Made by a program: the position numbers and the translations under genes. The notes beneath the pieces were generated by a model. The model had not been told where the DNA came from. It saw nothing but the letters and a program-made list of their open reading frames with translations, and did not search any database. A stretch of 64,000 nucleotides of DNA from Pseudomonas sp. M30-35 (lineage in GTDB: Bacteria > Pseudomonadota > Gammaproteobacteria > Pseudomonadales > Pseudomonadaceae): the NCBI RefSeq assembly GCF_002163625.1, contig NZ_CP020892.1, positions 496,001 to 560,000 on the forward strand, read 5' to 3'. This document shows positions 1 through 64,000 of this stretch, one piece after another (position 1 is the stretch's first letter; the number at the start of each line of letters is the position of its first letter).

Positions 1-1025
1 TCAGGTCTAACCAGTAACTCTTGCAATATGCTGGCTTCACCATTGTCCTTTTTGTCTGATTCAGCTGCGTCTGCTTTATCGTCGTCGCCTGCTTCGCGCT
101 CGTTCTTGGGATCGGCTTCTTTGTTCTTTTTGGCTGAGTCGCTGGCTTCCAGTGTCAGGCCAAGATTGCTCAACACGCTGCCTAGAGACTCGGGCTCAGC
201 CTCAATTACCAGCACATCATCAATCTCAAGTACGCGCCGTGGGTTGGGGGCTGATAAGCGCATTTTGTTGCGCACCATTGCAACAATTTGCGCATCAGCT
301 TCCTCCAGCGACTGCTCGACTTCACGGATGCTTTGGCCAATGGCCTTGCCGCCCTTGACCACGCGCGCTTCGGTGAGATAAGTGCCGGTTTCGAAGCTTG
401 CTGCGTTGCCGACTTGGCGTTTTGGCACCAGTCTCCAGCCAATCAGCAAAATAAAGGCAATACCGATCAGCGCAACAGGAACACCGACCATGCTGAAATC
501 AAACATGGCAAACGGGCCCGCATCGGTTTTGGCGCGAAAGCTGGAGACAATCAAGTTAGGGGGCGTGCCGATCAAGGTGGTCATGCCGCCAAGAATGGTG
601 CCGAAGGCCAGCGGCATCAGAACTCGCCCGGGCGGTAACGATTGTTTGTTGGCAACCTGCAAGGCTATGGGCATCAGCAGCGCCAGTGCGCCGACATTGT
701 TCATAAAAGCCGACAGCACGGCGCCTAAACACGTCAGGGCTGTCATCGTCATCATTGGCCCAGCCTTGCTGGGTATCACTCGCTGCGCCAGCGCATCAAC
801 CGCACCGGTGATCTGCAGGCCATAGCTGAGCACCAACACACAGGCAACAGTGATTACTGCCGGATGGCCGAAGCCAGCAAAGGCGTTCTGGTCGGCTACC
901 AAGCCGCAGATAACACAGGCTAATAAGGCGCCGAGCGCGACGATGTCATGCCGCCAGCGTCCCCAGATAAACAAACCCATGGTTATGGCGAGAATGGCAA
1001 AGATCAATCCTTGGTCTTGAGTCAT
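1..1025 (-). CDS. SLC13-type anion permease with RCK_C domain (3' partial)
   Basis: The reading frame starts at an ATG at 1025 and runs off the left edge, so only about 341 N-terminal residues are visible. The first 200 residues are hydrophobic with multiple membrane segments and contain family-typical stretches such as FMNNVGALALLMP and GTPPNLIVSSF, as in SLC13/DASS sodium-coupled anion carriers and related NhaD-like permeases. Residues about 215-285 look like a TrkA-C (RCK_C) regulatory domain. It is followed by a strongly charged low-complexity linker at about 295-325, rich in Lys, Asp and Glu. A second RCK_C copy probably follows outside the window. The substrate cannot be told from sequence; sulfate, dicarboxylate and Na+/H+ exchange are all possible. 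Confidence 0.75.
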   Translation of the reverse strand, partial: MTQDQGLIFAILAITMGLFIWGRWRHDIVALGALLACVICGLVADQNAFAGFGHPAVITVACVLVLSYGLQITGAVDALAQRVIPSKAGPMMTMTALTCLGAVLSAFMNNVGALALLMPIALQVANKQSLPPGRVLMPLAFGTILGGMTTLIGTPPNLIVSSFRAKTDAGPFAMFDFSMVGVPVALIGIAFILLIGWRLVPKRQVGNAASFETGTYLTEARVVKGGKAIGQSIREVEQSLEEADAQIVAMVRNKMRLSAPNPRRVLEIDDVLVIEAEPESLGSVLSNLGLTLEASDSAKKNKEADPKNEREAGDDDKADAAESDKKDNGEASILQELLVRP

Positions 1026-1144
1026 GTAGCGATCAATCCTGTGTAGGTCGAACAGCAGTCGGCGAGACACTCTTGCTACAAATACTCTATCTACTAAAGC
1101 AGATTGCGCAGTTAAACGGCAGTTCCATGCTGCTTGGATTATTT

Positions 1145-1161
1145 AGGGAATCTCTGAAAAA
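1145..1161. repeat. Possible solitary end of the MITE-like element
   Basis: The sequence agggaatctctgaaaaa closely matches the outer inverted-repeat end of the two elements at 17515-17671 and 58198-58367 (agggatctctgaaaaa), with one extra A. No matching opposite end or internal element sequence was seen nearby. It could be the remnant of a decayed copy or a chance match. Confidence 0.3.
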
Positions 1162-1166
1162 GGCGA

Positions 1167-2351
1167 CTATGCGTATTGCGCTGCCGCATAACCGGACGCC
1201 CATGCCCACTGAAAGTTAAAACCGCCGAGATGTCCGGTGACATCCAGCACTTCACCAATGAAGTAAAGACCAGGCGACTTTAGTGACTCAAGGGTTTTTG
1301 ATGACACCTCACGTGTGTCGATCCCGCCCAAGGTGACTTCTGCCGTGCGATAGCCTTCAGTGCCAGCCGGCACTAATTGCCAGTCTGATAACGCCTCGGC
1401 AATGGTTTTAAGCTCGCTCGGGGTGTACTGCTTCATCGGTTTTGAGACAAACCAGTTGTCGGCAAGCAACCCCGCCATCTTCTTGGTGAAGAGCTCTGCC
1501 AGCAGAGTTTTAAGCTCGCTGTTGGGGCGTTCGCTCTGCTGCGTGGCCAGCCATTGGGGCAAATCAATATGCGGCAACAGGTCGATTGTTATGCGGTCAC
1601 CGGGTTGCCAATATGAGGATATTTGCAAAATCGCCGGGCCGCTCAGCCCACGGTGAGTGAACAGGATATTTTCGCGAAAGCTGGTGCCATTGCAGCTGAC
1701 CAAGCAATCTTCAACCGAAGTCCCAGACAGTTCTGTGCACAGGGTTTTCAGTTGAGGGTCGGTAATGGTGAACGGCACCAGACCTGCACGGGTTGGCAGA
1801 AGCTCATGGCCAAACTGCTTGGCGACCTGATACCCAAAACCAGTGGCACCTAAAGTTGGGATGGAAAGGCCACCAGTGGCGATAACCAACGACTGGCATT
1901 GGACGGTGCCGATAGAGGTTTCGAGGCTGTAGCCTTGTTCCTGCTTGCTGATGGTTTTGACTGAAGTCTCAAGACGCAGATCAACGCCTACCGCTTCGCA
2001 CTCGGACAAAAGCATTTGCAGAATGTCGCTGGACTTGTTGTCGCAAAACAGCTGGCCAAGTTTCTTCTCGTGATAAGGCACGCCATGCTTGGCGACTAAA
2101 CCGATGAAGTCCCACTGGCTGTATCGCGCCAACGCGGATTTGCAGAAGTGTGGGTTGCCGGAAAGAAAGTTGCCCGGCTCGCAATACATATTGGTGAAGT
2201 TGCAGCGCCCGCCACCAGACATAAGGATTTTCTTGCCCGCTTTATTGGCGTGGTCGAGCAGCAGCACGCTGCGGCCACGGCCAGCCGCAGTGAGGGCGCA
2301 CATAAGACCGGCCGCACCGGCACCGATGATGACAACATTTGCAGCGAGCAC
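1167..2351 (-). CDS. YhiN/HI0933-family FAD-dependent oxidoreductase
   Basis: A 394-residue flavoprotein with an N-terminal dinucleotide-binding fold (VVIIGAGAAGLMCA) and the family motifs KKILMSGGGRCNFTN near the N-terminus and GHLGGFNFQWAWASGYAAA at the C-terminus. These define the HI0933/YhiN (BaiN-like) family, whose physiological substrate is poorly known. A frame extends upstream to 2387. I chose the GTG at 2351 because GAGGAA lies at suitable spacing before it and the Rossmann strand then begins at residue 4. It is monocistronic between a permease and a DUF302 gene, with no contextual clue to function. Confidence 0.85.
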   Translation of the reverse strand: MLAANVVIIGAGAAGLMCALTAAGRGRSVLLLDHANKAGKKILMSGGGRCNFTNMYCEPGNFLSGNPHFCKSALARYSQWDFIGLVAKHGVPYHEKKLGQLFCDNKSSDILQMLLSECEAVGVDLRLETSVKTISKQEQGYSLETSIGTVQCQSLVIATGGLSIPTLGATGFGYQVAKQFGHELLPTRAGLVPFTITDPQLKTLCTELSGTSVEDCLVSCNGTSFRENILFTHRGLSGPAILQISSYWQPGDRITIDLLPHIDLPQWLATQQSERPNSELKTLLAELFTKKMAGLLADNWFVSKPMKQYTPSELKTIAEALSDWQLVPAGTEGYRTAEVTLGGIDTREVSSKTLESLKSPGLYFIGEVLDVTGHLGGFNFQWAWASGYAAAQYA

Positions 2352-2420
2352 AGCAACTTCCTCAACCCAGAGACACAGTGCGCGCATATTACCCGAAGGC
2401 GCTATGCGCGTATCACTGGA

Positions 2421-2882
2421 TCACGGTGCTTGAGGCGCGACGGTCTCATCAGCAATGGCCTGCAGAACAGTTTGCAGCTTGGTAATCACCGGGCAGTCGC
2501 TGGCCCCGTGACGGGCGCCGATATAAGCCGGATCGTTATAACCCACCCAGACTTGCTCGGATGCGTCCTGCCAGACCAGTACTTTGAGCGGTAAATCAAT
2601 TGCCGAGGTTTGCGCGCACTCCATCAGCGGTGTGCCGCCTTTGGGGTTACCGAATATCAGTAGCTGGGTTGGGCGTAGGGCCATATCGACTTTGGCTGCG
2701 CCGGCGGCATGATCAACTTTGGCAAAAATAGTCAGCTCACGGGTGGTGACTGCATGCTCGACGCGTTGCATGGTCTTGCTGACGTTGTAGGGACTTTTCA
2801 GCGTAATGAGACCGTCGGCTGCATAGCTCATCGAGCTGATCGTCATGAGGATCAAGGTTGTAAAGAATTTGCGCAAATTCAC
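2421..2882 (-). CDS. Periplasmic DUF302-domain protein
   Basis: A 153-residue protein starting at GTG 2882 with AGGAG upstream. An N-terminal signal peptide (MNLRKFFTTLILMTISSMSYA, cleaved before ADG) predicts export. The rest matches the DUF302 fold: a TMQRVEHAVTTRELTIFAKVD segment, then LIFGNPKGGTPLME and a LPLKVLVWQDASEQVWVGYNDP segment. DUF302 proteins are small alpha/beta proteins of unknown biochemical role. The catalytic function is unknown and no neighbour suggests one. Confidence 0.8.
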   Translation of the reverse strand: MNLRKFFTTLILMTISSMSYAADGLITLKSPYNVSKTMQRVEHAVTTRELTIFAKVDHAAGAAKVDMALRPTQLLIFGNPKGGTPLMECAQTSAIDLPLKVLVWQDASEQVWVGYNDPAYIGARHGASDCPVITKLQTVLQAIADETVAPQAP

Positions 2883-2943
2883 GTGCTACTCCTGCCTTGA
2901 TTGGAGAGTCCATCAAGGCTATAGAGCGAGCAGTGACCGTTTT

Positions 2944-3010
2944 GTTTCAGCGCTCGACGGGCAAGCTGAAACAACGGTTGTTATTGGCGCGCGCCGACGC
3001 GCCAATAACA
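2944..3010 (-). terminator. Nested hairpins downstream of dbpA
   Basis: A 13-bp perfect stem (tgttattggcgcg with cgcgccaataaca, 6-nt loop, 2979-3010) lies 3 bases beyond the dbpA stop. It is followed by a second inverted repeat gtttcagc/gctgaaac (2944-2972). No clear U-tract follows on the minus strand, so this may be a 3' mRNA-stabilising structure or a weak terminator rather than a classical intrinsic one. Confidence 0.45.
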
Positions 3011-3013
3011 GGT

Positions 3014-4393
3014 TCAAAGCGCGCGAATGCGCAGGGTGCGGCCCTTGATTTTGCCGTCGCTAAGGCGCTTGAGTGCCTGTTTGGCAACACTGCGCTCGAC
3101 TGCCACGTAAGCCTGGAAGTCAAAAATAGCGATCTTGCCGACCTGAGTGCCAGGAATACCGGCATCGCCGGTCAGGGCACCGAGAATGTCACCGGGGCGC
3201 AACTTGTCTTTACGCCCGGCGCCAATGCACAGAGTGATCATCGGTGGCTGCAGCGGGTCGCCAGCCATGGGCTTGAGGCTGCTCAGCGGGTGCCAGTTCA
3301 GCGCACCTTGCTGGAGCTTTTCAATTGCTTGGGCACGGTGTGCTTCAGGCGGTGCAACAAGGCTTACGGCAACGCCTTTGGCTCCTGCGCGACCGGTACG
3401 GCCGACGCGGTGAATATGGGTTTCAGAATCACGCGCCAGTTCAACGTTGATCACCATGTCGAGGGCGTCGATATCCAAGCCGCGAGCCGCAACATCGGTT
3501 GCCACTAAAACGCTAAGGCTGCGGTTAGCAAACATCGCCAGCACTTGATCGCGATCACGTTGCTCAAGGTCGCCATTCAGAGCGCCTGCGGATATACCGC
3601 TGGCGGCAAGGTGATCGACCACTTCCTGGCATTGCTGTTTGGTGAAACAGAAGGCCACGGCCGATTCTGGACGAGCGCTGGCCAACACCTTGACCACGGC
3701 GTCCATGCGCTCCTCTGGAGAGATTTCGTAGAAGCGCTGCTCGATTTGCGTGTCATCGTGCATGGCTTCAGCTTTTACCCGCTGCGGGTCACGCATAAAT
3801 GAGGCCGACAATTGTTTGATGGCGCTCGGGTATGTGGCTGAGAACAGCAGTGTCTGGCGGCGATCTGGTGTGTAGCCGATAATCTCGGCGATGCTGTCGT
3901 AGAAGCCCATGTCGAGCATGCGGTCGGCTTCGTCGAGGATCAGCGTATTGAGGCCATCGAGTTTCAATGTGCCCTTGGCCAAGTGCTGTTGAATGCGACC
4001 CGGTGTGCCGACGATGATCTGTGCGCCGTGCTCCAGCGAGCCGATTTGTGGGCCAAACGGCACGCCGCCACACAAAGTCAGCACCTTGATGTTGTCGGCG
4101 CCGCGGGCCAGACGGCGAATCTCTTTGGCCACCTGGTCGGCCAATTCGCGAGTTGGGCACATCACCAGCGCCTGGCAGCCAAAGAAGCGCGGGTTCAGCG
4201 GGTTGAGCAAGCCAATACCGAAAGCGGCGGTTTTACCACTGCCGGTTTTCGCTTGGGCAATCAGGTCCATACCTTTGAGTATCACCGGCAGGCTTTGCGC
4301 TTGAATTGGGGTCATCTGCGCATACCCGAGGGACTCGAGATTCGCCAGCATGGCGGCGGAAAGCGGCAGAGATGAAAAAGCGGTGTTAGTCAC
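3014..4393 (-). CDS. dbpA: ATP-dependent RNA helicase DbpA
   Basis: A 459-residue DEAD-box helicase, the usual length for DbpA. In order it shows the Q motif (PIQAQSLPVIL), Walker A AKTGSGKT near residue 50, PTRELADQ, DEADRMLDMG, SATYP, VATDVAARGLDID and HRVGRTGRAG. The C-terminal 75 residues form the RRM-like domain (GDILGALTGDAGIPGTQVGKI) by which DbpA recognises hairpin 92 of 23S rRNA. The known role is late assembly of the 50S ribosomal subunit. The GTG at 4393 is preferred to the upstream frame opening at 4450 because the protein then begins VTNTAFSSLPL, as in homologues. Confidence 0.93.
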   Translation of the reverse strand: MTNTAFSSLPLSAAMLANLESLGYAQMTPIQAQSLPVILKGMDLIAQAKTGSGKTAAFGIGLLNPLNPRFFGCQALVMCPTRELADQVAKEIRRLARGADNIKVLTLCGGVPFGPQIGSLEHGAQIIVGTPGRIQQHLAKGTLKLDGLNTLILDEADRMLDMGFYDSIAEIIGYTPDRRQTLLFSATYPSAIKQLSASFMRDPQRVKAEAMHDDTQIEQRFYEISPEERMDAVVKVLASARPESAVAFCFTKQQCQEVVDHLAASGISAGALNGDLEQRDRDQVLAMFANRSLSVLVATDVAARGLDIDALDMVINVELARDSETHIHRVGRTGRAGAKGVAVSLVAPPEAHRAQAIEKLQQGALNWHPLSSLKPMAGDPLQPPMITLCIGAGRKDKLRPGDILGALTGDAGIPGTQVGKIAIFDFQAYVAVERSVAKQALKRLSDGKIKGRTLRIRAL

Positions 4394-4558
4394 GGTACAG
4401 ACCTGCAAAAACGAAATGGCGCGCAGTGTAACAGGTGCAGCGTCCCGCACTGTGGTTGGGCCGACCGAAGTGCTTGAAAAGAGTTGACGCTGCCTGAAGG
4501 TTTTCTAGTCTGCGCGCGTCGCCGAATTCTACTGCGGGCTCAACAACGGGAGCTGGTA

Positions 4559-4615
4559 ATGGACGACTTAACCCGGTGGTTGCGGGAGCAGCCGCAGGTG
4601 ATGCTGCTCGATTAG
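4559..4615 (+). pseudogene. Possible 5' stub of a lost gene (18 codons)
   Basis: A GGGAG ribosome-binding site is followed at 4559 by an ATG and only 18 codons (MDDLTRWLREQPQVMLLD, stop). The peptide resembles the very beginning of DedA/PAP2-type membrane proteins, as I recall them. It sits in the gap between the divergent ends of dbpA and the exporter gene, and could be what remains after deletion of such a gene. It may equally be chance. Confidence 0.2.
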
Positions 4616-4632
4616 CTGAATATTGCAGCGAT

Positions 4633-6054
4633 TTAATCCTGCGGATCGTGCGCGGGGTCAGCACGTCTTGGCTGACGCCCCTCGGCTGGGGACAACTGCA
4701 AAAATATCGCGGCTGCGAACATTGAAAGTAACCCGATGCACAAATAAGTGGCTTTGAACGCCCACACAACAGCATCGGGATCGCCTTTGCTCTCTGCGGT
4801 GAACCCGCTCAGCAGGGCCGCTGCCGCAGCAATTCCGATACTCATCGACAGTTGCACCACAACAGAGAGCAAGCCGTTGCCGCTGCTCGCCTCGTCATCA
4901 CGCAAATCGATCAAGGTGACGGTATTCATCGCGGTGAACTGCAATGAGTTGAAGGCACCGATGAGTGACAGTTGAATGATCAGTTGCACCGGTGAGCTAT
5001 TCGCATCAACCAAGGCCATGCTGGCGATCAGCGCACCAAGCAGCAAGGTGTTGCCGGTGAGAATGCGTCGATAACCGAGGCGATCAATCAGCGGTTTGGC
5101 CAGCGGCTTCATAAGCATCGCCGCGAGTGCCAGCGGGATCATGCTCATGCCCGCTTGCGAGGGTGAATATCCCATGGCCAGTTGCAGCAGTAGCGGCGTC
5201 AGAAACGGTAATGAACCACTGCCTAAGCGAGCGAACATATTGCCCAGAATACCCACCGCGAAGGTGCGGGTGTTAAAGAGCTTGGGCGAGAACAGCGCAT
5301 TTTCCGTGCGCCCTGCACGCAACCAATACGCCGCCAGGCAGGCCAGGCCGCCAAGCAACAGCAGCATCACCCGCACATGCGCCATGCCCAGCTCACCCAA
5401 ACCTTCAAGGGCGATGGTGATCAGCACCATAGAGGCGCCAAACAAGATGAAACCAATCGCATCAAAGCGGGTGCGTTTAGGTCCGCGTAAGTCCGGCATC
5501 ACCTTGAATGCTGCCCAGCAACCCAGCGCACCGACCGGCAGGTTGATGAGAAATATCCAGTGCCAGCTGGTGTATTCAACCAGCCAGCCACCCAGTGTCG
5601 GGCCAATTAACGGGCCGAGCAGGCCGGGCAGGGTGATGAAGCTCATAATCCGCACTAGATCGCTACGCGGATACGCGCGCAGCACCACCAAGCGCCCAAC
5701 TGGCATCATTAAAGCGCCGCCCAGGCCCTGAATTACCCGGGCACCGATCAGCATATTGAGTGATTGGGACAGCGCGCAAAGCAATGAGCCGACGCTGAAC
5801 AAGAGAATGGCCCCAAAGAAAATCCGCCGGGTGCCAAAGCGATCGGCAATCCAGCCGGATGCCGGAATCAATAAGGCCACGGTCAGCATGTATGCAATGA
5901 CCACCGACTGCATGCGCAGTGGGTCTTCGGCCAGATCATGAGCCATGCTCGGTAGGGCGGTATTGAGAATGGTGCCGTCCAGCGTTTGCATAAAAAACGC
6001 GATGGCAACAATCCAGGGCAACAGGCGGGCGGTGCGGGGATCAAGCGGCAGCAT
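4633..6054 (-). CDS. MdtD/EmrB-like MFS drug exporter (DHA2 family)
   Basis: A 473-residue, highly hydrophobic major facilitator protein. It has the DHA2 hallmarks: ALPSMAHDL after helix 1, the loop motif ADRFGTRRIF between helices 2 and 3, and the motif C-like stretch LPGLLGPLIGPTLGGWL. The size and N-terminus (LPWIVAIAFFMQTLDGTILN) most resemble E. coli MdtD, a putative inner-membrane drug/proton antiporter. The charged C-terminal tail (RRADPAHDP) is cytoplasmic. No regulator or adaptor gene lies next to it, so the substrate is unknown. Confidence 0.85.
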   Translation of the reverse strand: MLPLDPRTARLLPWIVAIAFFMQTLDGTILNTALPSMAHDLAEDPLRMQSVVIAYMLTVALLIPASGWIADRFGTRRIFFGAILLFSVGSLLCALSQSLNMLIGARVIQGLGGALMMPVGRLVVLRAYPRSDLVRIMSFITLPGLLGPLIGPTLGGWLVEYTSWHWIFLINLPVGALGCWAAFKVMPDLRGPKRTRFDAIGFILFGASMVLITIALEGLGELGMAHVRVMLLLLGGLACLAAYWLRAGRTENALFSPKLFNTRTFAVGILGNMFARLGSGSLPFLTPLLLQLAMGYSPSQAGMSMIPLALAAMLMKPLAKPLIDRLGYRRILTGNTLLLGALIASMALVDANSSPVQLIIQLSLIGAFNSLQFTAMNTVTLIDLRDDEASSGNGLLSVVVQLSMSIGIAAAAALLSGFTAESKGDPDAVVWAFKATYLCIGLLSMFAAAIFLQLSPAEGRQPRRADPAHDPQD

Positions 6055-6186
6055 AGTGAACCTCAGTCACAGCAAACCCCTACAACTGTAATGCAATATT
6101 GTAGCTAATGTTGGCAATGCCTTGTTTTAGACAGTCTGCCTGGAACGGCTGGGCGTTCTCAACCATTTAATGCGAACGCACCCGAC

Positions 6187-6283
6187 GTAGGGCAGACAGC
6201 GCTCTTTTGTCCGCCAGCCACAGCAAAAACCTGCGGCTATTGACCGAGCGCCGGTGGACAAGCTGCGCGTTGTCACACCCTAC
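6187..6283. repeat. REP-like inverted pair downstream of betA
   Basis: The segment 6253-6283 (ggtggacaagctgcgcgttgtcacaccctac) is the reverse complement of the gtagggtgtgacaacgcgaagcttgtccacc repeat seen at 35110 and 57200. A degenerate copy in the opposite orientation (gtagggcagacagcg...ttgtccgcc) lies at 6187-6216. This gives two oppositely oriented REP-like units about 40 bases apart in the intergenic region. Confidence 0.6.
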
Positions 6284-6295
6284 TGTTCGCAGGTC

Positions 6296-7996
6296 TTATC
6301 GCGTAGTCGCCGATGCACGCATGGCAGGCCCGCGAACGGCTGCGCCATTGGCGACATAGTACGGAGCGGTGCTACGTGGCAATGGCGCGCGTCCGCGAAT
6401 TTTATCTGCGATCTTCTCGGCCATCATGATGGTCGGTGCATTGAGGTTGCCGGTGGTGATCAGCGGCATGATCGAGGCATCGACTACGCGCAGACCTTGC
6501 AGGCCATGCACTCGGCCCTGGCCGTCAACCACAGCCATGTCGTCTTCGCCCATCTTGCACGAGCACGAAGGATGGAAGGCGGTCTCGGCATGTTCGCGGA
6601 TAAAGTTATCCAACTGCTCATCGCTGGTGACATCGATGCCCGGGCTGATCTCGCGGCCACGATAAGGATCCAGCGCAACCTGCGCCATGATCTCGCGGGT
6701 GATACGAATACCGTCGCGAAACTCTTGCCAGTCCTGTTCGTGCGCCATGTAGTTGAACAGGATGCTTGGGTGCTGGCGCGGGTCTTTAGACTTGGCGCGC
6801 ACACGGCCGCGGCTCGGTGAACGCATGGAGCCTACATGAGCTTGGAAGCCATGCTCACTGACCGCATTGCTGCCGTTGTAGTTAATTGCCACAGGCAAGA
6901 AGTGATATTGAATATTTGGCCACTCAAACTCTTCTCGCGAGCGAATAAAACCGCCAGCCTCAAACTGGTTGCTGGCACCGACGCCGTTGCCCATGAACAT
7001 CCATTTGGCACCAATTGTCGGCTGGTTCCACCACTTAAGGGCTGGGTAGAGTGACACCGGTTGTTTGCAGCTGTACTGCAAATACATTTCCAAGTGGTCT
7101 TGCAGGTTTTCGCCGACGCCGGGCAGGTCGTGGACCACTGGAATATCCAGCTCCTTGAGTAACGCTGCCGGGCCAACACCTGAACGCTGGAGAATTTGCG
7201 GTGAGGCAATCGCGCCGCTGCAGAGCAACACCTCACGACGGGCGGTGACCTCGACCGGCGTGTCGCTGTTGCCCTGCAAATAAGCCACACCCGTTGCGCG
7301 TTTGCCGCTGAACAAGATGCGATCAGTCAGGGCATGGGTGACTATGCTTAGATTGCTGCGCCCTCGGGCCTGGTCCAGATAACCGCGGGCGGTGCTGGCG
7401 CGCCGGCCTTTTGGGGTTACCGTGCGATCCATCGGCCCGAAGCCTTCCTGCTGAAAGCCATTGAGGTCATCGGTACGTGGATAACCGGCCTGCACACCGG
7501 CTTCGATCATCGCGTGGAATAATGGGTTGTTGCCGGTTTTCGGGGTGCACACGCTCACCGGACCATCGCCGCCATGATAGGCGTTGGCGCCAATGTCGCG
7601 GCTCTCGGCCTTGCGAAAGTACGGCAGGCAGTCGAGATAACTCCAGTCTTCGAGGCCAGTGTTTTTCGCCCAGCCGTCGTAGTCCATGGCGTTGCCGCGG
7701 ATGTAGCACATGCCGTTGATCAGCGATGAGCCGCCCAAACCTTTGCCGCGGCCACACTCCATGCGCCGGTTATTCATGTGCGGCTCTGGGTCGGTTTCGT
7801 ATGCCCAGTTATAGCGCTTGCCTTGTAGCGGGAAGGCCAGCGCAGCAGGCATTTGCGTACGGAAATCAAGGCGATAGTCTGGGCCGCCAGCTTCGAGCAG
7901 CAGCACGCTGACATCGCTGTCTTCAGTCAGGCGGGTGGCCAGGACGTTGCCAGCAGAGCCAGCACCAATGATGATGTAGTCAAATTCTTGATTCAT
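6296..7996 (-). CDS. betA: Choline dehydrogenase
   Basis: A 566-residue GMC-family flavoenzyme that oxidises choline to betaine aldehyde at the membrane. The N-terminal FAD fold reads [15 protein letters not shown]. The GMC signatures [15 protein letters not shown] and [15 protein letters not shown] are present. The C-terminal catalytic region has HPSCSCKMG with the histidine pair and [16 protein letters not shown]. Length is close to family members (about 560). It is the last gene of betI-betB-betA, 133 bases after betB, and is expected to be choline-inducible through BetI. Confidence 0.96.
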
Positions 7997-8129
7997 GATC
8001 TGTACCTGCGTTGCGGCGGTTGCATGACGTTCTCGGTCGTTGCTTTCAGCATCTGTCTAAACGGCAGTAGCAGGGCCTTAAAGCGCTGACGAGTGTGGGT
8101 CATGCGCTGGTTGGCCACAGCGTTTGCGG

Positions 8130-9602
8130 TTAGAACACCGAGGCGTAATCGCCTAATTCAACTTGAACCGACTTGATGCGCGTGTAGTGGGTCAATGTGC
8201 TCAGGCCATTCTCACGGCCTACGCCGGACTGCTTGTAACCGCCAACAGGCATTTCGGCGGCTGATTCGCCCCAGGTATTGATCCAGCAAATACCAGCCTC
8301 CAGCTTGTGGATAACCCGGTGAGCACGGTTCAGGTCGCGGGTGACGATGCCAGCGGCCAAGCCGTAGTCGGTATCGTTGGCACGGCGCACCACTTCATCT
8401 TCAGTGTCGTAAACCAGAATGCTCATGACCGGGCCGAAAATTTCTTCGCGGGCGATGGTCATGTCATCCGTGCAATCGGTGAAGACTGTTGGCGCCACGT
8501 AAGTGCCTTTGGCGAACTCACCGTCGGTGACCTGTGCGCCGCCACAGAGCAAACGAGCTCCTTGGGTTTTACCGGTTTCGATATAGCGCAGCACGTTTTG
8601 CATGTGCCCTTGGCTGACTAGCGGACCAAAGTTGGTGTTTTCGTCTTGCGGGTCGCCCATGCGAATACGTTTCACGCGCTCGACAATCTTGCTCTCAAAG
8701 CGTGACTGCAGCATGCGCGGGATAAACACCCGAGTGCCGTTGGTGCAGACCTGACCCGAGCTATAGAAGTTGGCCATCATCGCGATGTCTGCTGCGCGGT
8801 CGAGATCAGCATCTTCAAAGATGATCAGCGGAGACTTGCCGCCCAGTTCCATGGTCACATCTTTCAGCGTTGAACTAGAGGCGCTGGCCATGACCTTCTT
8901 GCCGGTGGTAGTGCCGCCGGTGAATGAGATTTTGGCGATACCCGGGTGCTCAGTCAGCATCTGCCCAACCGTGCTACCGCTACCGGTGAGTACGTTGAAG
9001 ACACCGTCTGGAACGCCAGCTTCGGTGTAGATCTCAGCCAGTTTTACCGCGCTCAGCGAAGTGACTTCACTGGGCTTGAAGATCATCGCGTTACCGGCAG
9101 CCAATGCGGGTGCGGATTTCCACATGGCGATCTGGATCGGATAGTTCCATGCGCCAATGCCCGCGACTACGCCCAGTGGCTCGCGGCGGGTGTAAACGAA
9201 TGAGCTGTCGCGCAGCGGGATTTGCTCACCTTCAATCGCTGGGATCAAACCGGCGTAGTACTCAAGCACATCGGCGCCGGTGACGATATCGACAAAGCGG
9301 GTCTCGGAAAGGGGTTTACCAGTGTCGAGGGTTTCCAGCGCGGCCAGTTCATCGTTGCGCTCGCGCAGAATATCGACTGCGCGGCGCAGAATTCTTGAGC
9401 GTTGCATGGCCGTCATGGCTGCCCAGATTTTTTGCCCTTGGTGGGCGCTGGCAACGGCGTTATCCACATCCTGCTGATTGGCTTGCTGAATATTGGCGAG
9501 GACTTCACCGGTGGCGGGGTTGATGCTTTCGAATGTTGAAGCGCTGCTGGAGTCGACGTAGCGACCACCAATATAGAGTTTCTGGTCTTCGAATCGAGCC
9601 AT
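8130..9602 (-). CDS. betB: Betaine aldehyde dehydrogenase
   Basis: A 490-residue NAD(P)-dependent aldehyde dehydrogenase making glycine betaine from betaine aldehyde. The catalytic cysteine lies in [13 protein letters not shown] (about residue 286) and the general-base glutamate in [11 protein letters not shown] (about 252). The cofactor motif [11 protein letters not shown] and the C-terminal [10 protein letters not shown] are typical of BetB. The frame is open to 9725, but the ATG at 9602, preceded by AGAGGA, gives exactly the family length and the standard N-terminus [13 protein letters not shown]. It lies between betI and betA, with a BetI-type operator in its upstream gap. Confidence 0.97.
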
Positions 9603-9740
9603 GGGAAATCCTCTCTCGGTTGTTCTGTGCAAGGCAGACAAATGACTTAAAGCGCCTTTGTCGAATAGGTCGGCGGTGGGCAGCGCGCAGTTCAACTGCA
9701 GGATGACGGCCGGAAATGATGCCATTAGGCTACGTTATTT

Positions 9741-9762
9741 TTATTGAACGATCAATCAATAA
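9741..9762. promoter_or_regulatory. BetI-type operator upstream of betB
   Basis: The imperfect palindrome ttattgaacgatcaatcaataa has outer arms TTATTG/CAATAA and an inner TTGA/TCAA. It closely resembles the site upstream of betI at 10536-10555. TetR-type BetI proteins bind such ATTGA/TCAAT palindromes in bet promoters. Its position 139 bases before the betB start suggests a second, BetI-controlled promoter inside the cluster. Confidence 0.65.
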
Positions 9763-9895
9763 AAAACTCAATGGCGACCGAAAGCGCTCTGTTAGCGACA
9801 GGATTTACGCGGTCTTGAGGTTGTTTAGCGCTTGGTCAGAGGTGCCGACAGCGGGGCAATTTGTAGCGTGTTTTCGTTGTTGTGTGGTGCCGCGG

Positions 9896-10486
9896 TTAAA
9901 CGGCTTCGCCGAGTTGCATGTCGAGATAGTCGTAGGCGATGTTCAGCGCTTCTTCGGTATCAAAACCCTCGCCGGACAATGCACCTCGCAGCCACAAGCC
10001 ATCAATTAACGAGGCCAGACCGCGTGCAGCGGTGCGAGCACGCTCTTGTGGTAATACGCGACGAAATTGCCCGCAGAGATTGGAATACAAGCGGTGGTCG
10101 TTGACCCGCTGCAAGCGCCGCAGTGAAGGTTGATGCATGCTGCTGGCCCAGAAGGCCAACCAGGTTTTCATCGCCGGGCCGCTGACTTGGCTTTGATCAA
10201 AGTTACCGCCGATTATCGCGCGCAAGTTGTGCCGTGGGCTGTTGTCCTTGAGGGCGCTGCGGCGTTCGCGAACCGCATCGCTCAACGCCAGCATCAAATG
10301 GCGCATGGTGGCTTCGAGCAAGCCATTTTTATCTTTGAAATAATGGCTGATGATGCCATTGGAAACCCCGGCCAGCTTGGCGATATAAGCAATACTGGCG
10401 TCGCTCATGCCAACTTTATCAACTGCTTCAAGGGTCGCAGCGATCAACTGTGATCGACGGATCGGCTGCATTCCGACCTTGGGCAT
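9896..10486 (-). CDS. betI: Choline-sensing TetR repressor BetI
   Basis: A 196-residue TetR-family regulator. The N-terminal helix-turn-helix ([34 protein letters not shown]) is highly characteristic of BetI, and the C-terminal ligand domain has [17 protein letters not shown]. BetI represses bet genes and is released by choline. I chose the ATG at 10486 ([15 protein letters not shown]) over the slightly longer frame to 10498 because it matches the family N-terminus. The first gene of betIBA, it has a near-perfect palindromic operator directly upstream. Confidence 0.96.
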
Positions 10487-10535
10487 TTGAGACTCCAACA
10501 GGCGCTTATAAGGGCGCCCAGTCTAGGGCCATTTT

Positions 10536-10555
10536 TGTTGATCGATCAATCAATA
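10536..10555. promoter_or_regulatory. BetI-type operator upstream of betI
   Basis: The sequence tgttgatcgatcaatcaata contains the perfect 12-base palindrome TTGATCGATCAA (10538-10549). It lies about 50 bases before the betI start codon, as expected for autoregulation. It shares the TCAATCAATA half with the site at 9741. Confidence 0.7.
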
Positions 10556-10605
10556 TTAGCGCTGGTGATTCGGCCTCTTATGACTTTAACCGTCCAAGTC
10601 GCTCA

Positions 10606-10914
10606 TTACAGAGGCTCAGCAACCGCTGGCTCTATCATTCTGACCTGTAGCTCGCGGCTCAGATAGTTCATGCGCTGCTCATGGAACTCACGCATGTGCG
10701 GCAAGGCTACGTGGCGGTTGAAAGCGGCTTGGTCCTGCCAGACTTCGTAAAAGGTAAAGCGCGTAGGCTCAAGTGGGTCGCGCAGCATGTGGTACTCAAT
10801 GCAGCCATCTTCAGCCCGACTGGATGCGATATAGCCGCGAAACAGATTCGCGAATGCCTCGGACTGTTCCGGGCGTGTGTAGGCGTCGAGGATAAAGGCA
10901 TAAGGCTGGGTCAT
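10606..10914 (-). CDS. YgiN-like antibiotic-biosynthesis-monooxygenase-fold protein
   Basis: A protein of about 102 residues with the ABM fold: AFILDAYTRPEQSEAFANLF, then GCIEYHMLRDPLEPTRFTFYEVWQDQAAFNRHVALPHMREF. These small dimeric ferredoxin-like-fold proteins include E. coli YgiN, a quinol monooxygenase thought to cycle quinones together with MdaB. An mdaB-like gene lies divergently 159 bases away, which supports that link. The start is uncertain: ATG 10914 is used, but an in-frame GTG at 10923 is possible and neither has a strong ribosome-binding site. Confidence 0.75.
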   Translation of the reverse strand: MTQPYAFILDAYTRPEQSEAFANLFRGYIASSRAEDGCIEYHMLRDPLEPTRFTFYEVWQDQAAFNRHVALPHMREFHEQRMNYLSRELQVRMIEPAVAEPL

Positions 10915-11073
10915 GAGTCGCACTCAGAGGGGTGATTGATGAGTGCACTTTAAAGCAGTAAATCCAGTTGTATTAGTGACTTTTAAGCAAATGTCATTTG
11001 TCCACCACTCTATTTTTAGCTGTGCTCAAGGTCTCTAAACTGCGCACAACTAAAACTTACTGGGTGTTTCGAT

Positions 11074-11676
11074 ATGTCTAACGTAATGAAAAAAGTTCTG
11101 CTGCTCGACGGTGGTAAACAGTTCGCTCACTCTGCGGGGCTTTATAACAGCACCATGCATGAGACTGCGTTGCAGGTGCTTGACCACGCAGGTTTTGAGT
11201 TAAAAGCAACTCGCATCGATGATGGTTACGATATTCAGGAAGAGGTTGAGAAGTTTCTCTGGGCTGACGTGATCATCTATCAAATGCCGGGTTGGTGGAT
11301 GGGCGCACCTTGGACGGTCAAGAAATACATCGATGAGGTGTTTACCGAGGGCCACGGTAGCTTGTACGCCAATGATGGCCGTACCCGTTCCGACAGCTCG
11401 CAGAAGTATGGCAGCGGCGGCTTGCTGCAAGGCAAGCAATACATGCTGTCTTTGACTTGGAATGCGCCGACTCAGGCGTTTGATGACCCGACTGACTTTT
11501 TCTCTGGCAAGGGTGTTGATGCGGTCTATCTACCGTTTCACAAAGCCAATGAGTTTCTCGGCCTGAGCGGTTTGCCGACCTTTATCTGTAACGATGTGAT
11601 GAAAGCGCCAGCAGTCGAACAAGACCGTGCACGTTATGCCGCGCACCTGGCCAAGGTCTTTGCGTTGCCTGCTTAA
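11074..11676 (+). CDS. mdaB: MdaB-like NAD(P)H:quinone oxidoreductase
   Basis: A 200-residue flavodoxin-fold quinone reductase. LLLDGGKQFAHSAGLYN is the nucleotide-binding start, and IIYQMPGWWMGAPWTVKKYIDEVF plus YMLSLTWNAPTQAF are characteristic of MdaB. The enzyme carries out two-electron reduction of quinones, avoiding semiquinone radicals. E. coli has mdaB and ygiN in tandem; here they are divergent with a shared 159-base control region. The next gene cluster downstream is an RND efflux operon, suggesting a neighbourhood for coping with redox-active toxins (inference). Confidence 0.88.
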   Translation: MSNVMKKVLLLDGGKQFAHSAGLYNSTMHETALQVLDHAGFELKATRIDDGYDIQEEVEKFLWADVIIYQMPGWWMGAPWTVKKYIDEVFTEGHGSLYANDGRTRSDSSQKYGSGGLLQGKQYMLSLTWNAPTQAFDDPTDFFSGKGVDAVYLPFHKANEFLGLSGLPTFICNDVMKAPAVEQDRARYAAHLAKVFALPA

Positions 11677-11733
11677 ATGCGCAGCAGGGCGCGCACAAAG
11701 CGAGCCCATGCTGAAGTGTACGGTGCGATTAAC

Positions 11734-11760
11734 AGGTGGATGAAAAAGCTTCATCCACCT
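11734..11760. terminator. Hairpin between convergent mdaB and efflux outer-membrane gene
   Basis: The 11-bp perfect stem aggtggatgaa/ttcatccacct with a 5-base loop lies between two convergent genes. No long U-tract follows. The GGTGGAT/ATCCACC arms resemble the REP-like units found elsewhere in the window, so it may be a REP-derived hairpin acting as a bidirectional transcript end. Confidence 0.5.
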
Positions 11761-11771
11761 TATCCGTCAGC

Positions 11772-13196
11772 TTATGAACCGTCGGCCAGCTCGCTACCGG
11801 GCTGCCAGCCACCGCCCAAGGCTTTGTACAGGTTTACTTCGCTACTGAGTTGGGCGAGACGGTCGCTGATCAAGTCCTGACGCACCTGAAACAGCAGGCG
11901 CTGGGCATCGAGGAAGATCAAATAGCTGTCAACTCCGCCACGATAGCGCTGTTGCGCCAAGTCGAAGTATTGCTGGGTGCTATTGAGTAATTCCTGTTGC
12001 GCTGCAAGCTGCTCTTTGTAGGTCAGGCGTGCGGTCAAACCGTCGGACACTTCCTGAAAGGCCAGTTGGATGGCTTTTTCGTATTGCGCGATCTGGCTGT
12101 TTTTCTCAATCTCAGCCACATCCAGTGAGGCATTCAGGCGCCCGGCGTTGAAAATCGGCAGATTGATTTCTGGCTGAAACAGCCAGGTGCCGGTGCCGCC
12201 ACTGAACAAGTCTGACAACGACGAGCTCATGGTGCCTGCGTTGGCGGTGAGGCTGATGCTGGGAAAGAACGCTGCGCGCGCCGCACCAATATTGGCGTTA
12301 GCGGCTTTGAGCATGTGTTCAGCTTGGAGAATATCAGGGCGGCGTTGCAGCAACTGAGAGGGCAGACCTGCTGGTAATTCAGTCAGCAGATTGTCGTTTA
12401 AATCCGGGCTGGCGGGCAGATCTTGCGGCAGAGCACCACCGAGCAATAGCTCCAATGCGTTTTGGTCCTGGGCCACTTGCCGGCGATATTGAGCCAGCAC
12501 CACGTTGGCACTATCCAGCGAGGTTTTCGCTTGGCTCAAAACAATCGCCGAAACAGCTCCGGCTTCCAGACTGCGCTTGGTCAGGTCATAGCTGTCTTGG
12601 TAGGTCTTGCCCGTTTGCTCTGTGATTTGCAGCAGTTGCCGGTCGGCCTGCAAGGTAAACCAGGCATTGGCGACGCTGGCGATCAGGCTGATGCGCACAC
12701 TTTGTTGCGCCTCAATCGTGGCGAAATATTGCTCAAGAGCTGCCTGATTCAAACTGCGCAGGCGGCCGAAGAAATCCAGCTCCCAAGCACTGACGCCTAA
12801 AGTGGCGCTGTATTGGCTGTTAGTGCTCGAATCACTGCTCTGGTTGACCCCTTCGGGTATGCGCTGACGTGTACCCGTGCCATTGGCATTAACCTCAGGA
12901 AATAACTCGGCCCGCTGGATGCGGTATTGCGCCTGATACGCCTCTACATTCAAGGCCGCAACGCGCAGGTCGCGGTTGTTGTTAAGTGATTGTTCGATCA
13001 GCTTGATCAGCGCCGGATCCTTGAAAAAGCTGCGCCACTCCTGCAACTGAGTTGCTTCGGCCGTGCCTTGCGTCGGATAAGCGTCGGCACTTGGGTAAAC
13101 CGTATCAACGGGTGACTGTGGCTGGCTGTACTCAGGGTTCATCGAGCAGCCACTGAGCAGGGCAAGGGTGATAATGCTCAGGCTAAATTTATTCAT
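11772..13196 (-). CDS. Outer-membrane channel lipoprotein of RND efflux (OprM/NodT family)
   Basis: A 474-residue TolC-superfamily outer-membrane factor. A lipoprotein signal ([17 protein letters not shown], lipidation at the Cys of LSGC) begins it. Two related halves follow, typical of the trimeric beta-barrel and alpha-tunnel, including [45 protein letters not shown] and the second-repeat equivalent near the C-terminus. It forms the exit duct for the pump encoded just upstream. Its start codon overlaps the stop of the pump gene by 4 bases, so the two are translationally coupled. It most resembles OprM/TtgC-type channels. Confidence 0.92.
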
Positions 13197-16100
13197 GGCT
13201 GCACCTCATCCTGCGCAGTCTTTATCCGCTGTCTTGGTTTAAACCAAGAGCTGACCAGGACAAAGAATAACGGTACCCAGAATATTGCCAGCACGGTTGC
13301 GCTAAGCATGCCGCCGATAACGCCAGTGCCGATTGCGTGTTGGCTACCCGCACCCGCACCGCTGGAAATTGCCAGTGGTACCACGCCGAGAATAAACGCC
13401 AGCGAGGTCATGATGATAGGTCGCAAGCGCATGCGGCAGGCCTCAAGCGTGGCCTCGACAAGGCCTTTGCCATTGTCGTTAAGCTCTTTGGCGAACTCGA
13501 TGATCAGAATGGCGTTTTTCGCCACCAAACCAATGGTTGTGAGCAAGCCGACCTGGAAGAACACATCGTTGGACAGCCCGCGCATACTGGTCGCCAGCAA
13601 TGCACCGACTATCCCCAGAGGCACCACGAGCAGGACTGCAAACGGAATGGTCCAGCTCTCATAAAGCGCCGCCAGACACAGGAACACGAAGATCATCGAC
13701 AAGGCATACAGCGCGGGTGCTTGTGAACCAGACAAGCGTTCCTCATAAGATATGCCTGTCCAGGAATAGCCCACGCCGAGAGGCAGTTTTGCGGCCATCT
13801 CTTCCATCGCTTGCATGGCTTCGCCGGTGCTGTAGCCCTCGGCGGGAGCACCGAGAACCTCCATGGCTGAAACACCGTTATAACGCTGCAGCTTCGGTGA
13901 GCCGGATACCCATTTACCGCCCGCAAAGGCGCTGAAGGGCACCATTTTGCCTTCACTGTTGCGCACGTACCATTTGTTCAAATCTTCGGGGGCCATGCGT
14001 GCTGAGGCTTCACCTTGCAGGTAAACTTTTTTCACCCGGCCTTTATCGATGAAATCGTTGACGTAGCTGGAGCCCCAGGCAATCGACAGTGTGTTGTTGA
14101 TGTCGCTGAGACTCAATCCCAGCGCTCGCGCTCGCTCGTCGTCGATTTCCAGTTGGTATTGCGGCTCATCTTTCAGGCCGTTAGCCCGCACGCCTGTGAG
14201 CACCGGGTTCTCGCGCGCCATCCTCAGCAACTGATCCCGCGCTTCAGTCATGACCTCATGGCCGACGCCAGCACGGTCCTGCAAGAACATGTCAAAACCG
14301 CTGGAGTTACCTAATTCACGAATGGAGGGTGGGGCAAAGGCAAACACCATGGCGTCGGTGATTGAGCGAAAGCGCTCTTGCGCACGACTCACCAGACTGA
14401 AGACACTGTTGACCTCGCCGGGGCGCTCCTCCCAAGGTTTCAGGGTCACAAACGCCATGCCAGAGCTTTGCCCGCGACCTGCAAAGTTGAAGCCGCTGAT
14501 ACTGAATACCGACTCGACAATATCGCCTTCCTCATTGAGCAGGTAATCACGTACTTGATCCACGACCTCCTTGGTCCGCGCCATGCTGGAGCCAGACGGT
14601 GTTTGCACCTGCGCATAGAACGAGCCTTGGTCTTCCTCGGGTAGGAATGCGCTGGGAATACGGCTGAACATCCAGGCAATGATGCACAGAATCAAGGCGT
14701 AAAGAATGAGGTAGGGCAGCTTGTGTTTGAGGATACTGACGACGCTGCGCTCATAGCCATTAACACCGCGTTCGAAGGTTTTGTTGAACCAGCCGAAGAA
14801 GCCGCGCTTGCTGTGGACCTCGCCGTCTTTGATCGGTTTGAGCAGGGTTGCGCACAGCGCCGGAGTGAAGATTAGTGCAACCAGTACCGAGAGGGTCATC
14901 GCGGCAACGATGGTGATCGAGAACTGGCGATAGATGACCCCGGTCGAGCCGCCGAAGAACGCCATCGGTAGAAACACAGCAGACAGCACCAGCGCAATCC
15001 CGACCAGCGCTCCCTGAATCTGGCCCATGGATTTACGTGTGGCTTCGAGCGGGGAGAGCTTTTCCTCGGCCATCACCCGTTCTACGTTCTCCACCACGAC
15101 AATGGCGTCATCCACCAGCAACCCAATCGCCAGCACCATACCGAACATGGTCAGGGTATTAATGCTGAAGCCGAATGCATCGAGCACTGCAAACGTGCCA
15201 AGCAACACAACCGGCACGGCCAAGGTAGGGATCAGCGTGGCACGGAAGTTCTGCAAAAACAGATACATCACACAGAACACCAGAACGATGGCTTCCATCA
15301 GGGTGAAAATCACCTCTTTGATCGAACCGGCAATCACTGGGGTTGTGTCGTTGGGGTAAACGATTTCAAGGCCTTTCGGGAAGAATGGCTTGAGCTCTTC
15401 GAGGGTGCTGCGAATGGCTGCCGAGGTTTCTAGCGCGTTGGCGTCCGTCGCCAGCCTGATCGCCATGCCCGCTGCGGGATTGCCATTATATTCTGCCGAG
15501 GTGCTGTAGTTTTCCCCTCCCAATTCAACTTTTGCGATATCACCCAGGCGAACCTGTGAGCCATCAGAGTTGACCTTGATCAGGATTTTTTCGAATTGCT
15601 CCGGGGTTTGCAGGCGGGTTTTGCCAATAATTGTCGCATTCAGTTGCTGGCCATTCTGAGCGGGCAACTGACCGAACTGGCCGGAGGAAATCTGCACGTT
15701 TTGCGCTTGAATGGCGGTTTTAACATCCACTGGCGTCAACTGGTAATTGTTCAGCTTTTCCGGGCTGAGCCAGATACGCATGGCGTACTGCGCGCCAAAA
15801 ATCTGGAAGTCGCCTACGCCTTTGGCCCGCAGTAACGGATCTTGAATATTGGAGACGATGTAATCGGCGAGATCGTCGCGGTCCATGCTGCCATCTGTGG
15901 ACACCACGCCGACAATCATCAGGAAGTTACGCACTGCTTTGGTGACACGAATACCTTGCTGCTGCACCTCTTGGGGCAATAGCGGAGTCGCCAGTTGCAG
16001 TTTGTTCTGCACTTGCACCTGGGCGGTATCGGCATCGGTACCCTGATCGAAAGTCACCGTAATGGTCATGGTGCCATCTGAGTTACTTTCGGAAGAGATA

Positions 16101-16330
16101 TAGCGCAGGTTGTCCAGGCCGTTGAGCTGCTGCTCGATTACCTGAGCGACAGTGTCTTGTACGGTTTGCGCAGAGGCGCCGGGGTAAGTGACTCTGATGC
16201 CAATGGCCGGTGCAGCAATGCTGGGATACTGATTGATCGGTAAGTTGAGGATGGCCAGGCTGCCAACCAACATGATCATCAGCGCAATTACCCAGGCAAA
16301 GATCGGCCGGTCGATAAAAAAACGAGACAT
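13193..16330 (-). CDS. RND multidrug efflux pump, HAE1 family (MexB/TtgB/AcrB-like)
   Basis: A 1045-residue inner-membrane proton-driven transporter of the AcrB class. The N-terminus [19 protein letters not shown] and [23 protein letters not shown] are diagnostic. The helix-4 motif [16 protein letters not shown] carries the adjacent aspartates of the proton relay, and the helix-10 region has [17 protein letters not shown] with the conserved lysine. Length is as expected (about 1045-1050). Two large periplasmic loops would take drugs from the periplasm. It is the middle gene of an adaptor-pump-channel operon, 12 bases after the adaptor gene. Confidence 0.95.
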
Positions 16331-16342
16331 GCGTGCCGCTCC

Positions 16343-17686
16343 TTATTGAGGTTCAGCGGCATTTGCCGGAATGGTCGCGGGGTCTACTTCTGTCTCAATC
16401 TCGGCTTCCGGCTCAGGGTCACTCATGCCTTTGATGTTCTGCGCAGCGACGGGGCTGACTGTGTCGCCAGGCAGAACGTATTGCAGGCCTTCTGTGATCA
16501 AGCGATCGCCATCCTTCAGCCCAGCAGTCACGAGCCAGTTACTGCCGGACGTGCTGTGGGTCGTAATTGAGCGCAGCACCACTTTGTTATCAGCATCCAC
16601 CAACAGGGCAACAGGCTCGCCTTTGTGGTCGCGGGTAATACCTTGCTGGGGTGCGAGAATTGCCTGTTTACGCACACCGCTGATCAACTTGGTGTGCACG
16701 AACATTCCGGGCAGCAGCATATGGTCGGGGTTGGGGAAAACTGCGCGCAGGGTTACCGAGCCGGTTGTTTCGTCAACTGACACCTCGGAAAACTGCAACG
16801 TACCCGTGTGCTGGTATTGGCTGCCGTCTGGAAGAATTAACCGGGCTTCAGCCTGGTTTTTACCTGCTTTGTCGAGTTCTCCTACGGCGATAGCTGTGCG
16901 CAGTGCCAGTTGGTCTTTAACTGACTGGGTGACGTCGACGTAGATCGGATCATATTGTTTGATCGTTGCAAGGGCAGTGCTTTGACCATTGGTCACCAAC
17001 GCGCCTTCGGTGATCGTGGAACGTCCGATGCGGCCACTGATGGGGGCTGTGATCTTGCTATAGCGCAGGTTGATGCGGGCTTGGTCTGCGGCTGCTTCGG
17101 CTTCGAGGCTGGCGGCGCGGGCGGCTTCGTAGTCTTGACGACTAACTGCCTGGTTGGCGACCAGTAACTCATAGCGCTTGGCTTTGGCTCTAGCTGAAGC
17201 GAGCGTCGCCTCGGCGCTCTTTAACGTGGCTTGATAAGTTGCTGGGTCTATCTGATAGAGCACTTGCCCAGCTTTTACATCATGGCCTTCTTCAAACAGG
17301 CGCTTAAGGATGATGCCGTCAACTTGCGGGCGAACCTCTGCGACACGTAATGCCGTGGTGCGCCCTGGCAACTCGACCGTTTGCTCGAAGCGCCTGGCTT
17401 TGAGGGTGACAATGCCAACTTGTTGTGCCTGTTTTTCGGCCGGTGCGTTGGGCTTATCACAGCCAGTTAACACGACACTCAATGCGACCATCGAGATAAT
17501 TAGTAAGGGGCTGAGGGATCTCTGAAAAACTACTACGCTAGATATTACTGCGTTAAAAAACTGCTCAAAATGCTCATTTACAGCACGTAAAGTCGAGCGC
17601 GACCCCGGTCGCTTTTTCGCACTCTTTTGCCTTGTACTATCTTCGCTCGCTACATTTTTCAGCGGATCCCCGAGGTTGCCTTGCAT
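16343..17686 (-). CDS. RND efflux periplasmic adaptor (MexA/AcrA-like) with element-altered N-terminus
   Basis: A 447-residue membrane-fusion protein linking pump and outer-membrane channel. Family motifs include VELPGRTTALRVAEVRPQVDGII, the lipoyl half GQVLYQIDPATYQA, an alpha-hairpin (about 150-210) and ITAPISGRIGRSTITEGALV. The lipoprotein box is LSVVLTGC, which should mark the mature N-terminus. The ATG at 17686 has GGAGAG 6 bases upstream. After five codons the frame enters a repeat element (17515-17671) that encodes about 52 foreign residues before SLSPLLIISMVALSVVLTGC resumes. The signal peptide therefore has an abnormally long, charged n-region. An acidic, proline-rich tail (DPEPEAEIETEVDPATIP) ends the protein. 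Confidence 0.9.
   Translation of the reverse strand: MQGNLGDPLKNVASEDSTRQKSAKKRPGSRSTLRAVNEHFEQFFNAVISSVVVFQRSLSPLLIISMVALSVVLTGCDKPNAPAEKQAQQVGIVTLKARRFEQTVELPGRTTALRVAEVRPQVDGIILKRLFEEGHDVKAGQVLYQIDPATYQATLKSAEATLASARAKAKRYELLVANQAVSRQDYEAARAASLEAEAAADQARINLRYSKITAPISGRIGRSTITEGALVTNGQSTALATIKQYDPIYVDVTQSVKDQLALRTAIAVGELDKAGKNQAEARLILPDGSQYQHTGTLQFSEVSVDETTGSVTLRAVFPNPDHMLLPGMFVHTKLISGVRKQAILAPQQGITRDHKGEPVALLVDADNKVVLRSITTHSTSGSNWLVTAGLKDGDRLITEGLQYVLPGDTVSPVAAQNIKGMSDPEPEAEIETEVDPATIPANAAEPQ
17515..17671. mobile_element. MITE-like element inside the adaptor gene
   Basis: About 157 bases bounded by imperfect inverted ends gggatctctgaaaaa and tttttcagcggatccc. The internal sequence is shared almost base for base with 58198-58367, including a block around gctcaaaatgctcatttacagcacgtaaagtcg. 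This copy lacks about 15 bases (the gggcagcccttgctg segment) relative to the other. No transposase is encoded. Read on the minus strand it is fully open and is translated as part of the adaptor. No clean target-site duplication was seen. Confidence 0.75.
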
Positions 17687-17764
17687 GCCCTGCTCTCCGT
17701 TACGACGTACTGGCAACCAGCGCTGCGGTGTCTGGCAGGTAAGTTCAGTACAAAATGCGATATA

Positions 17765-17808
17765 GTTGATAGGGTCAACATTCTCGCGATAGGGTTGACT
17801 GAGTCAAC
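17765..17808. promoter_or_regulatory. Twin palindromic operators for the MarR regulator
   Basis: Two 15-base palindromes of one family, gttgatagggtcaac (17765-17779) and gttgactgagtcaac (17794-17808, perfect 6-3-6), lie 29 bases centre to centre. They sit in the divergent region between the efflux operon and the marR gene. The GTTGA-N5-TCAAC form and size fit MarR-family dimer sites, so repression of both directions is likely (inference). Confidence 0.7.
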
Positions 17809-17845
17809 ATTGTTTACAGAATCCTTACTTCCGAGTGTTTCCACC

Positions 17846-18265
17846 GTGACCAACCAAGCGTTATCTCGCGCCCTGCGTCGGCTGATTATGGGTATGAAAC
17901 ACAATGTTTTACGCGATCTGCGTGAAGCGAATCTTGCACTTAACCCGCCAGATGTCCTGTTGCTTGAGCAATTGGCGGAGCAGCCGGGTCTCAATCCGCT
18001 CGCGCTGACAAAACTCAATGGTTGTGACAAGGCCTTGATTACTCGGCGGGTGCGCAGCCTTGAGGCGCGCGGCTGGATAAAACGTGAGCCAGACCCGCAA
18101 GATCAACGCAGTGTGCAGTTGAGCGTGACTGCGCAAGGCGCGCAGGTTAAAGATCAGGCTTTGGATATCTTTTATGCGGCTGAAACTGCAGCATTCGCAC
18201 CGTTGAGTGATGCTGAGCGCGAAGCGTTATTGGCGCTGTTAACCAAGTGCTTACCTGCTGAGTAA
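17846..18265 (+). CDS. MarR-family transcriptional regulator, divergent to efflux operon
   Basis: A 139-residue winged-helix regulator. The recognition region reads LNPLALTKLNGCDKALITRRVRSLEARGWIKREPDPQDQRSVQLSVTAQG, with the DxRS wing motif of MarR proteins as DQRSVQLS. The C-terminal helix (LSDAEREALLALLTKCLPAE) is a dimerisation element. The frame is open back to 17627, but that stretch covers the repeat element and the operators. GTG 17846 gives a normal MarR length, though its ribosome-binding site is weak. It probably represses the divergent RND operon in response to an aromatic or toxic ligand. Confidence 0.85.
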   Translation: MTNQALSRALRRLIMGMKHNVLRDLREANLALNPPDVLLLEQLAEQPGLNPLALTKLNGCDKALITRRVRSLEARGWIKREPDPQDQRSVQLSVTAQGAQVKDQALDIFYAAETAAFAPLSDAEREALLALLTKCLPAE

Positions 18266-18300
18266 GTCTTGGTCTTGGTGGTATCAATATTCGCGCACAA

Positions 18301-18326
18301 AAAAAGCGGACCGAAGTCCGCTTTTT
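18301..18326. terminator. Bidirectional rho-independent terminator
   Basis: The perfect stem aaaaagcggac/gtccgcttttt with a CGAA tetraloop is flanked by A- and T-runs. It lies between the convergent marR (plus) and substrate-binding-protein (minus) genes and can end transcription from both sides. Confidence 0.92.
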
Positions 18327-18346
18327 AACACTGAGATAAATACGGC

Positions 18347-19204
18347 TTATTTAAGCCACTCAGCTACGCGCTCAGGGTTATCAGCAATCCACTTTTTGGC
18401 AGCATCTTTAGGGTCAGCGCCTTCGCGGATGGCCAACATGACCGTACCCACTTCTTCACCACTCCACGAGATTTTCTTCAGGAATGCTGCAGCATCGGGT
18501 GCTTTAGTTGCCAGTGCAGGGTTGGCCACGGTGTCTACGTGCTCGTCATCGCCGAAGACTTTTTTCGGGTCATCAAGGAAGCGCAGTTTCCATTTGGCGA
18601 ACATCCAGTGTGGAATCCAGCCAGTTACGACGATTGCCTTCTTGTCTTTCTCCGCACGCGCCAGGGCGGTAGCCATGCCTGGGCCTGAGCTTGGCATTAG
18701 CTTGATGTCGAGGTTGTACTGCTTGATCGCGTCTTCGGTACGGCGCATAACGCCTGCACCGGCATCAATACCGGTGATCTTGCCGTCGATGTCTTTGCTG
18801 TACTTGTTCAGGTCTTCGATGCTTTTAGCCGCGAAGTAGTCAGGCACGATCAGGCCGATTTTAGCGCCTTGATAGTTAGTGCCGAGGACTTCAACCTTAT
18901 CTTTGAAGCGTTTGAAGTATTCGCCGTGAGTCGTTGGCAGCCAAGCAGACAGGGTCACATCAAGGTCACCACGGGCCACGCCTTGCCACATGATTGCAGG
19001 TTCTACCGCTTGCAGCTTGACGCTGTAACCGAGTTTGCTTTCGAGTACTTCAGCCGCAACGTTGCTGACTGCGACACTGTCGTCCCAGCCGTTTACGAAA
19101 CCGATTTTCAGCTCTGGTTTATCCGCAGCCATTGCTGAAGACATGCCAAGCGCCAAGGCTGCAACGCCAAGGCCTTGCAAGCACATTGATTTGATTTTAC
19201 GCAT
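18347..19204 (-). CDS. Glycine betaine-type ABC substrate-binding protein (second SBP of cbc locus)
   Basis: A 285-residue periplasmic OpuAC-family binding protein. The signal peptide ends SSAMAADKPE. The mature part has the trimethylammonium-binding family pattern: IGFVNGWDDSVAVSNVAAEVL, VARGDLDVTLSAWLPTTHGEYF, ITGIDAGAGVMRRTEDAI and VVTGWIPHWMFAKWKLRFL, whose Trp residues could form the cation-binding cage. It resembles BetX/ProX-like proteins more than ChoX. It lies 218 bases downstream of cbcX on the same strand, behind a stable hairpin. It probably supplies an additional ligand, perhaps betaine, to the CbcVW core (inference). Confidence 0.85.
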   Translation of the reverse strand: MRKIKSMCLQGLGVAALALGMSSAMAADKPELKIGFVNGWDDSVAVSNVAAEVLESKLGYSVKLQAVEPAIMWQGVARGDLDVTLSAWLPTTHGEYFKRFKDKVEVLGTNYQGAKIGLIVPDYFAAKSIEDLNKYSKDIDGKITGIDAGAGVMRRTEDAIKQYNLDIKLMPSSGPGMATALARAEKDKKAIVVTGWIPHWMFAKWKLRFLDDPKKVFGDDEHVDTVANPALATKAPDAAAFLKKISWSGEEVGTVMLAIREGADPKDAAKKWIADNPERVAEWLK

Positions 19205-19375
19205 AGGGTTTTGCTCCGTCAGTGTGAGTGGCAGTTGTTATAGGTTTACTGGCTCGTTCTGATTGCGGGCCTGTTGCAGCCGTAGTTGGCTACACCCTTC
19301 TGGTCCACAGGGGCGCTCACTGCGAGGTGAGTCACCCAGTAAACCGGCAAACAGGGTTTGCTCGGTTTTATCAAG

Positions 19376-19401
19376 CCTTTCCGCCAATACTGGCGGAAAG
19401 G
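19376..19401. other. Hairpin between cbcX and the second SBP gene
   Basis: A perfect 11-bp stem (cctttccgcca/tggcggaaagg) with an ATAC loop lies just after the cbcX stop. There is no U-tract on the minus strand, so it is more likely a 3' mRNA-stabilising structure or partial attenuator than a full terminator. SBP genes often need more transcript than their permease. Confidence 0.55.
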
Positions 19402-19422
19402 TGTTGAATCTAATCGGCAATT

Positions 19423-20367
19423 TTACAGGCCGACGAATTTCTTGACGGCAGCAACACCGTCTTCCCCGTCAACAGTGGTTACACCTGCAAGCCACTTATC
19501 GAGAGCTTCTGGGTGCGCCTTGATCCACTCTTTGGCCACGGTGGTTGGGTTCTGCTTATCGAGAACTTTCTCCATCAACTGGCTTTCGATTTCGACTGTG
19601 AACTGCAGGTTATTGAGGAGCTTGCCAACGTTAGGGCACTGCTCTTCATAGCCTGGCGAAACCACGGTGTAGACCTTGGCTGCGCCGTAGTCTGGACCGA
19701 ATACATCGTCACCGCCGGACAGGTAAGTCAGGTCAAACTGAGTGTTCATTGGGTGTGGTGCCCAACCGAGGAAAACTACCGGCTGCTTCTTTTTGACCGC
19801 CCGCTGAACCTGGACCAGCATGCCTGCTTCGCTGGACTCAACCATACGGAAGTCACCGAGGTCGTATTGGTCGCCTTTGATCATTTTTTCGATCAACAGG
19901 TTACCGTCGTTGCCTGGCTCAATACCGTAGATCTTGCCGCCTAGCTGGTCCTTGAACTTGGCGATGTCTTGAAAGCTTTTCAAGCCTGCTTCTGCGGCGT
20001 AGGTCGGTACAGCCAGTGTGTACTTGGCACCTTCGAGGTTGGCTTTAGGAAGAACCTTGACCCCGCCGTCCTTGAGGAACGGCTCAATCACCGCATCCAT
20101 TGATGGCGCCCAGTAACCCAGGAATACATCAATTTGGTTCTTTTTCACGCCGGTGAACGCGATAGGCACTGATGCGAGGATTTTGCGGGGTTGATAGCCC
20201 AAACCTTCAGTCAAGGTCATGGCAACACCTGTGGTCGCAGCAATATCCGCCCAGCCAATCTCGGCAAATTTAACCTGCTTACAGCTCGCAGGTTCTGCAG
20301 CCCATGCGCCTTGCATCATCGTGCAAGTCAGCAGGCCTACCCCTGCAAGTGCTTTAATCGTGTTCAT
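19423..20367 (-). CDS. cbcX: Choline ABC transporter substrate-binding protein
   Basis: A 314-residue periplasmic protein of the ChoX type. The signal peptide is MNTIKALAGVGLLTCTMMQGAWA. The mature sequence has CKQVKFAEIGWADIAATTGVA, FLGYWAPSMDAVIEPFL, IYGIEPGNDGNLLIEKMI and VVFLGWAPHPMNTQFDL. The conserved Trp/Tyr residues in these segments build the quaternary-amine aromatic box. The start at 20367 has AGGGAG at good spacing and gives a proper signal peptide; the longer frame to 20436 does not. It follows cbcW in the cbcV-W-X operon and resembles caiX at 36415. Confidence 0.93.
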   Translation of the reverse strand: MNTIKALAGVGLLTCTMMQGAWAAEPASCKQVKFAEIGWADIAATTGVAMTLTEGLGYQPRKILASVPIAFTGVKKNQIDVFLGYWAPSMDAVIEPFLKDGGVKVLPKANLEGAKYTLAVPTYAAEAGLKSFQDIAKFKDQLGGKIYGIEPGNDGNLLIEKMIKGDQYDLGDFRMVESSEAGMLVQVQRAVKKKQPVVFLGWAPHPMNTQFDLTYLSGGDDVFGPDYGAAKVYTVVSPGYEEQCPNVGKLLNNLQFTVEIESQLMEKVLDKQNPTTVAKEWIKAHPEALDKWLAGVTTVDGEDGVAAVKKFVGL

Positions 20368-20405
20368 CGGCAACTCCCTAGTCTTTATTAAAATGAAAGG
20401 CTTAT

Positions 20406-21290
20406 TTATTGACGTTGCAGTTTTGCGCTCAGCCAAGAGACAACGCTGCTGCGACTATTCTCTTGCTTAGGTGTGCCGAAGCTTTCTGTAATACGGTCAA
20501 GGATGATTGCCAGCAACACCACGGCCATGCCGCTTTCAAAGCCTAGACCGATATCCAGGCGTTGGATGCTCGCGAGTACGTCGTTACCCAAACCGCCAGC
20601 GCCGACCATCGAGGCAATAATCACCATCGACAGGGCCATCATGATGGTCTGGTTAACGCCCGCCATGATGGATGGCATCGCGTTGGGCAGCTGTACCTTG
20701 AACAGTAGTTGACGACCGTTACAGCCGAACGACTGGCCGGCCTCAACGATTTCCTTGTTGACCTGACGAATGCCCAGGCTGGTCAAACGCACGGCAGGTG
20801 GCATCGCGAAGATCACGGTTGCGATGATGCCGGGTACGCGACCGAGGCCGAAGAGCATGGCCGCCGGGATCAAGTAAACGAACGCTGGCATGGTCTGCAT
20901 AAAGTCGAGGACGGGGCGGATAATCATTGCCACACGCTCGCTTTTAGCCGCCCATATGCCCAGCGGAATACCAAGGACCAGGCTGATAAGCGTTGCTGAG
21001 AAGGTCAGGCCGAGTGTGACCACCGTTTGTTCCCAGAAGCCGGTCATTACGATCAGCACGAAAGAAATGGCGGTGAAAATTGCGAAGCGTAAACCGATAC
21101 GCCAAATACCGAGCGCAACAAAAATAGCGATCAAAAGCCACGCTGGCGGAAACATCAATATGGCTTCAATGGCTTCGGAAAAACCACTGACAACCTGACC
21201 AATGCTGTCGAATGCGCCGCTGTAGTTGTCCAGCAGATGTTGGACAACATCATTTACCCAGCTGCCGAGGTCGAGTTTTTTATCGCTCAT
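20406..21290 (-). CDS. cbcW: Choline/betaine ABC transporter permease
   Basis: A 294-residue inner-membrane permease of the ProW/OpuAB type. An amphipathic N-terminus is followed by about six membrane segments. The cytoplasmic EAA-like loop, EIVEAGQSFGCNGRQLLFKVQLPNAMPSIMAGVNQ, contacts the ATPase. It lies between cbcV and cbcX and starts with GGGAG upstream, 2 bases after the cbcV stop, so translation is coupled. It forms a homodimeric channel for choline, betaine or carnitine depending on the binding protein. Confidence 0.94.
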   Translation of the reverse strand: MSDKKLDLGSWVNDVVQHLLDNYSGAFDSIGQVVSGFSEAIEAILMFPPAWLLIAIFVALGIWRIGLRFAIFTAISFVLIVMTGFWEQTVVTLGLTFSATLISLVLGIPLGIWAAKSERVAMIIRPVLDFMQTMPAFVYLIPAAMLFGLGRVPGIIATVIFAMPPAVRLTSLGIRQVNKEIVEAGQSFGCNGRQLLFKVQLPNAMPSIMAGVNQTIMMALSMVIIASMVGAGGLGNDVLASIQRLDIGLGFESGMAVVLLAIILDRITESFGTPKQENSRSSVVSWLSAKLQRQ

Positions 21291-21292
21291 GA

Positions 21293-22489
21293 TTAGTCTC
21301 CCTGCATGCGGGTCAGAAGGCGGCCCTTGCTGATGGCACCGCTGTAACGGCCATTTTCATCCTTAACCGGAATCGGGCCCTCGTTATCAACCAAGCGCTC
21401 AATCACTTCGTTGAGCGGCATGTCTTCAGAGGCGCACTCAATTTTTTTGAGTACATCCGTATCCAATGCATGCGGTTGCCCGTCTTCGACCATCAGGGCA
21501 ATTTTTTCGAGGCTGATAGAGCCCTGGAAAACGTTGTCCTGATCGACGATGAAGGCGTAGTGTTTGTCCATATCTTGCAACTGCTGGCAAACCGTTTGTG
21601 CATCTGGCGCCTTCCCGTTGTGGACGAAAAGCGGCACGCTGTCAGCCTTGAGTTGGCCAGCTGTCAGGTAGCGGTTGGTGTCAACGGTATCGAAGAAGTT
21701 ACGCACATAATCATTGGCAGGGTTATCGACCAGCTCTTGCGGTGTACCGACCTGGATCAGTTTTCCGCCTTCCATGATGCCGATGCGATTACCGATGCGC
21801 ATGGCTTCTTCAATATCGTGGGATACGAAGATAATGGTGCGTCGATGGGTTTTTTGCAGCTCTAGCAGCACGTCTTGCATTTCACGGCGCTTGAGTGGGT
21901 CGAGTGCCGAGAAGGCTTCATCCATGATGATCATCGACGGGTCTACTGCCAGTGCGCGGGCCAAGCCAACACGCTGCTGCATACCGCCGGATAACTCATG
22001 TGGATGCTTGTGTGCAAAGGTATCGAGGCCCACTTGGGTGAGGACCTTCATTGCTCGTTCTTCGCGTTCTTTACGGCTAATGCCGGCGACTTCAAGACCG
22101 AATGCTGCGTTATCCAGCACGGTGCGAGAAGGCATCAACGCGAAGGACTGAAAGACCATGCTCATGTCACGGCGACGCAGGTCAATCAACTGCGACTTAG
22201 GCAGCTTTGCAACGTTCTGTCCATCAATGAACACATCGCCAGCACTCGGTTCAACCAAACGATTGATCAGTCGAATAAGCGTTGATTTGCCCGAGCCAGA
22301 CAGGCCCATCAACACAAATATTTCACCTTCTTCGACGCTAAACGATACATCGCTGACTCCGATTACGGAGCCTTTTTCAGCAAGGATTTTATCTTTGCTC
22401 CAACCTTCTTTAAGCAGGTCGATTGCTTCTTGTTCATTTTGGCCAAAAACCTTGTACAGGTTCTTTACGACGATTTTTCCAGACTGCAT
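21293..22489 (-). CDS. cbcV: Choline/betaine ABC transporter ATP-binding protein
   Basis: A 398-residue ATPase of the ProV/OpuAA type. Walker A is GLSGSGKST, the Q-loop SMVFQSFALMPSRTV, the signature LSGGMQQRVGLARAL, Walker B IIMDEAFSALDP and the H-loop FVSHDIEEAMRI. The last 120 residues form a CBS-pair-like domain (IPVKDENGRYSGAISKGRLLTRM), which in this family can gate transport by osmotic strength. It is the first gene of cbcV-W-X and is separated from the divergent sdaB by about 1 kb of control region. GbdR-dependent induction is known for the P. aeruginosa counterpart. Confidence 0.95.
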   Translation of the reverse strand: MQSGKIVVKNLYKVFGQNEQEAIDLLKEGWSKDKILAEKGSVIGVSDVSFSVEEGEIFVLMGLSGSGKSTLIRLINRLVEPSAGDVFIDGQNVAKLPKSQLIDLRRRDMSMVFQSFALMPSRTVLDNAAFGLEVAGISRKEREERAMKVLTQVGLDTFAHKHPHELSGGMQQRVGLARALAVDPSMIIMDEAFSALDPLKRREMQDVLLELQKTHRRTIIFVSHDIEEAMRIGNRIGIMEGGKLIQVGTPQELVDNPANDYVRNFFDTVDTNRYLTAGQLKADSVPLFVHNGKAPDAQTVCQQLQDMDKHYAFIVDQDNVFQGSISLEKIALMVEDGQPHALDTDVLKKIECASEDMPLNEVIERLVDNEGPIPVKDENGRYSGAISKGRLLTRMQGD

Positions 22490-23533
22490 GGGATTTGTTC
22501 CCCTTCAGAAGACATCCAGATCAGTTACGCGGAGCTCTGCTTTAGGCAGAGTGATGCCGACTGTTCGTGTCTGTGTGGGTTTACGTGGTTCCAGGATATG
22601 GTTGGCCAATTGCTGCGCGGCGCTTCAGGTTTAATCGGGCACCACCAAAGCGTCGCCCCATGTGCCGTTAAGGCGGTGGACGATTGAGTATGGTGATTGT
22701 GATAAAACCTTGCTGTGCCGTGCTGCAAACTGCTTTCCAAACCCTCTGGCAGTGTTTTGAAGCCCAATCCATTGGGTGAACACATCTCAACCTGAGACGC
22801 GCGTACATCCGAATTTTCTTGTAGGGCTGGCGCCTGTTTGGTGGTTGGCCAGCACGTTTTTTTACTTCGGCCCAAGGCTATTTAAGCCTCGGTCTGTTTG
22901 CTTAGTTTCAAGCAACAGCGACGAAATCGGCTGACTCAACGATATAGGCTTCCAGTGGCGACAATTGTCGATTAGCGACCCTGACGTGTTGGGCGGCGAC
23001 ATTGCGCATACCTATTAAAACCATAACAGACTTTTTAGCCTCAAGGCCAAGGCTGGAAGCCGCGCCGTACGTGGTTTTCAGCGTTTCAGTCGGGTGCAGC
23101 CGCCGTAGGCCGGGGGCTGTGGCGGAATCAAAAAAAACTGAAAAAAAACTCATTTTTGCTGAAAAAACGCGCTCGAGTGTAGTTTTTATTGCACATTTTT
23201 AGCCGTGAAGATGCACCCTTTGTGTCGATTGTTTGTTGCGTTTTTAGCTTTAATGCAGCGAATTCAATAGCTGTTTTTCCAAGTATTTCATTGATTTGTA
23301 TGGCTGTACGCGGGCTGCTTTTATTGCTTGGCGATGGATTAAATCGACGCTACCCATGTGCTTGATAAAAACAGCACCCAGTGGTGAGCGAGCATTCAGT
23401 TTTGAACCCGTGCCTCAGCCGTTACTCGTCAGCATTGACGGATTTGGATATGAGCAAGTCGGTGTTAGGCGTCAATCCTTCGTTGAAATCCTGATCATGG
23501 CCGCCATACAACAATTCCCTTGAGGAAACTGTC
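22490..23533. other. Long divergent intergenic region, cbcV-sdaB
   Basis: More than 1 kb separates two divergent operons. Two minus-strand frames (22525-22875 and 22908-23153) show no recognisable domain, have weak starts and look like chance openings. The only clear structure is the phased A-tract block at 23130-23167. The region presumably carries GbdR-responsive promoters for both sides, but I could not define a site with confidence. Confidence 0.5.
23130..23167. promoter_or_regulatory. Phased A-tracts (predicted bent DNA)
   Basis: Four A or T runs (8, 8, 5 and 6 bases) centred near 23133, 23144, 23155 and 23164 recur at about 10-11 base intervals, i.e. once per helical turn. Such phasing is known to produce intrinsic curvature. 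It lies in the cbcV-sdaB divergent region and may bind IHF/H-NS-type proteins (MvaT in Pseudomonas). Confidence 0.5.
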
Positions 23534-24913
23534 GTGGCTATTAGTGTATTTGACCTTTTTAAGATTGGTATTGGACCTTCCAGTTCGCATACGGTTGGCC
23601 CGATGCGCGCCGCCGGACTGTTTTTGGCTGCGCTACAAGAGCGGCAGTTGCTTGCGCGAACTGAACGTATAGAAGTGCGTCTTTATGGCTCGCTCTCGGC
23701 GACTGGGGTTGGTCATGGCAGTGACAATGCGGTGTTGATTGGTTTGATGGGCGAGTTGCCTGACAGTGTTGATCCACGCCAGGTACTTCCCCGGATCGAG
23801 ACGCTTAAAGCTGATTCACAGCTGAAATTGGGCAGCGGTCCGATTATCCGTTTTGACTGGCAACGCGACATGTTGCTGCTCGAACAAAATCTGCCTTATC
23901 ACCCCAACGCGCTGACCTTATGCGCCTTCGATGCTAAACACTGTGAGCTGTACAGCAATACCTACTATTCAGTGGGTGGCGGCTTTGTGGTTGATGAAGA
24001 GCAGGCCGCGACCGGTAAGTTGGATCAGGATCAAACCCTGTTGCCTTATGACTTTTCCAGTGCGGCACAGTTACTGGACCTGTGCCGGCAGCACAATTTG
24101 CGGGTCAGTGAGTTGATGATGGCCAACGAGCAAGCCTGGCGTACTGAAACGCAGATCCGCAGTGGTTTGCTGACGCTTTGGCAAGCCATGCGTGATTGCG
24201 TTGAGCACGGCTTGCGCCATGAAGGCGTTTTGCCTGGCGGCCTGCACGTGCAACGGCGCGCTGCCAAGTTGCATCGCAGCTTGCAAGAGCTGGGTAAACC
24301 GAATGTGATCGGCTCAACGCTTTCCGCAATGGAGTGGGTCAACCTGTTTGCGCTGGCGGTCAACGAGGAAAATGCAGCGGGAGGGCGCATGGTTACCGCT
24401 CCAACCAATGGGGCTGCCGGGATTATTCCTGCGGTGCTGCATTACTACATGAAGTTCAATCCAGACGCTTGCGACGATGACGTCGTTAATTACCTGCTTA
24501 GCGCTGCCGCTGTTGGCATTCTGTGCAAGAAGAACGCATCGATCTCTGGCGCCGAGGTCGGTTGCCAGGGCGAGGTCGGTTCAGCCTGCGCCATGGCCGC
24601 GGCTGGGCTGGCGGAAATTCTGGGGGCTACTCCTGAGCAACTTGAGAACGCCGCGGAAATTGGCCTGGAGCATAATCTCGGTCTTACCTGTGACCCCGTT
24701 GGCGGGCTGGTGCAGGTGCCATGTATCGAGCGCAACGCGATTGCTGCGGTCAAGGCCATCAATGCTGCGCAAATGGCCCTGCGTGGCGACGGTAAGCACT
24801 TTATCTCTCTGGATCGAGTGATCCGCACCATGCGTGATACCGGCGCTGATATGCAGGATAAATACAAAGAAACCTCACGGGGTGGTTTGGCCGTAAGTGC
24901 GATCGAGTGTTGA
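23534..24913 (+). CDS. sdaB: L-serine dehydratase (single-chain, Fe-S)
   Basis: A 459-residue iron-sulfur L-serine ammonia-lyase converting serine to pyruvate and ammonia. The N-terminal (beta) part has FKIGIGPSSSHTVGPMRAA. The catalytic (alpha) part has ENAAGGRMVTAPTNGAAGIIPAVL. Cluster-ligand cysteines lie in LCKKNASISGAEVGCQGEVGSAC and GLTCDPVGGLVQVPC. Length matches SdaA/SdaB. It is the end step of the pathway: glycine from betaine becomes serine through GlyA and then pyruvate here. It is followed by gbdR on the same strand, as in P. aeruginosa. Confidence 0.95.
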   Translation: MAISVFDLFKIGIGPSSSHTVGPMRAAGLFLAALQERQLLARTERIEVRLYGSLSATGVGHGSDNAVLIGLMGELPDSVDPRQVLPRIETLKADSQLKLGSGPIIRFDWQRDMLLLEQNLPYHPNALTLCAFDAKHCELYSNTYYSVGGGFVVDEEQAATGKLDQDQTLLPYDFSSAAQLLDLCRQHNLRVSELMMANEQAWRTETQIRSGLLTLWQAMRDCVEHGLRHEGVLPGGLHVQRRAAKLHRSLQELGKPNVIGSTLSAMEWVNLFALAVNEENAAGGRMVTAPTNGAAGIIPAVLHYYMKFNPDACDDDVVNYLLSAAAVGILCKKNASISGAEVGCQGEVGSACAMAAAGLAEILGATPEQLENAAEIGLEHNLGLTCDPVGGLVQVPCIERNAIAAVKAINAAQMALRGDGKHFISLDRVIRTMRDTGADMQDKYKETSRGGLAVSAIEC

Positions 24914-25431
24914 AAATTTGAGCGTTTGCAGGACAGGGAAAAACTTGCATGCCCTCTTTGGGTGCGCCATCAATAGGGTGCAGTGATTGGCACTCAAAGC
25001 ATGCTCGATTTGATGGCTTACCGCTCGTCTGTTACTGCGTAGCTGACAAATTGAGGCCTGGTTACAAACGGCTGTTTGAATGTTGCTACTAAAATGCTCA
25101 AAGCCCCATCCCATCTATGTTTCAGGTCGTTTTCCGAATCGTTTTGTCGTGGCTGCGAATGTCGGTATGGCGTGGCTTGCAGCTGTGGTCTATTTTTTAT
25201 TGAACGGCTAGTCAATTTAGGCATGACCTTTGCGTTGTGATTAAGGCCAGTCTGGGGTTGCAGTAGGCCAGACGTTTGCGTGTTTGATTACGATGCACAG
25301 TGTCGATGTTGAGTTATCAGCAGGGGCTGAAACTGTTGATAGCCGACTTGAGTTTTACGCTGACAATCGTAGATCTATTCCAAGAAAGAGCTGTTAAAGC
25401 TCAACTACGTGCTTGTGTGAGGGTTTGCTTA
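24914..25431. other. Intergenic region upstream of gbdR
   Basis: About 520 bases without a convincing gene. A minus-strand frame at 24875-25224 has no recognisable content. The notable element is a BetI-operator-like sequence at 25197-25216. The gbdR leader follows; an in-frame opening at 25300 is not supported as the start because a typical GbdR N-terminus begins at 25432. Confidence 0.5.
25197..25216. promoter_or_regulatory. BetI-operator-like sequence upstream of gbdR
   Basis: The sequence ttattgaacggctagtcaat matches 15 of 20 positions, including the first ten, with the betB-upstream site ttattgaacgatcaatcaat at 9741-9760. The outer arms TTGA/TCAA keep the spacing. It would place gbdR under choline/BetI influence, which is inference only. 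Confidence 0.35.
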
Positions 25432-26535
25432 ATGTCGCAGTCCACCAGCGGGGCGCAGCCTCCGAACCAGTTGCCTCAAACCATCGGCTTTTTGCTTCTG
25501 GACAACTTCACCCTGATTTCTCTGGCCTCGGCAATTGAACCGCTGCGCATGGCCAATCAGCTTTCTGGCAAAGAGCTGTATCGCTGGTACACGATCACAC
25601 TCACAGGTGCCACCGTATCAGCCAGTGACGGGCTAAATATTAGCCCAGACACTTCGCTTAGCAGCGTCCCGAAACTGGACTCGGTTATTGTCTGCGGGGG
25701 TGTCGATATCCAGCGCAGCGTTACCCGCGAACATTTGCAGTGGTTGCAGCAACAGGCGCGTCAGGGACGTCATATAGGCGCTGTTTGCACCGGTAGCTGG
25801 GCCTTGGCCAAGGCTGGTCTTTTGGATGGATATGACTGCAGCGTGCATTGGGAATGCCTGGCCTCAATGCAGGAAGCCTTCCCGCGTGCGGCGATCACCA
25901 CGCGCCTGTTTTCTATCGACCGCAACCGCAATACCTCGTCTGGCGGCACCGCGCCGATGGACATGATGCTGCACAAGATCGGCCGCGAACACGGGCGTGA
26001 GTTGGCGGCGGCAATTTCGGAAATGTTTATCTACGAGCGTATTCGTAACGAGCAGGATCACCAGCGCGTTCCGCTCAAGCACATGCTCGGTACCAACCAG
26101 CCAAAGTTGCAGGAAATCGTTGCCTTGATGGAGGCAAATCTTGAAGAGCCGATCGATCTCGACGAACTTGCTTGTTATGTCGATGTTTCGCGACGCCAAC
26201 TGGAGCGGCTGTTTCAGAAGTATTTGCATTGTTCGCCATCGCGCTATTACCTGAAGCTGCGTTTGATTCGTGCACGGCAACTACTCAAACAAACGTCAAT
26301 GTCGATTATTGAAGTGGCTTCGGTGTGTGGCTTTGTTTCGACGCCACATTTTTCCAAGTGCTACCGCGAGTATTTTGGTATTCCGCCGCGTGACGAACGC
26401 GCAGGCAATAGCCTGTCGAAGATCGTATCGCTGGTGCCTGTGACCGAAGACCTGATGCGGCCTTCATCATCCAGTGCCATGGCTGCACTGACCCGGGCGC
26501 AAGGGGAGTCGACCTTTGCCAGTGTGCGCATTTAA
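25432..26535 (+). CDS. gbdR: GbdR, glycine betaine/dimethylglycine-responsive activator
   Basis: A 367-residue GATase1-like AraC-family (GlxA-like) activator. The N-terminal DJ-1/PfpI-like sensor domain starts IGFLLLDNFTLISLASAIEPLRMAN and contains IGAVCTGSWALAKAGLLDG. The C-terminal double helix-turn-helix (about residues 225-320) includes DLDELACYVDVSRRQLERLFQKYL and MSIIEVASVCGFVSTPHFSKCYREYFGIPP. GbdR responds to betaine and dimethylglycine and activates gbc, dgc, sox, cbc and sda genes in P. aeruginosa. The ATG at 25432 gives the 367-residue length I recall for that ortholog. Confidence 0.94.
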   Translation: MSQSTSGAQPPNQLPQTIGFLLLDNFTLISLASAIEPLRMANQLSGKELYRWYTITLTGATVSASDGLNISPDTSLSSVPKLDSVIVCGGVDIQRSVTREHLQWLQQQARQGRHIGAVCTGSWALAKAGLLDGYDCSVHWECLASMQEAFPRAAITTRLFSIDRNRNTSSGGTAPMDMMLHKIGREHGRELAAAISEMFIYERIRNEQDHQRVPLKHMLGTNQPKLQEIVALMEANLEEPIDLDELACYVDVSRRQLERLFQKYLHCSPSRYYLKLRLIRARQLLKQTSMSIIEVASVCGFVSTPHFSKCYREYFGIPPRDERAGNSLSKIVSLVPVTEDLMRPSSSSAMAALTRAQGESTFASVRI

Positions 26536-26558
26536 GTGACTGGCAGGGCTTGGTAGGA

Positions 26559-26641
26559 GTAGGGCGGGCAACGCGAAGCTTGCCCGCCATTGATGGTTTC
26601 AGATGGTTCGTAGGGCGCGACAATGCGAAGCTTGTCCGCCA
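26559..26641. repeat. Two directly repeated REP-like units
   Basis: Units gtagggcgggcaacgcgaagcttgcccgcca (26559-26589) and gtagggcgcgacaatgcgaagcttgtccgcca (26610-26641) lie in the same orientation, 51 bases apart, between convergent gbdR and the dgc operon. Each can form a hairpin around the GCGAAGC centre. They may serve as transcript ends, since no other terminator is seen here. Confidence 0.65.
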
Positions 26642-26723
26642 TGAAGATCGGACAGATTACCTGGACGTTAACAGCCACGGATGGTTGCTGAAAACACCTT
26701 GCTCCTTAGGCGTAAAAACCGGT

Positions 26724-26975
26724 TTATTTCGGCTTAGGCACCAGTGCCGGTAACAGCGTGCGTGAAACTGCTTCGCGTACCGCAGGTAATAACGTCGCGC
26801 TGCCACCTAATAGCTCTTCAACCAGGCGCCGTAACGCCACCGCCCGGTCTGGGCTCAAGCCGCTGACGGCTTGTGCGCAGGCTTGCTCAGCGGTTGCGCC
26901 TGATGGGATCGCCAAGCCGATTGCATTGAGGCGTTCGCGCAGGTCTTCCTGGTCGATCAAGTCAGCATGCATCAT
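26724..26975 (-). CDS. Small helical protein at the end of the dgc-etf operon
   Basis: An 83-residue protein with a strong AGGAGG ribosome-binding site 6 bases before ATG 26975. It is predicted helical: DLIDQEDLRERLNAIGLAIP, then SGLSPDRAVALRRLVEELLGGSATLL, with a proline- and lysine-rich end (PALVPKPK). It has no signal peptide and no known catalytic motif. It follows the ETF beta gene by 24 bases in the same operon. A homologue appears to occupy the same place in P. aeruginosa, which supports a real role with the DgcAB/ETF system. Function is unknown. Confidence 0.75.
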   Translation of the reverse strand: MMHADLIDQEDLRERLNAIGLAIPSGATAEQACAQAVSGLSPDRAVALRRLVEELLGGSATLLPAVREAVSRTLLPALVPKPK

Positions 26976-26999
26976 GGTGAACCTCCTGCGACTGGCGGC

Positions 27000-27794
27000 T
27001 TAACGCAGCACGCCTTCATCCATTAATAATTTGAAGATAGCCTCGGCGGCTTCCGTTGGCGAGCAGTCTTTGAGTACTTGGCCACCACCGCCAGACGCTT
27101 TAGCCGTAGCGGCTTTCATTCGCTCGGCGCCGGTTTTTGCCTTGATCACTTTAAGCCGTTTCGGCCGCGGCCGTGCGGGCTGCAATTGCCCCTCGCTAAA
27201 CAACTGGTCGGGACAGACATTGGCTGCCTGGGTTTGCAGTTCTCCGCGACGTGCTGGGCCAAAAGCACTTTGCCGGGCAGGCGGAGCGGCATTATCGACG
27301 CTGGCGATAAAGGGCATTTGTACCTGCAGGCGTCGGCGTTGGCCGCGGGGCAATGCTTGCAATACGTGCGCAACACCCTGATCGATGCGCTCAACCTCGG
27401 CCAGCCCCACCACAATTGGCCAGCCGAGCTGCTCGGCCAGCAAATAGGGAAGCATGCCAGAGCCTTCGCCGGTTTCAGCCTGGCTACCGGTAAGGATTAG
27501 CTGGGCATCGCTATCGAGCAAGTAAGCGCCCAGCGCATGAATCACATCGGCCTGCGGCGGTTGTTCAAGCACTTGAAGCTGTTTGATGCCCATGCCCAAG
27601 TAACCGCGCAAGGCGTCTTGCTGCGCATCACCCGCGTGTACCACCTGTAAAGCTTCGCCCGCGAGGCGCAAGCCTAATTCGACGGCGCGTGCGTCCTGCT
27701 CAGCGCGACGTGGCCTGCCAGATGTCGGATGGGCGCCGATTGAAACCAAGGCTACAACGTTGAGTTCTGGGGTATTGGCGGGATTAGGCTGCAT
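27000..27794 (-). CDS. etfB: Electron transfer flavoprotein beta subunit (DMG demethylation)
   Basis: A 264-residue ETF beta-type protein that, with the alpha subunit, would accept electrons from dimethylglycine and possibly sarcosine oxidation. Recognisable parts are VVALVSIGAHPTSGRPRRAEQDARAVELGLRLAG, LGMGIKQLQVLEQP and LILTGSQAETGEGSGMLPYLLAEQLGWPIV. It diverges from classical fatty-acid ETF beta and ends with a basic stretch (RPRPKRLKVIKAKTG). The ATG at 27794 overlaps the end of the alpha gene by 11 bases, with GGAG upstream, so the pair is coupled. The frame is open to 27833. Confidence 0.88.
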   Translation of the reverse strand: MQPNPANTPELNVVALVSIGAHPTSGRPRRAEQDARAVELGLRLAGEALQVVHAGDAQQDALRGYLGMGIKQLQVLEQPPQADVIHALGAYLLDSDAQLILTGSQAETGEGSGMLPYLLAEQLGWPIVVGLAEVERIDQGVAHVLQALPRGQRRRLQVQMPFIASVDNAAPPARQSAFGPARRGELQTQAANVCPDQLFSEGQLQPARPRPKRLKVIKAKTGAERMKAATAKASGGGGQVLKDCSPTEAAEAIFKLLMDEGVLR

Positions 27795-29007
27795 CACGGA
27801 TGTCTCCCTGACGATGGGCGTCGATGCGTGCAATCAATGCATTGAGGATCGCAGCTGAGTCGCCGATGACCGACAAATCAGCGCGTTTAACCATGTCGCA
27901 ATTGGCATCCATGTTCACCGCGACGACTTTGTCGCAAGCGCCAATCCCTTGCAGGTGCTGAATGGCGCCTGAAATGCCCACGGCCAGATAGACCCGCGCG
28001 GTGACCCAGGTGCCGGTTGCGCCAACTTGGCGATTGCGCGGCATAAAGCCGTCATCGACCGCGACCCGTGATGCCCCTTCGGTCGCGCCGAGTGTCTCGG
28101 CAGCCTGGTGGAATAGTGACCAGTCTTTAACGCCATTGCCGCCTGACAGGATAAATTCAGCCTCAGCCATTGGAATCAATGCCGGATCGACTGCAACCGC
28201 GCCAAGGTCTTTGATCAGTGAGTGACTTGGGCTGATAGCATCTTGCAGCTGCATGGGCTGTGCCTGATGCCGAGTTTCACTGATGGGCTCTGCACATTCT
28301 GCCGTGGCCAGAATCATGCGCGGAACTGAGCGTTGCAGATCCTCACGGCCAGCACCGGCGCGGCCGATACTTTGCTCATCCGCTACTTGCCAGACACGGG
28401 TTGCCGGGCGCTCGGATAACCTAGCGGCCAACCTGCGTCCCAGTTCACCGCCGCCATTACGGCTGTCAGGGAGCAGCCAGTGGCGCGGCTCAAGCTGGTT
28501 TTCAACCCGCATCAATGCAAGCACACGCTGTTCCGGCGAGTAGCCATCAAACACCGCATCGGTGAAATGCACGATACGGTCTACGCCTGCGGTGTCAAAG
28601 GCGCTTTCTTTGTGCTCGGCAAAGATCACTGCGACCACTGCTCCGTCTGTGCCTGCCAGTTTGTGGGCGAGACCCAGCAAGTCCTTGTCGTGACTGCTCA
28701 GGCGACCGCCGACCATGTCGGGTACGACGCAGATATAAAATTCCGGTTGCGCAACGATATGCAGGGGCAATTGCGCCACGGCAGGCGCGCTGCTGCGTTT
28801 GCCTGTACTGGCTTGCTGCGCCCCCGATCGATCGATACGCTTGATTCCGTTTGGCCCAATAAAACCAACGGCATGTGGATTCTTACGGGGTACGCCATCC
28901 GCGCTTAACCAACTGGCGACGCTGCTTTGCATGCTGGCGTGCAGCGGATGCAGACGGTTGCGTGCTATCCACTCGGCGCGTGGGTCGCGGCGAATAATCT
29001 CACTCAT
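27784..29007 (-). CDS. etfA: Electron transfer flavoprotein alpha subunit (DMG demethylation)
   Basis: A 407-residue ETF alpha-type protein, longer than housekeeping ETF alpha (about 310). The N-terminal 80 residues form an extra segment (IIRRDPRAEWIARNRLHPLHASMQ). The C-terminal FAD-binding region is typical: ILSGGNGVKDWSLFHQAAETLGATEGASRVAVDDGFMPRNRQVGATG, then VYLAVGISGAIQHLQGIGACDKVVAVNMD. Its start codon overlaps the dgcB stop by 4 bases (ATGA). With EtfB it would shuttle electrons between DgcA and the membrane-associated Fe-S protein DgcB (inference from operon). Confidence 0.92.
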   Translation of the reverse strand: MSEIIRRDPRAEWIARNRLHPLHASMQSSVASWLSADGVPRKNPHAVGFIGPNGIKRIDRSGAQQASTGKRSSAPAVAQLPLHIVAQPEFYICVVPDMVGGRLSSHDKDLLGLAHKLAGTDGAVVAVIFAEHKESAFDTAGVDRIVHFTDAVFDGYSPEQRVLALMRVENQLEPRHWLLPDSRNGGGELGRRLAARLSERPATRVWQVADEQSIGRAGAGREDLQRSVPRMILATAECAEPISETRHQAQPMQLQDAISPSHSLIKDLGAVAVDPALIPMAEAEFILSGGNGVKDWSLFHQAAETLGATEGASRVAVDDGFMPRNRQVGATGTWVTARVYLAVGISGAIQHLQGIGACDKVVAVNMDANCDMVKRADLSVIGDSAAILNALIARIDAHRQGDIRDAA

Positions 29008-30956
29008 AGAGCCTCCATCGCTTCGCGTTGGGCAGGACGTACCGGTGCGGTTTCGATCAACACTTCAGCAACCAGTTCGGCGATGTCTTTGATGTGCGGG
29101 CGCGGCTCAACCACGCCTTCAAGCATGACCGTGCACTGCGGGCAGCCAACCGCGACAATTTCAGCACCGGTTTCCTTGATATCGACCATGCGCATATCGG
29201 GAATCCGCTGCTTGCCGGGGATGTCCGTAATCGGTGCGCCACCGCCGCCGCCACAGCAGCGTGAGCGAAAGCCTGAGCGCTGCATCTCCTTGACCTCAAT
29301 ACCAATCGCATTGAGTACGTTGCGTGGTGCCTCGTATTCACCGTTGTAACGGCCAAGGTAGCAGGGGTCGTGATAGGTCACCGACGCATTGCGATGCTTG
29401 CTCAGGTTGAGTTTTCCGCTGCTGATCAATTGGTCGATATAGGTGCTGTGGTGGAGCACGCTGTAGTCGCCACCGAAGGCGCCATATTCGTTTTTCAGCA
29501 CATGAAAGCTGTGCGGGTCGGCGCTGACGATGGTGTTGAAGCGGTATTGTGCAAGCGTGCTGATATTGCGCTTGGCCAGCTGTTGAAAGGTTGCCTCATC
29601 GCCAAGTCGGCGTGCCACATCACCGCTGTCACGTTCTTCCAGACCGAGTACGGCGAAGTCCACGTTAGCGGCTTTAAGTACTTTGACCAGTGCGCGCAAG
29701 GTGCGTTGATTGCGCATGTCGAATGCGCCGTCACCGACCCAGAACAATACATCGGCCTGTTGTTTATTACTCATCAAGGGTAAATCGAGATCCGCTGCCC
29801 AGTTCAGGCGTCCGCCAGGTGCGAAGCCGCCGGGGTTATCGGTTGCAATCAGGTTTTCCAGTACTTCCGCGCCTTTATTCGGCGTGGCGCCTCGTTCCAG
29901 GGTCAGATGGCGGCGCATATCGACGATGGCATCGACGTGCTCAATCATCATCGGACACTCTTCAACGCAGGCGCGGCACGTGGTACACGACCAGAGCGTT
30001 TCTGCATCCACCAGTGCCTTGCCGTCCAGCGAGACAATTGGCAGGTGTGGTCCGCCGCTGTGTTCGCCAATGTTCTTGCCCGGGTAAGGCGAACCGGCAA
30101 ACTTGGCATCAGTACCACCCGCCAGACCCACAACCATGTCTTGAATGAGTTTTTTCGGGTTAAGCGGCTGGCCGGCGGCAAAGGCTGGGCAAGCAGCTTC
30201 GCATTTGCCGCATTGCACGCACGCATCAAAACCGAGCAGCTGGTTCCAGGTGAAATCGCTCGGCTTCTCAACGCCAAGCGGGGCTTGTGGGTTATCCAAA
30301 TCAAGCGCTTTCAGGCCAGTGGAACGGCCACCGCCGAAGCGCTCAGCACGGCGATGCCACGCCAGATGCAAGGCGCCGGCAAAGGCATGCTTCATCGGCC
30401 CGCCCCAGGTCATGCCGAAGAATAATTCGCTGACGCCCCAAGCAATACCTACCAGCAATACGACAGCCAGCAGCCAGCCGCCAAAAGCAGCAGGCAGAAC
30501 CCCGGCAACTGGCAACGTGGCAATAAACAGGCTGGCGGAGAACATCAGCAGGCTTTTCGGCAGGCGCATCCACGGCCCTTTTGACAGCCGTGCAGGTGGA
30601 TCGAGGCGCCGCTTGGCGACAAATACTGCACCGACAAACATCAACGCAGTCGCCGCCAAAAGGGTGAAGCCAAGAATCCGGTTATGCAGGCCAAAACCAT
30701 GCACCAGAATTGCCAGCACAGCCGCCAACACAAAGCCGCCAGCCGTTGCGACGTGGGTATTGGCGATATATTTATCGCGGGCCACCACATGGTGCAGGTC
30801 AATCATGTAACGGCGCGGCATGGCTAATAGCCCGCCGAGCCAGTCAACTTGAGCAGGCCTGCCGCGGCGCCACATGGCAAAGCGTTTCAGCGCACCGATC
30901 ACGGCCAGCGCCAGTGCGGCAAATAGCAGAATCGGCAAAACGGTATTCAACATCAT
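29004..30956 (-). CDS. dgcB: DgcB, membrane Fe-S heterodisulfide-reductase-like electron carrier
   Basis: About 650 residues. Several N-terminal membrane helices (about 1-210, starting MMLNTVLPILLFAALALAVIG) resemble NarI/HdrE-type cytochrome domains. Two 4Fe-4S motifs follow, CVQCGKCEAACP and CTTCRACVEECP. Two CCG-type cysteine-rich domains lie near the C-terminus (CYLGRYNGEYEAP, SRCCGGGGG, CPQC). The architecture suggests electron transfer from ETF to the respiratory quinone pool. The ATG at 30956 (or the adjacent one at 30953) has GGAGA upstream; the frame to 31013 lacks this. The gene is required for dimethylglycine use in P. aeruginosa. Confidence 0.9.
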   Translation of the reverse strand: MMLNTVLPILLFAALALAVIGALKRFAMWRRGRPAQVDWLGGLLAMPRRYMIDLHHVVARDKYIANTHVATAGGFVLAAVLAILVHGFGLHNRILGFTLLAATALMFVGAVFVAKRRLDPPARLSKGPWMRLPKSLLMFSASLFIATLPVAGVLPAAFGGWLLAVVLLVGIAWGVSELFFGMTWGGPMKHAFAGALHLAWHRRAERFGGGRSTGLKALDLDNPQAPLGVEKPSDFTWNQLLGFDACVQCGKCEAACPAFAAGQPLNPKKLIQDMVVGLAGGTDAKFAGSPYPGKNIGEHSGGPHLPIVSLDGKALVDAETLWSCTTCRACVEECPMMIEHVDAIVDMRRHLTLERGATPNKGAEVLENLIATDNPGGFAPGGRLNWAADLDLPLMSNKQQADVLFWVGDGAFDMRNQRTLRALVKVLKAANVDFAVLGLEERDSGDVARRLGDEATFQQLAKRNISTLAQYRFNTIVSADPHSFHVLKNEYGAFGGDYSVLHHSTYIDQLISSGKLNLSKHRNASVTYHDPCYLGRYNGEYEAPRNVLNAIGIEVKEMQRSGFRSRCCGGGGGAPITDIPGKQRIPDMRMVDIKETGAEIVAVGCPQCTVMLEGVVEPRPHIKDIAELVAEVLIETAPVRPAQREAMEAL

Positions 30957-31057
30957 CGGGTCTCCTTGGCGGGACCGCAAAACCTGAAGTGAGACGACCA
31001 AGCGCCAACTCACCCGCTTGTATTCTTCAGCAAAGGCTTGCTGTCTTTGCTCTTAGC

Positions 31058-31081
31058 CATCGGTCATCGGTCATCGGTCAT
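31058..31081. repeat. 7-bp tandem repeat between dgcA and dgcB
   Basis: The unit catcggt is repeated three times with a partial fourth (31058-31081). Such a short tandem tract is prone to slippage. It lies in the transcribed leader region before dgcB, not in a coding frame. Confidence 0.6.
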
Positions 31082-31128
31082 GCACGTGATCGAGTCACTG
31101 AGTGCGCTGGGCAAGGCGTTCACCGAGG

Positions 31129-31148
31129 CCAATAGATGTGTCTATTGG
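31129..31148. other. Hairpin downstream of dgcA
   Basis: A perfect 8-bp inverted repeat ccaataga/tctattgg with a TGTG loop lies about 40 bases after the dgcA stop. No U-tract is present. It may adjust the dgcA/dgcB transcript ratio. Confidence 0.45.
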
Positions 31149-31186
31149 TAAGATGAACAACCCAGCACAGCCCGCTCAGAGGCCGA

Positions 31187-33247
31187 TCAGAAATCCTTGC
31201 ACAAACGCAAGGCGTCGTAGATGGCCGCATGGGTATTACGCTGAGCCACGCAGTCGCCGATACGAAACAGCAAGTAGCCATCGCCGCTCTCGCTCAGGCA
31301 AGGCTGCGGTTGAATAGCAAATAATGCTTCGACGTCGATCTGGCCTTTGTTGCGTGAGCCATCTTTCAGCGCGTAGTACAGACGTTCGTCCGGGCGCACG
31401 CCGTTCTCGACAACCACTTGGTCGATCACCCGCTCCTCATGGGCGCCGGTGTATTCGTTCTCCAGTACCGCGACCAGTTTGTCGCCTTCGCGATAGACTT
31501 TTTCCAGCATCAGGTCGCCGGTCATGATCACTTCTTTCGGGTACATGCTGCGGTAGTAAGTGGGGAACGATGTGCCGCCAATCGCCACTCCGGGCTTGAT
31601 ATCGTCGGTGACGATCTCAACTTGCGCGCCCTTGTCTGCGAGGAAATCCGCCACCGACATACCGGTGAATTCACAGATGGTGTCGTAGACCAGCACGTTT
31701 TTACCCGGTGCAACGGTGCCATCGAGAATGTCCCAACTGCTGACAATCAAGCCTTCTTCCGCGCCCCATTGCGGGTTTTGTTCAACAAACGGATGGCCGC
31801 CGTTGGCCAGCACCACAATGTCTGGGCGTAAGTCGAGAATCGCGGCTTCATCGGCGCCAGTGCCGAGGCGCAGGTCCACGTTCAGGCGCGCCAGTTCGAG
31901 CTGGAACCAGCGGGTAATACCGGCAATCTGGTCACGCTGCGGCGCCTTCGACGCCGTAGTGATTTGTCCGCCGAGCTGGTCTTTCTTCTCGAACAAGGTC
32001 ACGTCATGACCGCGCTCCGCAGCCACGCGGGCGGCTTCCATCCCGGCTGGGCCGCCGCCGACGACAACCACCTTGCGTTTAACCCCGCTGGTTTTCTCGA
32101 TGATGTGCGGCACGCCCATGTATTCACGGGAGGTAGCGGCGTTCTGAATGCACAGCACATCCAGGCCTTGGTATTGACGGTCGATGCAGTAGTTGGCGCC
32201 GACGCACTGTTTGATCTGATCAATCTGGCCCATTTTGATCTTGGCGATCAGGTGCGGGTCAGCGATGTGCGCGCGGGTCATGCCGACCATGTCGACATAG
32301 CCGCCTTCAAGAATGCGCGTGGCTTGGTTCGGATCTTTAATGTTCTGTGCGTGAAGCACCGGAACCTTGACCACTTCCTTGATGCCCGCCGCCAAATGCA
32401 GGAACGGTTCTGGCGGGTAGCTCATGTTGGGAATAACGTTGGCCAGGGTGTTGTGTGTGTCGCACCCAGAGCCGACCACACCGATAAAGTCGAGCATGCC
32501 GGTGTCGTCGTAGTATTTTGCGATTTGCTTCATGTCTTCGTGGGTGAGGCCGTCCGGGTGAAATTCGTCACCGCACAGACGGATGCCCACGCAGAAGTCG
32601 TCGCCGACTTCAGCACGCACCGCTTTGAGCACTTCCAAGCCAAAGCGCATGCGCTTTTCAAAAGTGCCGCCCCATTCGTCTTCACGCTTGTTAACCCGAG
32701 GCGACCAGAACTGATCGATCATGTGCTGGTGCACGGCCGACAACTCAACGCCGTCCAGCCCGCCAGCCTTGGCGCGACGGGCCGCTTGAGCGTAGTTGTC
32801 GATAACCCGCCAGATTTCCTCTGGTTCGATAGTCTTGCAGGTGGCGCGGTGTACCGGCTCACGAATGCCAGACGGCGACATCAGGGTTGGCCAGTGGTAG
32901 CCATCCCAACGCGAGCGACGGCCCATGTGGGTAATCTGAATCATGATCTTGGCGCCGTGCTTGTGCATGGCGTCGGCAAGATTCTGAAAGTGCGGAATGA
33001 TGCGGTCGGTCGACAGGTTGACCGAACTCCACCACTGCTGCGGGCTGTCGATGGCAACGACCGATGAACCACCGCAAATCGCCAGGCCGATCCCGCCCTT
33101 GGCCTTTTCTTCGTAATACTTGACGTAACGCTCGGTCGTCATGCCGCCATCAGTGGCGTACACCTCGGCGTGCGCGGTGCTGATTACACGGTTGCGGACT
33201 GTCAGTTTGCCGATTTGAATCGGCTGGAACATTGCCTCGAAAGCCAT
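31187..33247 (-). CDS. dgcA: Dimethylglycine dehydrogenase (demethylating), DgcA
   Basis: A 686-residue enzyme of the trimethylamine-dehydrogenase/2,4-dienoyl-CoA-reductase family. The N-terminal TIM barrel binds FMN (AMFQPIQIGKLTVRNRVISTAH, GGLDGVELSAVHQHMIDQFWSP). A cysteine set lies in CVGANYCIDRQYQGLDVLCIQNAAT. FAD/NAD-type Rossmann domains begin KVVVVGGGPAGMEAARVAAERGHDVTLFE. The enzyme demethylates dimethylglycine to sarcosine, releasing formaldehyde. It is followed by dgcB-etfA-etfB and preceded by two small operon genes, the same order as P. aeruginosa. Confidence 0.94.
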   Translation of the reverse strand: MAFEAMFQPIQIGKLTVRNRVISTAHAEVYATDGGMTTERYVKYYEEKAKGGIGLAICGGSSVVAIDSPQQWWSSVNLSTDRIIPHFQNLADAMHKHGAKIMIQITHMGRRSRWDGYHWPTLMSPSGIREPVHRATCKTIEPEEIWRVIDNYAQAARRAKAGGLDGVELSAVHQHMIDQFWSPRVNKREDEWGGTFEKRMRFGLEVLKAVRAEVGDDFCVGIRLCGDEFHPDGLTHEDMKQIAKYYDDTGMLDFIGVVGSGCDTHNTLANVIPNMSYPPEPFLHLAAGIKEVVKVPVLHAQNIKDPNQATRILEGGYVDMVGMTRAHIADPHLIAKIKMGQIDQIKQCVGANYCIDRQYQGLDVLCIQNAATSREYMGVPHIIEKTSGVKRKVVVVGGGPAGMEAARVAAERGHDVTLFEKKDQLGGQITTASKAPQRDQIAGITRWFQLELARLNVDLRLGTGADEAAILDLRPDIVVLANGGHPFVEQNPQWGAEEGLIVSSWDILDGTVAPGKNVLVYDTICEFTGMSVADFLADKGAQVEIVTDDIKPGVAIGGTSFPTYYRSMYPKEVIMTGDLMLEKVYREGDKLVAVLENEYTGAHEERVIDQVVVENGVRPDERLYYALKDGSRNKGQIDVEALFAIQPQPCLSESGDGYLLFRIGDCVAQRNTHAAIYDALRLCKDF

Positions 33248-33286
33248 TTTTTACTCCTCAGCTGGCGTCGCTTTAAAACGGCTGGG

Positions 33287-33817
33287 TCAAATAGGTTTAA
33301 CAATAAAAAGGCCGTGTTCGTGACCCTCTTCGGACGCGCCGAATTCTTGTTCCGCAACTGTGCGTATCGTGCTACCGCTGGCTTCGAGGATTTGATCCAT
33401 GGCACCGGCAAACCAACCGGTAAACATGTAATCGACCTTGCGTCCGCATTTGCCGTACACGTAGACAAATGCAGAATGTTCAAGGCGCACTTCAGCAGTG
33501 CCTTTTTCAAGGTTGATATGCTCAATCTTGAACAGGCCCCACCCACGCTGTGACAGCCGCTTCATATAGTGCTCAAACACAGCGACGCCTTGCATACCGT
33601 GACATTCAGCTTCTTTCTCACACCAGTGCCAGGCAGATTTGTAGCCGGCTTTGTAGAGGATTTCGGCATAGGCATCTGCGCCCAGAACCTCTTCAATCCC
33701 CATGTGGTTATTGACGAAGAAGTGCCGCGGAACATAGAGCATCGGCAGGGCGTCAGTGGTCCAGACGCCAGTCTCGTCGTCTACTTGGATTGGCATTTCA
33801 GGTGCATGTGTGGACAT
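33287..33817 (-). CDS. DUF5943-type protein of the dgc operon
   Basis: A 176-residue soluble protein resembling the small-molecule-binding V4R/heme-NO-binding-like fold: MGIEEVLGADAYAEILYKAGYKSAWHWCEKEAE, then LSQRGWGLFKIEHINLEKGTAEVRLEHSAFVYVYG and DYMFTGWFAGAMDQIL. There is no signal peptide. The ATG at 33817 has GGAG 7 bases upstream. Conserved between the dipeptidase and dgcA genes in pseudomonads, it is likely needed for the pathway, perhaps as a flavin or one-carbon-handling accessory (inference). Its biochemical function is unknown. Confidence 0.75.
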   Translation of the reverse strand: MSTHAPEMPIQVDDETGVWTTDALPMLYVPRHFFVNNHMGIEEVLGADAYAEILYKAGYKSAWHWCEKEAECHGMQGVAVFEHYMKRLSQRGWGLFKIEHINLEKGTAEVRLEHSAFVYVYGKCGRKVDYMFTGWFAGAMDQILEASGSTIRTVAEQEFGASEEGHEHGLFIVKPI

Positions 33818-33938
33818 GTTCAAACTCCAAAATTCGTTGGCTCTGCAAGGCTCGGCCTGGCTTTGAAAAGTCAGCTGCTTGAGCCGTCATTGAGCGCTTT
33901 GTTCTGTAAAGAGGACCTTTGCCACAAGGCTGTGGCGG

Positions 33939-34916
33939 CTATTCGCCCCAGACGTCGGCGAGTACGCGTACCCAGTTGTCACCCATAACCTTGCGCACTA
34001 CGCGCTCGGGCATGCCGCGCTTGAGCAGGGTTTCGGTGAGGTTGGGGAATTCGCCAACGGTGCGAATGCCCAGCGGGTTAACGATCTTGCCGAAGCTGGT
34101 CAGGCGGCGTGCGTAACCTTTGTCGTGGGTGAGCCACTCAAAGAAGTCCTGACCGTGGCCTTGGGTAAAGTCGGTGCCGATACCAATGGCATCTTCACCG
34201 ACGATATTCATCACGTATTCGATTGCTTCGGCGTAGTCGTCAATGGTTGAGTCGATGCCTTTGGCGAGGAACGGCGCAAACATGGTTACGCCGACAAAGC
34301 CGCCATGGTCGGCGATGAACTTCAGTTCTTCATCGGATTTGTTGCGCGGGTGATCTTTGAGTCCGCTCGGCAGGCAGTGCGAGTAACAGACTGGCTTTTT
34401 CGATTCGAGAATGACTTCTTCACTGGTCTTGGAACCCACGTGGGACAGGTCGCACATGATGCCGACGCGGTTCATCTCGGCAACAATTTCGCGGCCGAAA
34501 CCGGAAAGGCCACCGTCGCGCTCGTAGCAACCGGTGCCAACCAGGTTTTGCGTGTTGTAGCACATCTGCACAATGCCAACGCCGAGCTGCTTGAACACCT
34601 CGACATAGGCAATCTGGTCTTCAAAGGCGTGGGCATTCTGGAAGCCAAAAATGATCCCGGTCTTGCCTTGCTCTTTCGCCGCGCGAATATCCGCAGTGGT
34701 GCGCACCGGGATAACCAGGTCGCTGTTCTCGCGAATGAGTTTCTGGCTGGCGCCGATGTTGTTCACTGTTGCCTGAAAGCCCTCCCAGACCGACACGGTG
34801 CAGTTGGCCGCAGTCAGGCCGCCTTTGCGCATGTCTTCAAACAGTTCGCGGTTCCATTTGGCGATGATCAGCCCGTCAATAACGATGCTGTCGGCGTGTA
34901 GTTCGGCTGGGCTCAT
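33939..34916 (-). CDS. Membrane-dipeptidase-family (M19) amidohydrolase
   Basis: A 325-residue zinc dipeptidase of the renal dipeptidase (M19) family. Visible features are the early SIVIDGLIIAKWNRELFEDM (metal-site region is atypical), IIFGFQNAHAFED, VGIMCDLSHVGSKTSEEVILESKKPVCYSH (metal histidines) and IGIGTDFTQGHGQDF near the C-terminus. The canonical first-site HxD appears replaced in this protein, so activity may differ from true dipeptidases. First gene of the dgcA operon, as in P. aeruginosa. Its role in betaine catabolism is unproven. Confidence 0.85.
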   Translation of the reverse strand: MSPAELHADSIVIDGLIIAKWNRELFEDMRKGGLTAANCTVSVWEGFQATVNNIGASQKLIRENSDLVIPVRTTADIRAAKEQGKTGIIFGFQNAHAFEDQIAYVEVFKQLGVGIVQMCYNTQNLVGTGCYERDGGLSGFGREIVAEMNRVGIMCDLSHVGSKTSEEVILESKKPVCYSHCLPSGLKDHPRNKSDEELKFIADHGGFVGVTMFAPFLAKGIDSTIDDYAEAIEYVMNIVGEDAIGIGTDFTQGHGQDFFEWLTHDKGYARRLTSFGKIVNPLGIRTVGEFPNLTETLLKRGMPERVVRKVMGDNWVRVLADVWGE

Positions 34917-35061
34917 CAGGCTGTCCCCTCAAGTTATTGCGTCACATCTATTGATGACGCTTTGAGGTGAGCATATCCCCGAGGGGTGAAGTAACCCGGT
35001 GCAAAAACGACTGAGGGATTGCCGAAAGCGTCAACCCCAGGTCGCAAACGGACAGGTCATC

Positions 35062-35140
35062 TGGCGGAAGGATCAAGCGTCTTCCTCCCACCCTACGCAT
35101 CGATACCCTGTAGGGTGTGACAACGCGAAGCGTGTCCACC
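35062..35140. repeat. REP-like inverted pair between dipeptidase and cdhR
   Basis: The unit gtagggtgtgacaacgcgaagcgtgtccacc lies at 35110-35140. A divergent copy in opposite orientation ends in ccaccctac at 35096 and starts near 35062 (tggcggaaggatcaagcgtc). The two face each other across 13 bases, the arrangement of a REP doublet. Confidence 0.6.
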
Positions 35141-35161
35141 GTTAATCATCCGATCAACAGG

Positions 35162-36103
35162 CTATTGGTGCTCGTGGCGGTCTTGGCTGGGACTGGTCTG
35201 GAAGCGCTTGCGATAGCGCCGGGAGAAGTACGACGATGACTCGAAACCGCAGGCGAGGGCGACTTCGAGCACGCTCATATCACTTTGGCGCAGCAGTTGC
35301 CGGGCTTTATCCAGACGCAAATTGAGGTAGAAATTGGCCGGAGTGTCATTCAAGTGCTGGCGAAACAAGCGCTCCAGCTGACGCGGGGTGATCTGTACCA
35401 GGTCAGCCAGTTGTTGCGGTGTTAATGGGTTTTCACTGCGCCGTTCGATTTCTGCAATGACCAGGCTGAGTTTTTTATTATGCACACCGTAGCGGTTGGT
35501 GACCTGCATGCGCTGGTGATCCTGGCGTGAGCGAATGCGCCCGAGCACAAACTGCTCAGAGACCTTCACCGCCATTGGTTCACCGTGATCACGGGCAATC
35601 AACGTCAGCATCATGTCGATGGTTGATGTGCCGCCCGCAGTGGTGATGCGTTTGCCGTCGATCTCGAATAACTCTTGCGTCACCTTAAGGCTCGGATAAC
35701 GCTCCTGGAATGCGTTAATCGCTTCCCAGTGCAGGGTAATGCGTTGTTTATCCAGCAACCTGGCCTCGGCCAGAATAAAGCTGCCGGTGTCGATAGCGCC
35801 AAGCACCACGCCTTCGCGATCCAGCCGGTGCAGCCATGCGGATAACGGTTGGCTGTAACCGCCAAGCGGTTCAAAGCCGCTGATCACAAACACCGTGTGT
35901 GGTCGTTGGTGATGATCCAGTGCGCTTTCAACGTTGAGCGACATGCCATTGCTGGCCTCAACCGGCCCGCCATCTACACTGATCAAGCGCCAATCGTATA
36001 GCTCGCTTTTAAAGCGATTGGTGACGCGCAGCGGTTCAATCGCAGACATCAAGCCCATCATCGAAAACCCCGGCAGCAGCAGGAACCAAAAGGTTGTGGG
36101 CAT
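35162..36103 (-). CDS. cdhR: CdhR, carnitine-responsive AraC-family activator
   Basis: A 313-residue GATase1-like AraC-type regulator, a paralogue of GbdR. The N-terminal PfpI-like domain reads FWFLLLPGFSMMGLMSAIEPLRVTNRF with VLGAIDTGSFILAEARLL, in which the usual Cys of the GbdR CTGS motif is an Asp. The C-terminal HTH pair includes QQLADLVQITPRQLERLFRQHL and MSVLEVALACGFESSSYFSRRYRKRF. CdhR activates carnitine catabolism. It is divergent to caiX-cdhCAB, which fits that role exactly. Confidence 0.92.
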   Translation of the reverse strand: MPTTFWFLLLPGFSMMGLMSAIEPLRVTNRFKSELYDWRLISVDGGPVEASNGMSLNVESALDHHQRPHTVFVISGFEPLGGYSQPLSAWLHRLDREGVVLGAIDTGSFILAEARLLDKQRITLHWEAINAFQERYPSLKVTQELFEIDGKRITTAGGTSTIDMMLTLIARDHGEPMAVKVSEQFVLGRIRSRQDHQRMQVTNRYGVHNKKLSLVIAEIERRSENPLTPQQLADLVQITPRQLERLFRQHLNDTPANFYLNLRLDKARQLLRQSDMSVLEVALACGFESSSYFSRRYRKRFQTSPSQDRHEHQ

Positions 36104-36414
36104 CGTGTTGGTTAACCTCTTAGTGTCTTGTTAAAGCGTCTGCCTCGCGCTTTACGCGTTGTCCGGTCATGTCTACCGCGCATGGAGTACCCGCCGTAAA
36201 TCGAGCGAGCTGTAGTCGCTATAGTTCCATAAATAGTCGTTGAAGTGCGCTTTATCCAGCGCGCTGTTGGGTATTGTGGCTGCATCGGGCGCTATCAAGT
36301 CCGAACACGGAGGGGCTGCAAGGCCTCTACAGAACAAAATCCAGGCCCTTGCGCAGGCTGTTTTTCTGCGTGTTGAGACCTTGGATATAAACCGTAAAGT
36401 GAGGGAGCAAAACC
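36104..36414. other. Divergent control region cdhR/caiX
   Basis: About 310 bases between the divergent activator gene and the carnitine operon. No gene is supported here; the overlapping minus-strand frame at 36173-36607 is a shadow. It presumably contains the CdhR-dependent caiX promoter. A GAGGGAG ribosome-binding site precedes caiX. Confidence 0.5.
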
Positions 36415-37350
36415 ATGAAACGTCTAAATTTAATCGCCGGTGGCTGTGTACTCGCCCTGTGCAGCTCGTCGTTGTTGGCTGCGGATCAAGCAAGCTGTAA
36501 GAACGTGCGTGTCGGTGCAGTCGGTTGGACGGATGTTGTTGCAACCACCGCTGTAGCATCCACCTTGCTTGAAGGTTTGGGGTATGAAACCAAGCAGACG
36601 CAGGCATCGCAGCAAATCATTTTCGCCGGTATTCAGAAAGATCAGATTGACGTGTTCCTCGGCTACTGGAAGCCGATCATGGATGACAACATCCAGCCGT
36701 TCCTTGAGAAAAAAGCAGTCAAGGTGATGGATACACCATCGCTCAGTGATGCCGTCGCTGCACCAGCAGTGCCGACGTACGCCGCAGAGAAAGGTCTGAA
36801 AACCATGGCGGATATCGTCAAGTTCAAAGACCAGCTCGACGGCAAAATCTACGGCATTGATGCAGGCTCAGGCGCTAACACGGCGATCCAGAAGATGATT
36901 GATACCAATCAGTTTGGTCTGGGCGAGTTCAAGCTGATCGAGTCCAGTGAAGCCGGCATGCTGGCTGCGGTAAACCGTGCCACGCGTAGCGACAAGCCAA
37001 TTGTGTTCTTCGGCTGGAAGCCGCACCCAATGAACCTGCAACACCCAATCACTTATCTCACGGGTACTGAAGATGTGTTCGGGCCGAATGATGGCGCTGC
37101 TACGGTTTCAACCGTGACCGCACCGGATTACGCCGAGCGCTGCCCGAATGTGAACCAACTGCTGAGCAATATGCGCTTCACCAGCGAGCAGGAAAGCCAG
37201 TTGATGCAGCCGATTATGGACCGTAAAGATCCAGAAGATGTTGCGCGCGACTGGATCAAGGCTAATCCGCAAATCGTCAGCGGCTGGCTCAAAGGCGTCA
37301 CTACCTTTGACGGTAAACCTGCTGACAGCGTTATCGCTTCTCTGAAGTAA
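36415..37350 (+). CDS. caiX: Carnitine ABC transporter substrate-binding protein
   Basis: A 311-residue periplasmic binding protein with signal peptide MKRLNLIAGGCVLALCSSSLLA. Close relative of CbcX: CKNVRVGAVGWTDVVATTAVAS, FLGYWKPIMDDNIQPFLE, IYGIDAGSGANTAIQKMID and VFFGWKPHPMNLQHPITYL. It has no permease of its own and in P. aeruginosa works with the CbcVW core, encoded 15 kb away here. It is the first gene of the carnitine operon and is followed by cdhC. Confidence 0.93.
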   Translation: MKRLNLIAGGCVLALCSSSLLAADQASCKNVRVGAVGWTDVVATTAVASTLLEGLGYETKQTQASQQIIFAGIQKDQIDVFLGYWKPIMDDNIQPFLEKKAVKVMDTPSLSDAVAAPAVPTYAAEKGLKTMADIVKFKDQLDGKIYGIDAGSGANTAIQKMIDTNQFGLGEFKLIESSEAGMLAAVNRATRSDKPIVFFGWKPHPMNLQHPITYLTGTEDVFGPNDGAATVSTVTAPDYAERCPNVNQLLSNMRFTSEQESQLMQPIMDRKDPEDVARDWIKANPQIVSGWLKGVTTFDGKPADSVIASLK

Positions 37351-37425
37351 ACCAACTTTGATCAATTCCCATGCGCGGCGTATCCGCGTATGGGGTGTTG
37401 TTGCCTGAAATAAGGAGTCACACCC

Positions 37426-38310
37426 ATGAACTATGAAGTAATTGTCACCTGCGCAGTCACCGGTGCTGGCGATACAGTCGGCCGGCACCCTGCAATTCCC
37501 GTGACTCCTAAGCAGATTGCCGATGCTGCAATCGAAGCGGCTAAAGCAGGCGCTACGGTTGCCCATTGTCACGTTCGTGATCCAAAAACCGGTAAACCGA
37601 GTCGCGATGTCGAGTTGTACCGGGAAGTGGTCGAGCGCATTCGCGAAAGCGATACCGACGTCATTATTAACCTGACCGCTGGCATGGGCGGTGATCTTGA
37701 GATTGGTCCGGGCGAGCAGCCACTGGAGTTTGGTGCAGGCACCGATTTGGTCGGCCCAATGGAGCGTCTCAAGCACATTGAAGAACTGCGTCCGGAAATC
37801 TGCACACTGGACTGCGGCACTCTGAATTTTGGTGATGGCGACTACATCTATGTCTCCACCCCTGCGCAGCTACGTGCTGGCGCCAAACGTATTACCGAGC
37901 TGGGCGTGAAGGCCGAGCTGGAAATTTTTGATACTGGCCACCTCTGGTTCGCCAAGCAAATGCTTAAAGAGGGTTTGCTTGAAGACCCGTTGTTCCAGCT
38001 GTGTTTGGGTATCCCTTGGGGTGCTCCGGCAGACACCGTGAGCATGAAAGCCATGGTCGATAACTTACCCGCAGGCGCTACCTGGGCGGGCTTTGGTATC
38101 GGTCGTACGCAAATGCCAATGGCGGCGCAAGCCATGTTGCTCGGCGGCCATGTACGGGTGGGTCTTGAGGACAACATCTGGTTGGATCGCGGCGTTCACG
38201 CCACTAACGGCCAGCTGGTCGAGCGTGTGATTGAGATCATTCAACGCCTGGGTGGCCGCGCACTGACGCCCGCTGAAGGCCGCGAAAAGATGAAGCTCAA
38301 GGCTATTTAA
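37426..38310 (+). CDS. cdhC: 3-dehydrocarnitine cleavage enzyme (BKACE family)
   Basis: A 294-residue beta-keto acid cleavage enzyme (DUF849). The N-terminus [59 protein letters not shown] contains the zinc-binding HCH motif. [10 protein letters not shown] and [16 protein letters not shown] follow. The family condenses a beta-keto acid with acetyl-CoA; here dehydrocarnitine would give betainyl-CoA and acetoacetate. It lies between caiX and cdhA, 75 bases after caiX. Confidence 0.93.
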
Positions 38311-38360
38311 GATTTTGGCCGGTAGCCGGCCAGCACTGCTTGCGACTTGAAGGAACTGAC

Positions 38361-39326
38361 ATGAAATTTGTGACTGAAGTAAAAACCTTCGCGGCCATCT
38401 GCACTGGCGTTATCGGCAGTGGCTGGGTGGCGCGCGCACTGGCTCACGGCCTTGATGTCGTGGCCTGGGACCCCGCGCCGGGCGCGGAAGCAGTACTGCG
38501 TCAACGCGTAGCTAATGCCTGGCCTGCACTTGAGAAACAAGGCTTGGCACCGGGTGCCGCACAGGAGCGCCTGAGTTTTGCCGAGAGCATCGAAGCCTGT
38601 GTGCGTGACGCGGACTTTATTCAAGAAAGTGCCCCTGAAGTGCTGGCCCTGAAACTCGATCTGCACGCCAAGATCAGCGCAGCTGCACGGCCTGATGTCT
38701 TGATCGGTTCAAGCACTTCTGGGCTATTGCCCAGCGAGTTCTACGCTGACTCAGTGAGTCCGCAACGCTGTGTAGTTGGGCATCCGTTCAATCCGGTTTA
38801 CCTGCTGCCATTGGTCGAAGTGGTTGGCGGTGAAAAAACTGCACCCGAGGCGGTGCAGGCGGCGATGCAGGTTTACACGGCCATCGGTATGCGTGCGCTG
38901 CATGTTCGCAAAGAAGTGCCCGGATTCATTGCCGACCGCCTGCTCGAAGCCTTGTGGCGTGAAGCGCTGCACCTGATCAACGATGGCGTCGCGACCACGG
39001 GCGAGATTGATGATGCGATTCGCTTTGGTGCGGGCTTGCGTTGGTCGTTCATGGGTACATTCCTGACCTATACTTTGGCCGGTGGCGATGCTGGCATGCG
39101 TCACTTCATGAATCAGTTTGGCCCGGCATTGAAACTGCCGTGGACATACCTCGAAGCGCCTGAATTGACTGAAGGCTTGATCGACAGCGTGGTTGAAGGT
39201 ACTGCAGCCCAGCAGGGCGAGCGCAGTATTGCCGAGTTGGAACGCTACCGTGATGATTGCCTGATTGCGGTGCAAGAGGCGATCAGGCAAACCAAGGTCA
39301 AACACGGTTTTGATTTCGCTGAATAA
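38361..39326 (+). CDS. cdhA: L-carnitine dehydrogenase
   Basis: A 321-residue 3-hydroxyacyl-CoA-dehydrogenase-like enzyme oxidising carnitine to 3-dehydrocarnitine with NAD. The Rossmann motif is [23 protein letters not shown]. The NAD/catalytic region is [13 protein letters not shown], with the catalytic His in [18 protein letters not shown]. The C-terminal helical domain has [23 protein letters not shown] 38361 follows AAGGAACTGAC and gives the standard length. It is shorter than fused dehydrogenase-thioesterases because the thioesterase is the next gene. Confidence 0.94.
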
Positions 39327-39378
39327 GCTGGATATGCGCTGCCGGGCGTGGCTCGGCAGCGCATTGTAAGGAGCATGA

Positions 39379-39852
39379 ATGACGCGGCTAACCACCTATC
39401 AAACCGAAGTATTGGCTGAGTGGGTCGATTACAATCAGCACCTGCGCGACGCCTTTTATCTGCTGATCTTCAGCTACGCGACTGACTCGCTGATGGACCA
39501 CTTAGGTCTCGATGAGTCGGGCAGGGCCCGCACCGGCCACACGTTGTACACGCTTGAGTGCCATCTCAATTACCTCAACGAGGTGCGTTTGGGGGCACAG
39601 GTTGAAGTGCGCACGCAAATACTCGCCCATGACCAAAAGCGCCTGCATATTCATCACAGCTTGCACCTGGCGGGGGTTGAAGCCGCCTTGGCCGAGAGTG
39701 AGCAGATGCTGATGAATATCGATGTGAACAGCGGGCGCTCAGCGGCATTTGATGATGCGGTGCAAACTCGAGTGGATACCTTGGCCGCTGCGCACAAGGA
39801 CTTGCCCGCGCCAGTGTATGTCGGTCGGGTAATGAGTTTGCCCAAGCGTTGA
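39379..39852 (+). CDS. cdhB: Betainyl-CoA thioesterase (hotdog fold)
   Basis: A 157-residue 4HBT-like hotdog thioesterase. The active-site region VLAEWVDYNQHLRDAFYLLIFSYATD keeps the family Asp/Tyr/Asn pattern, and LYTLECHLNYLNEVRLGAQVEVRTQIL forms the central sheet. It hydrolyses betainyl-CoA to glycine betaine, joining carnitine use to the betaine route. AAGGAGC precedes the ATG. In some bacteria this domain is fused to cdhA; here it is separate. Confidence 0.9.
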   Translation: MTRLTTYQTEVLAEWVDYNQHLRDAFYLLIFSYATDSLMDHLGLDESGRARTGHTLYTLECHLNYLNEVRLGAQVEVRTQILAHDQKRLHIHHSLHLAGVEAALAESEQMLMNIDVNSGRSAAFDDAVQTRVDTLAAAHKDLPAPVYVGRVMSLPKR

Positions 39853-39911
39853 GCAGGGTCGAATTGCCTTGGTTAGAGCGTTATGCTCAGCGCTTTAGCT
39901 GAGGCACGGCA

Positions 39912-40352
39912 ATGAATCTAATTAGCCAATACTCGAATCGCTTGCATCGTCAGGCTGTTATTGCGCTTTGGCAGGCCACGTTCGGTGATATGGCCGGGCA
40001 CAATGAGCCGGGTTTGGCGATTGATAAGAAACTGCAGATGGCCGACGGTTTGTTCTTCGTCGCCTTGGCTGGAGATGCGGTCGTCGGCACGGTGCTTGCC
40101 GGGTACGATGGTCATCGTGGTTGGCTATATTCCGTCGCGGTTGATCCTCAACACCAGCGTCAGGGTATTGGTGTTCAATTGATTGAGCATGCAGAACACG
40201 CTCTGGCAGAACGTGGCTGTATGAAGATCAACCTGCAAATTATCAGCGCGAACGCACAGGTCAGCGCCTTCTATGAATCCCTTGGTTACAGCATTGAGCC
40301 ACGCATTAGCATGGGCAAAAGAGTCGCTGCCAATATACCTGCGTCAGGCTGA
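39912..40352 (+). CDS. GNAT-family acetyltransferase (YpeA-like)
   Basis: A 146-residue N-acetyltransferase. The acetyl-CoA-binding motif is LYSVAVDPQHQRQGIGVQLIEHAEHALAERGC, followed by KINLQIISANAQVSAFYESLGYSIEPRISMGKR. It closely resembles E. coli YpeA. It lies 59 bases after cdhB, where I would have expected the acylcarnitine hydrolase gene hocS in P. aeruginosa. Its substrate is unknown and co-transcription with the cdh genes is only possible. Confidence 0.85.
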   Translation: MNLISQYSNRLHRQAVIALWQATFGDMAGHNEPGLAIDKKLQMADGLFFVALAGDAVVGTVLAGYDGHRGWLYSVAVDPQHQRQGIGVQLIEHAEHALAERGCMKINLQIISANAQVSAFYESLGYSIEPRISMGKRVAANIPASG

Positions 40353-40368
40353 GCCGGTTATCGCGCGA

Positions 40369-40400
40369 GCTTTTTAGACTCATAGCTTTTTAGACCCATA
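40369..40400. repeat. Tandem 16-bp repeat
   Basis: gctttttagactcata is followed directly by gctttttagacccata, one base different. A degenerate third start (gttttgatg) follows. It lies in the intergenic region after the acetyltransferase gene. No function is evident. Confidence 0.6.
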
Positions 40401-40441
40401 GTTTTGATGCAGGTCGGTCGTTGCTCAGGGGGCTGCGCGTA

Positions 40442-40678
40442 ATGTGTGAGTATCCCAGCTCTTCGAACCGCATATTATGGCTAGGAAATTTCCACTGCAT
40501 CCCGCGCGTATCTGCAGGGGCTGTGACCTGTATTGCCCAACCCATTCATTGGCCTGCGGTAATGGTGCAGAGCGCACCATGCACCCTGGGTGATGATTGG
40601 TATGCACATGGCGACTGGGGCTTCGATGCCGCTGAGATCAATGCGGCAAATGAGCAGTTGATCACTCGCCAGCGCTGA
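40442..40678 (+). CDS. Doubtful small ORF (78 codons)
   Basis: An open frame from ATG 40442 to 40678. It has no convincing ribosome-binding site and no recognisable domain. The C-terminal half (CTLGDDWYAHGDWGFDAAEINAANEQ) looks more protein-like than the rest. It may be a gene remnant, a short unknown gene or chance. It is the only candidate in the interval 40353-40683. Confidence 0.2.
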   Translation: MCEYPSSSNRILWLGNFHCIPRVSAGAVTCIAQPIHWPAVMVQSAPCTLGDDWYAHGDWGFDAAEINAANEQLITRQR

Positions 40679-40683
40679 CGGGT

Positions 40684-40791
40684 TCAGGCTCGTGGCTTGG
40701 CGCGGTGCCTGGGCAAATCCTTATGGCCCGGCACCATCGTCACAAGAGCGTAAACCAGCAGCGCAATCACCCCAAGCAAGCTCAATGACAT
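40684..40791 (-). CDS. 35-residue single-pass membrane protein after gbcA
   Basis: A 35-codon frame starting at ATG 40791, 8 bases after the gbcA stop. It reads MSLSLLGVIALLVYALVTMV as one membrane helix, then a basic tail (PGHKDLPRHRAKPRA). The hydrophobic helix plus positive-inside tail is hard to get by chance, and the tight spacing suggests co-transcription and translational coupling. The ribosome-binding site is weak (GAG about 10 bases upstream). Function is unknown; it may anchor or modulate GbcA. Confidence 0.5.
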   Translation of the reverse strand: MSLSLLGVIALLVYALVTMVPGHKDLPRHRAKPRA

Positions 40792-40799
40792 ATTCAGGA

Positions 40800-42095
40800 T
40801 CACTCGGTCGCGACTTGGCGTAGCTGGGATGCTGGCTGCGCGCCAAGGTTGTTGAGCAAGCGTTCGCTATACCAGTCGATAAAGTTAACCACCGCGAACT
40901 CGTAGGTTTTTGAGTACGGGCCAGGTTGGTAAGCGGTGGAGTTGATGCCGCGCTGGTTTTCTTCCGCCAGGCGTCGATCCTGATTGTTGGTTGCATCCCA
41001 TACCTGGGTCAGACGGGCGGGGTCATAATCAACGCCTTCGACCGCATCCTTGTGCACCAGCCATTTGGTGGTGACAATGGTTTCCTGGGCGCTGATTGGC
41101 CATACAGTGAAGACGATCAGGTGATCGCCCATGCAGTGGTTCCACGAGTGTGGCAGGTGCAGGATACGCATCGAGCCGAGCTCTGGGTTCTGAATGCGGC
41201 CCATAAGCTTCTGGCAACCACGTTTGCCATCCATGGTCATCGACTCGGTGCCCTTGAGTAGTGGCATACGCACGATACGGTTACGCAAGCCAAAGCTGGC
41301 GTGGGCAAAGGGGATTTTCTCGGCCTCCCATTTGGCGGCCGACTCGGCAACGTGATCCTTGAATGCCTGATCGGCGCGCGGGTCGGTGACGTCATCCCAT
41401 TCCAGCAGGCTTTTCAGCAGTTCCGGGTGTGCGCCATTGCAGTGATAGCACTCGCGATTGTTCTCTAATACAAGTTTCCAGTTGGCCTTTTCAACCAAGG
41501 TGGTTTGCGCCGCCACCTTGGTATTTTCCATGTCGTAGGGCTCCATGTAATGAGCCAGTGTTTCAAGGAAATCGTCGATGGCAGGTGGGTTCTCCGCCAG
41601 CGAGATAAAGATGTAGCCACCCGCGGTTTTGCAATTGACCGGCTTGAGGCCGTACTGCTTCATGTCGAAGTCAGCGCCCATTTCCGTGCCTGCGAAAATC
41701 AATCGACCGTCCAGTTCGTAGGTCCACTGATGGTAGTGACAGACCAGCTTGGCAACTTTGCCTTTGTCGCTGGTGCATAAGCGTGAACCACGGTGGCGAC
41801 ACACGTTGTGAAAGGCGTGAACCACACCGTCAGCACCGCGAATCACGATGATCGGGTTGTCACCAATTTGCAGGGTCAGGTAGTTGCCCTTGGTTGGGAT
41901 TTCACAGGTCATGCCGGCAATCAACCACTCCTTGTGGAAGATCTCCTGCATATCGATCTGGAACAGCCGCTCATCGTTGTAAAAAGGCTGCGGCAAGGAG
42001 AAGGTCCGCTCACGGCTGTGCAGCATCTCGGCTGTGGCCTTGCGTGCCGGCTCAAGAGGATCGCCCAGGCTCAGGGTCGAAGTGACGTCCATCAT
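40800..42095 (-). CDS. gbcA: Glycine betaine monooxygenase, oxygenase component
   Basis: A 431-residue Rieske non-heme iron oxygenase converting glycine betaine to dimethylglycine plus formaldehyde. The Rieske motif is CRHRGSRLC...CHYHQWTYELDG. The mononuclear iron site region is LVLENNRECYHCNGAHPELL. The N-terminus has FSLPQPFYNDERLFQIDMQEIFHKEWLIAGMTCEIP. GAGGAG precedes the ATG at 42095 (a second ATG is at 42092). It is divergent to the reductase gene gbcB across a 361-base control region; both are GbdR-activated in P. aeruginosa. Confidence 0.96.
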   Translation of the reverse strand: MMDVTSTLSLGDPLEPARKATAEMLHSRERTFSLPQPFYNDERLFQIDMQEIFHKEWLIAGMTCEIPTKGNYLTLQIGDNPIIVIRGADGVVHAFHNVCRHRGSRLCTSDKGKVAKLVCHYHQWTYELDGRLIFAGTEMGADFDMKQYGLKPVNCKTAGGYIFISLAENPPAIDDFLETLAHYMEPYDMENTKVAAQTTLVEKANWKLVLENNRECYHCNGAHPELLKSLLEWDDVTDPRADQAFKDHVAESAAKWEAEKIPFAHASFGLRNRIVRMPLLKGTESMTMDGKRGCQKLMGRIQNPELGSMRILHLPHSWNHCMGDHLIVFTVWPISAQETIVTTKWLVHKDAVEGVDYDPARLTQVWDATNNQDRRLAEENQRGINSTAYQPGPYSKTYEFAVVNFIDWYSERLLNNLGAQPASQLRQVATE

Positions 42096-42456
42096 TAGCT
42101 CCTCAATGGCGGTTTGTGCCGCCGTAAAAGTGGTTTTAACTGCAATCGCAAGGCGAACTGACAGATCTGTTTTCGCCAGCCGAATGGCGGATTGGCTGAA
42201 TCAAAAAAACCTGTTTGAGCACAGACCGTCAGTGCGGGTAATTGTGTTTCGGCTGAGGGCGAGTGTGGCTGGGCGCGCTTTGTGATCCATATCCATGGGC
42301 GACACGGCCGAATCAGTTTCCGACGCGCTATCGCCCGCACCATCGGGCAGGTCGCGATAAGCATGTGAGTGTCGCTGACAGGTAAATGGCGACAATGCAC
42401 GTTAAGCACAATCCGCCCATCTAGGCCGATATCCGGCCGCGCGCGGAGACACGTGC
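42096..42456. other. gbcA/gbcB divergent control region
   Basis: A 361-base intergenic stretch with no supported gene. It must hold both gbc promoters and the GbdR site(s). Several GCGACA/TGTCGC-like words occur (for example gtcgctgacaggtaaatggcgaca at 42370-42393) but I cannot define a GbdR operator from sequence alone. Confidence 0.5.
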
Positions 42457-43560
42457 ATGACCACTAATGACTTTTTAAACCCGGTTACTACCCAGACCTG
42501 GAGCAACGGCCGGCACTTGGTGCGTTGCGTCAAGGTTATTCAGGAAACCTGGGATGTGCGCACCTTCTGCTTTATGGCGGATCAACCGGTGCTGTTCTTC
42601 TTCAAACCGGGGCAGTTCGTCACCCTCGAGCTTGAGATAGACGGTGTGCCGATCATGCGCTCCTACACCATTTCCAGTGCGCCGTCGGTGCCGTACAGCT
42701 TCTCGATCACGATTAAGCGTGTGCCGGGCGGAAAGGTGTCCAATTGGCTGCATGACAATTTGCAAGAAGGGCAGGATCTGGCAGTGCACGGCCCTGTGGG
42801 AAATTTCAACGCGATTGATTTCCCGACCGAAAAAGTGCTGTTCCTAAGTGGCGGTGTCGGTATTACCCCGGTGATGTCGATGGCCCGTTGGTTTTACGAC
42901 ACCAATGCCAATGTCGATATGGTGTTTGTGCACAGTGCACGTTCGCCCAAGGACATCATTTACCACCGTGAGCTTGAGCACATGGCCGCGCGGATTAATA
43001 ACTTCAGCCTGCACGTTATCTGCGAAAAGCATGGTCTGGGCGAGGCGTGGGCCGGTTATCGCGGTTATCTCAACCAGCCGATGCTGGAGTTGATTGCCCC
43101 TGATTATCTTGATCGGGAAATCTTCTGCTGCGGGCCGACGCCTTATATGGCGGCGGTCAAGCGACTGTTGCAAGCCAATGGTTACGATATGCAGCGTTAC
43201 CACGAAGAGGCCTTTGGGCCGACACCACCTGAAGTGCGCGCCGAGGTTAAAGAGTTGGCCGCCGAGGCCGCAGATGCAGCAGAAGTTCCGGTCGCTGATC
43301 TGCGTCAGGTTGAGTTTGTCCAGACCGGTAAAAGCATTCGTGTGGCGCCGGGGGAAACGGTGCACTCTGCGGCGGCGCAGTTGGGCCTGCATATCCCCAA
43401 AGCCTGCGGCATGGGTATTTGCGGCACCTGTAAGGTGCTCAAGACCTCAGGCGAGGTGGTGATGGAGCACAACGGCGGCATCACCGACGAAGACGTTGCC
43501 GAAGGCTATATCTTGTCGTGCTGCAGCGTGCCGCAAGGTGATGTGGCGATTGAGTTCTAA
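42457..43560 (+). CDS. gbcB: Glycine betaine monooxygenase, reductase component
   Basis: A 367-residue class IA/II-type oxygenase reductase passing electrons from NAD(P)H to GbcA. The FAD domain has PIMRSYTISSAPS and GKVSNWLHDNL. The NAD domain has LFLSGGVGITPVMSMARWFYD and IFCCGPTPYM. The C-terminal plant-type 2Fe-2S ferredoxin domain (about 285-367) has ACGMGICGTCKVLKTSGEV with a final CC. Domain order FAD-NAD-Fe-S fits the family. Confidence 0.95.
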   Translation: MTTNDFLNPVTTQTWSNGRHLVRCVKVIQETWDVRTFCFMADQPVLFFFKPGQFVTLELEIDGVPIMRSYTISSAPSVPYSFSITIKRVPGGKVSNWLHDNLQEGQDLAVHGPVGNFNAIDFPTEKVLFLSGGVGITPVMSMARWFYDTNANVDMVFVHSARSPKDIIYHRELEHMAARINNFSLHVICEKHGLGEAWAGYRGYLNQPMLELIAPDYLDREIFCCGPTPYMAAVKRLLQANGYDMQRYHEEAFGPTPPEVRAEVKELAAEAADAAEVPVADLRQVEFVQTGKSIRVAPGETVHSAAAQLGLHIPKACGMGICGTCKVLKTSGEVVMEHNGGITDEDVAEGYILSCCSVPQGDVAIEF

Positions 43561-43654
43561 GGCGCAATCGGCAGGTGTATACAGCGCATTGACCGCTAGC
43601 GTAGTCAGACTTATTCCATGCCCCAGCCGTGGCTGATGCCCAGGGATTAGCCGG

Positions 43655-44056
43655 TTAGCGGCCGGGTTGCCACTCTGGGTAGCGCGGGATATCGCTGGCG
43701 TCAGGTGCCAGCCAGGGTTTGTCATGCGCGCACCAGATGTGGTGCGCAGGTCTGCTGCCCGGGTCTTCATCCAGCGTTGCGACGCGCACAATTACATGTG
43801 CCTGAGCGGGGCGTTGGGCTATTAATTGCGAGCCACAAACCGAGCAAAAGTGTCTGAGCTTGCCCGGCGATGACTCGTATTCCGCAAGCTTGTCTTCACC
43901 TTTAACCCAGCGGAAATGCTCGCGTTTAACTCCCGCCGTCGAGGCGAATGCTGCGGAATGTGCCTTGCGGCATGTGTCGCAATGGCAATGGCTGATAGGC
44001 ATGTCGAGTTGTTCGACATGGTATTCAATCGCACCGCACAAACAACTTCCACGCAT
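43655..44056 (-). CDS. GFA-domain (CENP-V/GFA) zinc-binding protein
   Basis: A 133-residue protein with the GFA fold: RGSCLCGAIEYHVEQL, CHCDTCRKAHSAAFAS and HFCSVCGSQLIAQ supply the zinc cysteines. Members were named for glutathione-dependent formaldehyde-activating enzyme, although that activity is disputed. Its position among genes that release formaldehyde makes a one-carbon detoxification role attractive but unproven. ATG 44056 with GAGG upstream gives the normal N-terminus; the frame to 44182 is not needed. Confidence 0.85.
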   Translation of the reverse strand: MRGSCLCGAIEYHVEQLDMPISHCHCDTCRKAHSAAFASTAGVKREHFRWVKGEDKLAEYESSPGKLRHFCSVCGSQLIAQRPAQAHVIVRVATLDEDPGSRPAHHIWCAHDKPWLAPDASDIPRYPEWQPGR

Positions 44057-44084
44057 AGTTCCGCCTCGGTATTGATGCCGTAAG

Positions 44085-45128
44085 TTAGACGCTGCCCATG
44101 GCCGAACGAATATCAGCGGCCAATTCGCGCACGCGTTCTTTGTCGGTATCCCACGAGCACATGAAGCGTGCGCCGCCAGCACCGATAAAGGTGTAGAAAC
44201 GCCAGCCCTTGCTGCGCAGAGTTTCCAGAGCCGGTTCAGACATCTGCAGGAACACGCCGTTGGCCTGTACCGGGAACATCAGGCTGACGCCGGGAACGTC
44301 GCTGACCAACTCGGCTAGCAGGCGTGCGCAGCTATTGGCATGCTGGGCGTAATGCAGCCAGGCACCGTTTTGCAAAATACCGACCCATGGCGCTGACAGG
44401 TAACGCATCTTCGACGCCAGTTGGCCTGCTTGTTTGCAGCGGTAGTCGAAGTCTTCAGCCAGGTCCTTGTTGAAGAACAGGATCGCTTCACCGACCGCCA
44501 TGCCGTTTTTGGTGCCGCCAAAGCACAGCACATCAACCCCGGCTTTCCAGGTCAGTTCGGCGGGTGTGCAGCCGAGAAATGCGCAGGCGTTGGAGAAGCG
44601 GGCGCCGTCCATATGCAGGTTCAGACCTAGCTCGTGGCAGGTGTCGCTAATCGCGCGGATTTCTTCCGGGGTATAGACGGTGCCGACTTCCGTGGCTTGG
44701 GTCAGGGTCACTACGCGGGGTTTTGGGTAGTGAATATCCTGGCGCTTGAGCGCGACTTCGCGGATTGACTGTGGCGTCATCTTGCCGCTTTCGCTGCTTG
44801 CGACCAACAGCTTTGAGCCATTGGAGAAGAACTCCGGCGCACCACATTCGTCGGTTTCGACGTGGGCGGTCTCGGAACAGATAACGCTGTGGTAACTCTG
44901 GCAAAGTGCAGCGAGTGCCAGTGAGTTGGCGGCAGTCCCGTTAAAGGCAAAGAATACTTCGCAGTCAGTCTCAAACAGCTTGCGGAAGTGGTCGGCCGCG
45001 CGAGCGGTCCACTGGTCATCTCCATAAGCCCGGTCGTGGCCGTGGTTGGCTTCAGCCATTGCGGCCCATGCTTCAGGGCAAATACCGGAATAGTTGTCAC
45101 TGGCGAATTGTTGCGTTTGATCGGTCAT
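44085..45128 (-). CDS. ltaA: Low-specificity L-threonine aldolase
   Basis: A 347-residue PLP-dependent aldolase cleaving L-threonine or allo-threonine to glycine and acetaldehyde. The N-terminus is FASDNYSGICPEAWAAMAEANHGHDRAYGDDQWT. The PLP lysine lies in CFGGTKNGMAVGEA, and LHMDGARFSNACAFLG carries the cofactor aspartate. ATG 45128 is preceded by AAGGA and gives the family length; the frame to 45248 is an upstream extension. It shares the glycine/serine context of the locus. Confidence 0.94.
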   Translation of the reverse strand: MTDQTQQFASDNYSGICPEAWAAMAEANHGHDRAYGDDQWTARAADHFRKLFETDCEVFFAFNGTAANSLALAALCQSYHSVICSETAHVETDECGAPEFFSNGSKLLVASSESGKMTPQSIREVALKRQDIHYPKPRVVTLTQATEVGTVYTPEEIRAISDTCHELGLNLHMDGARFSNACAFLGCTPAELTWKAGVDVLCFGGTKNGMAVGEAILFFNKDLAEDFDYRCKQAGQLASKMRYLSAPWVGILQNGAWLHYAQHANSCARLLAELVSDVPGVSLMFPVQANGVFLQMSEPALETLRSKGWRFYTFIGAGGARFMCSWDTDKERVRELAADIRSAMGSV

Positions 45129-45298
45129 CTTGGGTCCTTCTGGCCGGTGCCTGAATGCCCCTCGTGAGGGCAGGCGGGTATGGCTGCATTTTACGCGAGG
45201 TTGAGCCTCCTGCGGGTACATTACTGCGAATTTCACCAAGGCCTGCATCGATAAAGACCGGTGCCTTTATCGATGCGTGGCAATTAGCTGCTCAGGGG

Positions 45299-46165
45299 TT
45301 ATAGCTGCGCCGCTTTGGGTTGGCGAAATACCAACGCCAGACCCAACAGAATAGCCAGCATCCCGAGCAGGCTTAGATGTGATAGCAGATTACCGAGAAA
45401 CAGGTAATCCATGACCGCGGTGACCACCGGAACCAGATAGAACAAGCTGGTGACGTTGACCAAATTACCGGCGCGGATTAATCGATACAGCAACAGCTGC
45501 GCGACCACCGAAATCACTAAACCAAGCCACAGTAGGGGAATCAAAAAGCTGATGGACTGCTCAAAGTGAAATGGCTGCGTGGGCGCTACCGCCAAGCACA
45601 ATAACAGGCTGATCGCATACTGCTGCGGCAGCACTTGGGCAGGCTCTTGCTGAATACTTTTTTGCAGAATTGCGCCGCTGGTGACGCAAAGCAACGCGCC
45701 AAGCGCAAAGGCAATACCAACGAAGGAAAAGTCAGCTTTAAGCAGGCTTTGCAGCACCACCAGAACCAGGCCGGTCAGTGCCAGTCCCAGTCCGAGCAAA
45801 CGGCTTGCCGGAAAACGTCGCTCCAGGATCAGAAGAGTCAGGATTGGCTGCACGCCCAGCAAGGTGGCCAATACGCCGGGGGTGATGCCGTTATCCAGCG
45901 CCAATAAGTAGCACACCGAATAGCTGCCAATCATCAATAAGCCGGTCGCGGCAACGTGCTTACGCGTGCCGCTGTCCGGCAGTAGGCGTTTGCGATAAAT
46001 ACCAATCGCCAGTAATGCGCCAAGCGCGAGGGCAAAGCGCAGCAGTAGGAAAGCGAATGCCGATGAGTGCTCAAGCCCCCATTTGGCGAAAATAGCACCG
46101 CTGCTCCAGAGCAGCACAAATACTGTGGTGGTGGCGTAAGCCCCCAGTGCATGACTCGGTTTCAT
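45299..46165 (-). CDS. EamA/DMT-superfamily permease
   Basis: A 288-residue inner-membrane protein with about ten membrane segments and two EamA repeats: FVLLWSSGAIFAKWGLEHSSAFAFLLLRFALAL in the first half and the equivalent near residues 145-280 (FALGALLCVTSGAILQKSI). These transporters commonly export amino acids or metabolites. It lies 170 bases upstream of ltaA on the same strand, and a role exporting glycine or serine-type products is possible. Confidence 0.85.
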   Translation of the reverse strand: MKPSHALGAYATTTVFVLLWSSGAIFAKWGLEHSSAFAFLLLRFALALGALLAIGIYRKRLLPDSGTRKHVAATGLLMIGSYSVCYLLALDNGITPGVLATLLGVQPILTLLILERRFPASRLLGLGLALTGLVLVVLQSLLKADFSFVGIAFALGALLCVTSGAILQKSIQQEPAQVLPQQYAISLLLCLAVAPTQPFHFEQSISFLIPLLWLGLVISVVAQLLLYRLIRAGNLVNVTSLFYLVPVVTAVMDYLFLGNLLSHLSLLGMLAILLGLALVFRQPKAAQL

Positions 46166-46693
46166 TGAGTTGTTCCTGTCGTAAAACCATAGGCCCCAGA
46201 CACGGCTGATTAACAGCAGGCGCGTTTTAGGTTGAGGCCAGAAAAAGTGTCGGTGTCAGGCGAGCTTTTATGGCGCCGGCGGCGGGCAAACGCCGCTAGG
46301 GCTTGTTGCGACAGGAGGTGGTGCGATGGCGAAAGGCAGCGGTCGCGCGAACTCAGCGGTCAGGATAACCGTGGAAGCTTGAGTAAAAGCATGCGCGAAA
46401 GTCATCAGTGCTTCAGCCATTTTGATTGAAAGGCAGCGGGGTATTTCCCGAGGGTCATAAACCGCTGTGCAGCGACTATAGCACGGGTTTTTCCGACGGG
46501 GCAGCGTGAGTAGGTGATCTTTTCGGACGCATGGTCATGCTGACAACGCGCAGTTACTGATTTGCGACATCAGCATGTCGTAAACGAATTTCCTCATGAC
46601 GTACATAGGCATCTGGCCGCCTGAGCCGAGTCATACCATCGCTGCAAACGGCAACACACCGTGCCTAACAAAATGTGCCGCAGGAGATCAGCG
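46166..46693. other. Control region upstream of glyA-sox operon
   Basis: A 528-base stretch with no convincing gene (a short plus frame at 46232-46429 has no domain). It should contain the promoter of the glyA-soxBDAG-purU-fdhA operon. The main structure seen is a palindrome at 46565-46580. I found no clear glycine riboswitch pattern. Confidence 0.5.
46565..46580. promoter_or_regulatory. Palindrome upstream of glyA, possible operator
   Basis: cgacat-cagc-atgtcg is a perfect 6-4-6 inverted repeat about 114 bases before the glyA start codon. It may bind a dimeric regulator such as the sarcosine-responsive SouR or GbdR (inference). Confidence 0.35.
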
Positions 46694-47947
46694 ATGTTCA
46701 GTAAAGATGACCAAATTCAGGGTTACGACGACGCCTTGCTCAATGCCATAAATGAAGAGGAGCAGCGTCAGGAAGACCACATTGAACTGATCGCCTCGGA
46801 GAACTACACCAGCCAGCGAGTGATGGAAGCCCAAGGCAGCGGGCTGACCAATAAATACGCTGAAGGCTATCCGGGAAAGCGCTATTACGGCGGCTGTGAA
46901 TTTGTCGATAAGGTCGAGCAACTGGCGATTGATCGCGCCAAGCAATTGTTTGGCGCTGATTACGCCAATGTGCAGCCGCACTCGGGTTCTTCAGCCAACT
47001 CGGCGGTGTACCTGGCATTGCTGCAGGCTGGCGACACCATTCTGGGCATGAGCCTGGCACATGGTGGCCACCTGACCCACGGCGCCAAAGTCAGCTCGTC
47101 CGGCAAGCTGTATAACGCGGTGCAGTATGGTATCGATACCCGCACCGGCTTGATCGATTATGACGAAATCGAGCGCCTTGCCCTTGAGCACAAACCCAAG
47201 ATGATTGTTGCCGGGTTCTCGGCCTACTCGAAAACCCTAGATTTTCCGCGCTTTCGTGAGATAGCCGACAAGGTGGGCGCCTATCTGTTTGTTGATATGG
47301 CTCACGTTGCCGGTTTGGTTGCGGCAGGTTTGTACCCGAATCCGCTGCCCTTTGCCGATGTGGTCACGACCACTACCCACAAGACGCTGCGTGGGCCGCG
47401 TGGTGGTCTGATTCTGGCTAAAAGCAACGAAGAGATTGAGAAAAAGCTCAACGCCGCAGTTTTCCCCGGCGCTCAAGGCGGGCCGCTGATGCATGTCATC
47501 GCTGGTAAAGCGGTGTGCTTCAAGGAAGCGCTGGAGCCGAGCTTTGTGGCATATCAGGCACAAGTCATCAAAAACGCTCAAGCCATGGCTCAGGTATTTA
47601 TCGAGCGTGGTTTTGATGTGGTCTCCGGCGGCACCGATAACCACTTGTTCCTGGTCAGCCTGATCAAGCAAGGCATCACCGGCAAAGACGCCGACGCCGC
47701 CTTGGGCCGTGCTGGTATCACGGTGAATAAAAACGCTGTGCCTAACGATCCACAATCACCATTCGTGACTTCGGGCCTGCGTATCGGCACGCCAGCGGTG
47801 ACCACGCGTGGCTTCAAAGAAGCTCAGTGCATTGCGTTGGCGGGCTGGATTTGCGACATCCTCGATCACCTCGGGGACGCCGATGTTGAGGCGCAAGTTG
47901 CGAAACTGGCTGCCGGTCTTTGTGCGGATTACCCCGTTTACCGTTGA
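46694..47947 (+). CDS. glyA: Serine hydroxymethyltransferase
   Basis: A 417-residue PLP enzyme interconverting glycine and serine with 5,10-methylene-tetrahydrofolate. [21 protein letters not shown] and [15 protein letters not shown] are the substrate/folate region; the PLP lysine lies in [18 protein letters not shown] 46694 has AGGAG 8 bases upstream and gives the standard length. Being first in the sox operon, this copy probably uses methylene-THF made by sarcosine oxidase to turn glycine into serine, which SdaB then deaminates. Confidence 0.96.
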
Positions 47948-47997
47948 TCAGATAGCGAGCGGCTGCGTCATAGCGGGTTCAAATTTAGGAGCATCAC

Positions 47998-49248
47998 ATG
48001 CAACGATATTCTGGCTTTGGCCTGTTCAAACATGCCTTCAGTCATCACGAAAACTGGCAGCGCATGTGGCGCAACCCGACCCCGAAACCGGTCTATGACG
48101 TGATTATCGTCGGCGGCGGCGGTCATGGTTTGGCAACCGCGTATTACCTCGCCAAAGAGTTCGGCGTGAAAAACGTCGCCGTGGTCGAGAAGGGCTGGCT
48201 GGGCGGCGGTAATACCGCACGTAACACCACCATTGTGCGCTCCAACTACCTGTGGGATGAGTCGGCGCAGCTCTATGAGCATGCGATGAAATTGTGGGAA
48301 GGGCTGTCGCAAGACCTTAACTACAACGTCATGTTCTCGCAGCGCGGGGTCTACAACCTGTGCCACACCCTGCAAGACATGCGCGACTCGGAGCGCCGTG
48401 TCAGCGCCAACCGCCTCAACGGGGTCGATGGTGAGCTGCTCGATGCGCGTCAGGTTGCTGAAGAAATTCCGTACCTTGATTGCAGCAAAAACACCCGTTA
48501 CCCAATCATGGGTTCGACCGTGCAGCGTCGCGGCGGCGTGGCGCGTCACGACGCAGTCGCCTGGGGTTATGCGCGTGCTGCCGATGCCTTGGGCGTTGAC
48601 CTGCTACAGCAGACTGAAGTTACTGGTTTTCGCAAAGAAAACGGCGTGGTGATTGGTGTCGAAACCAATCGCGGTTTTATTGGCGGTAAGCGTGTTGGCG
48701 TGGTGACCGCGGGTAACTCCGGACACATGGCCAAGCTCGCCGGTTTCCGTCTGCCGTTGGAGTCACACCCGTTACAGGCATTGGTTTCTGAACCGATCAA
48801 ACCGGTGATCGACAGCGTGATCATGTCCAATGCTGTGCATGGCTACATCAGCCAGTCGGACAAGGGTGACTTGGTGATCGGCGCCGGGATTGACGGCTGG
48901 AACGGCTACGGTCAGCGCGGTTCTTACCCAACCATCGAGCACACCCTGCAAGCCATTGTTGAGATGTTCCCGGTGCTGTCGCGGGTGCGCATGAACCGCC
49001 AATGGGGCGGCATCGTCGACACCAGTCCAGACGCTTGCCCGATTATTTCAAAAACACCGGTGCCTAATTTGTTCTTCAACTGCGGTTGGGGCACCGGCGG
49101 TTTTAAGGCGACGCCTGGCTCTGGCCATGTGTTTGCAGCGAGCCTGGCCAAGGGTGAAATGCACCCGCTGGCTAAACCGTTTGCGATGGACCGTTTCCAC
49201 ACCGGCGCATTGATCGACGAGCACGGCGCTGCTGCCGTGGCTCACTAA
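47998..49248 (+). CDS. soxB: Sarcosine oxidase beta subunit
   Basis: A 416-residue flavoprotein subunit of heterotetrameric sarcosine oxidase. Near the N-terminus [34 protein letters not shown] binds FAD, and the following [18 protein letters not shown] contains the region with the covalent-FMN-type histidine/threonine neighbourhood of this subunit. The C-terminus has [18 protein letters not shown]. It starts after AGGAG, 50 bases after glyA, and is followed by soxD. It oxidises the N-methyl group of sarcosine to give glycine. Confidence 0.96.
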
Positions 49249-49262
49249 CAGGGGCTCAAGAC

Positions 49263-49589
49263 ATGCTCAATATTTATTGCCCTCATTGCGGCGAGATGCG
49301 CTCTGAAGAAGAGTTTCACGCGCACGGCCAGGCCCATATCGTCCGTCCCGAAGATCCAGGCGCATGCAGCGATGTGGAATGGGGCGACTACATTTTTTTC
49401 CGCGACAACCCACGCGGTATCCATCACGAGTTGTGGGTGCATTCAGCCGGTTGCCGGAAGTTTTTTAATGCCACGCGCCATACCGTGACTTACGAAATTC
49501 TTGAAACCTACAAGATCGGCGAGAAGCCGAGCGTTACCGAAGCCAGCATCGCTAGCGCCAAAGCGAATGTTGAAGGAGTCACGGCATGA
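49263..49589 (+). CDS. soxD: Sarcosine oxidase delta subunit
   Basis: A 108-residue zinc-binding subunit. IYCPHCGEMRSEEEFHAHGQAHIVRP and HSAGCRKFFNATRHTVTYEI are typical, with Cys/His residues for zinc. It is small and soluble. The stop overlaps the soxA start (ATGA), a translational coupling seen in sox operons. Confidence 0.95.
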   Translation: MLNIYCPHCGEMRSEEEFHAHGQAHIVRPEDPGACSDVEWGDYIFFRDNPRGIHHELWVHSAGCRKFFNATRHTVTYEILETYKIGEKPSVTEASIASAKANVEGVTA

Positions 49590-52500
49590 GCCAGATCAAT
49601 CGTCTTGCAAGTGGTGGCCGGGTTGACCGTAGCCAGCCGCTCAGCTTTAGCTTTAACGGCGAGTCCTATCAGGGGTTCGCTGGCGACTCATTGGCCGCTG
49701 CATTGCTGGCCAATGGTGTGGATATCGTCGGGCGCAGCTTTAAATACTCACGGCCTCGCGGGATTGTCGCTGCCGGCAGTGAGGAGCCAAACGCCGTTCT
49801 GCAAATCGGTTCGACCGAAGCGGCGCAAATTCCTAACGTACGCGCCACTCAGCAGGCCTTGTATGCGGGCTTGGTTGCCAACAGCACCAATGGCTGGCCG
49901 AGCGTTAACACCGATATGATGGGAATTCTCGGTAAAGTCGGCGGCAAAATGATGCCGCCCGGCTTCTACTACAAAACCTTTATGTACCCACAAAACCTGT
50001 GGCTGACTTACGAGAAATACATCCGTAAGGCCGCAGGTCTTGGGCGCGCGCCGACAGAGGTTGATCCCGACAGCTACGACTATCTCAACCAGCATTGTGA
50101 TGTGCTGGTCGTTGGCGCAGGCCCAGCAGGTTTAGCGGCTGCACTGGCCGCTGGGCGCAGCGGTGCGCGGGTGATTCTGGCGGATGAACAGGAAGAGTTT
50201 GGCGGTAGCCTGCTCGACACCCGTGAGCAACTTGACGGCAAGCCAGCCGTTGAGTGGGTGGCTAAAGCCATGGCTGAACTGCAGGGCATGGCAGAAGTCA
50301 CCTTGTTGCCGCGTTCCACAGTCAACGGTTACCACGACCACAATTTCCTGACCATTCACCAGCGCATGACCGATCATCTGGGTGAGTTGGCGCCAATGGG
50401 CAGCGTGCGTCAGCGTATGCATCGAGTGCGGGCCAAACGCGTGGTGCTGGCAACCGGTGCGCACGAGCGGCCGCTGGTTTACGCCAATAATGATGTGCCG
50501 GGCAATATGCTCGCTGGCGCGGTTTCGACCTATGTGCGTCGTTATGCGGTGTTGCCTGGGCGCAAGCTGGTGCTGTCTACCAACAACGATTATGCCTACC
50601 GCGTAGTGCTCGACTGGCTTGATGCCGGTCAGCAGGTGGTGGCAGTTGCCGATGTGCGGACCAATCCACGCGGTGCTTGGGTCGACGAAGCGCGGGCGCG
50701 TGGCGTACGAATTATGACTGGCAGCGCGGTGGTCGAAGCCCGTGGCAGCAAGCGTGTTAATGCAGCGCGAATCTGTGCGATTGATGCTGACGCCTTCAAA
50801 ATCACCAGCCCAGGTGAGGTGCTTGATTGCGACCTGATCGTCAGCTCTGGGGGTTACAGCCCTGTGGTGCACCTTGCTTCACATCTGGGTGGGCGGCCAA
50901 CCTGGCAAGAAGACCTGCTGGCATTTGTGCCGGGCGAAGGCTTGCAAAAACGCGTTTGCGCCGGTGCGGTAAAAGGTGTGTTTGCTTTGGGTGATACCTT
51001 GGCCGACGGTTTTGAAGCGGGCGCTTTGGCTGCTTCTGAATCCGGCTTCAAAGCGATTGTCGGCACCCTGCCAAGCGCTGATGCACGCAAAGAAGAAGCC
51101 AGCGTTGCCCTGTTCCAGGTGCCGCATGACAAACCAACAGCGCGTGCGCCGAAACAGTTTGTCGACTTCCAGAACGACGTCACAGCAGCCGGTATCGAAC
51201 TGGCAACCCGTGAAGGTTTTGAGTCGGTTGAGCACGTTAAACGCTACACCGCGCTGGGTTTTGGTACTGACCAAGGCAAGCTCGGCAATATCAATGGGCT
51301 GGCCATTGCTGCGCGTTCGCTGGGCATCAGCATCGAGCAAATGGGCACCACCATGTTTCGTCCAAACTACACGCCGGTTACCTTCGGTGCGGTGGCTGGG
51401 CGTCACTGTGGCGCGCTGTTCGAGCCTAATCGCTATACCGCCATGCATGCTTGGCATGTCGCCAACGGCGCCGAGTTTGAAGATGTCGGCCAGTGGAAGC
51501 GTCCTTGGTACTTCCCGAAAAACGGTGAGGATCTTCACGCCGCAGTGGCTCGTGAGTGTCTGGCCGTGCGTAACGCGGTCGGTATTCTGGATGCTTCGAC
51601 GCTGGGCAAGATTGATATTCAGGGTCCGGATGCGCGTGAGTTTCTCAACCGTGTCTACACCAACGCCTGGACCAAGCTGGATGTTGGCAAGGCGCGTTAT
51701 GGCCTGATGTGCAAAGAAGACGGCATGGTTTTCGATGATGGTGTGACGGCCTGCCTGGCGGACAATCATTTCCTGATGACCACCACCACCGGCGGCGCTG
51801 CACGCGTACTGGACTGGCTGGAGATTTATCACCAGACCGAGTGGCCAGAACTGAAAGTGTATTTCACTTCGGTCACTGACCATTGGGCGACCATGACGCT
51901 TTCTGGCCCGAACAGCCGCAAGCTGTTGGCTGAAGTGACGGATATCGACCTCGATAAAGAGGCGTTCCCGTTTATGACCTGGAAAGAAGGCGACGTCGGT
52001 GGTGTACCGGCGCGCGTATTCCGGATCTCCTTCACCGGAGAGCTGAGTTACGAAGTCAACGTGCAGGCCGACTACGCCATGGGCGTGTGGCAGAAAATCA
52101 TCGAAGCCGGCAAGAAGCATGGTTTGACGCCTTACGGCACTGAAACCATGCACGTTCTGCGCGCGGAGAAGGGGTTCATTATCGTCGGGCAGGACACCGA
52201 TGGCTCGGTCACGCCAGACGACCTCAATATGGGCTGGTGTGTCGGGCGAACCAAGCCATTCTCGTGGATAGGCTGGCGCGGCATGAACCGTGAAGATTGT
52301 GTGCGTGAGCAACGCAAACAACTGGTGGGCCTGAAACCGCTGAACCCTGATCAGGTGTTGCCGGAAGGTGCGCAGTTGGTGTTCGACCCGAACCAGTCGA
52401 TACCGATGACCATGGTCGGGCACGTCACCTCAAGCTACATGAGCGCCGCCTTGGGTTATTCGTTTGCGATGGCGGTGGTCAAGGGTGGTCTGCAGCGCAT

Positions 52501-52603
52501 CGGCGAGCGAGTGTTTGCGCCGTTGGTCGATGGCAGCGTGATTGAAGCCGAAATCGTCAGCTCCGTGTTTTATGACCCGAAAGGGGATCGCCAGAATGTC
52601 TAA
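49586..52603 (+). CDS. soxA: Sarcosine oxidase alpha subunit
   Basis: A 1005-residue subunit. The N-terminal ferredoxin-like region (PLSFSFNGESYQGFAGDSLAAALLANGV) and an NAD/FAD-binding domain (CDVLVVGAGPAGLAAALAAGRSGARVILADEQEEFGG) precede a C-terminal aminomethyltransferase (GcvT-like) domain starting near residue 615, with KIDIQGPDAREFLNRVYTNAWTKLDVGKARYGLMC. This last part transfers the oxidised methyl group to tetrahydrofolate. Length matches the family (about 1000). It overlaps soxD and soxG. Confidence 0.96.
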   Translation: MSQINRLASGGRVDRSQPLSFSFNGESYQGFAGDSLAAALLANGVDIVGRSFKYSRPRGIVAAGSEEPNAVLQIGSTEAAQIPNVRATQQALYAGLVANSTNGWPSVNTDMMGILGKVGGKMMPPGFYYKTFMYPQNLWLTYEKYIRKAAGLGRAPTEVDPDSYDYLNQHCDVLVVGAGPAGLAAALAAGRSGARVILADEQEEFGGSLLDTREQLDGKPAVEWVAKAMAELQGMAEVTLLPRSTVNGYHDHNFLTIHQRMTDHLGELAPMGSVRQRMHRVRAKRVVLATGAHERPLVYANNDVPGNMLAGAVSTYVRRYAVLPGRKLVLSTNNDYAYRVVLDWLDAGQQVVAVADVRTNPRGAWVDEARARGVRIMTGSAVVEARGSKRVNAARICAIDADAFKITSPGEVLDCDLIVSSGGYSPVVHLASHLGGRPTWQEDLLAFVPGEGLQKRVCAGAVKGVFALGDTLADGFEAGALAASESGFKAIVGTLPSADARKEEASVALFQVPHDKPTARAPKQFVDFQNDVTAAGIELATREGFESVEHVKRYTALGFGTDQGKLGNINGLAIAARSLGISIEQMGTTMFRPNYTPVTFGAVAGRHCGALFEPNRYTAMHAWHVANGAEFEDVGQWKRPWYFPKNGEDLHAAVARECLAVRNAVGILDASTLGKIDIQGPDAREFLNRVYTNAWTKLDVGKARYGLMCKEDGMVFDDGVTACLADNHFLMTTTTGGAARVLDWLEIYHQTEWPELKVYFTSVTDHWATMTLSGPNSRKLLAEVTDIDLDKEAFPFMTWKEGDVGGVPARVFRISFTGELSYEVNVQADYAMGVWQKIIEAGKKHGLTPYGTETMHVLRAEKGFIIVGQDTDGSVTPDDLNMGWCVGRTKPFSWIGWRGMNREDCVREQRKQLVGLKPLNPDQVLPEGAQLVFDPNQSIPMTMVGHVTSSYMSAALGYSFAMAVVKGGLQRIGERVFAPLVDGSVIEAEIVSSVFYDPKGDRQNV

Positions 52604-53225
52604 CGTCAATGTTTATAAGCAGCGCCCAGATGCGGCTCAGGCCGAGTCGCCGTTGTTTCACGCCAGCCTGCATGAGCTGGTTGGCAAAGGGGCAAAAAGT
52701 GCCGGTGTAAACCTGTGCGAGAAAAAATTGCTGGGTCATTTGACCCTGCGCGGCGATGCCAAGGATCCGGTTTTTGCCGGTGGTGTGCACAGCGTATTGG
52801 GTTTGGAGTTACCGGTCGCGCTGACCCTGACGAGTAACGGCGGCACCTCATTGCAATGGATGTCACCTGGCGAGTGGTTGCTGATCGTGCCCAGCGGCGA
52901 AGAGCTTGCGGTTGAGCAGAAGCTGCGCGAGGCATTGGCGGGCCAGCATATCTCGGTGGTCAATGTCAGTGGCGGGCAAACACTGCTGGAACTCAGCGGC
53001 AGCAAGGTGCGTGAGGTGTTGATGAAGTCAACCTCTTACGATGTACACCCGAGCAACTTTCCCGTCGGTAAGGCGGTGGCGACGCATTTTGCCAAGGCGC
53101 AATTGGTGATTCGGCGCACGGGCGAAGAAACCTGGGAGTTGGTTGTCCGCCGTAGTTTTTCAGACTACTTCTGGCTTTGGTTGCAGGATGCAAGCGCCGA
53201 GTTCGGGTTGAACATCACTGAGTAG
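52596..53225 (+). CDS. soxG: Sarcosine oxidase gamma subunit
   Basis: A 209-residue GcvT-related subunit completing the SoxBDAG complex. Features are VNVYKQRPDAAQAESPLFHASLHELV at the start, LPVALTLTSNGGTSLQWMSPGEWLLIVP and VRRSFSDYFWLWLQDASAEFGLNI at the end. ATG 52596 overlaps the end of soxA by 8 bases, with AAGGGG upstream. It probably forms the interface for the folate-binding domain. Confidence 0.94.
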   Translation: MSNVNVYKQRPDAAQAESPLFHASLHELVGKGAKSAGVNLCEKKLLGHLTLRGDAKDPVFAGGVHSVLGLELPVALTLTSNGGTSLQWMSPGEWLLIVPSGEELAVEQKLREALAGQHISVVNVSGGQTLLELSGSKVREVLMKSTSYDVHPSNFPVGKAVATHFAKAQLVIRRTGEETWELVVRRSFSDYFWLWLQDASAEFGLNITE

Positions 53226-53305
53226 CCATGTTTGTCGATGGTCTGCGCGGCGCTGCCTTCGGGTAGTGCTGCGCTGGCGTCGCTTGTGATTGCAGGGAGA
53301 TTGCA

Positions 53306-54163
53306 ATGAGCCGTACCCCGGATACCTGGATTCTGACAGCACAATGCCCGAGCGTACTGGGCACGGTGGATGCACTGACACGGTTCTTGTTTGAGCAGCG
53401 CTGCTATGTCACCGAGCATCATTCGTTTGATGATCGGTTGTCGTCGCGGTTTTTTATTCGCATCGAGTTCCGCCAGCCAGACGGCTTCGATGAACAGGCT
53501 TTTCGTGAGGAATTAGAGCAACGCAGCGCGGTGTTCGAGATGCAAACCGAGCTGACACCGCCGGGCTATCGGGCCAAGGTGGTGCTGATGGTGTCCAAGT
53601 CAGATCACTGCCTGAATGATTTGCTCTATCGCCAGCGCATTGGGCATTTGCCAATGGATGTGGTCGCGGTGATTTCCAACCACCCTGATTTGGAACCGTT
53701 GGCTCGCTGGCACGATATACCCTATTACCACTTCGCCCTCGATCCAAATGACAAACCGGCGCAAGAGAGCAAAGTGCTGCAAATCATCGAAGACACCGGT
53801 GCCGAGTTAGTCGTGCTCGCTCGCTATATGCAAGTGTTGTCGCCAGAACTGTGTCGCAAGCTAGACGGCTGGGCGATCAATATTCACCACTCGTTGTTAC
53901 CCGGTTTCAAAGGCGCAAAGCCCTATCACCAAGCCTACCAAAAGGGTGTGAAATTGGTCGGTGCGACGGCGCATTACATCAATAACGACCTCGATGAAGG
54001 GCCGATTATTGCCCAGGCGGTTGAGCCGGTTGATCACACTCATTATCCCGAAGACTTGATCGCCAAAGGCCGAGATATCGAGTGCCTGACGCTGGCCAAA
54101 GCCATTGGCTACCACCTCGAACGTCGGGTCTTTCTGAACGCTAACCGCACGGTTGTGCTGTAA
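53306..54163 (+). CDS. purU: Formyltetrahydrofolate deformylase
   Basis: A 285-residue enzyme hydrolysing 10-formyl-THF to formate and THF. An N-terminal ACT domain (about 1-90, TWILTAQCPSVLGTVDALTRFLFEQ) precedes a formyltransferase-fold domain with ELVVLARYMQVLSPEL and INIHHSLLPGFKGAKPYHQAYQKGVKLVGATAHYI, including the catalytic His and the Asp of DLDEGPII. As the sixth gene of the operon it recycles folate loaded by sarcosine oxidase. The P. aeruginosa equivalent is a second purU copy. Confidence 0.95.
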   Translation: MSRTPDTWILTAQCPSVLGTVDALTRFLFEQRCYVTEHHSFDDRLSSRFFIRIEFRQPDGFDEQAFREELEQRSAVFEMQTELTPPGYRAKVVLMVSKSDHCLNDLLYRQRIGHLPMDVVAVISNHPDLEPLARWHDIPYYHFALDPNDKPAQESKVLQIIEDTGAELVVLARYMQVLSPELCRKLDGWAINIHHSLLPGFKGAKPYHQAYQKGVKLVGATAHYINNDLDEGPIIAQAVEPVDHTHYPEDLIAKGRDIECLTLAKAIGYHLERRVFLNANRTVVL

Positions 54164-54350
54164 CTCAACCGGTGCGTGCATTACCCCGTTGAAGCCGTTG
54201 TTTCACACTGCCTTAAGGGCTCGGTAAATGACTGTCCTGGTCGCGTATCGAAACTCTTTGTGAAGGCTTCAGCTGTTTCAAATGCTCCAGTGCAAAGCCG
54301 CGTGGCCGTTGGCTGCGCTTTTGTTTCGACAACAAGAAGGAGAGCAAACG

Positions 54351-55550
54351 ATGTCTGATAATCGTGGTGTGGTGTATCTCGGTGCTGGCAAGGTCGAGGT
54401 GCAAAATATCGACTATCCGAAAATGCAGGATCCGCGCGGCAAGAAGATCGAGCACGGCGTCATCCTCAAAGTCATTTCAACCAATATTTGCGGCTCCGAC
54501 CAGCACATGGTGCGTGGCCGTACGACTGCGCAAGTTGGCCTGGTGCTGGGCCATGAGATTACCGGTGAAGTTATCGAGAAAGGTCGCGATGTTGAGCACC
54601 TGAAAATCGGTGACCTGGTTTCGGTGCCTTTCAACGTAGCCTGCGGCCGCTGCCGCAGTTGTAAAGAACAACACACCGGCGTTTGCCTGACCGTCAACCC
54701 GGCGCGTGCCGGTGGCGCTTATGGCTATGTCGACATGGGTGACTGGACCGGTGGCCAGGCTGATTACGTGCTGGTGCCTTACGCTGATTTCAACCTGCTG
54801 AAATTGCCTGACCGCGATAAGGCAATGGAGAAAATTCGCGACCTGACTTGTCTTTCCGACATCCTGCCGACCGGTTATCACGGCGCCGTGACTGCCGGTG
54901 TGGGTCCCGGTAGCACGGTTTATGTCGCGGGTGCTGGGCCTGTGGGTTTGGCTGCGGCGGCCTCTGCGCGGCTGTTGGGCGCTGCGGTAGTGATTGTTGG
55001 CGATGTTAATCCGGTGCGTTTGGCGCATGCCAAGGCTCAGGGTTTTGAGATTGCCGACCTGTCGAAAGACACACCGCTGCACGAGCAAATTGCTGATCTG
55101 CTCGGCGAGCCGGAAGTCGATTGTGCAGTCGATGCGGTCGGTTTCGAGGCGCGCGGCCACGGTCATGCCGGTGCGCAACATGAAGCGCCCGCTACAGTGC
55201 TTAACTCGCTGATGGGCGTGGTGCGGGTGGCCGGTAAAATTGGTATTCCCGGCTTGTATGTAACTGAAGATCCGGGCGCGGTGGACGCTGCAGCGAAGAT
55301 TGGTAGCCTGAGCATTCGCTTTGGTTTGGGCTGGGCTAAATCGCACAGCTTCCATACTGGGCAAACGCCGGTAATGAAGTACAACCGCCAGTTGATGCAG
55401 GCCATCATGTGGGATCGCATCAATATTGCTGAAGTGGTGGGCGTGCAGGTGATTACCCTTGATCAGGCGCCGCAGGGTTACGGTGAGTTCGATGCGGGTG
55501 TGCCGAAGAAATTCGTCATCGACCCGCACCGCTCGTTTAGCGCTGGTTAA
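54351..55550 (+). CDS. fdhA: Glutathione-independent formaldehyde dehydrogenase
   Basis: A 399-residue zinc alcohol-dehydrogenase-family enzyme oxidising formaldehyde to formate with NAD, as known from P. putida. The catalytic zinc Cys is in TNICGSDQHMVRGRT and the structural zinc loop is CGRCRSCKEQHTGVC. The cofactor domain starts GSTVYVAGAGPVGLAAAASARLLGA. ATG 54351 has AAGGAGAG upstream and fits the family length. The formaldehyde comes from GbcAB, DgcAB and sarcosine oxidation. The gene ends at a strong terminator. Confidence 0.95.
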   Translation: MSDNRGVVYLGAGKVEVQNIDYPKMQDPRGKKIEHGVILKVISTNICGSDQHMVRGRTTAQVGLVLGHEITGEVIEKGRDVEHLKIGDLVSVPFNVACGRCRSCKEQHTGVCLTVNPARAGGAYGYVDMGDWTGGQADYVLVPYADFNLLKLPDRDKAMEKIRDLTCLSDILPTGYHGAVTAGVGPGSTVYVAGAGPVGLAAAASARLLGAAVVIVGDVNPVRLAHAKAQGFEIADLSKDTPLHEQIADLLGEPEVDCAVDAVGFEARGHGHAGAQHEAPATVLNSLMGVVRVAGKIGIPGLYVTEDPGAVDAAAKIGSLSIRFGLGWAKSHSFHTGQTPVMKYNRQLMQAIMWDRINIAEVVGVQVITLDQAPQGYGEFDAGVPKKFVIDPHRSFSAG

Positions 55551-55572
55551 TCATTCAGCAATTGCTTGACCC

Positions 55573-55605
55573 AAGCTCGCCGTTCAAATCAACGGCGAGC
55601 TTTTT
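55573..55605 (+). terminator. Rho-independent terminator of the sox/fdhA operon
   Basis: The 12-bp stem aagctcgccgtt/aacggcgagctt with a CAAATC loop runs into a TTTTT tract, 23 bases after the fdhA stop. Confidence 0.92.
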
Positions 55606-55624
55606 AGGTTCTGGGGGGTGGTAT

Positions 55625-56521
55625 TTAGCGCTGCTGCAGCTCGCAGCGAATCTGCGCAATTCGCTCATCCTTGCGTTGCCACATCTCAGTTACCCAAGCC
55701 TGTACCAACTGACGAAACTGCTCATCGTTCTGGTAGTCGCCTTGATACAGCGCAGGGTCGAGATCAAGGGTTTGAATATCGATGATGACCTTCGGCACCT
55801 GGCCACTAAGCAAGGCCCAGAAGCCCGGAATCTGCTCACTTGGGTAAACCACGGTGACATCCAGCACCGCATCGAGTTGTTCGCCTAACGCGGCCAAAAC
55901 GAATGCCACACCGCCCGCCTTGGGTTTTAGCAAATAGCGATAGGGCGATTGTTGTTGGGCCTGCTTCGCCGGGGTGCAGCGGGTGCCTTCGAGGTAGTTG
56001 ACCACGGTAACTGGCAGGTCTTTAAATTTTTCACAGGCGCGCTTGGTGATCTCCAGGTCTTCGCCGCGGCGCTCCGGATGCTTGGCCAGATACGCCTTGG
56101 AGTAGCGGCGCATAAACGGGTAGTCCAGCGCCCAAAACGCCAGCCCAAGAAACGGCACCCAAATAAGCTGTTGCTTGAGGAAGAACTTGAAATACGGCGT
56201 TTTGCGGTTGAACGCTTGCACCAATGCCGGAATATCGACCCAAGACTGGTGGTTGCTGATGACCAAGTACGAGGTGGTCTTGTGCAACTGAGCATTGCCG
56301 CGAATATCCCACACGGTCGGCAGCAGGCTGGCGAAGATCAACTTGTTGATTTCAGCCCAGGTTTCAGCAACCCACATCACCCCACGCGAGCAACGTGCCT
56401 TAAGCGATGCGCCAGGCAGGATAAATTTGCCCAAGGCAATCAATAGCAGCGGGCCGATCAAAATCAGGGTGTTAAGCAGCAACAACAGGGTAACGCTCAG
56501 GCCAGTGAGCAAGCGGCGCAT
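55625..56521 (-). CDS. Lysophospholipid-type acyltransferase (PlsC family, YihG-like)
   Basis: A 298-residue membrane acyltransferase. An N-terminal hydrophobic segment (LLTGLSVTLLLLLNTLILIGPLLLIALG) is followed by the HX4D motif in VISNHQSWVDIPALV and the EGTR motif in NYLEGTRCTPAKQ. ATG 56521 has AGGAG at good spacing; the frame to 56659 is not the start. E. coli YihG and related PlsC paralogues acylate lysophosphatidic acid. It ends convergently with the sox/fdhA operon. Confidence 0.9.
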   Translation of the reverse strand: MRRLLTGLSVTLLLLLNTLILIGPLLLIALGKFILPGASLKARCSRGVMWVAETWAEINKLIFASLLPTVWDIRGNAQLHKTTSYLVISNHQSWVDIPALVQAFNRKTPYFKFFLKQQLIWVPFLGLAFWALDYPFMRRYSKAYLAKHPERRGEDLEITKRACEKFKDLPVTVVNYLEGTRCTPAKQAQQQSPYRYLLKPKAGGVAFVLAALGEQLDAVLDVTVVYPSEQIPGFWALLSGQVPKVIIDIQTLDLDPALYQGDYQNDEQFRQLVQAWVTEMWQRKDERIAQIRCELQQR

Positions 56522-56673
56522 GGCAGCTCCTTGATATTCACAGTCGCCCATATCATAGGGTTGGCGCTGGCGCAGTCCAAGTAGTAGTGCGACATCTAGT
56601 CTCACAAATTGAGCAGAACCTCTATGGGTGGTCAGAGTCTGAGACAGCAGACATTTCATGGAGAACTAATGTT

Positions 56674-57195
56674 GTGAAGATTGTGATTGCGCTAACTGCA
56701 CTATTGGCTTTGCCCGTTATGGCTGCAGATAAACCAGCTGCCGAGCTGAACACTTATGGTCGCTACGAGTTGGTAACGCTGCCGCAAATTGGTCAAACCC
56801 TGAAAGCCAAGATGGACACTGGTGCGATGACGGCGTCCTTGTCAGCCAAGGATATTGAGCGCTTCAAGCGTGATGGCGGTGAGTGGGTTCGCTTTCGTCT
56901 AGCCACTAAAGATGCTGACGATACTCTGTATGAACAGCCTTTGGCGCGCATTACCGAAATCAAAAATCGTGCTGAAGAGGGCGCTGATGTGACAGCCAGC
57001 AGCCCTTCGACCACAGAGCGGCCGGTGGTCAATCTTGAGGTTTGCGTGGGTCATCAATCACGCACCGTCGAAGTCAACCTGACAGACCGGACGCACTTTG
57101 ATTATCCATTGCTGATCGGTGCCAGCGCGATTCGTAAGCTCGACGCGGCAATCAACCCAGCCGAGCGCTACACCGTCGAACGCCCAGAGTGCTGA
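56674..57195 (+). CDS. Periplasmic ATP-dependent zinc-protease-like protein (RimK-associated family)
   Basis: A 173-residue protein of the retropepsin-like Zn_protease family (Pfam PF05618). The signal peptide VKIVIALTALLALPVMAADK follows a GTG at 56674 with GGAG upstream; the open frame to 56587 has no such signal. The active-site region is LKAKMDTGAMTASLSAKDIE, the DTGA motif of aspartic-protease-like folds, and LLIGASAIRKLDAAINP follows. Related proteins are involved in osmotic or glutamate-ligase-linked functions but the substrate is unknown. Confidence 0.82.
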   Translation: MKIVIALTALLALPVMAADKPAAELNTYGRYELVTLPQIGQTLKAKMDTGAMTASLSAKDIERFKRDGGEWVRFRLATKDADDTLYEQPLARITEIKNRAEEGADVTASSPSTTERPVVNLEVCVGHQSRTVEVNLTDRTHFDYPLLIGASAIRKLDAAINPAERYTVERPEC

Positions 57196-57199
57196 GTGC

Positions 57200-57309
57200 G
57201 TAGGGTGTGACAACGCGAAGCTTGTCCACCAAGTGTGGTACATCGATGAGCCACCAACTCAGACGCATGTAGCCAGCAGTGGCGGATGAAAAAGCGTGAT
57301 CCGCCCTGC
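57200..57309. repeat. REP-like inverted pair
   Basis: gtagggtgtgacaacgcgaagcttgtccacc (57200-57230) is followed at 57280-57309 by a copy in the opposite orientation (tggcggatgaaaaagcgtgatccgccctgc). The arrangement is two facing REP units around a spacer of about 50 bases, in the gap between two co-oriented genes. Confidence 0.65.
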
Positions 57310-57481
57310 GGCTCTTACGATTGGTGTTATTAGGGGTTTGAGACTTGCAGGCGAGTGTTCTATGTTGTCGGTATAACAATACTGACAGCTCATCCGAACT
57401 GAGTTGTTGACCGTATACAAGGATGACTCAGGTGCAACAGCAACGCGTACAAAACCTCTCTCCGGGCGGGCTCTTGTTCTA

Positions 57482-58192
57482 GTGTCGGCAGCATCGGGTA
57501 TCAGGGCCAGGGGGGCTGCCCTTTGGCGTATTGCTGTGCTTGCCGTGCTGAGCCTGAACCTGCTCGCTTGCAGCGGTAAGCCGCTTCAACTGCGCAGTGT
57601 CGCCAAGACCGATATCGACATGGTTGTCGATATGCACTGGCGCACCATCGACCAAAGCCTGATTGTGTTGATGGGTAAACTCTACGAACGCAATCCTGAC
57701 GAACTCTACAAGACCCCTAACGCAACCATTCTTTCCCGTCAGCAGCAGTTGTGGGCGACACCGCTCAATCAACAAACCGCCTACCTCGGTAAAGATGAGT
57801 TGTCGACGATGGATGTTGCCCTCGATGTGCGCTTTCAGGGCGATCGCGTTTACGCAGTAATGGCCGGTCTGCGCGGCATGCTTAGCCGGTCCTACGGTTA
57901 TATCGATGACTTTTATTTGTTCGATACCCCTGACCAGCAGGCGCTTTACAACAGCGCACGCAATGTTGAAATTCTGGTCTGGCGGTTAAAGCATCGGTTG
58001 GATTCCAGCGGCACGCGTCTGCTCTTCACCAATGGTTTTGACAAACCACCTTATAACCTCAGTTTCGAGCGTTTATTCGGCAAGATCATCGCATATCAAG
58101 ACATGATGGCGAGCATCACCTCTGAGCGTTCCCAGCGCAGCATAAATTATGCGACGCACAGCATATTGAGACTGGCTTTCCTGCCGATATAG
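57482..58192 (+). CDS. Putative lipoprotein of unknown function
   Basis: About 236 residues from GTG 57482. A lipoprotein signal (RIAVLAVLSLNLLACSGKP, lipidation at the Cys) directs it to the envelope. The mature part has no motif I recognise: DIDMVVDMHWRTIDQSLIVLMGKLYERNPDELYK, then MDVALDVRFQGDRVYAVMAGLRGMLSRSYG and NVEILVWRLKHRLDSSG. The frame is open to 57404 with a TTG, so the true start is uncertain. Its ribosome-binding site is weak. A repeat element follows six bases after the stop. Confidence 0.65.
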   Translation: MSAASGIRARGAALWRIAVLAVLSLNLLACSGKPLQLRSVAKTDIDMVVDMHWRTIDQSLIVLMGKLYERNPDELYKTPNATILSRQQQLWATPLNQQTAYLGKDELSTMDVALDVRFQGDRVYAVMAGLRGMLSRSYGYIDDFYLFDTPDQQALYNSARNVEILVWRLKHRLDSSGTRLLFTNGFDKPPYNLSFERLFGKIIAYQDMMASITSERSQRSINYATHSILRLAFLPI

Positions 58193-58197
58193 CTATT

Positions 58198-58367
58198 AGG
58201 ATCCTCTGAAAAACTACTGCGCTAGATATTACTGGGGCAGCCCTTGCTGCGTTAAAAAGCTGCTCAAAATGCTCATTTACAGCACGTAAAGTCGTGCGCG
58301 ACCCCGGTCGTTTTTCGCATTTTTTGCCTTGTACTATCGTCGCTCGCTACCTTTTTCAGGTGCTCCT
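58198..58367. mobile_element. MITE-like element, second copy
   Basis: About 170 bases with ends aggatcctctgaaaaa and tttttcaggtgctcct. It is nearly identical over most of its length to the copy inside the efflux adaptor gene (17515-17671), in the same orientation, and carries about 15 extra bases (gggcagcccttgctg) absent there. It is intergenic here, between the lipoprotein and chemoreceptor genes, and has no transposase. Confidence 0.75.
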
Positions 58368-58487
58368 TCGCCGAGTGTTACGACCAACAGCCCTGTAGTG
58401 GCACGTTGGCATCGGCGTATTTCTTGCTTGAACATTACCTTGTTGCGCTTGCCACTGAGCGTGCATTAAGTGTTTTGAGGTGTCGTC

Positions 58488-60518
58488 ATGACTGCAGTAC
58501 TCAAGCCGGGCGTAAGTTTGCTCGAGCGTTTTAGCTTTGCCCGAAAATTCCTGATCCTCGCTGTCTTGTTTATATTGCCGCTGACCTATGCCTTGTGGGC
58601 TATATGGTCTGAGCATGTGGCAGGCCAGCGCCTGATTGAACACCAGATCAAAGGTCTCCACGATATCCAAACGCTGGCGCAGGTTCAGCGCGAGGTGCTT
58701 GAGCAGCGCACTTTATTGGCGCGCTGGAAAGGCACCGATGATGCTGCACAAGCATTGTTGCGCAACCGCGAAGGCAAGCTTGATGAGGCGCTGAAACAAG
58801 CTGCTGAGCAATTGTCGGGCTCGAAAATGTCCAGCCAGGCAACTGAGCTGTTGCAGACCTTGCAGGCCGACCGCAGCCGTTTGGCCGTGGCCGAGCTGGG
58901 TAATATTGCGTTACCTGATGCGTTGGAACGTTACCAAATGAATCTCCAGCACCTCACCGCGCTTCGGGAGCAGATCGCTACTGACAGCGGGATGATTCTG
59001 GACCCTAATCTCGACACCTACTTGATGATGGAGCAGCTGACATACACGCTGCCGCGCTTGCTTGAGAATCTTGCCAGCTTTGCCAGTCGTGGTTATGGCG
59101 CGGTAGTTTCTGAGCATTTCACCTTGCAAAGCCGCGTGGGTATTCGTGATTTGCGGCGCAGCATTGATGAGTCGAGTGCGCAGTTGCTCAAAGCGCATAA
59201 CACCTTGCAGCGTACAGCTCCTGAATCGATGAGTAACTTACAGGAACCTTTCGAGACTGCTGAGCAAGGCATCGGTTTGTTCTTGAAAGAGATTGACCGC
59301 GATATGTTCGACGCCAATCCGATGACGTTGACGCCCGCGCAATTTATTCAGCGAATCGAAGTGTTGCAGCAGCACTTGCTCAATCTTCAGCAAGCGCAGA
59401 CTCAGCAGTTTGAGCGGAGCCAACAGGCCTACCAGCAGGTTGCAAGGATGCGCATGCTCAACGTTGTCTTGATTTTTGCTCTGCTAACCTTCGCCGCCCT
59501 TTATGGCTTGGTGTGCCTGAACTGGTCAATTCGGCGCAGTGCCAGCGAGATTATCGATGCCGCACAGGGGCTGCGTGACGGTGATTTGTGTGTGCAGATG
59601 CAGGTTTACGGTAAAGATGAGCTGGCACAAATAGCATTAGCGCTGAATACCGCAGTGGTTCAACTGCGGGGTTCGCTGCAGGGTGTTAATCATGAAAGTC
59701 AGGGGGTGGGCGGCACTGTCCAGGTGCTGAGTCATCAAGCGCAAAACTCCTTGCAGGCCGTTGAACGTCAGCAAGGCCAGATGAGCCAAATCGCTGCTGC
59801 CGCTACGCAAATGGCGGCTACCGCGCAAAGTGTTGCGCAGAGCTGCGAGGAGGCTGCAGTCGAGGCCGTGCAAACTCAGGAAGTGGCTAATCAAAGTAAC
59901 CAGCGCAGTGAGCGCACCAGTTCCAGCATGCGTCAGCTCAGTGCGCGCTTAGGGGATAGCTCGACAACTCTAAAGCAGTTGCAGCAGCAAACGGAGCAAA
60001 TCACCCGCGTGGTTGATGTGATCAAGGGTATCGCTGAGCAGACCAATTTGCTGGCGCTCAATGCGGCAATTGAAGCGGCGCGGGCGGGTGAGCAAGGCCG
60101 CGGCTTTGCGGTAGTCGCCGATGAAGTTCGCAGCCTGTCGCAGCGCACCCAGAACTCCACCGCGGAAATTGCACAGACCGTTGCCGATTTACATAAGGTC
60201 GTCGGTGAGTCTGTTGAAATGATGGAGCAGGCCGTGGCTCAGGCTGAGGGTGATGTCAGCAGTGTGCTGGCGATGAGTGATGACCTCAGCGGGATTGTCG
60301 AGTCGGTACAACGCGTGAGTGATCGCCTGGCGCAAATTGCCACGGCAGCCGAGGAGCAAGCTGCTACAGCGGATGAGGTCAGCGCTAATATCCAGCAGGT
60401 TGATCAGGACACCAGTACCTTGCTCGACGGTGCGCAAGCGGTGAGTCAGGCCTCGGAGCAATTGCGCTTGGGCAGCCAGGAACTGGCGCAGAATACCGGG
60501 CGCTTTCGTTTGGGTTAA
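58488..60518 (+). CDS. Methyl-accepting chemotaxis protein
   Basis: A 676-residue chemoreceptor. TM1 is about residues 22-42 ([20 protein letters not shown]), then a large helical periplasmic domain with coiled-coil character, TM2 about 321-343 ([21 protein letters not shown]) and a HAMP region following ([21 protein letters not shown]). The signalling hairpin is [44 protein letters not shown] near 510-555. The ligand is unknown. There is no methylesterase-binding pentapeptide. It lies just upstream of creB but with its own spacing, so co-transcription is uncertain. Confidence 0.93.
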
Positions 60519-60636
60519 AGCGTAATCAGTGCGCATGCTCGGGGGGCAAAAATAGCATCTCGAACATGTGCCAGCTTGACGCTGTTGAGCGCCTGTCGCA
60601 GTCTTCCTGCCGAGACCGCCAATACGCAGGACGCCA

Positions 60637-61326
60637 ATGCCGCACATTCTGATTGTCGAAGACGAAGTCGCGATTGCTGATACGCTGATCTATGCCCTGC
60701 AATCTGAAGGCTTTACCACCACTTGGCTGGCATTGGGACAGGCGGCTCTTGAGGCGGTGCAACAGGCTGAGCCTGACCTGTTGATCCTGGATGTCGGCTT
60801 GCCTGACATGAGCGGTTTTGAGGTGTGTAAAAAACTGCGCAGGATGTCTGAGGTGCCGGTGATCTTTCTCACCGCGCGTAACGCTGAGATAGACCGCGTG
60901 GTGGGGTTGGAAATTGGTGCTGACGATTATGTAGTCAAGCCCTTTAGTCCGCGTGAGGTTGCCGCGCGGGTCAAGGCGATTCTGAAACGGGTCGCGCCCC
61001 GTAACGTTGCCAGCAGCGCATCGGTACTGCGCTATCACAGCTTTGAGCTAGATACCCAGCGGGTACAAGTACATTACTTTGGGCAACTATTGAGCCTGAC
61101 CCGGCACGAGTTCAAGTTGCTGAATGTGCTGCTTGAATACCCGGAACGGGTGTTCTCGCGCGAGCAATTACTCGATGGGCTTGGCGTCGCAGTTGACTCG
61201 GGCTATGAGCGCAATATCGACAGCCACATCAAAAGCCTGCGCGCAAAACTGAGGCAGGTGAATGCCAGTTATGATCCGATCCAGACCCATCGCGGCTTAG
61301 GCTACAGCCTCAGGTGTGAGGTTTGA
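60637..61326 (+). CDS. creB: CreB-like response regulator
   Basis: A 229-residue OmpR-type regulator. The receiver domain has HILIVEDEVAIADTLIYAL, the phosphoacceptor Asp in DLLILDVGLPDMSGFEVC (about residue 53), and the conserved Lys in DYVVKPFSPRE. The C-terminal winged helix has LTRHEFKLLNVLLEYPERVFSREQLLDGLG and RNIDSHIKSLRAKLRQ. In Pseudomonas and Aeromonas the CreBC/BlrAB system responds to PBP4 inhibition and controls creD. It is followed 22 bases on by creC. Confidence 0.93.
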   Translation: MPHILIVEDEVAIADTLIYALQSEGFTTTWLALGQAALEAVQQAEPDLLILDVGLPDMSGFEVCKKLRRMSEVPVIFLTARNAEIDRVVGLEIGADDYVVKPFSPREVAARVKAILKRVAPRNVASSASVLRYHSFELDTQRVQVHYFGQLLSLTRHEFKLLNVLLEYPERVFSREQLLDGLGVAVDSGYERNIDSHIKSLRAKLRQVNASYDPIQTHRGLGYSLRCEV

Positions 61327-61348
61327 TGATGGGCAAAGGTAAAGACTG

Positions 61349-62776
61349 ATGCCCATCGCGATTCGCATATTCCTGGTGTATTTCTTGTTTGTCGGGTTGT
61401 CCGGCTGGTTCGTGCTGAGCACGGTCATGGACGAAATTCGGCCCGGTGTGCGCCAGTCCACCGAGGAAACCCTGGTCGATACTGCCAATCTGCTGGCAGA
61501 AGTACTGCGCGAAGATGTGCAGGCTGGCAGGCTCAGTCAGAGCCGCTGGCCACAGTTGCTTAAAGCTTATGGAATACGCTCGCCTAGCGCCGAGATCTGG
61601 GGCGTGCAGAAAACCCAGGTTAACCACCGTATCTATGTCACCGATGACAAAGGCATTGTCTTGCTCGATTCCACGGGGCAAGCGGTGGGTCAGGATTACT
61701 CGCGTTGGAATGATGTCTACCGAACTTTGCGCGGCCAATACGGCGCACGCTCAACCCGTGAAGACCCAAATGATCCTGAAAGTTCGGTGATGTATGTCGC
61801 GGCGCCGATCAAGGAGGGGCAACGGATTATCGGCGTCGTCACGGTGGCCAAGCCCAATCAGACCTTGCAGCCGTACATCGAGCGCTCACAGCGGCGTCTT
61901 TCCTGGCTTGGCTACGGCTTGATTGCCCTCGGTTTGCTGGTCGGAGGCTTACTCAGTTGGTGGTTGAGTTCATCGCTGCGCCAACTGACGCGCTATGCGC
62001 AGGCGGTGAGTGAGGGGCGGCGTGCCGAGTTGCCGCGCATGCCGGGCGGTGAAATGACCCAACTGGCCCTGGCAGTTGAACGCATGCGCACCGAACTTGA
62101 GGGCAAAGCCTATGTTGAGCGTTATGTGCATACCTTGACCCACGAACTGAAAAGCCCGCTGGCGGCGATTCGCGGTGCGGCTGAGCTATTGGATGAAGAC
62201 CCGCCGAGCGATTCGCGCAAACGCTTTATCAGCAATATCAGTCAGGAAAGCACGCGCTTGCAGCAGTTGATCGAACGGCTGCTGCACTTGGCTCAGGTTG
62301 AGCAAATGCAAGCCTTGGAGGAGCGCGTCAAGGTGCCATTGGCCGAGTTGCTGGAATCACTGCTGCAAGCGCAGGCGCCTGCGATTGAGCAGGCCAAGAT
62401 ACGCGTTGATTTGGTAGCGGCTCCAGACCTTGTATTGCTGGGTGAGCGTTTTTTGCTGCGCCAAGCCTTGGCTAATATTCTCGATAATGCGCTGGCGTTC
62501 AGTCCTGCTCATGGTTCGATTTCTATCAAGGCTGAGCGTTGTCAACAGGGCGTGCAGATCCGCTTTTTCAATCAAGGTGAGGCGATTCCTGAGTACGCGC
62601 TTGAGCGGCTGACCGAGCGTTTCTACTCACTGCCACGGCCGCAAACCGGGCGTAAAAGTACCGGGCTGGGTTTGAATTTCGTTGAGGAAGTCATCGAGTT
62701 GCATGACGGCCAACTGCATATCGCCAATGTTGAGGATGGCGTTGAGGTCAGGGTATTGCTACCGCTCGCCCGGTAA
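61349..62776 (+). CDS. creC: CreC-like sensor histidine kinase
   Basis: A 475-residue membrane kinase. TM1 is near residues 5-25 (IRIFLVYFLFVGLSGWFVL), followed by a periplasmic CreC-type sensor region, TM2 about 187-210 (GYGLIALGLLVGGLLSWWLS), HAMP, an H-box with THELKSPLAAIRGAAELLDED, an N-box ANILDNALAFSP and a G-box STGLGLNFVEEVIELHDG. The histidine in HELKSP is the likely phosphorylation site. It is 22 bases after creB and 101 before creD. Confidence 0.93.
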   Translation: MPIAIRIFLVYFLFVGLSGWFVLSTVMDEIRPGVRQSTEETLVDTANLLAEVLREDVQAGRLSQSRWPQLLKAYGIRSPSAEIWGVQKTQVNHRIYVTDDKGIVLLDSTGQAVGQDYSRWNDVYRTLRGQYGARSTREDPNDPESSVMYVAAPIKEGQRIIGVVTVAKPNQTLQPYIERSQRRLSWLGYGLIALGLLVGGLLSWWLSSSLRQLTRYAQAVSEGRRAELPRMPGGEMTQLALAVERMRTELEGKAYVERYVHTLTHELKSPLAAIRGAAELLDEDPPSDSRKRFISNISQESTRLQQLIERLLHLAQVEQMQALEERVKVPLAELLESLLQAQAPAIEQAKIRVDLVAAPDLVLLGERFLLRQALANILDNALAFSPAHGSISIKAERCQQGVQIRFFNQGEAIPEYALERLTERFYSLPRPQTGRKSTGLGLNFVEEVIELHDGQLHIANVEDGVEVRVLLPLAR

Positions 62777-62790
62777 GCCAGCACGCAAAC

Positions 62791-62828
62791 TCCACAGGCT
62801 CTCCACATTGGCTCCATAAAGCCACCAC
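62791..62828 (+). promoter_or_regulatory. 11-bp-period repeats upstream of creD (possible cre-tag)
   Basis: TCCAC (62791), TCCAC (62802), TCCAT (62813) and ACCAC (62824) recur at exact 11-base intervals. The known CreB target (cre/blr-tag) is TTCACN6TTCAC, which has the same period, so this is a plausible degenerate CreB site in front of creD. The start codon lies 50 bases downstream. Confidence 0.45.
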
Positions 62829-62877
62829 ATCCATCGCGCAGAGTTCCTCCATCAACCCACGCATGGAGAGCTGCACC

Positions 62878-64000
62878 ATGAATCGTCCCCTGTTGTTCAA
62901 GCTGGGCACCATCGCCCTGTTAGTTGTGCTGTTGTTTATACCGTTATTGATGATCGACAATCTGGTCAGTGACCGGCAATACCAGCGTGATCGGGTGGTA
63001 GATGACATCGCCCGCAGTTCCAGCTTTGCTCAGCAACTGACCGGGCCGGTTCTGGTCGTGCCTTATACCCAAGCCAAGCGCGGCTGGAAAACCAACAAAA
63101 AAACCGGCGAGCGTTATTGGGAAGAATGGCAAGTGCGCGGGCGCCTGTATTTTCTACCTGAGCAGTTCAGTCTCAATGGTTCGATGCGCACTGAATTGCG
63201 TAGCCGCGGGATCTACCAAGCTCGCCTATACCACAGCGATAACCGCATCAGTGGCGCGTTCAACCTGCCCGCCAACTATGACGTGAGCGAAAAGCTCGAA
63301 GACTACAGCTTCGAGCAGCCATTTCTTTCGGTGGGTATCAGTGATATCCGCGGTATCAACAACGACCTCAAGCTAGAGCTTAATAATCAGCGACTGAGTT
63401 TTCAGCCCGGCAGTGGTGAGCCGATACTTGGCAGCGGTGTGCATGTGCCTTTGCCCGCATTGAATGTGGCTGAGCAGCAAACGCTTAACTTTGCCTTTGA
63501 TCTCAAGTTGCAAGGTACCGGTAGTCTGCATGTCACACCGATTGGTCGTGACAGCCTGGTTGAGCTGTCATCGGATTGGCCGCACCCAAGTTTTAGCGGG
63601 CTCTATCTGCCGACTGAGCGCTCGGTGAGTGCCCAAGGGTTCAAGGCCAAGTGGCACACCAGTTTCTTTGCCACCAATATGCAAGAAACCTTGGCGGGCT
63701 GCCGTTCGGGTGGCGAGTGCCGAGCCCTGATGTCACGCAGCATGGGCGTGAGCTTTGTCGATCCGGTTGATCATTACCTCAAGGCTGAGCGCTCGGTTAA
63801 ATACGCCTTGCTGTTTATCACCCTGACCTTCGCTGTGTTCTTTCTCTTTGAAGTGCTCAAGCGCATGGCTGTCCACCCGATGCAGTACGCCTTGGTTGGC
63901 CTGTCGCTGGCGTTGTTTTACTTGCTCCTGATCTCGCTCTCGGAGCACATCGGCTTTGCCTTGGCCTACTCAATCTCAGCCACTGCCTGTGTGGCGTTGA
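62878..64000 (+). CDS. creD: CreD-like inner membrane protein (3' partial)
   Basis: The ATG at 62878 (GGAGAG upstream) opens a frame of 374 codons to the right edge. An N-terminal membrane helix (LFKLGTIALLVVLLFIPLLMIDNLV) precedes a large periplasmic domain, and several helices begin near residue 302 (YALLFITLTFAVFFLFEVLKRMA). This matches CreD, whose expression in Pseudomonas follows PBP4/DacB loss and affects beta-lactam tolerance. The remaining C-terminus lies outside the window. Confidence 0.93.
   Translation, partial: MNRPLLFKLGTIALLVVLLFIPLLMIDNLVSDRQYQRDRVVDDIARSSSFAQQLTGPVLVVPYTQAKRGWKTNKKTGERYWEEWQVRGRLYFLPEQFSLNGSMRTELRSRGIYQARLYHSDNRISGAFNLPANYDVSEKLEDYSFEQPFLSVGISDIRGINNDLKLELNNQRLSFQPGSGEPILGSGVHVPLPALNVAEQQTLNFAFDLKLQGTGSLHVTPIGRDSLVELSSDWPHPSFSGLYLPTERSVSAQGFKAKWHTSFFATNMQETLAGCRSGGECRALMSRSMGVSFVDPVDHYLKAERSVKYALLFITLTFAVFFLFEVLKRMAVHPMQYALVGLSLALFYLLLISLSEHIGFALAYSISATACVAL

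What the first reader, a model, noticed from the sequence alone, without database searches (positions are those of the whole stretch)
17515..17686. MITE-like element fused in frame into the signal peptide of an RND efflux adaptor
Directly visible: the ribosome-binding site, ATG and five codons of the adaptor are followed by a complete copy of a dispersed repeat, and the frame stays open through it for about 52 codons before the signal core and lipobox LSVVLTGC. The encoded n-region is long and highly charged (DSTRQKSAKKRPGSRST). Possible outcomes are altered export, a lost or shifted start, or use of the internal ATG/TTG sites. The MITE also lies between the operators and the original ATG in the transcript, so it may alter expression of the pump.
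Basis: partly seen in the sequence, partly recalled or inferred. Interest (0 to 1): 0.72.

Follow-up and report, generated by a model that had tools for sequence, protein, structure and literature searches.

The report
Mobile repeat inside a signal peptide
A short mobile DNA repeat has landed in frame inside the part of an efflux-pump gene that encodes the throw-away export tag, and the same repeat family has done this in several other exported-protein genes of Pseudomonas, probably because the extra peptide is cut off during export.

Summary
Observation confirmed. A 155-bp MITE (17515-17669) with a 4-bp flanking duplication (3 of 4 matching) sits after codon 5 of a MexA-type adaptor gene (minus strand). 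It adds 53 codons and keeps the frame open to lipobox LTGC. I could list 62 copies in the genome.

The case is not alone: I found the family in frame in seven genes. Five carry it in the n-region of a cleavable leader: this adaptor, a TadE pseudopilin, a cytochrome P460, MlaA (two sources) and a MetA-type porin. The other two are an ABC permease N-terminus (ambiguous) and a mid-protein site in gamma-glutamyltranspeptidase.

Best explanation: translation from the native ATG, export with a long n-region, and removal of the element-encoded peptide by the leader peptidase. Translation and cleavage are inferred. The family shows no protein-level selection. In-frame MITE fusions are known; their concentration in leaders was not reported in the papers I searched.

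The parts
17515..17669 (-). MITE copy, 155 bp, read in its sense frame inside the adaptor gene (codons 6-58)
   Evidence: related DNA in 243 of 398 Pseudomonas genomes, own included
17511..17514 (.). target-site duplication copy CTGA
   Evidence: 3 of 4 match to the other copy; family duplications mostly YTAR-like
17670..17673 (.). target-site duplication copy CCGA
17684..17686 (-). native ATG of the adaptor
   Evidence: same ATG and upstream sequence GGAGAGCAGGGC in P. segetis L061
17687..17698 (-). ribosome-binding region GGAGAGCAGGGC
   Evidence: Shine-Dalgarno part mostly unpaired in the fold
17459..17512 (-). original signal-peptide core and lipobox LTGC (17459-17470), cysteine residue 76
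   Evidence: compared with P. segetis and P0002/P0003
17489..17491 (-). internal ATG (codon 66) used as start by the database gene call P0001; no Shine-Dalgarno sequence seen
16343..17686 (-). RND efflux adaptor gene, MexA-like, 447 codons with the element
   Evidence: TIGR01730 257 bits (cut-off 94.9); best NCBIfam model RND_adapt_MexA, 530 bits, below its cut-off 750
13193..16330 (-). RND permease gene of the same operon
   Evidence: TIGR00915 1796 bits, cut-off 940
11772..13196 (-). outer-membrane channel lipoprotein gene, overlapping the permease stop; OprM-like by inspection, no family search run
17846..18265 (+). divergent MarR-family regulator, GTG start inferred
   Evidence: PF01047 9.5e-15 on the longer frame 17627-18265
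17765..17808 (.). GTTGA/TCAAC repeats upstream of the adaptor, probable operator (likeness to MexR sites is recalled, not tested)
   Evidence: similar repeats in P. segetis, read by eye

Best explanation
An IS5-like MITE inserted after codon 5 of a working mexA-type adaptor gene. Shown by sequence: element plus duplication is a multiple of three (159 nt), one of its frames is open, and it landed in that phase, so the frame from the native ATG to the lipobox is intact. Inferred: translation starts at the native ATG; the preprotein carries a roughly 58-residue, net positive n-region before a hydrophobic core like that of its relatives; Sec export and lipidation proceed; signal peptidase II cuts before Cys76, discarding the element-encoded peptide with the signal peptide, so the mature adaptor is unaltered. 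The same reasoning covers the other leader fusions (prepilin peptidase for TadE; signal peptidase for P460, MlaA and the porin). Leader n-regions are a tolerated harbour: insertion is not aimed at them, but in-frame insertions there survive because the host's own leader peptidase removes the foreign peptide.
For: Element-free orthologues with the same start. Open frame and 53-codon insertion. Core hydropathy kept (2.85, against 2.35 in P0003 and P. segetis), with 9 K/R and 5 D/E before it. Constraint on the mature adaptor: dN 0.054, dS 0.80 against P. segetis. Same family in frame in other leaders: TadE, own genome, exact duplication CAAG, with the P. segetis leader of the same length without it; cytochrome P460 P0123 against the element-free own-genome relative L241, 76% identical; MlaA P0122 and G192 (L256) against 19 element-free loci printed of 29 others fetched; MetA-type porin L307 (PF13557), which has a Shine-Dalgarno sequence and ATG before the element and no start between the element and the core. 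In all, 5 of the 7 fused genes found are leader fusions; leaders of P460, MlaA and porin were judged by eye and, for P460 and MlaA, by hydropathy.
Against: No proteomic, ribosome-profiling or export data; SignalP not available. The database gene call starts at codon 66 (P0001). Two of seven fused genes are not in cleavable leaders (permease L236, ambiguous; gamma-glutamyltranspeptidase P0121, mid-protein). The n-region is far longer than usual, and the element brings a second hydrophobic stretch (FFNAVISSVVVF here; in P0123 it scores 2.01 against 2.26 for the core) that could interfere. The pairwise dN/dS does not isolate the time since insertion, and the adaptor is less constrained than the permease (dN 0.017, dS 0.63 over 995 codons). 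No element-free relative of the porin leader was found (plasmid search, aligned only from residue 88-91 on in the rows shown). Seven genes are a small sample gathered by several routes.
Confidence: 0.66

Rival explanations
1. The insertion has in effect killed or strongly lowered the adaptor: the long n-region and the hairpin block export or expression, and the gene is a young pseudogene with an open frame.
For: Long n-region; stable hairpin within the coding region (-76.9 kcal/mol for 245 nt; P. segetis -58.0 for 214 nt); among the genomes compared the insertion was seen in this one only.
Against: Frame open over 447 codons; duplication copies and ends have diverged, so the insertion is probably not brand new; mature part constrained in the pairwise comparison; Shine-Dalgarno region unpaired; parallel leader fusions elsewhere, including MlaA from two sources.
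Confidence: 0.2
2. Translation starts downstream of the element (ATG codon 66 or a non-standard start), making the element a 5' leader rather than a coding insert.
For: Gene caller chose codon 66 (P0001).
Against: No Shine-Dalgarno sequence seen before codon 66; a start there leaves 10 residues before the lipobox cysteine and no charged n-region; the native RBS and ATG are conserved. In TadE and porin L307 no start codon lies between the element and the leader core.
Confidence: 0.1
3. The element encodes a peptide under selection, as a coding mobile element that benefits from fusing to host proteins (a true Rickettsia-palindromic-element analogue).
For: One frame is open in most copies (58 of 67 rows without a stop inside); the larger length variants are mostly multiples of three (15, 30, 57), with a few off by one.
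Against: Substitutions spread evenly over codon positions (110/123/99) and the synonymous fraction is 0.19 against 0.26 expected; between subfamilies 9/12/12. One-base indels occur in several copies. Only 2 of 62 listed own-genome copies were found to be in-frame gene fusions.
Confidence: 0.04

Closest known systems
Rickettsia palindromic elements (RPE)
   Same: About 150-bp repeats inserted in frame in protein-coding genes, with an open frame through the element (review PMC10969869, passages read; the RPE papers themselves not read).
   Different: [quoted passage not shown] here in-frame fusions are rare and those found concentrate in leader peptides.
Coxiella QMITEs
   Same: MITEs with occasional in-frame gene overlaps, including C-terminal extension of EnhC (PMC5896051, passages read).
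   Different: The term 'signal' had 0 occurrences in that paper's main text.
BKC-1 beta-lactamase long signal peptide
   Same: Naturally lengthened signal peptide that still exports (PMC8262980, passages read).
   Different: [quoted passage not shown]
Pseudomonas fluorescens R0/R2 MITE-like repeats
   Same: Dispersed MITE-like repeats in Pseudomonas (PMC2718517, passages read).
   Different: Different sizes (R0 89 bp, R2 110 bp); described there as intergenic families; sequences not compared.

Membership tests
MITE | short, dispersed, many copies, no coding capacity for transposase | tested here: met
   Mostly about 140, 155 or 170 bp, up to about 213 (stretches less 12 nt of flank); 62 copies listed in own genome
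MITE | terminal inverted repeats and target-site duplication | tested here: met
   Family: GGAACCTCTGAAAAA and its complement, mostly YTAR-like duplications; this copy: ends partly decayed, duplication 3 of 4
IS5-family-derived element | 4-bp YTAR target duplication (recalled definition) | tested here: inconclusive
   Many copies show TTAA, TTAG or CTAA on both sides; some, such as TadE CAAG, do not
IS5-family-derived element | cognate transposase with the same ends | tested here: not met
   No PF01609 match in the own genome; other transposase families not searched
Rickettsia-palindromic-element-like coding MITE | frequent in-frame insertion within genes | tested here: not met
   2 in-frame fusions found among 62 listed copies in own genome; 24 of the 62 have long frames on both sides and were not all resolved
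RND periplasmic adaptor, MexA type | adaptor fold and operon with RND permease and outer-membrane channel | tested here: met
   TIGR01730 and TIGR00915 above cut-off; channel gene by inspection; MexA-specific model below cut-off, so not filed as MexA itself
bacterial lipoprotein | lipobox plus signal peptide processed by signal peptidase II | not testable with these tools
   Lipobox LTGC present here and LTGC or similar in relatives; processing not tested

The most novel reading that the evidence does not exclude
Cleavable leader peptides are a genome-wide safe harbour for in-frame mobile elements: the host's leader peptidases (signal peptidases I and II, prepilin peptidase) remove the element-encoded peptide from the mature protein, a protein-level counterpart of splicing out an intron. 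A Pseudomonas-wide MITE family whose common lengths plus duplication are multiples of three has used it in at least five genes.
Probability: 0.45. Interest if true: 0.72.

Novelty: new variant of a known kind. Interest (0 to 1): 0.56.

Why it matters
It would give a simple rule for where mobile DNA can sit inside a gene without harming its product, explain some unusually long signal peptides, and warn that gene callers can misplace starts there (here at codon 66). It also offers natural tests of how long and how charged an n-region may become before Sec export, lipidation or prepilin processing fails.

Tried and rejected
Selection on the element's peptide: rejected by the codon-position and synonymous-fraction tests (a first version used a frame-broken consensus, gave 79/109/128 by position in that broken frame, and was discarded). 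Long open frames through other copies: the 11 such rows (at least 150 codons, no stop), the 18 (plus 2 with one stop) and the 27 listed (that list is truncated) were read. Most were genes starting downstream of the element (for example L025, L104, L221, L230, L304, L305) or frames that look spurious. L316 and L319 did not reproduce the listed open frame on reading. Parental transposase: none by PF01609. A generic test for interrupted genes left 24 of 62 copies with frames of at least 40 codons on both sides; 12 of these were looked at, the rest not resolved one by one. A plasmid search for an element-free relative of the porin leader found none that reaches the leader (5 of 50 records shown).

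Literature: ten searches; in the listings and passages seen there was no report of a MITE in a bacterial signal peptide. The library is open-access only and I read passages, so absence is weak.

Full report
What is there. The adaptor gene is on the minus strand, 17686 down to 16343, in an operon with an RND permease (13193-16330) and an outer-membrane channel (11772-13196), divergent from a MarR-family regulator. After ATG and five codons comes a 155-bp element at 17515-17669, flanked by CTGA and CCGA; element plus duplication is 159 nt, 53 codons. The frame stays open through it to LTGC at residues 73-76. The element belongs to a dispersed family: 43 rows (40 of 85 candidates scored), 67 rows (80 scored), 62 copies listed. 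Related DNA is found in 243 of 398 Pseudomonas genomes, own included, with at most 2 candidates scored per genome. Ends are GGAACCTCTGAAAAA and its complement, with mostly YTAR-like 4-bp duplications, as recalled for the IS5 family. No DDE_Tnp_1 transposase was found in the own genome.

Insertion into a pre-existing gene. P. segetis (L061) has the same GGAGAGCAGGGC-ATG and a 394-aa adaptor whose signal peptide runs straight from MQG into the core; the window protein is 447 aa, 53 more. Database relatives P0002 and P0003 (396 aa) likewise lack the insert, and in 23 of 24 same-genus genomes the best match starts only at query residue 55-63 (G014 has only a weak match). The mature adaptor is constrained against P. 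segetis (dN 0.054, dS 0.80 over 371 codons; permease 0.017 and 0.63 over 995 codons), although this does not isolate the time since insertion.

Start choice. In-frame ATG, GTG or TTG between the native ATG and the lipobox cysteine are only at codons 66, 69 and 72, inside the core, and I see no Shine-Dalgarno sequence before codon 66. The gene call behind P0001 starts at codon 66, which would leave 10 residues before the cysteine. The native Shine-Dalgarno region is predicted mostly unpaired (0.14) and the element folds as a hairpin within the coding region.

Not an isolated case. In the own genome the 11 element rows with an open frame of at least 150 codons and no stop were read; two are in-frame fusions. 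The second is a TadE-like pseudopilin (PF07811, 9.6e-11), with exact duplication CAAG and no start between the element and the motif QKG-AAAIEF (cleavage after G is recalled). The P. segetis TadE has a leader of the same length, 15 residues, without it. Searching the protein database with the element peptide alone returned 2 of 7 and 1 of 24 candidates at E up to 0.01: P0122 (MlaA) and P0123 (cytochrome P460), each with the element in what reads as the n-region of its signal peptide, and P0121 (gamma-glutamyltranspeptidase), with it mid-protein. The element-free P460 relative L241 puts the insertion immediately before the core. For MlaA, genome G192 also carries an internally shortened, still in-frame element right after its GTG, while 19 other loci printed, of 29 others fetched, lack it. 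In eight further Pseudomonas genomes and P. segetis (124 rows; 153 matches, list truncated) the 45 stop-free long frames listed were read. One clear fusion is a MetA-type porin with a good ribosome-binding site before the element and no start after it (L307). One ambiguous fusion is an ABC permease with a GTG downstream (L236). Total: seven genes, five in cleavable leader n-regions.

Interpretation. Since leader n-regions are a small part of any proteome, five of seven is far above what random placement would give. I give no formal probability, because the sample was gathered by several routes. The simplest reading is a filter: in-frame insertions elsewhere damage proteins and are lost, while those in a leader are cut off with it. 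The element is suited to this because its common lengths plus duplication are multiples of three and one frame is usually open. Its open frame is not under detectable protein-level selection: codon-position counts 110/123/99 and synonymous fraction 0.19 against 0.26 expected, in 39 own-genome copies.

Limits. Translation, export and cleavage are inferred. No SignalP or proteomics was available. P0122 and P0123 were seen as proteins only. P0122 and G192 may share one insertion. The literature search covers open-access papers only; passages, not whole papers, were read.

Noticed in passing
own-genome copies, e.g. L024, L172, L177, L190: The MITE often sits exactly at stop codons: 16 of 43 copies with resolved edges have the stop of an ORF of at least 100 aa within 4 nt of the entering border, against 0.55 expected from shifted borders; YTAR targets contain TAA/TAG.
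   Followed up: partly
L107 1068-1778 (-): TadE-like pseudopilin gene with the same MITE in frame in its prepilin leader, exact duplication CAAG.
   Followed up: yes
L256 (G192) and P0122: MlaA genes of two sources carry the element right after the start codon; the G192 copy is internally shortened but still in frame.
   Followed up: partly
L307 1020-2093 (-): MetA-type porin gene with the element in frame in its signal-peptide n-region.
   Followed up: partly
P0121: Gamma-glutamyltranspeptidase with the element mid-protein, apparently a short way before the autoprocessing threonine (position judged by recall).
   Followed up: no
window 58199-58366: Second copy of the MITE in the window, about four codons after the end of a 268-codon open frame on the plus strand.
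   Followed up: partly
MITE family: Larger length variants of the element are mostly multiples of three (15, 30, 57; a few off by one) although no codon-level selection is seen; unexplained.
   Followed up: partly
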